22,862 bases of DNA from IMG/VR virus record IMGVR_UViG_3300044701_000323, positions 1 through 22,862 of that record; one strand, written 5' to 3'. Origin of the DNA: a virus. The notes beneath the pieces are model-generated. The model did no database searches, was not told the DNA's origin, and saw only the letters and a list, made by a program, of their open reading frames with translations. Numbering within the stretch: position 1 is the stretch's first letter; each line of letters opens with the position of its first letter. The position numbers and the translations under genes were made by a program. This document shows positions 1 through 22,862 of the stretch, one piece after another.

Positions 1-50
1 TCTATACTTTTTTGTGTTACTGGGACGAAACCTTCCTTGATATGACATAG
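1..50 (+). CDS. C-terminal end of an upstream gene (partial)
   Basis: The third forward frame is open from the window edge to a TAG at 48-50 and reads YTFLCYWDETFLDMT at its end. The next gene begins 27 bases later, which fits the tight packing of the rest of the cluster. The fragment is too short to identify; by position it would be another baseplate or tail gene. The other two frames also end within the first 45 bases, so the choice of frame rests on spacing and on the protein-like composition only. Confidence 0.35.
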   Translation, partial: YTFLCYWDETFLDMT

Positions 51-77
51 AATAATCACAGCATTAGAGATATTTAG

Positions 78-914
78 ATGTCGATAAGCGCCAAAGTCAC
101 AGACGTAGCACCACTCCTAACGAGACTCGCACTCAGCTCTCACTACCTTGTGAGAATGAATGGATTCCCTGGTGAGTTATCAACTTTTCTAAACGGAAGA
201 GGTGTATCATCCGCGTTTATCAACAACGATGCTGGATTACTTTGCTATGAGGCAACTCTTCCTGGATCATCTTTAGCCACTGCTGATGTGTATGGTGATT
301 TCATGGGAGTTACTCAAAAGTATGCTCACAGTAGAATGTATGACCAACTCACACTTGGGTTCTATTGTGATTTAAACTATAGTATGCTAAAATTGTTTGA
401 GCATTGGATTGAGTTTATTGCATCTGGATCTAATCAGTCAAAGTCTACACCTGGTTATTTTGTCAGAATGAGATACCCAGACACTTATAAGTGTAAGTCT
501 GGATTCTCTATCACTAAGTTTGAGAAAGATAAAAAGATTAAACCTCTAGAGTATAATTTCTTTAATGTCTTTCCTGTTTCTTTAAGTTCAACCCCTGTTT
601 CCTATGATGGGTCTCAGGTACTTAGAGTGAACGTTACTCTGTCTTATGATACTTACCAGTGCGGTAAGACTTCTAGTGCTGCTATTGCACGGAACACCGA
701 TTCTAATAAAGAACCAACAACTACTCAGGCTGCTCCAGTCACACCTCCAGTAGCACCTACTCCATTTAATACTGATAAACTTTCAAGAAATCTTTCCAAT
801 GAATACTATAATAATGGTATCATTAGAAATACTCCTGGAAACACCATTCAATTTAGACAGGGCCCTGGTGACAGGAAACAGGATGCAACCAATTTTGGTC
901 GCGACATTGGGTAA
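78..914 (+). CDS. Baseplate tail-tube initiator/cap protein (T4 gp54/gp48/gp19 tube fold)
   Basis: This 278-aa protein looks like a member of the tail-tube family. The stretch with LPGSSLATADVYGDFMG (about residues 61-77), followed by a beta strand, a helix ending in WIEFIAS, and then the C-terminal YDGSQVLRVNVTLSYD, matches the order seen in T4 gp19 and gp54, where a WDSNNEIETFEVTLALDYW-like segment closes the barrel. About 70 residues after it are rich in Pro, Thr, Asn and Gln and are probably flexible. In T4, gp48 and gp54 cap the hub and start tube polymerisation; here the gene directly precedes gene 26, in keeping with the hub cluster. I cannot decide between gp48 and gp54. The stop codon overlaps a late-promoter-like octamer. 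The Shine-Dalgarno sequence is weak (TTAGAGAT). Confidence 0.75.
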   Translation: MSISAKVTDVAPLLTRLALSSHYLVRMNGFPGELSTFLNGRGVSSAFINNDAGLLCYEATLPGSSLATADVYGDFMGVTQKYAHSRMYDQLTLGFYCDLNYSMLKLFEHWIEFIASGSNQSKSTPGYFVRMRYPDTYKCKSGFSITKFEKDKKIKPLEYNFFNVFPVSLSSTPVSYDGSQVLRVNVTLSYDTYQCGKTSSAAIARNTDSNKEPTTTQAAPVTPPVAPTPFNTDKLSRNLSNEYYNNGIIRNTPGNTIQFRQGPGDRKQDATNFGRDIG

Positions 915-920
915 TAAATA
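913..920 (+). promoter_or_regulatory. Late-promoter-like octamer before gene 26
   Basis: AATAAATA matches the T4-type late promoter core (TATAAATA; NATAAATA in cyanomyoviruses). It overlaps the TAA stop of the upstream gene (912-914) and lies 28 bases before the ATG at 948. T4-type late promoters have no -35 box and are read by the gp55 sigma factor with the sliding clamp. This is a motif match only. Confidence 0.5.
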
Positions 921-947
921 ATCATACTGAATCTTCTATAGGATGTC

Positions 948-1658
948 ATGCCATTACCAGTAATTTCGACTCCAACTTACGAATTGACCATTCCTTCAAC
1001 GGGAAAGAAAATTGAGTTTAGACCTTTCCTAGTAAAGGAAGAAAAGATCCTAATTCTCGCCATGGAGAGTGAGGATAGTAAACAGATCGCTAAGGCTGTA
1101 AAACAAGTTCTGTCAAATTGCATTGTCACCAAGGGTGTTGATGTTGCTGACTTTGCTACATTTGACATTGAACTGTTGTTCCTTAACATTCGCGGTAAAT
1201 CCGTTGGTGAAAAGATTCCCATCGTTGTGACTTGTGAAGATGATGGTGAAACTGAGGTTGAAGTTGAAGTTGATGTAGATGACATCAAAGTAACCAAAGA
1301 TCCTAAGCACAAAGATGTTATTGATATCGGTAACGGTTACTTTGTGAAGATGAATTATCCTAAGTTTGAAGAGTTTATTGAGAACAATTTTGTTGGTGGT
1401 GGAAGCGACGAGTCTTTTAGATTAATTGCGAAGTGTGTAGACACCATTTATAATGATGAAGAATCCTGGGATTCGGCTGATTTCAGTGAAAAAGAAATGA
1501 TCGAGTTCTTGGAACAGTTTCCAACATCTCAGTTCAAAAATATTGAGGCATTCTTCGAGACCATGCCTAAACTTTCTCATGAGATTAATGTGACTAATCC
1601 TAAGACTAAGAAGAAGAACAAGATTGTTCTGGAGGGTCTGGCAAGTTTTTTCAGCTAG
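948..1658 (+). CDS. 26: Baseplate hub assembly protein gp26
   Basis: This 236-aa protein fits the T4 base plate gp26 family: an N-terminal segment PSTGKKIEFRPFLVKEEKILI (residues 16-36) is the typical short beta start with the FRPF motif, followed by a helical body. A very acidic stretch, ETEVEVEVDVDDIK, sits near residues 102-115. In T4, gp26 is needed for hub assembly and is thought to act as a chaperone rather than as a major structural part. The start is supported by AGGA at 940-943, four bases before the ATG. The last codons, TTT TTC AGC TAG, contain a T TTT TTC slippery heptamer, and the -1 frame continues in a gp51-like sequence, so two products are expected: the 236-aa protein and a 298-aa fusion. 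Confidence 0.85.
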   Translation: MPLPVISTPTYELTIPSTGKKIEFRPFLVKEEKILILAMESEDSKQIAKAVKQVLSNCIVTKGVDVADFATFDIELLFLNIRGKSVGEKIPIVVTCEDDGETEVEVEVDVDDIKVTKDPKHKDVIDIGNGYFVKMNYPKFEEFIENNFVGGGSDESFRLIAKCVDTIYNDEESWDSADFSEKEMIEFLEQFPTSQFKNIEAFFETMPKLSHEINVTNPKTKKKNKIVLEGLASFFS

Positions 1659-1684
1659 CACTCTCGCATGAAACTGTCGAGAGT
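1646..1684 (+). promoter_or_regulatory. Programmed -1 ribosomal frameshift signal
   Basis: The gene 26 reading frame contains the heptamer T TTT TTC at 1646-1652, which has the X XXY YYZ form that lets both tRNAs re-pair one base back. After a 7-base spacer (1653-1659), a perfect 7-bp hairpin follows: ACTCTCG (1660-1666) pairs with CGAGAGT (1678-1684) around an 11-base loop. The zero-frame stop TAG (1656-1658) lies just after the heptamer. Slippery site, spacer length and stem are all in the range of known -1 frameshift sites. The downstream -1 frame is open for 63 codons. Not tested experimentally here. Confidence 0.8.
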
Positions 1685-1843
1685 TACTACAAGACAAATT
1701 TTGCCTTGGTTCAGCACCATAAATATAGCTTGACAGAGTTGGAAAACATGATCCCTTGGGAACGTGAAATATACGTTACTCTCCTGTCACAATATCTTGA
1801 AGAAGAGAGACTAAAGGATCAACAGCAGAATGGCATCAGGTAA
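1652..1843 (+). CDS. 51: gp51-like hub assembly domain, made as -1 frameshift extension of gp26
   Basis: The -1 frame relative to gene 26 is open from 1610 (after two TAA codons at 1601 and 1607) to the TAA at 1841-1843. It encodes a protein-like stretch with ALSHETVESYYKTNFALVQ and later MIPWEREIYVTLLSQYLEEE. The PWEREIY...YLEEE pattern is typical of tail assembly chaperone C-termini and of small cyanophage proteins annotated as baseplate hub assembly catalyst gp51. There is no start codon or ribosome site before the conserved part; the only ATG (1748) would remove half of it. The reading is therefore a 63-residue extension of gp26 produced by frameshifting. Its end overlaps the start of the next gene at 1830. 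In T4, genes 26 and 51 are neighbours but separate. Confidence 0.75.
   Translation, partial: QLALSHETVESYYKTNFALVQHHKYSLTELENMIPWEREIYVTLLSQYLEEERLKDQQQNGIR
1718..1725 (+). promoter_or_regulatory. Late-promoter-like octamer inside the gp51 frame
   Basis: CATAAATA matches the NATAAATA late-promoter core and lies about 105 bases before the ATG at 1830. It could give a separate late transcript starting with the tape-measure-like gene, but being inside coding sequence it may also be chance. Confidence 0.3.
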
Positions 1844-3554
1844 GACTGACAATTTAATGAGTGCCATTCTGGCCCATGGCAAAGATCCCATGACGGGGGA
1901 GTATCTTTCGCCGCAACAAAGAAAGGAACTTTTTAAGAAAGCAAAGATCTCTGGTTCCAAGGTATTTGGAACTGGAGGTGGGGGAGGTAGTTTTAAGGGT
2001 GGCGGTGGCGGAGCAGGCCGTACTGGTGGTCTTACTGGTGGAGCACTTGCTATAAGATCTCCTGGTGTCATTGCTACTAATGACGTTAGTCAAAAGTTAG
2101 AGAATATTCTTGTACTGCTGAAAGCAGATGCAGATACGGAGCAGAAATATAGAGAATCTTTATTTGAAAAACAGAGATTAGCAAGAGAAAGATTACTCAG
2201 AGGTGGAGCAGAAGATAGATTAGAAGGTAAGGATAAGGAAAGAACCCAAAAGGTCGAGAAAGCTAAGAAAGGAATGGAACTCCAGATTCCTTTCTTAGAG
2301 AAACTCGCCAAGTTCTTGATGATTTATCTGGCGGGTTGGACAACCGATAAACTCATCAATATGTTCTCTGCTAAGGCAGAGGGAAATGTTGTACAATTTC
2401 TTAAGTACAGGGATGTACTTATTAATTCTCTTGGTAAGTTCTTTACTCCTGTCGCAAACATTGCGAATGGATTTGTAATTTGGATTGCAAAGACTACAAA
2501 GAGAATTGCAGGATTTGCTGCCCAGGTAGGAAAAAAAGTATTCACACCATTCTTTAGAAAGATTAGAGATCTTGCAGTTGGAATGTTGAACAAGCTTAAG
2601 TCTTTAGTTCAGAATCCACTCAAGACTGTAACTGATGCTGCAAAAAATGCTGTTTCTAAAGTTACTGCAAAAGGAGCAGAAATATTAAGTAGAGTTCCTG
2701 GCGCGGAGAAAATTAAACAACTTTCTAAATCTTCATCTAAAGCAGTTCAAGGATTAACTGGTAGAGCAGGACAATTTATCAAGGGAGTTGGAGATAAATT
2801 AAATCCTAAACAGTTACTTCAGAAGGCTTTTGATCCAATCAAAGGTCTTCTTGGAAAAACAGGTGGTGCACTTGGTAATGGACTTAAGAACTTAGTTAAA
2901 GGTAATCTTTTAGGAATGATTCTTGGTGCGGGATTTGATGTAAGAGATCGTTTAACTCAAGGGCAATCTCCAACTCAGGCTTTCTTGGCAGGTATAATTA
3001 AAGGTGCTGCTGCTGGTGGAACAGCTGGAATTATTACAACAGCCTTAACATCAGCGATTCCTGGACTTGGTTTACCAATAGGACTATTGTTGGGTGGTTA
3101 CTTAGGTGACAAAGCGGGATCATTATTGGCAAGTCCAATTGATAAGTGGTTTTCTGAAAAGAAAAGAGAACCAAACGAATTTGATAAATGGTTCACTAAT
3201 TGGGCGAACAAAAGTGATGATACAACCAAAGCCCTTCTAGGTTGGGATACTAGAACAGCTAATGCTGGAACGGAACCCGCTAAAGACATTCCAGCGATGT
3301 CTGGTGCTGGTACAGGAGACATGACAAGAGTATCTCCTGGCGGTGCAATGCAAAATGCATCGGCATTGACACCTATTAGAACTGGTAGAGGCCGTAGTGC
3401 TCCTGCAGTCATTCCAGTTTCTGATAGTGGTTCTAGCGTACCACAATCTGTACCAAATCAACAACTGGTAACAGACATTCCTAATGTTGAACCAACTAAT
3501 TATGATAATCCGTACCTATCATTCTCTTACTCCGTCTATAACGTATTAGTCTGA
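1830..3554 (+). CDS. Tape-measure-like tail protein (gp29 position)
   Basis: This 574-aa protein has the architecture of a tail tape measure. After a glycine-rich linker (about residues 45-72) come a long charged helical region (residues 84-154) and the hydrophobic motif FLMIYLAGWTTDKL (162-175). A Lys/Ala-rich helical middle follows, then a Gly/Ala-rich hydrophobic segment (about 361-437) that could insert into a membrane, and a low-complexity Ser/Pro tail. The length is close to T4 gp29 (590 aa), and at about 1.5 angstrom per residue it would span some 86 nm, which fits a contractile tail. It directly follows the gp26-gp51 chaperone pair, the usual place for a tape measure. Its N-terminal module is repeated in the next gene, with which it shares a TGATG stop/start. 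Homology to gp29 is inferred from position and build, not seen at sequence level. Confidence 0.6.
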   Translation: MASGKTDNLMSAILAHGKDPMTGEYLSPQQRKELFKKAKISGSKVFGTGGGGGSFKGGGGGAGRTGGLTGGALAIRSPGVIATNDVSQKLENILVLLKADADTEQKYRESLFEKQRLARERLLRGGAEDRLEGKDKERTQKVEKAKKGMELQIPFLEKLAKFLMIYLAGWTTDKLINMFSAKAEGNVVQFLKYRDVLINSLGKFFTPVANIANGFVIWIAKTTKRIAGFAAQVGKKVFTPFFRKIRDLAVGMLNKLKSLVQNPLKTVTDAAKNAVSKVTAKGAEILSRVPGAEKIKQLSKSSSKAVQGLTGRAGQFIKGVGDKLNPKQLLQKAFDPIKGLLGKTGGALGNGLKNLVKGNLLGMILGAGFDVRDRLTQGQSPTQAFLAGIIKGAAAGGTAGIITTALTSAIPGLGLPIGLLLGGYLGDKAGSLLASPIDKWFSEKKREPNEFDKWFTNWANKSDDTTKALLGWDTRTANAGTEPAKDIPAMSGAGTGDMTRVSPGGAMQNASALTPIRTGRGRSAPAVIPVSDSGSSVPQSVPNQQLVTDIPNVEPTNYDNPYLSFSYSVYNVLV

Positions 3555-5314
3555 TGGCAGCCATTGTTCCTTATCGTCCTGTAACTAGATCTGCTGGTGG
3601 AGCGTTAACCAAGCAGCAGGATGGTAGTGCCAGATTAAAAAAAACTGTCATCAATATTGAGAAAGTTCTTCAAAAGAAGCGCAAAACTACAAAGAAGTTA
3701 AACGAACAGGAAGTAGCAACTACTAGATTTGCAACAGAGCAGAAAACTAGAACTGCTGCTGAAAGTGCAATGGAAAGTGGATCAACTTTCAGTATGCCAA
3801 TGCTGAAGAAGGTTCCGTCTTTTGCTGTAGATGCATTCTCAAGAATTATGAATTTCTTGGGAATATATCTGATTGGATGGGTTACAGATAAGTTACCAAA
3901 GATCATCAATGCCATCAAAGACTTGAATCAAAGGATTCAAAAGATGGGTCAAATTGTGACCAATATGGCTAACAAGCAGTTGCAGATTGTTACATCAATG
4001 GCAAACTTGATTGCCGCAAAGACAAAGCAAATTGCAACTCTAGATTTTGGCGATAAGAGCGGAGATGTAAAAAGGGCAACTGATCAACTAGATGCAGCAT
4101 ATGATTCTATGCAGCAAGATTATGATATGGCGGCAAAGATCTTTAGTGCTCCGTTGGGATCATTTCCAGTTGGTGATGATCCTGGTACTGGAGGCCCTCC
4201 TTTACCAGGAAATAATTCATTCAGTAAAGAGATTACTGAAGATGAGAGAAAAGCACTTGCCGTATTGGCAAAGTATGAATCTGGTGCTGCTGGTTATAAT
4301 GCTGTAAACCAGATTGGTGTTGCAGGTGGTAGAGGAGTAGTAGGATTTTCTGGTGATATTAGAAGAATGAGACAGCATGGTGGTAGATCCTTGGAGGATA
4401 TGACCATCGGTGAAATCAAAGCCTTGCAGCGAGAAGAAAGAATCACGAATTCTCAATGGATTGCAAAGGGTAAATTACACGCTGTAGGAAGATATCAGTT
4501 TGTTGGTAATACTCTTCCTGGAGTCGCTGCCCGTGCTGGTTTTAGTGATGATACTAAATTCACTAAAGCGGTTCAAGATAAAATGGCAATTCAACTCATC
4601 AAGGAAAGAGGAATCTCTCCTTGGGTTGGCCCTAGCGATAAGGCAAGTGCCGCAGAGAGAGCACTGGTCAGAAAAGTTCAGATGGGTGCTGGTGATGGTA
4701 ACGCTAGAAGAAGTGGCAGTCAAACTCCTGCATATTCACAGGCTGTAAAGGTAGGACGATTTTTGCAAAGTCAAGGATATTATGCATGGCAACATCCAGA
4801 CTTTGCTATTACTCCATACAGTACAACTGGAAAGAGTGGTTATACGGGAACTGGTAGAGAGCGTGTGATGCGTAGAAGTTATAACTCTTACCATAATTAT
4901 GGAGAAGCACTAGATTTTCCATTGTCTCATAATAGCGAAGCAAAAATCAATAAACTTGCAAAATATCTGAAGGACAATAGAAGTTCTCTTGGTATCGCTG
5001 AATTGAAATGGAAAGACGATGCCAATCACTTTGATCACTTGCATGTTTCATTTAAAGGTGGTGGTACTGGATCTTCTCCAGTAATCAGTTCCCCAGATAG
5101 TCCACAGGGAGATCTTTCTCCTTTGCCTGAAGCTCCTCCAGACTTTGATATGGCAAAGTTTGTGAGACTGCTCAAGAAGGGAATGGCGAGACAACAAGCG
5201 CAGCAGAAACAGACTCAAGCACAGACTACGAATACTACCCCTTCTACAGGTGGAATGATGAACCCTGGTGCTCCATTAAATAGTATGTTATTCAATTCAC
5301 TTGCATATCAATGA
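3554..5314 (+). CDS. Tail-associated peptidoglycan hydrolase with lysozyme-like and M15-like domains
   Basis: This 586-aa protein has three parts. Residues 1-150 resemble the start of the preceding protein: charged helices, then FLGIYLIGWVTDKL (101-114). Residues about 230-375 form a lysozyme/transglycosylase-like domain with KYESGAAGYNAVN (Glu242 is the likely catalytic acid) and the motif GRYQFVGNTL (312-321). Residues about 400-500 form a zinc peptidase of the LAS/M15 type: SYHNYGEALDF (445-455) gives His447 and Asp454, and HFDHLHVSF (492-500) gives His495 and His497, matching SxHxxGxAxD plus HxH. A Gln-rich tail ends the protein. Together the domains could cut both glycan and peptide during DNA injection, a job done in T4 by the lysozyme domain inside gp5. 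The gene overlaps its neighbours on both sides (TGATG and ATGA), so the proteins are probably made in fixed ratio. Confidence 0.85.
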   Translation: MAAIVPYRPVTRSAGGALTKQQDGSARLKKTVINIEKVLQKKRKTTKKLNEQEVATTRFATEQKTRTAAESAMESGSTFSMPMLKKVPSFAVDAFSRIMNFLGIYLIGWVTDKLPKIINAIKDLNQRIQKMGQIVTNMANKQLQIVTSMANLIAAKTKQIATLDFGDKSGDVKRATDQLDAAYDSMQQDYDMAAKIFSAPLGSFPVGDDPGTGGPPLPGNNSFSKEITEDERKALAVLAKYESGAAGYNAVNQIGVAGGRGVVGFSGDIRRMRQHGGRSLEDMTIGEIKALQREERITNSQWIAKGKLHAVGRYQFVGNTLPGVAARAGFSDDTKFTKAVQDKMAIQLIKERGISPWVGPSDKASAAERALVRKVQMGAGDGNARRSGSQTPAYSQAVKVGRFLQSQGYYAWQHPDFAITPYSTTGKSGYTGTGRERVMRRSYNSYHNYGEALDFPLSHNSEAKINKLAKYLKDNRSSLGIAELKWKDDANHFDHLHVSFKGGGTGSSPVISSPDSPQGDLSPLPEAPPDFDMAKFVRLLKKGMARQQAQQKQTQAQTTNTTPSTGGMMNPGAPLNSMLFNSLAYQ

Positions 5315-6633
5315 CAGCAGCTCAACAATCAGCATCCTATAAGGTATTGAATATTGAGTCTAATGACAAATCAAAAGTCATTGATATTCGCAATGGTGTT
5401 GTTGGTTTTGCATACTACGAGGATATTTTTTCCCCAACCGTAACTGCAAAATTGATCGTTACTACTTCTGGTGGAGTAGTCAATGGTACAGGATTATATA
5501 ATGGTTTACCTGTTAGAGGTGGAGAAAGAGTTCAGATTTCTATTGATACTAGAAAAGGATCTGGATTAAGATGGGATGATACTACTGAGTATCTTCATGT
5601 TGGAAAAGTTAGTGATGTAGTCGCAACAAACCAAAAAGAAAGATTCACACTTCATTTGGTTTCTAAAGAAGCAATCAAGAACGAGACAAGTAGAGTTTTT
5701 AAAAAATATGAGGGATCAGCCAGAATCTCAGAGAACGTTAAAAAAATTATGTCTGAGGTTATTCAAACGAACCTTCCTTTTGACGTTGATGATACACAAA
5801 ACAAGTATGGGTTTATAGGTAACAGTAGAAAACCATTCACGGTTCTTCAATCTCTTGCTGCCAAGTCTGTATCTGGAAAGACAGAAAAAGATGCATCTGC
5901 TGGATACTTATTCTATCAGACAAAAAGTGGATTTAAATTTAAGTCCATTGATGGATTGATTGCTCAAACTCCAATAGCAGAATTTACATATAGTGATGTT
6001 AACAAGAGTTCTATCAATGAGGACACAAGCAACAACATCTTACAGTATAAAACAATCACAAATACTAATTTGATCGCTAAACTGAGGACTGGTCAGTTTG
6101 CATCATATAGAGTTTATTGGAATCCTCTGACCTGGCAGTTTACCAGCCCAGACATCGGATTGTTTACCAGAGAGGATTATCTTCAGGGAGTTAGAAATCT
6201 CGGTCAGCAGTTTGTATTGCCAGAGGTTGAGAATGCTTATGGTCAGAAAATAAATCTTGGTGAGATTCCATCTCGAATCATCACAGGTGTTCAGGACATT
6301 GGAACACTTGGAGAAAAGAACGATAAGAGTGCTAATGCTGATCCTGGAAAGTATCACTCTCAATCTCTGATGAGATACAACTCACTCTTTACTCAACAGG
6401 TAAAGATGGCTGTCCCTTGTAACACAAATCTAGAGGCAGGACAAATTATTAAATGCATGTTTCCATCTGTTGTCACTAATGCCGAAAAGCAAAATGAACC
6501 AGACCCTGTTCAAAGTGGACTATATATGATTAAGGATCTTTGTCATTATTTTGAAGGACAAAAAGCGATAACATATATGACTCTGGTCCGTGATACAATA
6601 GGACTGTACACACCAAATAATAAGGAAGCATAA
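5311..6633 (+). CDS. 27: Baseplate central hub protein gp27
   Basis: This 440-aa protein begins with a beta-rich region, IDIRNGVVGFAYYEDIFSPT (residues 25-44), followed by GERVQISIDTRKGSG (71-85) and later FTLHLVSKEAI, the pattern of the first tube-like barrel domain in gp27 hub proteins (the VgrG N-terminal type). T4 gp27 has 391 aa. The hub trimer links the tail tube to the gp5 spike, and the gene is followed two positions later by gp5, as expected. Near the C-terminus the segment with GQIIKCMFPS and SGLYMIKDLCHYFEG is typical of the second hub domain. The start ATG overlaps the stop of the hydrolase gene (ATGA). Identification rests on the domain pattern plus context. Confidence 0.75.
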   Translation: MTAAQQSASYKVLNIESNDKSKVIDIRNGVVGFAYYEDIFSPTVTAKLIVTTSGGVVNGTGLYNGLPVRGGERVQISIDTRKGSGLRWDDTTEYLHVGKVSDVVATNQKERFTLHLVSKEAIKNETSRVFKKYEGSARISENVKKIMSEVIQTNLPFDVDDTQNKYGFIGNSRKPFTVLQSLAAKSVSGKTEKDASAGYLFYQTKSGFKFKSIDGLIAQTPIAEFTYSDVNKSSINEDTSNNILQYKTITNTNLIAKLRTGQFASYRVYWNPLTWQFTSPDIGLFTREDYLQGVRNLGQQFVLPEVENAYGQKINLGEIPSRIITGVQDIGTLGEKNDKSANADPGKYHSQSLMRYNSLFTQQVKMAVPCNTNLEAGQIIKCMFPSVVTNAEKQNEPDPVQSGLYMIKDLCHYFEGQKAITYMTLVRDTIGLYTPNNKEA

Positions 6634-6846
6634 ATGGAAAATATTGAAGCACATATTGAACAGGATAAAAGAATCCTGGACGATCCTACCATTTCCCCAC
6701 AGATGCGTCGTCATACTGAAGGAGAATTGAAAGAACTGGAAGCATATCAAGCTAATCACCCAGAGGATCATCATGATCCTACCTCTCTGGAATTATATTG
6801 CGATGCAAATCCAGATGCACCCGAATGTTTAGTTTACGACGACTGA
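6634..6846 (+). CDS. Short CP12-like protein (C-terminal GAPDH-binding tail)
   Basis: This 70-aa protein ends in SLELYCDANPDAPECLVYDD (residues 51-70), which matches the C-terminal tail of CP12: two cysteines nine residues apart (Cys56 and Cys65) followed by a YDD end. In CP12 this redox-controlled loop binds glyceraldehyde-3-phosphate dehydrogenase. The rest is shorter than in canonical CP12. There is no N-terminal cysteine pair and no clear AWDAVEEL core; only GELKELEAYQANH (30-42) recalls it. Phage CP12 is known to shut down the Calvin cycle and favour the pentose phosphate pathway. Here the PRK-binding half seems lost, so binding to GAPDH alone is an inference. The start is supported by AAGGA at 6622-6626, seven bases before the ATG, directly after the gp27 stop. 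A structural role cannot be excluded given the position between gp27 and gp5. Confidence 0.7.
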   Translation: MENIEAHIEQDKRILDDPTISPQMRRHTEGELKELEAYQANHPEDHHDPTSLELYCDANPDAPECLVYDD

Positions 6847-6851
6847 TATAA

Positions 6852-8996
6852 ATGTCTTTAGAGGAGTTTGGAAGTTTACAAACTAATTTCGTCGGTAGAG
6901 ACGGGTTCCGCTGGTGGATCGGTCAGGTAGCCCCTGGCGAGATCAGAGACACCTGGGGCAATAGAGTCCGTGTGAGAATCATGGGCTATCATCCCTTCAG
7001 TGAAGAGGAACTGCCCAATGATAAACTTCCTTACGCCAATATCCTCTTAGGAACTACATCTGGTAGTGGTGGTGCTGGTAACTATTCCAGTCATACACTT
7101 CGACCTGGTGATGTAGTATTTGGATTCTTCTTAGACGGTGATAATGCACAATTACCGTGCATTAATGGTGTCTTTGGTAGAACAGACGAGGTTACCAAAC
7201 TAGCATCTGCTAAGTATAAGTCACCTTTCCTGCCTTACAGCGGAAAGACTGACAAGATGAAGCCTGCTCACAACAGGATTGCAGATAAAGCAACCGAAGT
7301 TAAAAACGGTGCTGATCCTAAAACAGCATCTGATCCATCTGAAACTGGAGAACAAGGAACTGCTTCTCCTAAGACTCCCACGAATACAAAAAAGGGAACA
7401 GATGGAGTAGAGGCTGATAACAGAGCAAATGGCACTTGTGTAAAACTTGCTGATGCATGTAAGGATAACCCTCTGGCAGAACTGACTGATGTTCTGGATA
7501 ATCTTGTAAACAAACTAAGCAAGATTACTGGTGCACTAAGCAATATCCAGAAAGAAATCAATAAGGTTCTGAATCTAATCCAAGACATTGGTGGTAATTT
7601 TGTTCAGAGTGCCATTGGTGCTCTGTTCGGTGGATTAGAGAACATATTAGCAGATGGATTGGATGCTCTATTCAATTCAGTGTTTGCCTCTACGATGGTA
7701 GCGACTGCTGGAAATGTTCCTCTGTCAACTGCTGCTGGTATTGCTGCTCAAGCGGCTCAAATACCCATCATTGAGAAGTTTCAAGACACTCTTCAGTGTG
7801 TTGGTAATAAGATCGTTGAGGGTTTGAAAGAGGCAGCAAGAGGACTCTTAGAGTCTTTTGTTGGTAACATTCTTGATGTAACTCAGTGTGCTGTTGAAGC
7901 ATACGCTGGTAGTTTCCTCGCTGACATTGTAAAACAAATTTCTGATGGTTTAGCAGGGCCACTTCAAACTTTAAATAAAATTCTTGGCCCTGCATTTACT
8001 GTTATCGGATTCTTACAAGGAACTGCTGGAGCATTTCAATCGATTCTTTCTTTCCTTGATTGTGGTCAGGGTGCAGCATGTGCCGAGATTAAGAAGTGGT
8101 GCATTGGAACTGGGCCCGAGAAAGCAAAGGATGATGATGAGAAGAGTACAAAGAAACAAGGTGAGAGAGAAGCAAACGGAGAACCTGCATCTGGTGAGAA
8201 AGAAGAACCAAGCATGTTCGATAAGGTCATGGATAAACTTGGATCGTTCAATCTCGGAACAGAGAATGTATCTTCCGAAGGACTACTTCAGGGTCTTACA
8301 AACAATCCAAATCTGAACATTCGTCAAAGTCAAGGATGCTACACTGGAGATCCAGCTGCACTTCCTTGTGGAAAACCACAGGTAGAGTTTATCGGTGGTG
8401 GTGGATTCGGTGCTCTTGCCAAAGCATTTGTTGGTAATGTCATCAACGAGACAGAAGGACTTGGTGATGTTGTGAATCAAACAGTTGATGCTGCTAATCA
8501 ACTGGGGGGAATTATTGGATTCCAAATTGAGAATCCTGGTCAAGGATATGTTTATCCTCCAATCGTAAAGATTAATGATCAATGTAAGAGAGGATATGGA
8601 TGTATTGCTAGAGCAACACTAAACTCTAGTGGTGGTATTCAATCCATTCATGTTGTCGATCCTGGTGAGGGTTATCCTCTCGATCCAGAACAAGCAGTCA
8701 TTGCTGTTACTCAAGTTACTGTTGTAAATGGTGGCATTGGGTATGACGAAGACACAGTAGTTACAGACGATCTAGGTAACAACTATAACGTTGTCATTGA
8801 AGATGGCGTTATCAGAGAAGTAGAACCTCTCAGTGTCAATTCGATCAGAACTATTCCTACACTAATTGTTGATGGTAATGGTAGTGGTGCAAACTTAGCA
8901 CCTGTTATTAGTGATATAATTATAGATGGTACAGGAGAAATTCTGTACGTCAAGGATTGTGTTGGTTCACCTTTTGAGGTACTGAGAGTTCAATAA
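6852..8996 (+). CDS. 5: Baseplate spike protein gp5 (OB-fold), without lysozyme domain
   Basis: This 714-aa protein starts with the gp5/VgrG OB-fold: WWIGQVAPGEIRD, then GNRVRVRIMGYHPFSEEELP (about residues 36-55), LPYANILLGTT and GDVVFGFFLDGDNAQLPCIN, closely following the start of T4 gp5, which reads VRVRVVGLHP. The T4 lysozyme domain should follow, but instead residues about 215-420 are a hydrophobic, mostly helical region with Ala, Gly and Leu, preceded and followed by charged low-complexity linkers. The last 150 residues are beta-rich with repeats of the form NPGQGYVYPPIVKI and DPGEGYPLDPEQAVI. No lysozyme motif is visible. The beta-helix needle is encoded by the next gene, which overlaps it (TAATG). 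The protein should sit on the gp27 trimer at the centre of the baseplate. Confidence 0.85.
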   Translation: MSLEEFGSLQTNFVGRDGFRWWIGQVAPGEIRDTWGNRVRVRIMGYHPFSEEELPNDKLPYANILLGTTSGSGGAGNYSSHTLRPGDVVFGFFLDGDNAQLPCINGVFGRTDEVTKLASAKYKSPFLPYSGKTDKMKPAHNRIADKATEVKNGADPKTASDPSETGEQGTASPKTPTNTKKGTDGVEADNRANGTCVKLADACKDNPLAELTDVLDNLVNKLSKITGALSNIQKEINKVLNLIQDIGGNFVQSAIGALFGGLENILADGLDALFNSVFASTMVATAGNVPLSTAAGIAAQAAQIPIIEKFQDTLQCVGNKIVEGLKEAARGLLESFVGNILDVTQCAVEAYAGSFLADIVKQISDGLAGPLQTLNKILGPAFTVIGFLQGTAGAFQSILSFLDCGQGAACAEIKKWCIGTGPEKAKDDDEKSTKKQGEREANGEPASGEKEEPSMFDKVMDKLGSFNLGTENVSSEGLLQGLTNNPNLNIRQSQGCYTGDPAALPCGKPQVEFIGGGGFGALAKAFVGNVINETEGLGDVVNQTVDAANQLGGIIGFQIENPGQGYVYPPIVKINDQCKRGYGCIARATLNSSGGIQSIHVVDPGEGYPLDPEQAVIAVTQVTVVNGGIGYDEDTVVTDDLGNNYNVVIEDGVIREVEPLSVNSIRTIPTLIVDGNGSGANLAPVISDIIIDGTGEILYVKDCVGSPFEVLRVQ

Positions 8997-9526
8997 TGTC
9001 TAACAAAGAAAGAAGGATCATTGCCAATAAAGGGCCAAACTATAAACAAGACATCAACAATCCTCAACCTGGTGGATTTGGTCCAGAAGTTGCCAAGGTT
9101 ATGGCTATCACCGATGAAGGTGAGGTCTTTATTCATTCATTATCTCAGGATGGTACTGTAAGAATCGTCGTTGATAAAACGATGGAAGTTACTGCTGGCG
9201 AAGATAATGATGTGGGCAAGATTGATATGGTTGTTAACTGCATGAACGGAGACATCTGCATCAACGCAATCTCTGGTCAGGTTAGAATCAAAGGTAGAGA
9301 TGTTGTTCTGGAAGCCTCTAGGGATCTAACTCTTAAAGCAGGTAGAAATCTAAATCTTAGAGGTAAAGCCAAAGTAGACATTGATAGCAACAAAGTTCAG
9401 GCAACTGGAAAGTCTGGAAACATCATTCAATCGATGCAACAAACATTTGTACAAAAGATTGCTGCTACAACTAAACTTGGGCCTGGAATTCTGTTGAAAA
9501 TTGGAAAATCACTCATCAGCAGATAA
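8996..9526 (+). CDS. Beta-helix needle protein (counterpart of gp5 C-terminal spike)
   Basis: This 176-aa protein is dominated by short alternating repeats such as GDICINAISGQVRIKGRD, then VVLEASRDLTLKAGRNLNLR and GKAKVDIDSNKVQ (about residues 80-135). This is the pattern of the triple-stranded beta-helix that forms the tip of T4 gp5 and of VgrG spikes. The N-terminal 40 residues are polar and include NNPQPGGFGPEVAKV. There is no PAAR motif, so a separate tip protein may exist elsewhere. The start codon overlaps the stop of the OB-fold gp5 gene, so the two halves of a T4-like gp5 are probably translated together and joined in the particle. Known family: spike/needle repeats; joining of the two proteins is inferred. 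Confidence 0.75.
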   Translation: MSNKERRIIANKGPNYKQDINNPQPGGFGPEVAKVMAITDEGEVFIHSLSQDGTVRIVVDKTMEVTAGEDNDVGKIDMVVNCMNGDICINAISGQVRIKGRDVVLEASRDLTLKAGRNLNLRGKAKVDIDSNKVQATGKSGNIIQSMQQTFVQKIAATTKLGPGILLKIGKSLISR

Positions 9527-9528
9527 TT

Positions 9529-10152
9529 ATGTCACAGTTTCAAACTTTTTATCCAAATATTGATAATCCAGATGGTATTCTCAGCGATAGTCTAATCGCA
9601 GAGAAGACTACATTTCTTCAGCCTGTTGCTGGTGTTGATCCTCAACTTGATGAGCATTATGTCACTAAGAAATATTATGAGGAAAATATTCCTGAGGTAA
9701 TAATTCCTCCAGTTGAGGTTCAAATGCCCGTTGGGGGTATTATTATGTGGTCTGGATCTATTGCCACAATTCCAACTAAGTGGGCTTTATGTGACGGAAC
9801 TAATGGAACTCCAGATTTAAGAAGTAGATTTATTGTTGGTGCTGGCACTGATACAGCGAATGGATGGAGTTTCAATACAACAACAGGTGCTGAAACATTT
9901 ACATCGGGAACTTCTATTGGAGTTGGATCTACTGGCGGAAGTATTGCCCATAAATTAACAATTGCTGAACTTGCTGCTCACACTCACACTGGATCGGCTC
10001 AATATCCTGGTGGAGGCCCTGAGCAGAACCAATCTGGCGGCGCTGAAGACAGAACAACCTTTAATATTGATTCTGGATCAACTGGTGGGGATAAGTATCA
10101 CGAAAACCGTCCACCATACTACGCTCTGGCTTTCATCATGAAAATCTCTTGA
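9529..10152 (+). CDS. Short tail fibre-like protein with phage collar domain (gp12 type)
   Basis: This 207-aa protein has a short N-terminal linker (about 65 residues) and a tail collar domain: PVGGIIMWSGSIATIPTKWA (residues 67-86), LCDGTNGTPDLRSRFIVGAG, the metal-binding motif AAHTHTGS (His151 and His153), and the end ENRPPYYALAFIMKI. In T4 gp12 the HxH motif holds a zinc ion in the receptor-binding head. The protein is much shorter than T4 gp12 (527 aa), so it carries only the collar and head part. It likely forms a small receptor-binding fibre on the baseplate. Its TGA stop (10150-10152) lies inside the -35 box of the next promoter. Confidence 0.8.
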   Translation: MSQFQTFYPNIDNPDGILSDSLIAEKTTFLQPVAGVDPQLDEHYVTKKYYEENIPEVIIPPVEVQMPVGGIIMWSGSIATIPTKWALCDGTNGTPDLRSRFIVGAGTDTANGWSFNTTTGAETFTSGTSIGVGSTGGSIAHKLTIAELAAHTHTGSAQYPGGGPEQNQSGGAEDRTTFNIDSGSTGGDKYHENRPPYYALAFIMKIS

Positions 10153-10177
10153 CAGGGCAGGGGGTCCGTGCTATAAT
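10149..10177 (+). promoter_or_regulatory. Strong sigma70-type promoter for the tRNA/PebS cassette
   Basis: TTGACA at 10149-10154 and TATAAT at 10172-10177 are both perfect consensus boxes separated by 17 bases. The -35 box overlaps the stop codon of the collar protein. The sequence just after the -10 box, ACATAGGTAATCAA, recurs almost unchanged behind the -10 box at 20403, which suggests a common phage early-type promoter. It would allow transcription of the downstream cassette by the unmodified host polymerase. Confidence 0.85.
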
Positions 10178-10203
10178 ACATAGGTAATCAAGCAAAGCGC
10201 ACC

Positions 10204-10398
10204 ATGCCCGAGCAACTCCTGGAATCCGTTGCCATTGATGTTTGCACCCGCTCCGTTCTCCTGACTGCTGATGATGGTAGTGAGAAGATGGTTGAGTGTG
10301 ACACTCTGGATGAGTTCATGAATGTTCTTGAGTTTGTTCGCGCTATTGTTCCTGATGAGCAAATCGCTTACGCTGAGGTTGTGACTACACTGCGATGA
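10204..10398 (+). CDS. Small protein of unknown function (64 aa)
   Basis: This is the first gene of the cassette, starting 26 bases after the -10 box. The 64-aa product is acidic and has a simple predicted pattern of beta strands (SVAIDVCTRSVLLTAD) followed by a helix (LDEFMNVLEFVRAIV). It has no recognisable family motif. Arginine codons are CGN (no AGA), unlike the surrounding tail genes and like the early-type genes at the right end of the window. Its stop overlaps the start of the next ORF (ATGA), so the two are probably translationally coupled. There is no good Shine-Dalgarno sequence. Confidence 0.65.
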   Translation: MPEQLLESVAIDVCTRSVLLTADDGSEKMVECDTLDEFMNVLEFVRAIVPDEQIAYAEVVTTLR

Positions 10399-10538
10399 TT
10401 ACAATTACAATTCAAGAGTTCGAAGAAAAGTTCGAAGAGTACATTGATAGGGCTGGTGAGGGAGAATCTTTCCTCATCAAGAACCCTGGGGGAGATCTAG
10501 TTCTTCTTCCTCAAGAAGACTTAGAGGAAGTAGTCTGA
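10395..10538 (+). CDS. Orphan Phd/YefM-like antitoxin (47 aa)
   Basis: A short ORF starts with the ATG at 10395 that overlaps the preceding stop and ends at TGA 10536-10538. The product begins MITITIQEFEEKFEEYIDRA (residues 1-20), then GEGESFLIKNPGGDLVLLP and a final QEDLEEVV. This follows the Phd/YefM antitoxin N-terminal domain, which reads roughly T-S-E-F-x-x-x-x-x-x-x-I-D-R-x-x-x-G-E-x-x-x-I-x-x-x-G-x-x-V-x-L-x-P-x-x-D. That domain dimerises and binds DNA. The C-terminal toxin-binding tail found in complete antitoxins is missing, and no toxin gene lies beside it. It may act as a small repressor or as an anti-toxin against a host system; both are inferences. The tRNA begins on the very next base. 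Confidence 0.6.
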   Translation: MITITIQEFEEKFEEYIDRAGEGESFLIKNPGGDLVLLPQEDLEEVV

Positions 10539-10621
10539 GGGCGTGTGGTGAAATTGGTATCCACAACAAACTTAAAATTTGTCGAGCATTGCTCATGCGG
10601 GTTCGACTCCCGCCATGCCCA
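10539..10621 (+). tRNA. tRNA-Leu (anticodon UAA)
   Basis: The 83-base sequence folds as a class II tRNA. The acceptor stem pairs GGGCGTG (10539-10545) with CATGCCC (10614-10620), with discriminator A at 10621. The anticodon arm is ACAAA-CTTAAAA-TTTGT, giving anticodon TAA, which reads UUA leucine codons. A long variable arm, CGAGCATTGCTCA, and the T arm GCGGG-TTCGACT-CCCGC complete the leucine pattern. CCA is not encoded. The gene directly abuts the antitoxin stop codon, so it must be processed from the cassette transcript. UUA codons occur in the phage late genes, so a supply role is plausible. Confidence 0.93.
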
Positions 10622-10635
10622 TTCGGAGAATTAAA

Positions 10636-11277
10636 ATGTGGGATGATTACTCTGATTTTCTTTTTGAAAAATTAAATTTAACAATCGATGATGTTGGTCA
10701 CACGATAGGAAAGAATGACGCTATCTTGGGATCTGGATTGTATAGCGGAGAGCATATAATCAAGTCCAGAGCAACCGTCATTAACTGTGGTGAGACTGAG
10801 ATCTATAATAACATTGTCTATCCTAAGACTGGGGCTAACTTGCCCTGTCTTGGTATGGATTTAATGTGCTTCTTTGATAAGAAGGTTATTATAGTATTTG
10901 ACTTCCAACATCCAGCACCATATTATGATTGGGACAACCCATTCATGAGGTGTCATTTGGCTGATATGTATGAGAATACTCCAGATGATATTAGATTTTT
11001 CCAAGCAGGAAACCATTTCTCTAAGTACATTTACGTTAGAAAGTGCACTCGAAGTGAAGTTCCTGAGCATCTGGACACATTCAAGAGATATGTAACCGCA
11101 TACAAAGAGTTGCTTGACTCAACAAAACCAACTGGTGAGGATGTATCTGAATACAGAGACTTTGATTCATATATGTTGAATCTTGATCCAGTTGCAGGCT
11201 ATCTTGGTAATAAGTTTGGAAGAGATTTTTCTGACAAATATGTTAGAGACTTTTTATTCTCTTATGCATCCGTCTAA
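10636..11277 (+). CDS. pebS: Phycoerythrobilin synthase (ferredoxin-dependent bilin reductase, PebS-like)
   Basis: The start chosen is the ATG at 10636 with GGAG at 10625-10628; an in-frame ATG at 10579 lies inside the tRNA and is rejected. The 213-aa product closely resembles cyanophage PebS, which reduces biliverdin IXalpha to phycoerythrobilin in two two-electron steps with ferredoxin. Shared motifs include YNNIVYPKTGANLPCLGMDL (residues 57-76), KKVIIVFDFQHP (82-93), GNHFSKYIYVRKC and LDPVAGYLGNKFG (183-195). Asp75 and Asp184 correspond to the catalytic Asp105 and Asp206 of P-SSM2 PebS as I recall them. Some 20 residues of the PebS N-terminal extension are absent. The related enzyme PcyX is less likely given how close the motifs are to PebS. 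Bilin supply may support host light harvesting during infection. Confidence 0.88.
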   Translation: MWDDYSDFLFEKLNLTIDDVGHTIGKNDAILGSGLYSGEHIIKSRATVINCGETEIYNNIVYPKTGANLPCLGMDLMCFFDKKVIIVFDFQHPAPYYDWDNPFMRCHLADMYENTPDDIRFFQAGNHFSKYIYVRKCTRSEVPEHLDTFKRYVTAYKELLDSTKPTGEDVSEYRDFDSYMLNLDPVAGYLGNKFGRDFSDKYVRDFLFSYASV

Positions 11278-11280
11278 ATA
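11273..11280 (+). promoter_or_regulatory. Late-promoter-like octamer before the VrlC-like gene
   Basis: TCTAAATA matches the late core NATAAATA at seven of eight positions and overlaps the TAA stop of pebS (11275-11277). The next ATG is 31 bases downstream, as for the other two stop-overlapping copies at 913 and 16469. A return to late transcription is expected after the cassette. Confidence 0.4.
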
Positions 11281-11310
11281 CTGTAGGATGAATTTGAGCA
11301 AACTAGCGCA

Positions 11311-14300
11311 ATGCCTCTCAGTAAGTTAGAGAATCTGATTAAGAATACAGAAGGTCGTATTCTTTATGTTAACCCCAATGATATTGATGCTACTGACGGC
11401 ATTGAGAATCAGGGCAACTCGTTAGCGAGACCGTTTAAAACTATTCAACGTGCACTGATTGAAGCGGCTCGTTTCTCTTATGTGAAGGGAAATGAGAATG
11501 ATCTGATCAACATTACGACTATTCTCTGCTTCCCTGGTGAGCACATTATTGATAATAGACCTGGATTTAAAATCAGGAATATTAGCGGAACACCCTATTC
11601 GGTATCTCCCGCTGGTACTCAAGCACTCGCTCAAGATACATTTTCGCTTTCTCTACAATCTGCATTTGATCTTGGTGCTGAAGACAACATCCTTTACAAG
11701 TTTAATAGTGTAAACGGTGGTATTATCATTCCTCGTGGTACTTCCATTGTTGGTCTAGACCTCCGTAAAACTAAGATTCGTCCTAAGTATGTTCCTAACC
11801 CTACCGACAGTAATGTTGGTGGATCTACAATTTTCCGTGTAACTGGTGGTTGCTACTTTAACTCGTTCACCTTCTTTGATGGTAATGAGAACAGCCAGGT
11901 TTACACAGATCCCACTAACTTCGGTACAGGAAATAGATCGAGACCTCTGTTCTCTCACCACAAACTGACTTGCTTTGAGTTTGCCGATGGTGTAAACATT
12001 GTCGATGGTTATGATCTCACTGACCTTGACATGTATTATGCTAAGTTGAGCAATGCGTTCAACACTGCATCTGGTAGGGACATTGATCAGAAGTATCCTA
12101 CACTTCCTGATGGGTTTACAAGTCAGAGACCTGAATATGAGATTGTAGGTGCATTCGCATCTGATGCCCTTACAATTACTTCTTTAACATCTGGCGATGG
12201 TGTTAATGCTGGCGGCGTTGTTACCGTCACTACGGCTACAGATCATGGTCTCACTGCATCAACTCCTATTAAGATCAGAGGTGTTATTCCTCTTGATTAC
12301 AATATCTCAACTACCGTAACAACGGTAATTAACTCTAAGTCTTTTACCTATACTCTTCCTAAAGTTCCTCCTCTTCTGAGTGGAACTGGAGTTGTAGCTG
12401 GTGCAACTGTTACCGTTGAAACTGACACCGTATCTGGTGCATCTCCTTACATCTTCAACGTATCTCTGCGTTCCGTTTATGGTATGAACGGGATCCTTGG
12501 AGATGGTGCAAATGCAACTGGATTTAAGTCTTTTGTTCTTGCACAATTTACTGCTATCTCTCTGCAAAAGGATGACCGTGCATTCGTTAAGTATAACGAA
12601 GTCTCCAGACTGTACGAGGGAATCAATATCACCAGAGTTACTGGATCTGATCTTCCTGAAGGATCTAGTTCCACATCTTCCTCTTCTGTTTATCACTTAG
12701 ATTCGAGAGCAATCTATAGAGAAGGATGGGAAACATCTCACATTAGAATGACCAATGATTCGATCTTCCAGATCGTATCTGTATTCGCTATTGGTTTCAA
12801 TAAGCACTTTGCGGCTGAGTCTGGTGCCGACGCATCGATCACCAACTCCAACTCTAACTTTGGTCAGATCTCTCTTGTTTCTGACGGATTCAAGGCAGAA
12901 TCGTTTACTAAAGATGATCAGGGATACATCACTTCGATTATCTCACCTAAAGCAGTTCTTCCTACAGAAACTAACATTGAGTATCTGACTCTTGATGTTG
13001 GACTCACAACTGCTGTAGGTGTAACAAGTCACCTGTATCTGTTCGGATACAATGAGAAAGACGTTCTACCTCTGAATGTATCTCAGGGTTACAGAGTTGG
13101 AGCTCGTGTTGAAGATCAACTATACGTTAACATCAACAATGATGTTGCCAACGCACGTATTGAAATGGTTGACACCGACGTATCTGTCGGCTCTGGTAAC
13201 ACTGTAGCATTCGGTGATGCTTCTTCTGAGAAGGCGTTCCGTGTCAATAGTGTTATTAATAGTCAACTGTCCATTGCTGGTGCCACTGTAAACATTCAAA
13301 CTGGTGAGAAAGTTAGACTCATTAGTGATGATGGTGATCTTCCTGAGAACATTGAAGAGAACACTATCTACTTTGCAATTAAGACAGGAGCAACAACATA
13401 CAAGATTGCATCTACTCTTTCTGACGCTCTTAAAGGCGAAAACGTTGCAATTTATGGAGGCACAAATTTAACGTTTGTTTCTAGAGTATCTGATAAAGTC
13501 GCTGGAGATCTCGGTCATCCCCTTCAGTATGACGAAGCTAATAGAAACTGGTATATTCATACAGAAACTAATAGTGGCATCTACACAAGTTTCCTTGCTC
13601 AAGGTGTTGCTGGTCTTGGTGGGGCTCAATCTAACGTCTCTTACATTAAGAGAGTTATTGACAATAGAGGTCTTGACGATAAGATCTACAAGGTAAGATA
13701 CTTTATTCCTAAAGAAGTAGCAGACGCTCGTGATCCCAGCGAAGGATTTGTTATTCAACAGACTGCAAATACTGGTGTAAGAACTGACACAGATTTCACG
13801 ATTACTGGTATCACAACATCTGATTATGCCTTTGATCGTAATCCATCTTTCATCTCTTCTTGTACTGCTTCTGGTGGAACAGTAACTGTCATCACCAATC
13901 AGAACCACAAGTTATTCCCTGGTGACACAGTTGTTATTAAGAATGCTACATCTACAACTAATACTGTTGGTGCTGCTAATAGTGGATTTAATGGTAGATT
14001 CACTGTATCTGGTGTAACTGATGCTAAGACATTCACATATTCTACAACTGATACTAGAGGTGTTGTTCACCTGACGGGTGATTTAACTAACAACATTAAT
14101 ACAAGAACGGCTGACCTTCCTAGATTTGAAAGAGGCGATCTTCAGTCGAACCTCTATGTTTTCCGTAGCGAAGTCATTCAGAAGTATGTACCTGGATCTA
14201 GAGATGGTGTTTATCATCTCTACCTTCTGAAGGCCGATAACGCCATCGACAATGAGTTTGTAACCAAGAGGTATAGTTCTGCTGTTGAGAACTTCTATCC

Positions 14301-16470
14301 TCAACTTGATAAGGATAATCTCAACGCCAATCCAAGATCTGCTAAGTCTTTTGCTAAGCGCACTCCCATTGGTGATGTTGCAACTAATGATCTCAGAAAG
14401 AGTATCACAAGAGAGACAATCGACACATTCGTAAATAGACTTGGACTTGCCAATACTATTACTGCGATCACAACAAATTCTGTTGTTGGTGTAACAACGC
14501 TGACTCTTGAAAGAGAGCATGGTTTCAATGGTATTGTAACTTACTCTACTCTCACTGGTGGTAGTGGATTTACTGCTGGAACATACGAGCAAGTTAAACT
14601 GCTGAATACATCTGGTTCCTGGTATGGTGCTAAAGCCAGAGTTACAGTATCTGGTGCTGGTGCAGTTAATAATGTAGTTGTTACTGCTCCTGGCGCTGGT
14701 TATACTTCTGGCCAGCAACTTAATCTGAATGGATTCTCTGGTGCTAGCGTCACACTTGCCACATCTGGTATCAAGACCGCTGGTGATTACTCTATTCAAA
14801 TCACTGGTGTAGGTAACACTGCTAGTGGAGCATATAAGATTCATAGTGTACCTTCCAATACACAAGTTGCATTTGCATTTACAACTGGAGATCCTGTACC
14901 TGTTCTCAATCAGTATGTGTTCAACTGTGGCCCCAGTGCTGCAATCGGTACAGTTTCTTATAATGCTGCTGCTGGTGTTGCTACATTTACCTGCAATAAT
15001 GCTCATGGATTGCTTGCTGGTAACTCGTTCAGATTGATTGATGTAAACAACAATAATGTTGGTGATTACTTTGTTACTGACGTTATTGGCATCAATACTT
15101 TCTCCTCCAAAGTACAGAATGCCGCTGTAATCACTGGTATTAATAGAGTCTTACCCGTTGCATTTGATGCAAAAGGACAAGATATTAGTGCTGAGTCTGA
15201 GGCCTTTGGTGGAAGACAGTTTACATTCTTTGCGAATGAGACTGCAACTCTCGTTGCTGACATTTCCGACGCTGATACAGCAAACACAATCAGACTTTCG
15301 ACCAGTGGTATCTCTACTACTGCAAGATTCCCCCTCGGATCTTATGTCAAGATTGATGATGAGGTAATGAGAATTACTACATCTTCTCTGTCTGGTGCAA
15401 GCAATGATAGTCTGAATGTTATCCGTGGTTACTTTGGTACTTCTAAATCTTCTCACAGGGCTGGATCCAGAATCACGAGAGTTGAACCTCTTGCCGTAGA
15501 ACTGAGAAGAAACTCTATTCTTAGAGCATCTGGTCACACGTTTGAGTACCTTGGTTATGGCCCTGGTAACTACTCTACTGGTCTTCCTCAGGTTCAAACA
15601 ATCACTCTCACCGAAAGAGAGACATTCCTTGCACAGTCACAGGAAAGAAACGCTGGTGTAGTTGTCTACACTGGTATGAATAATGATGGTGCTTTTTATA
15701 TCGGCAACAAAAAGATCAACTCTGCTAATGGTACAGAAGAAGTATTTGATGTACCTGTTCCTACCACAACTGGTGAGCAGAGTGCACGTCTTGCTGTTAT
15801 CTTTGACGAAGTTACTATCAAAGACTCTCTCGTTGTTGAGGGTGGTGCTAACAACGCTCTGGTATCACAGTTCGATGGCCCCGTTACCTTCAACCAGATT
15901 GTTCGTGCAAACAATGAGTTCAAACTTACATCTCTGAATGTAAGTGGAAACACTCTCATGCAGGGCAACCTGACAGTTAATGGATGGGGATTGTTTGGTA
16001 AAGTACAACTGGGCCTCTCTAGTGCAACCACAATCGATACATCAAGTGGAGATCTGATTCTTGATGCTCCTACTGGATCTAAGGTTGCTATTGATACATC
16101 GACCAGAGTTAATGGCGATGTTCTTGTTGCTGGAGAACTGCAAGTAACAGGTGACATCACAGCATTCTACAGTTCTGACGAAAGACTGAAGAATAACATT
16201 CACCCAATCAAGGATCCTCTTGAGAAAGTAATGGCCCTCAGTGGTAACACATTTACTTGGAATGAGAAGTCTAAGTATAATGGCGTTGAAGATGTTGGTC
16301 TGATCGCTCAAGAAGTAGAGGCAGTTCTGCCTGAAGCCGTAACTGAAAAAGATACTGGTTATCTTGGTGTTCGTTATGAGCGTGTGATTCCTCTCTTGGT
16401 TGAAGCAGTAAAAGAACTCTCTGGCAGAGTTAATGAGATTGAAGACGCAATCTCACTTGATGATGAATAA
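11311..16470 (+). CDS. Giant virion/fibre protein (VrlC-like) with C-terminal S74 chaperone domain
   Basis: This 1719-aa protein is the largest in the window. The N-terminus, ILYVNPNDIDATDGIENQGN (residues 17-36) followed by SLARPFKTIQRALIEAARFS, is the hallmark of the large cyanophage virion proteins often labelled VrlC-like. The body is beta-rich and repeats a domain with the pattern VTVxTxxxHGLxxGxxVxIxG, seen near residues 283-350, 846-920, 1050-1083 and 1211-1270. The last 98 residues form a peptidase S74 intramolecular chaperone: SSDERLK (1621-1627) with the self-cleavage serine at 1622, and GLIAQEVEAVLPEAV further on. Such domains trimerise beta-helical fibres and then cut themselves off. 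It is probably a trimeric tail or baseplate fibre. It is preceded and followed by late-promoter-like octamers. Confidence 0.8.
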   Translation: MPLSKLENLIKNTEGRILYVNPNDIDATDGIENQGNSLARPFKTIQRALIEAARFSYVKGNENDLINITTILCFPGEHIIDNRPGFKIRNISGTPYSVSPAGTQALAQDTFSLSLQSAFDLGAEDNILYKFNSVNGGIIIPRGTSIVGLDLRKTKIRPKYVPNPTDSNVGGSTIFRVTGGCYFNSFTFFDGNENSQVYTDPTNFGTGNRSRPLFSHHKLTCFEFADGVNIVDGYDLTDLDMYYAKLSNAFNTASGRDIDQKYPTLPDGFTSQRPEYEIVGAFASDALTITSLTSGDGVNAGGVVTVTTATDHGLTASTPIKIRGVIPLDYNISTTVTTVINSKSFTYTLPKVPPLLSGTGVVAGATVTVETDTVSGASPYIFNVSLRSVYGMNGILGDGANATGFKSFVLAQFTAISLQKDDRAFVKYNEVSRLYEGINITRVTGSDLPEGSSSTSSSSVYHLDSRAIYREGWETSHIRMTNDSIFQIVSVFAIGFNKHFAAESGADASITNSNSNFGQISLVSDGFKAESFTKDDQGYITSIISPKAVLPTETNIEYLTLDVGLTTAVGVTSHLYLFGYNEKDVLPLNVSQGYRVGARVEDQLYVNINNDVANARIEMVDTDVSVGSGNTVAFGDASSEKAFRVNSVINSQLSIAGATVNIQTGEKVRLISDDGDLPENIEENTIYFAIKTGATTYKIASTLSDALKGENVAIYGGTNLTFVSRVSDKVAGDLGHPLQYDEANRNWYIHTETNSGIYTSFLAQGVAGLGGAQSNVSYIKRVIDNRGLDDKIYKVRYFIPKEVADARDPSEGFVIQQTANTGVRTDTDFTITGITTSDYAFDRNPSFISSCTASGGTVTVITNQNHKLFPGDTVVIKNATSTTNTVGAANSGFNGRFTVSGVTDAKTFTYSTTDTRGVVHLTGDLTNNINTRTADLPRFERGDLQSNLYVFRSEVIQKYVPGSRDGVYHLYLLKADNAIDNEFVTKRYSSAVENFYPQLDKDNLNANPRSAKSFAKRTPIGDVATNDLRKSITRETIDTFVNRLGLANTITAITTNSVVGVTTLTLEREHGFNGIVTYSTLTGGSGFTAGTYEQVKLLNTSGSWYGAKARVTVSGAGAVNNVVVTAPGAGYTSGQQLNLNGFSGASVTLATSGIKTAGDYSIQITGVGNTASGAYKIHSVPSNTQVAFAFTTGDPVPVLNQYVFNCGPSAAIGTVSYNAAAGVATFTCNNAHGLLAGNSFRLIDVNNNNVGDYFVTDVIGINTFSSKVQNAAVITGINRVLPVAFDAKGQDISAESEAFGGRQFTFFANETATLVADISDADTANTIRLSTSGISTTARFPLGSYVKIDDEVMRITTSSLSGASNDSLNVIRGYFGTSKSSHRAGSRITRVEPLAVELRRNSILRASGHTFEYLGYGPGNYSTGLPQVQTITLTERETFLAQSQERNAGVVVYTGMNNDGAFYIGNKKINSANGTEEVFDVPVPTTTGEQSARLAVIFDEVTIKDSLVVEGGANNALVSQFDGPVTFNQIVRANNEFKLTSLNVSGNTLMQGNLTVNGWGLFGKVQLGLSSATTIDTSSGDLILDAPTGSKVAIDTSTRVNGDVLVAGELQVTGDITAFYSSDERLKNNIHPIKDPLEKVMALSGNTFTWNEKSKYNGVEDVGLIAQEVEAVLPEAVTEKDTGYLGVRYERVIPLLVEAVKELSGRVNEIEDAISLDDE

Positions 16471-16476
16471 TAAATA
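16469..16476 (+). promoter_or_regulatory. Late-promoter-like octamer before the 539-aa fibre gene
   Basis: AATAAATA fits the late core NATAAATA and overlaps the TAA stop of the giant virion protein (16468-16470). The next ATG is 21 bases downstream. Sequence and placement copy those at 913-920. Confidence 0.5.
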
Positions 16477-16496
16477 ACTCTAAAACCGGCAGTGTA

Positions 16497-18116
16497 ATGG
16501 CATCGAACTTCCGTAAATCATTTAACTTTCGCGATGGAATGCAGGTGGCGACCGATGATTTGGTCGTCTCCTCTAATAAGGTTGGAGTGGGTACTACGGC
16601 CCCATCAAGAAACTTATCTGTATATGGTTCATCTGAATTTGTTGGCGTTGCAACGTTCACAGATGCCTTTCATGTAGGTGCTGCTGCTACATTCATTGGG
16701 CCTGTAACTTTAGGGGCAAACGTTAGAGTAAGCACTGCTGGATCTATCACTGCCGTTAGTTATTATGGTAATGGTGCGACATTATCCAATCTACCAACAT
16801 CTCAGTGGGTGGATACTGATGTAGGACTCGGATTTACGTCAATCTATTCGGTTGGAAATGTTGGAGTTGGTACAACAGATCCAAGACATGTTTTGCAAAT
16901 TGCAGGCAATCCTCTCGGTGCATCTGGATATACTCAAGGCGTCTCTTTTGATTCGTTTGGTAATCAATATGCTTCTGGAATTATTACTGCAAATAGATTT
17001 AGTGGTAGTTTAGAAGCTAATCTCTTAACTGGAATTATTCCCGAAGATAGACTTCCCGCTAGTTTCCAAGTTTCTGGTATCATCTCTGCCCTTACAAACT
17101 TCACTGGTGATGTCATTGGAACGGCTCTCAATGCAAGACAATTAGTAGACTTCCCCACCATCGGTGTGACTGGTCTTGGTGCAACAAACATTAATGTCAC
17201 TGGAGTCACAACATCTGCCACAGTTCATGTTGGTACATCTGGTACTGGATTTGCTGCACTGAGCAGTGGAAAGATTGGCGTAGGAACTGCACTTCCCACA
17301 TCTGATATTGCTGTTAGAAAAGAGTTTCTTGGTACATTAGAAGTAGTTTCTAATAAAGGACTGGCGAGAGTTGCTGTAGGTCAGAGTGTAGGTGTTGGTC
17401 AAAGTAGCGGCATGATGCGCTTCGGTGCTTCTGATAATACCTTAGATGTTGTCAACAACTCCTGGGGTAATTTAAACTTTGTTCTTCATGGTGGGCCTGC
17501 TATTCCTGTAGGATCTCCTTCTGGTCTTACAACTGGCCGTTGGGGATTTGTATATGGTCAGACAAATGTTGAGAGAATGTCTCTCACATATGATGGTTAT
17601 CTTGGTATTGGTCAGACACAACCAACATTTAACGTTGATGTAACTGGAACTGGTAGATTTACAAGCAATGTAACTATCGGTGGTAACTTAACAGTAACTG
17701 GTAATATTTCTGGTGGAACAATCACACTTCCATCGATTATTTCTGGATCTAACTTATCCGTTACAACTGGTGTTACAACCGTCTCCAACTTAAAGGTAAC
17801 AGAAACTGCAGATCTCAGAAGTGCTAGTTTTGTTGGAGTCAATACGATAGGTATTGGAACAGCATCAGCGGTAGCTTTCAAAGGACTTACCGTTAAGAAC
17901 AATGCTCAAATTAATGATCTAACTATTGATGATCAATTCTATTGTGGTCTGACTGGATCTGGAATTGGTACATTTAGTGGATCTGTTACTGCTTCTAATG
18001 GATTTAAGAGCACTGCTGGAGCACCATACGCGATAGAAATTGACTATGCTTCTTCTCCTGCAAGAATTATCTTCACCGTTCAAGGTATCGGTGTTACTTC
18101 ATTGAGACTGTACTAA
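16497..18116 (+). CDS. Tail fibre-like virion protein with VGxGTxxP repeats
   Basis: This 539-aa protein begins MASNFRKSFNFRDGMQVATD, a start common to cyanophage fibre-like proteins, and is made of repeating beta elements. A unit of the form VGVGTTAPSRNLSVYGS appears near residues 29, 122, 261 and 367 (as VGVGTTDP, IGVGTALP and LGIGQTQP). Between them run hydrophobic beta strands rich in Thr, Gly and Val such as NVTIGGNLTVTGNISGGTI. These repeats usually occur in trimeric beta-helical fibres just before an S74 chaperone, but here no S74 motif is present; the protein ends in FTVQGIGVTSLRLY. It may fold on, or together with, the preceding S74 protein. Its stop is separated by one base from the next start, so the two are in one transcript. 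Confidence 0.7.
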   Translation: MASNFRKSFNFRDGMQVATDDLVVSSNKVGVGTTAPSRNLSVYGSSEFVGVATFTDAFHVGAAATFIGPVTLGANVRVSTAGSITAVSYYGNGATLSNLPTSQWVDTDVGLGFTSIYSVGNVGVGTTDPRHVLQIAGNPLGASGYTQGVSFDSFGNQYASGIITANRFSGSLEANLLTGIIPEDRLPASFQVSGIISALTNFTGDVIGTALNARQLVDFPTIGVTGLGATNINVTGVTTSATVHVGTSGTGFAALSSGKIGVGTALPTSDIAVRKEFLGTLEVVSNKGLARVAVGQSVGVGQSSGMMRFGASDNTLDVVNNSWGNLNFVLHGGPAIPVGSPSGLTTGRWGFVYGQTNVERMSLTYDGYLGIGQTQPTFNVDVTGTGRFTSNVTIGGNLTVTGNISGGTITLPSIISGSNLSVTTGVTTVSNLKVTETADLRSASFVGVNTIGIGTASAVAFKGLTVKNNAQINDLTIDDQFYCGLTGSGIGTFSGSVTASNGFKSTAGAPYAIEIDYASSPARIIFTVQGIGVTSLRLY

Positions 18117-18117
18117 T

Positions 18118-19347
18118 ATGCCACTTACAGCATCAAAAACCGGCCCGTTTTTTGCTTCTGGTTCTATCTCTTTTAATAGTTTAAGAACTAATTTTAAAGA
18201 GACTGGATCTGGATCTGTGAGTGCATCGGAACTGTTGAGAACAGTTGATACTAGCAATACAAATCCCATAGTTCCAGATGCTACTGAGAATGCTAATATC
18301 TCATCGTCTTTAAACCTGAAGTTATCTCAGTTTAGAAACACGATCAAGTATTATAACTTGACACAAGGTTCTGGTGATACAGATCTGAATCTAAACATCG
18401 GTGATGATAGTGCCTCTGGGTGGAATGGCAACTTAGGAAAAACAATCAAGAAAACATGTTATCTTCAAGGAACATGTGGTTCTACCAATGGTAGTCCAGC
18501 CGCTTATGTTGCAACAAGTGAAACACCAAAAGCAGCACGTAATTTAAGAATACAAGTTGCTGGTGGTGTTTATGGTTATGGTGGGCAACCTCAAGGTGGT
18601 AATGGAGGAGCTGCTCTTTATGTTAATACTGCAGGGCAAGGAACGGTAGTTGTTTATGCTACTGGATCTGTTTATGGTGGCGGCGGTGGCGGCGGCCGAG
18701 GTGGTATTGGTGGTAAAGGTGCAGACGGAAGTTACATCACTACAGCACAAAGATATGAATCTGTAGGTGGTGCTGGTGGTCGCTCTGGTGGTGCATATTA
18801 TCAGTTATGCCAAAACGTTTGTAACAATACCTATGGTGGTAATGCATATTGCCAATCAAACTGTTATAAAACATTTGGTCAAGGTGGATGTGGTTGCACA
18901 TGCTACAGTAATGAGCAGTCTGGTGATGCAAACTGTCAATGTTGCTGGGCATTAAGAGATTATCAGTACACTACATACACATATGGTGGATCGGGTGGAA
19001 CTGGTGATTTAGGTGGATATGGTGAAGGATACTTGCAAACAAGAACGAATGGCGTATCTGGTGGAAATGGTAATGCATCGACTGGAACAAATGCTGGAAA
19101 TGGTGGATCTGGCGGTACAAGTGGTAGTGGTGGAACTTGGGGAAATGATGGTACTGATGGACAAACTGGAAATTTAGGACAAAATGGTAATTTAAATGGA
19201 TCAGCAAATGCTGCTCCTGGTGTTGGACAAGAGAACGGCCCTCAGGCTGGTACATCTAAAGGATTTGGTGGAGCGGCTGTTGGTGGATCTGGATTTTTTG
19301 TTGATCCTAGCAGCATTTTGAGCGCGTTCAAAGGATCGTATACATAA
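18118..19347 (+). CDS. Glycine-rich adhesin-like virion protein with cysteine island
   Basis: This 409-aa protein has a short N-terminal module (residues 1-110; GPFFASGSISFNSLRTNF recalls other cyanophage fibre-associated proteins). From about residue 150 on it is dominated by Gly-rich runs such as GYGGQPQGGNGGAA and GGSGGTGDLGGYGEG. This resembles the polyglycine-II sandwich of gp38 adhesins at the fibre tips of T2- and S16-type phages. It carries a dense cysteine cluster, ten Cys in residues 231-276. It follows two fibre genes, as gp38 follows gp37. It may be a tip adhesin that sets host range. Function by analogy only; Gly-rich composition alone could mislead. Confidence 0.6.
   Translation: MPLTASKTGPFFASGSISFNSLRTNFKETGSGSVSASELLRTVDTSNTNPIVPDATENANISSSLNLKLSQFRNTIKYYNLTQGSGDTDLNLNIGDDSASGWNGNLGKTIKKTCYLQGTCGSTNGSPAAYVATSETPKAARNLRIQVAGGVYGYGGQPQGGNGGAALYVNTAGQGTVVVYATGSVYGGGGGGGRGGIGGKGADGSYITTAQRYESVGGAGGRSGGAYYQLCQNVCNNTYGGNAYCQSNCYKTFGQGGCGCTCYSNEQSGDANCQCCWALRDYQYTTYTYGGSGGTGDLGGYGEGYLQTRTNGVSGGNGNASTGTNAGNGGSGGTSGSGGTWGNDGTDGQTGNLGQNGNLNGSANAAPGVGQENGPQAGTSKGFGGAAVGGSGFFVDPSSILSAFKGSYT
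18808..18945 (+). other. Cysteine-rich island in the glycine-rich adhesin
   Basis: The 46 residues 231-276 hold ten cysteines with the spacing C-x3-C-x9-C-x3-C-x8-C-x-C-x-C-x10-C-x-C-C. The rest of the protein has only one more pair, near residues 113-119. Neighbouring fibre proteins are almost free of cysteine. The spacing suggests metal binding or a knot of disulfides formed outside the cell. Confidence 0.7.
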
Positions 19348-19366
19348 TATACTGAGTTGATTTCTT

Positions 19367-19822
19367 ATGGCATTTGAATTTGACCCAAAAAATAAAGAAT
19401 TAGCAGAATTTGTCTGGAAATGTTTTATTAGAGCATATAAGTACCAGGGTTGGGCTATTATGCTTGATGAAAAGTATCAAGAAGAAAGACTTGATATTTG
19501 TAGAGGGTGTGAACAGTTTGATAAGCAAAAGTTTCAGTGTAAAGCATGTGGATGCCCACTAGCATCTAAGTCTTTGTACGGCCATGAATCATGTCCACTA
19601 GATAAATGGACAGATGATAACAGAACTTTTGTTAATGAAAAGTTTGAGCACATGTCTAGATACATCTATAAAGACATGCCCACGAAAGATGGGACTGATG
19701 CTCCTGTTTTTCCAAAAGATTCTAATGAGGGTGATCTCTTTACCTGGAACTTCTTCTGGTGGCAGTATCAGCATGGAGAATGGGTCAGCATTGAAGATCC
19801 GTTACGAGATGTTGACAACTGA
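19367..19822 (+). CDS. Small zinc-ribbon protein of the fibre region
   Basis: This 151-aa protein has a compact cysteine motif at residues 41-81: RLDICRGCEQFDKQKFQC then KACGCPLASKS, and ESCPLDKW. The pattern CxxC-x9-CxxCxC-x12-CPxxKW (Cys45, 48, 58, 61, 63 and 76) is found in many small phage proteins encoded near tail fibres and probably binds zinc. The C-terminal part holds many aromatic residues (FTWNFFWWQYQHGEW). The biochemical role is unknown; position behind the fibre genes suggests a structural or assembly task. Arginine codons are mostly AGA, as in the late genes. The spacer to the upstream gene is 19 bases. Confidence 0.6.
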   Translation: MAFEFDPKNKELAEFVWKCFIRAYKYQGWAIMLDEKYQEERLDICRGCEQFDKQKFQCKACGCPLASKSLYGHESCPLDKWTDDNRTFVNEKFEHMSRYIYKDMPTKDGTDAPVFPKDSNEGDLFTWNFFWWQYQHGEWVSIEDPLRDVDN

Positions 19823-19840
19823 TCCATAGCGTGATAATAT
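19812..19840 (+). promoter_or_regulatory. Sigma70-type promoter for the early-type region
   Basis: TTGACA at 19812-19817 is followed after 17 bases by TAATAT at 19835-19840 with an extended -10 (TGA just before it). GATAAT at 19833-19838 with a 15-base spacer is an alternative reading. The -35 box lies inside the end of the zinc-ribbon gene. From here to the right, gene style and codon use change. Confidence 0.65.
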
Positions 19841-19862
19841 ACTATTGAGTTAAGTCACGCGC

Positions 19863-20153
19863 ATGGATTTTGTAAACTACATTCGTCTGAAGCAGTACCT
19901 TGCACTTCAGCACGAGTTTTATTCTAAAATGCGTCAACTTGATGAGGTAGGTGATACTGAACAGGGAATCGGCGCATATTATAAGTTTGACATTCTTCGG
20001 GACATTCTAGAGTACATTGAATGTATTGAACTAAAGGATGATGACTTTAAGAACAGTGAGAAGTTGCTTCGAAACATTGAAAAGAAACGTGCTTCGTTGA
20101 TTCGTCAGTTTGAAAGTGATGAGGATTTGAGTGATTATGACGACGCTTCCTGA
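19863..20153 (+). CDS. Small helical protein of unknown function (96 aa)
   Basis: The product is 96 aa, strongly charged and predicted mainly helical: VNYIRLKQYLALQHEFYSKM near the start and KNSEKLLRNIEKKRASLIRQ near the end, with a final acidic SDEDLSDYDD. It has no recognised motif. It starts 22 bases after the -10 box of the promoter at 19812. It is the first gene in which all arginine codons are CGN. It overlaps the next gene by 23 bases, so both are translated from one message. Confidence 0.65.
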   Translation: MDFVNYIRLKQYLALQHEFYSKMRQLDEVGDTEQGIGAYYKFDILRDILEYIECIELKDDDFKNSEKLLRNIEKKRASLIRQFESDEDLSDYDDAS

Positions 20154-20349
20154 ATTGTTCACCCAAACGTCAGATAAACCATACGATAAACACAACTACA
20201 GGTTGTTCTTTACTGGTGGTAAGAACGTAACGTTTGATGATTATGAATCTCTTCTGCAGTTCTGGTTTCAATATGGATTCAAAGATCAAATGGATTATGT
20301 TGAGATCCTGGACAAGAAGGCCCCAATGAAGAAGAAAAAAGGATTCTAG
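20131..20349 (+). CDS. Small conserved-type phage protein of unknown function
   Basis: The reading frame begins with GTG at 20131 (72 aa) or ATG at 20137 (70 aa). GAGGA at 20121-20125 sits five bases before the GTG, which favours that start. The product has the core KPYDKHNYRLFFTGG then FDDYESLLQFWFQYGF, a short beta hairpin followed by an aromatic helix, resembling small cyanophage proteins of unknown function, and ends in a Lys-rich tail, PMKKKKGF. It closes the operon before the terminator at 20376. Confidence 0.6.
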   Translation: MIMTTLPELFTQTSDKPYDKHNYRLFFTGGKNVTFDDYESLLQFWFQYGFKDQMDYVEILDKKAPMKKKKGF

Positions 20350-20375
20350 TGTGCCAGTTGGCGAACTGGATCACC

Positions 20376-20398
20376 AACCCGCTTCGGCGGGTTTTTTC
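20376..20398 (+). terminator. Rho-independent terminator with TTCG loop
   Basis: AACCCGC (20376-20382) pairs perfectly with GCGGGTT (20387-20393) across the stable tetraloop TTCG, followed by a T run. It lies 27 bases after the stop of the upstream gene. The next -10 box begins only ten bases after the stem end. Confidence 0.93.
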
Positions 20399-20402
20399 TT
20401 GG

Positions 20403-20408
20403 TATAAT
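20403..20408 (+). promoter_or_regulatory. Extended -10 promoter directly behind a terminator
   Basis: TGG-TATAAT is a perfect -10 box with a TGn extension, but no TTGACA is found 16-18 bases upstream, because that region is the terminator hairpin. The following sequence ACATGGGTAATCAA copies that behind the promoter at 10172. The gene start follows at 20433. Confidence 0.65.
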
Positions 20409-20432
20409 ACATGGGTAATCAACGGACAGGCA

Positions 20433-20801
20433 ATGCCCGCCACCCTGAACAAAGAGTTCTCCGACTTCTGCGCTCAGCGCGATGCTCAGAACACCATTCA
20501 ACTGAATGTTGTTAAGTGGACTTGGATGCTGTGTGACGCTCTGCGTGATGCTGCACCTGAAGGTTATGATTATGTCTTCGAGTCTGGTAACAAGTACCAC
20601 AAAGTTATCATGATTGATTCCTCTGTTCGTGCTAATCGCAGTGTTCACTGCTTTATCGACAAGAAGACTGGTGAAGTGTACAAGTCTGCTGGTTGGAAGT
20701 CTCCTGCCAAAGGTGTTCGTTATGATCTCCGCATCATCGAACAGCGTGAATGGCTGCTGGAGAATGCTGACTGGGCAGGCGCTTACCTGTACGCTCGCTG
20801 A
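20433..20801 (+). CDS. Phage protein of unknown function (122 aa)
   Basis: The reading frame is open upstream to 20349, but that part runs through the terminator and promoter, so the ATG at 20433 is chosen; it lies 25 bases after the -10 box. The 122-aa product contains the core YDYVFESGNKYHKVIMIDS (about residues 45-63) and FIDKKTGEVYKSAGWKSPAK (about 76-95), a beta-sheet pattern seen in small cyanophage proteins of unknown function. No catalytic motif can be named. All arginine codons are CGT or CGC. The gene forms a single-gene operon between its own promoter and that at 20817. Confidence 0.7.
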   Translation: MPATLNKEFSDFCAQRDAQNTIQLNVVKWTWMLCDALRDAAPEGYDYVFESGNKYHKVIMIDSSVRANRSVHCFIDKKTGEVYKSAGWKSPAKGVRYDLRIIEQREWLLENADWAGAYLYAR

Positions 20802-20816
20802 TCCCCGCCAGGGGGC

Positions 20817-20846
20817 TTGACAAGACCACGAGTCCCCTGGTATAAT
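20817..20846 (+). promoter_or_regulatory. Sigma70-type promoter of the DUF262-like gene
   Basis: TTGACA (20817-20822) and TATAAT (20841-20846) are perfect boxes with an 18-base spacer and a TGG extension before the -10. The leader CAACGGACGGG (20855-20865) repeats the leader CAACGGACAGG behind the promoter at 20403. Confidence 0.85.
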
Positions 20847-20879
20847 ACTCAAAGCAACGGACGGGAGAGATCCCAACCA

Positions 20880-20936
20880 ATGCTATCGTTACCTCAATTT
20901 TCTGTTACCAATGATCCCTGCACTTTTTCCTGCTAA
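20880..20936 (+). CDS. Possible 18-codon leader ORF overlapping the DUF262-like start
   Basis: An ATG at 20880 opens MLSLPQFSVTNDPCTFSC and stops at TAA (20934-20936), overlapping the start of the next gene in another frame. It has a purine-rich stretch GGGAGAGA upstream, whereas the main ATG at 20911 has no Shine-Dalgarno sequence. It could couple translation, or supply the N-terminus by a +1 shift at GAT CCC TGC. Confidence 0.35.
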   Translation: MLSLPQFSVTNDPCTFSC

Positions 20937-21993
20937 AAAGGATCCTCAACTGCTTCAGTTGCAGTTCCTGATTCAGCAGTTTGATATGACTGAAGCACCT
21001 GAATGGGTGCAACGTCCAGTGGCCTGGAACGACAAAGATCGTAAGGCTTTCTTTAAGTCCATTCTGATGAACCGCACAGAAGGTTCATTTGTGTTTGTTG
21101 ACCTTTATACCTCTATTGAAGCACTTCGGAATAGTGCTCCTGGAGACCGAGCACTTCCTATATTTGAGGAAATGCTTTCTCGGGCTAACTACCTTACCCT
21201 GGATGGAAACAACCGCTACCGTTTTATCCGTGACCTTATTGAAGGAAACTACAAGATTCCTAAGGATGTCTATCAGGTACTGGTGAACGATGCAGTAGTT
21301 GAGTTCGCTGTTGGTTCTAAGCAATCTTTTGATGATCTGCCTACTTTTGTGCAGAAACTCATCAAAGAGCGTATCTGTGTTGCTGTTACCTATACTCAGG
21401 TAACTTATGAAGATCTCCCACAAATCTTCCTGAACCTGAATAGTGGTTGCCCTCTCAATCGTCAAGAGAAGCGCAATGCTTTCTGCACTCCCTGGTCTGA
21501 TTGGATTCGCCAAATGCGGAAAGAGAATACTCCTCTTCTGCACCGTCTCTTCGGCCCTGACTATAAAAAGCGTCTGGTTGGAGATGAGTTCCTCGTGGAT
21601 GCAGTTGGTTACTCTTTGGTGACTGATGATACCCTGGGTGGTGTATCTCAAGGAGTCAAAGACAAACTCTACTACACTGACATCAACGACATTGATACCA
21701 CTCAGTATTCTGTTTGGTTTGATGAGATTAACTCTCTCGTTGCTGGACTTGATGACAAATATGTCTCCAAGTCTGCTGTCCATAACTACTTCTGGATGCT
21801 GGCAAACGGCCTCACAGTTGACAAACTTCCTGCCGCTGTACTTCTTCACCACGAAGCGTACAATGACAAGTCTGTCACGAATGATGAAGGTGATACCTTC
21901 AAGTGGGCATGTGGTGGCATGGGTGCTAAGAACAACCAACTTCGCATTCAAGTCCTGCAGGAGATCATGGAGGCAGTCACTGCCCTCGTGTGA
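20911..21993 (+). CDS. DUF262-like (ParB/GmrS-type fold) protein
   Basis: This 360-aa protein shows the three landmarks of DUF262 N-terminal domains: VQRPVAWNDKDRKAFFKSIL (residues 33-52; usual form YQRPYxW...SIL), LDGNNRYRFIRDLI (97-110; usual form DGQQRLTTI) and IFLNLNSGCPLNRQEKRNA (172-190; usual form FxxLNxGxPLNxQExRNA). Known DUF262 proteins such as GmrS and BrxU bind nucleotides and cut DNA with a partner domain; no DUF1524 HNH motif is visible in the C-terminal half here. The central DGQQR is altered to DGNNR. A role in host takeover or against host defence is possible but unproven. The start has no Shine-Dalgarno sequence. The gene has its own promoter and terminator and uses only CGN arginine codons. 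Confidence 0.7.
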   Translation: MIPALFPAKKDPQLLQLQFLIQQFDMTEAPEWVQRPVAWNDKDRKAFFKSILMNRTEGSFVFVDLYTSIEALRNSAPGDRALPIFEEMLSRANYLTLDGNNRYRFIRDLIEGNYKIPKDVYQVLVNDAVVEFAVGSKQSFDDLPTFVQKLIKERICVAVTYTQVTYEDLPQIFLNLNSGCPLNRQEKRNAFCTPWSDWIRQMRKENTPLLHRLFGPDYKKRLVGDEFLVDAVGYSLVTDDTLGGVSQGVKDKLYYTDINDIDTTQYSVWFDEINSLVAGLDDKYVSKSAVHNYFWMLANGLTVDKLPAAVLLHHEAYNDKSVTNDEGDTFKWACGGMGAKNNQLRIQVLQEIMEAVTALV

Positions 21994-22014
21994 CAATCCG
22001 CATACTGGATCACG

Positions 22015-22037
22015 GCCCCGCTTCGGCGGGGTTTTTT
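22015..22037 (+). terminator. Rho-independent terminator with TTCG loop
   Basis: CCCCGC (22016-22021) pairs with GCGGGG (22026-22031) around TTCG, followed by six T. It is nearly identical to the terminator at 20376 and, like it, is followed within a few bases by a TATAAT box. Confidence 0.92.
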
Positions 22038-22042
22038 CATGC

Positions 22043-22048
22043 TATAAT
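22043..22048 (+). promoter_or_regulatory. -10 promoter box directly behind a terminator (helicase gene)
   Basis: TATAAT is a perfect -10 box, preceded by TGC (TGn extension). The -35 region would fall in the terminator hairpin and shows no TTGACA. The ATG follows 25 bases later, at 22073. Confidence 0.6.
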
Positions 22049-22072
22049 ACCTAGGTACTGATGAGAGAGGAC

Positions 22073-22862
22073 ATGCAACTCCGCCCCCACCAGCAGCGTA
22101 TTCTTGACGTGCTGCAGACTGCCGCCAAGGGATGTGTCTACTGCCCCACTGGTGGTGGCAAGACTCTTGCCATGATTGAGGATCTTAAGCGCCGTCTGAG
22201 CGCCTCTGAGCGCCCTCTGACGGTCGTTGTGACTGCTCCCCGCATTCTGCTGGCAGTCCAACTGTATGAAGAGTTCACTGCTGCTCTGAACGGTGTTGTG
22301 GATGCTGCTGTGATGCATGTTCACAGTGGTGAGGTTGATTGCTTCGCTACCACCAAGGTCGGTGAGATTCAGTCTCATGATGTTGTTTGCCGCGTTACTG
22401 GCATTCACCAACTGATCTTCACTACTTATCACTCTCTGGGCCGCATTGTTGACTCTGGTATCAACATCGACGTTGCATACTTTGATGAGGCACACAATGC
22501 TACTCAGAAGTCTCACTTTGTTGGTGTTGCTGGCACCAGCATGAGTGCAACCAATGCTTACTTCTTCACTGCAACTCCTCGTTACAGCCGTAACAGCATG
22601 GGACGTGGCATGAACAACACTCTGGTGTTTGGTAATGATCTTATCAACGTGCCTGCACCTGAGTTGATGAACAATGGCAGCATTATCCCTCCTGTTGTTG
22701 AGTCTCTGGATTGCGATGAGACCCGCACTAAGCACAATGCACATGAGGTTGATCGTAACAATGTGCTGAAGATCATTGACTCTGTTGATGGTGCTGCCAA
22801 GATTCTTGTTGCTGCTCCTAGCACTCGTCTGATCTGGAATATGCTCAGTCAGACTAATCTTC
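22073..22862 (+). CDS. DEAH-box superfamily 2 helicase, N-terminal part (runs off the window)
   Basis: The frame is open from the ATG at 22073 to the window end (263 codons). GAGAGAGG just upstream is a good Shine-Dalgarno sequence. Visible motifs in order are LRPHQQRIL (residues 3-11, Q-motif-like), CPTGGGKT (24-31, Walker A), VTAPRILLAVQ (motif Ia), FTTYHSL, YFDEAH (motif II), FFTATP (motif III), and the beginning of the second RecA lobe with AKILVAAPSTR. This is a superfamily 2 helicase of the kind found in T4-like phages; T4 UvsW is a possible counterpart, acting in recombination and replication fork handling. UvsW identity cannot be confirmed from this part. Arginine codons are CGT and CGC. 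Confidence 0.88.
   Translation, partial: MQLRPHQQRILDVLQTAAKGCVYCPTGGGKTLAMIEDLKRRLSASERPLTVVVTAPRILLAVQLYEEFTAALNGVVDAAVMHVHSGEVDCFATTKVGEIQSHDVVCRVTGIHQLIFTTYHSLGRIVDSGINIDVAYFDEAHNATQKSHFVGVAGTSMSATNAYFFTATPRYSRNSMGRGMNNTLVFGNDLINVPAPELMNNGSIIPPVVESLDCDETRTKHNAHEVDRNNVLKIIDSVDGAAKILVAAPSTRLIWNMLSQTNL

Follow-up and report, generated by a model that had tools for sequence, protein, structure and literature searches.

Gene 26 and gp51 of virus record IMGVR_UViG_3300044701_000323, from an uncultured marine T4-like cyanophage, very probably form a pair of short and long tail assembly chaperones, the long one being predicted to arise by a −1 frameshift near the end of gene 26. This identification had been proposed in an earlier note on the 22.9-kb window (the whole stretch of DNA that was analysed), and it is supported by the conservation of the slip site, the homology of the extension to T4 gp51, the paralogy of the two T4 proteins, and the fold of gp26.

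Layout of the gene 26–gp51 junction

The features of the junction are listed in Table 1. In profile searches, gp26 matched PF12322 (2.3e-73) and phrog_150 (2.8e-79). NCBIfam matches of gp26 to LacB were far below the cut-off and were ignored. The codons at the 3' end of gene 26 are AGT TTT TTC AGC tag, and in the gene 26 frame the heptamer is divided as T TTT TTC, as a −1 tandem slip requires. The two arms of the stem, ACTCTCG (1660–1666) and CGAGAGT (1678–1684), enclose an 11-nt loop. The slippery heptamer, the 7-base spacer, and the perfect 7-bp hairpin that had been described at the end of gene 26 were all confirmed at these positions. The −1 frame is open from position 1610 across the slip site and contains 63 sense codons (1652–1840) before the stop codon TAA (1841–1843), which overlaps the next gene, beginning with ATG at 1830. 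The predicted gp26-gp51 fusion (TAC-NC) consists of 298 amino acids.

Table 1. Features of the gene 26–gp51 junction and its neighbours in the window
Feature	Position	Strand	Basis
Upstream tail-tube-like gene	78..914	+	PF23849 7e-19, phrog_45 2e-39
Gene 26, candidate short tail assembly chaperone (TAC-N), 236 aa	948..1658	+	PF12322, phrog_150, fold match
Slippery heptamer T TTT TTC	1646..1652	+	In-frame reading, conservation in relatives
7-nt spacer, including the gene 26 stop (1656–1658)	1653..1659	+	
Hairpin, 7-bp stem 1660–1666/1678–1684	1660..1684	+	6-bp core kept in close clade
gp51-like C-terminal extension, −1 frame, 63 codons and stop	1652..1843	+	phrog_634 7e-29
Downstream gene, 574 aa, weak tape-measure-like matches	1830..3554	+	phrog profiles

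The junction has a clear tail tube gene on its upstream side, and the matches of the 574-aa ORF on its downstream side are to phrog_4200 (9.3e-5), phrog_1272 (0.0079), and phrog_1047 (tail associated lysin, 4.3e-5). The junction had been said to lie directly before a tape-measure-like gene; the adjacency holds, whereas the tape-measure match is weak. Two consecutive ORFs of approximately 580 residues are located 3' of gp51 (1830–3554 and 3554–5314). The former has the weak tape-measure matches and the latter contains an endolysin-like region, and either might be the tape measure protein.

Conservation of the slip site

The motif alone carries no weight, because the window contains 6 copies of TTTTTTC where 6.2 are expected, and motif counting as the sole evidence was therefore rejected. 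Relatives were gathered with gp26 peptide patterns that exclude the slip site, and isolate genomes were added. An in-frame T TTT TTC/T/A no more than 8 codons from the gp26 stop was present in 138 of the 139 distinct junctions (T TTT TTC in 114, T TTT TTT in 17, and T TTT TTA in 7). An in-frame slippery heptamer of the X XXY YYZ type, close to the 3' end of the short ORF, is conserved in the relatives. The single junction lacking it belongs to Vibrio phage D504. When gp26 was clustered at 60% identity, the heptamer was kept in 46 of 47 groups. As a control, ordinary Phe-Phe pairs in the same loci were encoded as T TTT TTY in 13 of 295 cases (4%). The rest of gp26 contained 14 in-frame T TTT TTN across 23,441 codons, corresponding to 0.007 expected per 12 codons. 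The variants of the heptamer retain the run of T though the encoded amino acid changes (TTTTTTA specifies Leu).

Downstream hairpin

The hairpin of the window folds moderately better than shuffled sequences, with z of −3.2 for the 27-nt stem and −2.0 for the 48-nt region. Among the relatives, 50-nt segments 3' of the heptamer gave a mean z of −1.83 against dinucleotide shuffles, and 44% of them were below −2. The mean z values of neighbouring segments (two with their start 120 or 60 nt upstream, and two 57 or 80 nt downstream) were −0.07 to −0.41. A 6-bp core of the stem is invariant in the six distinct sequences of the window's own clade. In other clades the stems occupy other registers: that of the P-SSM5 group is 10–11 bp long, and that of the P-HM1 group is GCCCTC/GAGGGC. 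A substantial minority of lineages lacks a clear stem. By pair counts, the P-SSM5 clade has no more than two double changes, and the P-HM1 clade, which is the largest, shows no stem covariation.

The slip could be real and yet be driven by the heptamer alone, with the hairpin being a chance feature of the coding sequence. This explanation, which concerns only the role of the hairpin, agrees with the variable stem position between clades, the many stemless lineages, and the lack of covariation in the largest clade. However, the excess folding is found directly 3' of the heptamer and not in the neighbouring segments, the core is invariant in the window's clade, and other clades possess alternative strong stems; we regard a chance hairpin as possible but rather unlikely. 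That the hairpin is a lineage-specific stimulator, not conserved family-wide, is moderately supported. The comparison of the junction across relatives that the earlier note suggested bears out the heptamer (138/139) and the −1 gp51 frame (103/103) but not the stem, which varies by lineage.

The gp51 extension and its start

The −1 extension matches phrog_634, whose annotation is "baseplate hub assembly catalyst", i.e., gp51. Both the extension and the end of T4 gp51 also match positions 235–278 of phrog_150, indicating that phrog_150 includes members with both parts. Both gp26 and the extension are homologous to the T4 gp26/gp51 family (PF12322, phrog_150, and phrog_634). A Pfam match of gp51 to SWT1_3rd (0.005) was far below the cut-off and was ignored. 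An extension of 56–68 codons in the −1 frame was found in all of the 103 representatives, and all of them match the gp51 profile made from them. The −1 frame of the window contains no ATG, GTG, or TTG before TTG 1706, which is located within the conserved domain. The description of this frame as open for 63 codons, gp51-like, and startless was confirmed.

An alternative explanation is that gp51 is a separate small protein, translated either by termination–reinitiation or by initiation at a start codon of its own beyond the gp26 stop, and that the Phe-Phe sequence is incidental. Most cyanophage records annotate gp51 as its own CDS, 40 of the 103 representatives have an ATG among codons 1–12 of the −1 frame, and Vibrio phages D504 and K476 have a TAATG overlap with no heptamer. 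Against this, 48 of the 103 have no ATG, GTG, or TTG at the front of the frame from which gp51 could start separately, and the first such codon of the window lies inside the domain. In addition, no start codon comes close to the heptamer in conservation, and the domain is covalently fused to a gp26-like domain in T4 gp51. We consider independent translation of gp51 improbable. The remaining explanation is that gp51 is no longer translated and that the −1 overlap is either what is left of a formerly fused gene now in decay or an error of sequencing, of which frame changes in homopolymer runs are a common kind. It has next to no likelihood, being refuted by the recurrence of this frame relation and of the T run in independent contigs as well as isolate genomes and by the conservation of the extension as a protein across all the contigs and isolates compared.

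In Synechococcus phage ACG-2014d, gp51 is unannotated, and a gap of 187 nt (locus 2715–2901) separates gp26 from the next CDS. The −1 frame is open and conserved in this gap.

T4 and phages with a separate long gp51

Genes 26 and 51 of T4 are on opposite strands, and thus their joining by frameshifting is impossible there. Residues 1–201 of T4 gp51 match PF12322 (3.9e-52) and are followed by the same C-terminal extension, and T4 gp26 and gp51 are recognizable paralogues (blastp, 2e-6). Judging from these matches, T4 gp51 consists of another complete gp26-like chaperone with the extension added, which makes it a full-length gp26 paralogue. The statement that the two genes are separate in T4 is correct, but T4 gp51 comprises more than the extension. 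No T TTT TTN was present at the gp26 end in any of the six phages first examined that have a separate full-length gp51 (T4, an Acinetobacter phage, Krischvirus, Aeromonas 31, Proteus P4-3, and RB43), nor in the further T4-type contigs. The end of T4 gp26 retains Phe-Phe, encoded by TTC TTT. The presence of the slip site where gp51 needs it and its absence where gp51 is separate provide a natural control.

Predicted fold of gp26

An AlphaFold2 model of gp26 was obtained from 44 family members (pLDDT 89). The top three PDB chains in VIA-align were 3fgx (Z 8.0), the HK97 tail assembly chaperone 2ob9 (Z 7.8), and YqbN 3klu (Z 7.3). These matches cover gp26 residues 1–96, and the next one has a Z of 5.2. 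The match to HK97 gp13 (2ob9) spans residues 1–86, and Foldseek gave an E of 0.45 and a probability of 0.77 for the model against 2ob9. Searching PDB sequences with the gp26 profile yielded chance-level matches only. The model suggests a borderline resemblance of the N-terminal domain of gp26 to the HK97 tail assembly chaperone; as a Z near 8 is borderline, the fold is taken as support and not as proof. Pell et al. (2013) are said to have compared 3fgx, 2ob9, and 3klu as one chaperone family.

Possible other routes to the long chaperone

The gp26- and gp51-like frames of Vibrio phages D504 (locus 3200–3230) and K476 (around 3720) overlap in the −1 register without T TTT TTN. Their TAATG stop-start overlap suggests a chaperone split in two by reinitiation. 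Scanning viral contigs revealed no relatives of D504 gp26. The gp26 ends of Rhizobium phage P10VF and Sinorhizobium phage phiM9 carry T TTT TTG together with a TGATG stop-start overlap, and this variant of the heptamer is absent from the main survey of 139 junctions.

Tentatively, the T4-like phages may have secured the long chaperone in at least three ways. The first would be the T TTT TTN slip with lineage-varying stems, in cyanophages, vibriophage nt-1, and several Aeromonas and Rhizobium phages; the second, a duplication that yields a separate full-length gp51 and is accompanied by disappearance of the slip site, in T4, Krischvirus, and RB43; and the third, the TAATG overlap giving a split chaperone in some Vibrio phages. 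The slip and duplication routes are probably covered by Vladimirov et al. 2022. The split chaperone of the Vibrio phages, if true, would be new.

Proposed mechanism

What the sequence shows is the signal and its conservation, the gp51 reading frame at −1, the paralogy, and the likeness in fold; that slippage happens in vivo, how efficient it is, and what the fusion does are inferred. In the proposed scheme, the product of gene 26 would be the short tail assembly chaperone, and a minority of ribosomes would slip by −1 with tRNA-Phe on TTT TTC, re-pairing with TTT TTT, and the slip may be aided in the window's lineage by the hairpin 7 nt downstream. By reading past the stop at 1656, the slipped ribosomes would extend the product by the 63-residue gp51 domain and so make the long form. 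By analogy with lambda G/GT, the short and long forms would coat the tape measure protein, and the gp51 domain would recruit tail tube subunits. T4 would obtain these two forms from two separate paralogous genes, 26 for the short one and 51 for the long one.

Comparison with known systems and implications

The layout resembles that of lambda G/GT in having a short ORF, a predicted −1 slip near its end, and a second frame without a start, and in being located 3' of the tail tube gene. In lambda the pair precedes the tape measure gene (the order is V, G, T, H), and here it precedes an ORF with weak tape-measure matches. The likeness to lambda that had been pointed out is supported by the slip site, the startless −1 frame, and the upstream tail tube gene, the downstream match being weak. 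The slip site differs, being T TTT TTC here and GGGAAAG in lambda, and the likeness of gp26 is limited to its fold resemblance to HK97 gp13.

Vladimirov, Gautam and Davidson (2022, Virology 566:9–15) reportedly identified the tail assembly chaperones of T4-like phages as gp26 and gp51, which fits the T4 homology found here. In the passages that cite their work, PMC12846349 does so for poly-T slippery sites in TAC-N genes of T4-like phages, and PMC10885494 for some T4-like phages carrying a short gene and a fused long gene. The earlier note had asked whether the arrangement was described for cyanomyoviruses; for T4-like phages it has been, by Vladimirov et al. 2022 as cited in these passages. 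The interpretation as a predicted −1 programmed frameshift is well supported, its essentials are already published, and the present junction is a fresh instance of the same kind in an uncultured cyanophage contig. Phage Adele and the Vandenendeviridae/Andersonviridae (PMC12846349) likewise have a poly-T slip site at the TAC-N end and a −1 frame that is open in all the genomes examined there, but they belong to other phage families and their invariant motif is GTTTTT.

Sullivan et al. 2010 (PMC3037559) noted, giving no explanation, that gp51 of cyanophages and of marine vibriophage lacks the first ~200 residues, so that the cyanophage protein reaches a mere 20% or so of the T4 gp51 length. The short cyanophage gp51 is explained if gp26 itself serves as the N-terminal part that it lacks, the predicted frameshift joining the two. 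Hundreds of cyanophage records in which gp51 is separate or missing could be corrected in this way. For T4, the essential "baseplate hub assembly catalyst" gp51 would become a long tail assembly chaperone.

Follow-up and report, generated by a model that had tools for sequence, protein, structure and literature searches.

A short, host-like cp12 gene between two baseplate hub genes of a probable T4-like cyanophage

The cp12 locus and its neighbours

The window analysed here, a complete IMG/VR record of 22,862 bases, carries on its plus strand a small open reading frame wedged between two baseplate hub genes. The features of this locus are:

5276..5282, plus strand: TTAAATA, a late-promoter-like motif (motif scan), 35 nt upstream of the gp27-like ORF and the nearest such motif upstream of cp12
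5311..6633, plus strand: ORF for a gp27-like baseplate hub protein (phrog_350 and fold match), whose stop abuts the cp12 ATG (0 nt gap)
6622..6628, plus strand: AAGGAAG, a putative ribosome-binding-site-like stretch 5' of the cp12 ATG, judged from the letters
6634..6846, plus strand: cp12, 70 aa, cyanophage CP12 (phrog_627; Pfam PF02672), from the ORF and profile matches
6852..8996, plus strand: gp5-like baseplate hub and tail lysozyme gene (phrog_1922), starting 5 nt past the cp12 stop

The preliminary description of this DNA had placed the small gene between gp27 and gp5, and this position is confirmed. For the upstream ORF the PHROG match is to a family of tail proteins (phrog_350, E 1e-105); searching the PDB with a sequence profile of its product gave only a P1 baseplate protein (E 0.083), and it was the fold search that settled the identity. 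Its AlphaFold model (mean pLDDT 75) superimposes on T4 gp27 (1k28_D) with a VIA Z of 26.3 over 333 residues (rmsd 3.7), Foldseek gives E 4e-16 for the same pair, and the protein thus has the gp27 hub fold. The downstream ORF matches the PHROG "baseplate hub subunit and tail lysozyme" (E 1e-115).

The same slot is occupied in many relatives, as the preliminary description had proposed to check. Among 86 phage loci (the best 80 of 574 confirmed IMG/VR loci plus 6 from GenBank), 58 have a gp27-like gene upstream and a gp5-like gene downstream of cp12; 47 of these 58 are tight, the gaps on either side being no longer than 100 nt, and the other 11 contain inserts. One or both flanks are lacking in the remaining 28, some of which end at a contig border, and in others the neighbours have presumably diverged too far for the search. 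Elsewhere the gene is placed differently: in P-HM1 it lies beside talC, in Syn9 and Syn19 it is separated from gp5 by genes that include cpeT and a tRNA, and in S-H25 likewise by other genes. A 2010 paper already located talC and cp12 close to psbA or close to gp5 (PMC3037559).

Two further ORFs of the window deserve mention. The one at 10579-11277 matches the Pfam ferredoxin-dependent bilin reductase family PF05996 (65 bits, cut-off 31) and represents a second auxiliary metabolic gene amid the structural genes. The one at 20911-21993 has a weak GmrSD_N-type match, at 27.8 bits below the cut-off of 33.2.

Identity of the cp12 product

The cp12 ORF starts with ATG and encodes 70 residues with exactly two cysteines, C56 and C65, with P60 in between, and the C-terminus VYDD; the tail thus follows the cyanophage CP12 pattern CxxxPxxxxC with an acidic YDD/YED end. 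Pfam CP12 is matched over profile positions 3-70 of 70 at 54.3 bits (curated cut-off 22.7), and residues 1-70 match phrog_627 over the whole of its profile (1-75 of 75, E 8.5e-35). The preliminary description was therefore right about the CP12-type C-terminus with its Cys pair and YDD end, and equally about what is absent: there is no Cys before position 56, no Trp and no AWD core. Counted by eye from the alignment, 12 of 16 tail residues are identical to the CP12 peptide of 3b1j. It is more than a chance ORF, since the Pfam score exceeds the cut-off and its relatives are under purifying selection (mean pN/pS 0.26 among 36 distinct 70-aa relatives, a rough value with synonymous sites nearly saturated).

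With a loose E limit of 10, tblastn found matches in 377 GenBank phage records, and in 362 the match spans at least 80% of the query; almost all come from Synechococcus or Prochlorococcus phages, with a few tail-only or doubtful matches at the weak end. Many of these records already carry the annotation "CP12" or "carbon metabolic regulator", and CP12 is annotated in P-HM1, Syn19, P-SSM7, P-RSM4 and S-SSM7. A 2010 comparison reported CP12 in 15 of 16 cyanomyoviruses (PMC3037559); PMC7238727 makes no mention of cp12. By its sequence, the gene of the window is the standard cp12 auxiliary metabolic gene of T4-like cyanophages, already known and in an already known place.

At the structural level, an AlphaFold model built from 26 phage and host rows has a mean pLDDT of 92, dropping to 73 over the last ten residues. 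Its helices (4-16, 22-41, 51-58 and 63-69) form an N-terminal helical hairpin followed by tail helices. A sequence profile of 31 phage and host sequences, all 31 of which match PF02672, aligns with the solved full-length cyanobacterial CP12 6gfo over residues 1-70 (E 1.6e-8), and 6gfo is also the best Foldseek match of the model (E 0.026, probability 0.92). VIA-align gives Z 4.5 over 57 residues (rmsd 5.2) against 6gfo and up to 5.2 against unrelated helical hairpins, so that the fold match alone is not specific.

Is a half missing?

The preliminary description read the protein as a CP12 tail without the PRK-binding half. We find instead that the N-terminal part is present and conserved: its approximately 45 residues are kept from phage to phage and can be aligned with the corresponding part of host CP12, and pN/pS is 0.30 for residues 1-43 and 0.20 for the tail (residues 44-70), both ratios being rough with synonymous sites near saturation. 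We compared 72 distinct phage sequences, the window included, with 58 distinct picocyanobacterial sequences, the IMG/VR loci listed being the best 80 of 574 confirmed and the genome loci the best 80 of 310. For this alignment and for the tree, host proteins of more than 80 aa were shortened at their N end; seven genome loci (L009-L012, L016, L018, L021) whose sequence looked phage-like were kept out of the host group before counting. P-SSM2 (L007) was left out of the alignment, gene-order, promoter and tree counts, and RB11-B (L008) was not recovered by tblastn.

Among the matches listed, all 130 aligned phage and host proteins have exactly two Cys and no Trp. The two groups share motifs from end to end: an N-terminal I-x-x-H-I-x-x-D, then R-H followed by E-L-x-x-L-x-x-Y, and the tail C-x-x-x-P-x-x-x-E-C. 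Relatives lacking the Cys pair, which the preliminary description had named as evidence against it, did not appear: both tail Cys are kept in all 72 distinct phage sequences listed, with a YDD or YED end in 71, and one of the two search patterns used to gather the IMG/VR loci included the CP12 tail. A 5-residue insert directly precedes the DHHDP segment in 32 of the same 72.

The short form is also that of the hosts. It accounts for 14 of the 15 CP12 matches in ten host genomes, among which each of four Prochlorococcus genomes has one match; the fifteenth is a tail-only protein from a Synechococcus single-cell genome (L183), by eye of the phrog_2603 type. Because these 14 matches and the 58 host sequences all have it, the form without N-terminal Cys is the host type. 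The idea of a truncated CP12 can accordingly be rejected, and the inference of a missing half arose from comparison with canonical plant-type CP12 rather than with the host form. The comparison with a full-length phage CP12 that had been envisaged found no partner, there being one CP12 match, and no longer version, in each of eight phage records searched; as far as these records go, the idea that the phages encode a longer CP12 at another place is rejected as well. Departures of cyanophage and some cyanobacterial CP12 from the canonical features have been described (PMC3906501), and a review credits the phage protein with a CP12-like C-terminal extension (PMC9406205).

A real CP12 tail without the other half does exist, in a separate tail-only group formed by P-SSM2 (L007 2809-3075), RB11-B (L008 3875-4075) and the Synechococcus single-cell genome mentioned above.

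Phage and host CP12 histories

A branch with 100/100 support divides the 137-row tree into all 58 host rows on the one hand and, on the other, all 72 phage rows together with 7 phage-like contigs filed in cellular genomes. The tree is built on 72 columns, its inner order is not resolved and its root position is not fixed. Among the matches listed, the phage rows are marked by P18 (70 of 72), P22 (69 of 72) and RRH (72 of 72), and they lack a 2-residue insertion of the hosts. A single old transfer between phage and host would fit this pattern best.

Cyanophage-type cp12 of the phage clade was also seen on contigs (L009-L012, L018, L021) filed in public MAGs as Euryarchaeota archaeon, Anaerolineales and Rhodopirellula. 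These are probably misbinned phage contigs.

Promoters and timing of expression

The late promoter of cyanophage S-PM2 is NATAAATA (PMC2984593). The plus strand of the window has six [ACT]TAAATA sites, four of which (914, 5276, 11274 and 16470) stand 27-37 nt before structural ORFs starting at 948, 5311, 11311 and 16497. A fifth, at 1719, precedes by about 30 nt a small ORF near 1748 in the position of gp51, and the sixth lies inside gp5; the whole minus strand has only one TAAATA. No [ACT]TAAATA occurs on the plus strand close before cp12 or gp5, and within the hub gene cluster there is no room before cp12 for a promoter of its own. A TATAAAT at 6847 was considered as a gp5 promoter and rejected: it runs into the gp5 ATG, and a start downstream of it would presumably fall inside gp5. 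A sigma-70-type scan of 5200-9000 gave no signal, with 6 promoter-like sites against 9.4 in shuffles. Since there is a motif before the gp27-like gene and none close before cp12, the latter is predicted to be read as second cistron from a transcript that begins ahead of the gp27-like gene. From this promoter anatomy, late expression of cp12 is plausible.

In the wider sample, 42 of the 76 distinct loci listed have an [ACT]TAAATA in the 80 nt upstream of cp12, compared with 112 of 2988 random windows from the same loci, a comparison whose p-values count related loci as independent. The cp12 gene of P-HM1 also has an ATAAATA upstream, and in P-HM2, a close relative, cp12 belongs to the middle genes and is among the phage's most highly expressed genes in the light (PMC5082946). 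Together these two observations argue against a firm "late"; cyanophage middle transcription may use early plus late promoters (PMC2984593). Judged by these promoters, cp12 is predicted to be timed differently in phages that have it locked into the hub cluster and in those that have it beside talC.

Function and alternative readings

In the accepted model, phage CP12 acts as an inhibitor of GAPDH and of the Calvin cycle and promotes the pentose phosphate pathway (PMC5082946, PMC3906501). It counts among the means by which viruses are believed to shut off carbon fixation in the most abundant phototrophs of the sea. For the protein of the window, the most likely function is likewise the inhibition of host GAPDH, and perhaps of PRK, steering carbon to the pentose phosphate pathway. 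Translated from a transcript carrying gp27 and gp5, it would bind the active site of host GAPDH with its C-terminal loop, C56 and C65 being oxidised, while the N-terminal hairpin may hold PRK weakly. Solved CP12 tails sit in the GAPDH active site. With the Calvin cycle halted, carbon would pass through the pentose phosphate pathway and provide NADPH and pentoses for phage DNA synthesis. Host CO2 fixation is reported to stop about 2 h earlier with S-RSM4, which shares the gene order of the window, than with S-PM2, which lacks cp12, talC, gnd and zwf (PMC10665884, PMC10452541); this contrast is a correlation only, and it is confounded by talC, gnd and zwf. No binding test of purified phage CP12 was found in the parts of the phage CP12 literature available to us.

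Of the two readings offered by the preliminary description, one was a minimal, late-acting inhibitor of GAPDH alone, that is, a CP12 that had lost its PRK-binding half and worked under the hub gene promoter. The absence of the AWD core and N-terminal Cys speaks for it, as does, for the timing, the promoter motif before the gp27-like gene rather than before cp12. Nevertheless, the protein does have an N-terminal half, which is conserved and folds into a helical hairpin in the model, the picocyanobacterial hosts have the same form, and the middle expression of cp12 in P-HM2 does not suit a strictly late role. Moreover, the CP12 of S. elongatus PCC7942, which has no N-terminal Cys pair, still forms a ternary complex with PRK (PMC9406205), so that action on GAPDH alone cannot be concluded from the missing Cys. 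A CP12 mutant without the N-terminal disulphide binds PRK poorly (PMC9406205), and it is the helical hairpin of CP12 that holds PRK in the Thermosynechococcus complex (PMC11257934). PRK binding is doubtful because the AWD core, which contacts PRK, is absent, and this is a stronger argument for weak binding than the missing Cys. All told, we consider the GAPDH-only inhibitor unlikely; the CP12 family identity and the predicted inhibition of GAPDH stand, whereas "minimal" does not, as hosts share the form and the model keeps the hairpin.

The other reading, a virion (baseplate) protein with a borrowed CP12 tail, draws on nothing beyond the place of the gene between two hub genes, and it is highly improbable. 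The whole protein, not the tail alone, is CP12, as the end-to-end Pfam and 6gfo matches indicate; the gene is also found outside the hub cluster, as in P-HM1, where it adjoins talC, and is separated from gp5 in Syn9, Syn19 and S-H25; and CP12 is not named in what the main text of PMC3037559 says of the 41-protein S-SM1 virion proteome. A somewhat probable account of the location, compatible with our preferred one, is that cp12 is a passenger in a region near gp5 that takes up genes, unrelated in function to the hub genes around it. Such an insertion hot-spot with tRNAs has been published (PMC3037559), and the inserts in 11 of the 58 two-flank loci and the varied places of cp12 agree with it. 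Yet the 47 tight loci (again from the best 80 of 574 IMG/VR loci and 6 from GenBank) show the slot to be stable in many lineages, and a passenger leaves the function unexplained.

A more speculative proposal concerns the N-terminal turn found only in phages (P18, P22, RRH and two residues shorter than in hosts), which sits in a confidently predicted hairpin. Remodelled and free of disulphides, it might clamp PRK or some other enzyme of the host and so shut the Calvin cycle in the light, and in lineages such as the present one it might be coupled to the late transcript of the hub genes. Quite unlikely as this seems, phage CP12 would then hold the Calvin cycle shut in the light where host CP12 would let go, and the link to the hub transcript would keep carbon fixation off until lysis.

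The best explanation as a whole, to which we assign a probability of about 0.88, is that this is the cp12 of a T4-like cyanophage, of the short, host-like form, that would be expressed from a gp27/gp5 transcript and would inhibit host GAPDH. The finding itself adds little, since gene and place were already known. What follows from it is that the short CP12 of the hosts, and not plant CP12, is the proper reference for phage CP12, and by that measure the phage protein is not truncated.

Comparison with known systems

Set against canonical CP12-N/C of plants and Thermosynechococcus (6gfo, 6gve), the protein of the window agrees in the full-length profile match and the tail, and differs by lacking the N-terminal Cys pair and the AWD_VEEL core that mark that class. 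The tail-only CP12-like proteins of phrog_2603 (P-SSM2 T4-GC 63 and RB11-B type) share the tail with its Cys pair and have a different N-terminal part, and the match of the window protein to phrog_2603 covers only residues 40-70; we infer from sequence that the P-SSM2 and RB11-B proteins belong to this PHROG. Much nearer is the CP12 of the hosts (Prochlorococcus, Synechococcus, Cyanobium and Vulcanococcus), approximately 50-59% identical over the full length and of the same architecture, with two Cys, no Trp and a YDD end. This short form is class CP12-C in PMC3906501, after Stanley 2013, and the window protein conforms to it in having the C-terminal Cys pair alone with a homologous N-terminal part. 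Hosts differ in A18, G22 and a turn two residues longer, where phages have P18, P22 and the invariant RRH. The closest system is cyanophage CP12 itself (T4-GC 337; phrog_627), for example S-H25 QIN97220, S-RSM4 CAR63423 and P-HM1 YP_004322651, with the same length class (70-76 aa), the same Cys pair and end, and, across five phage records, full-length identities of 64-84%. Nothing substantial distinguishes the cp12 of the window from that of these phages except the 0 nt gap to the gp27-like gene and the lack of a late-type motif of its own, and S-RSM4 and DSL-LC02 have the same gene order.
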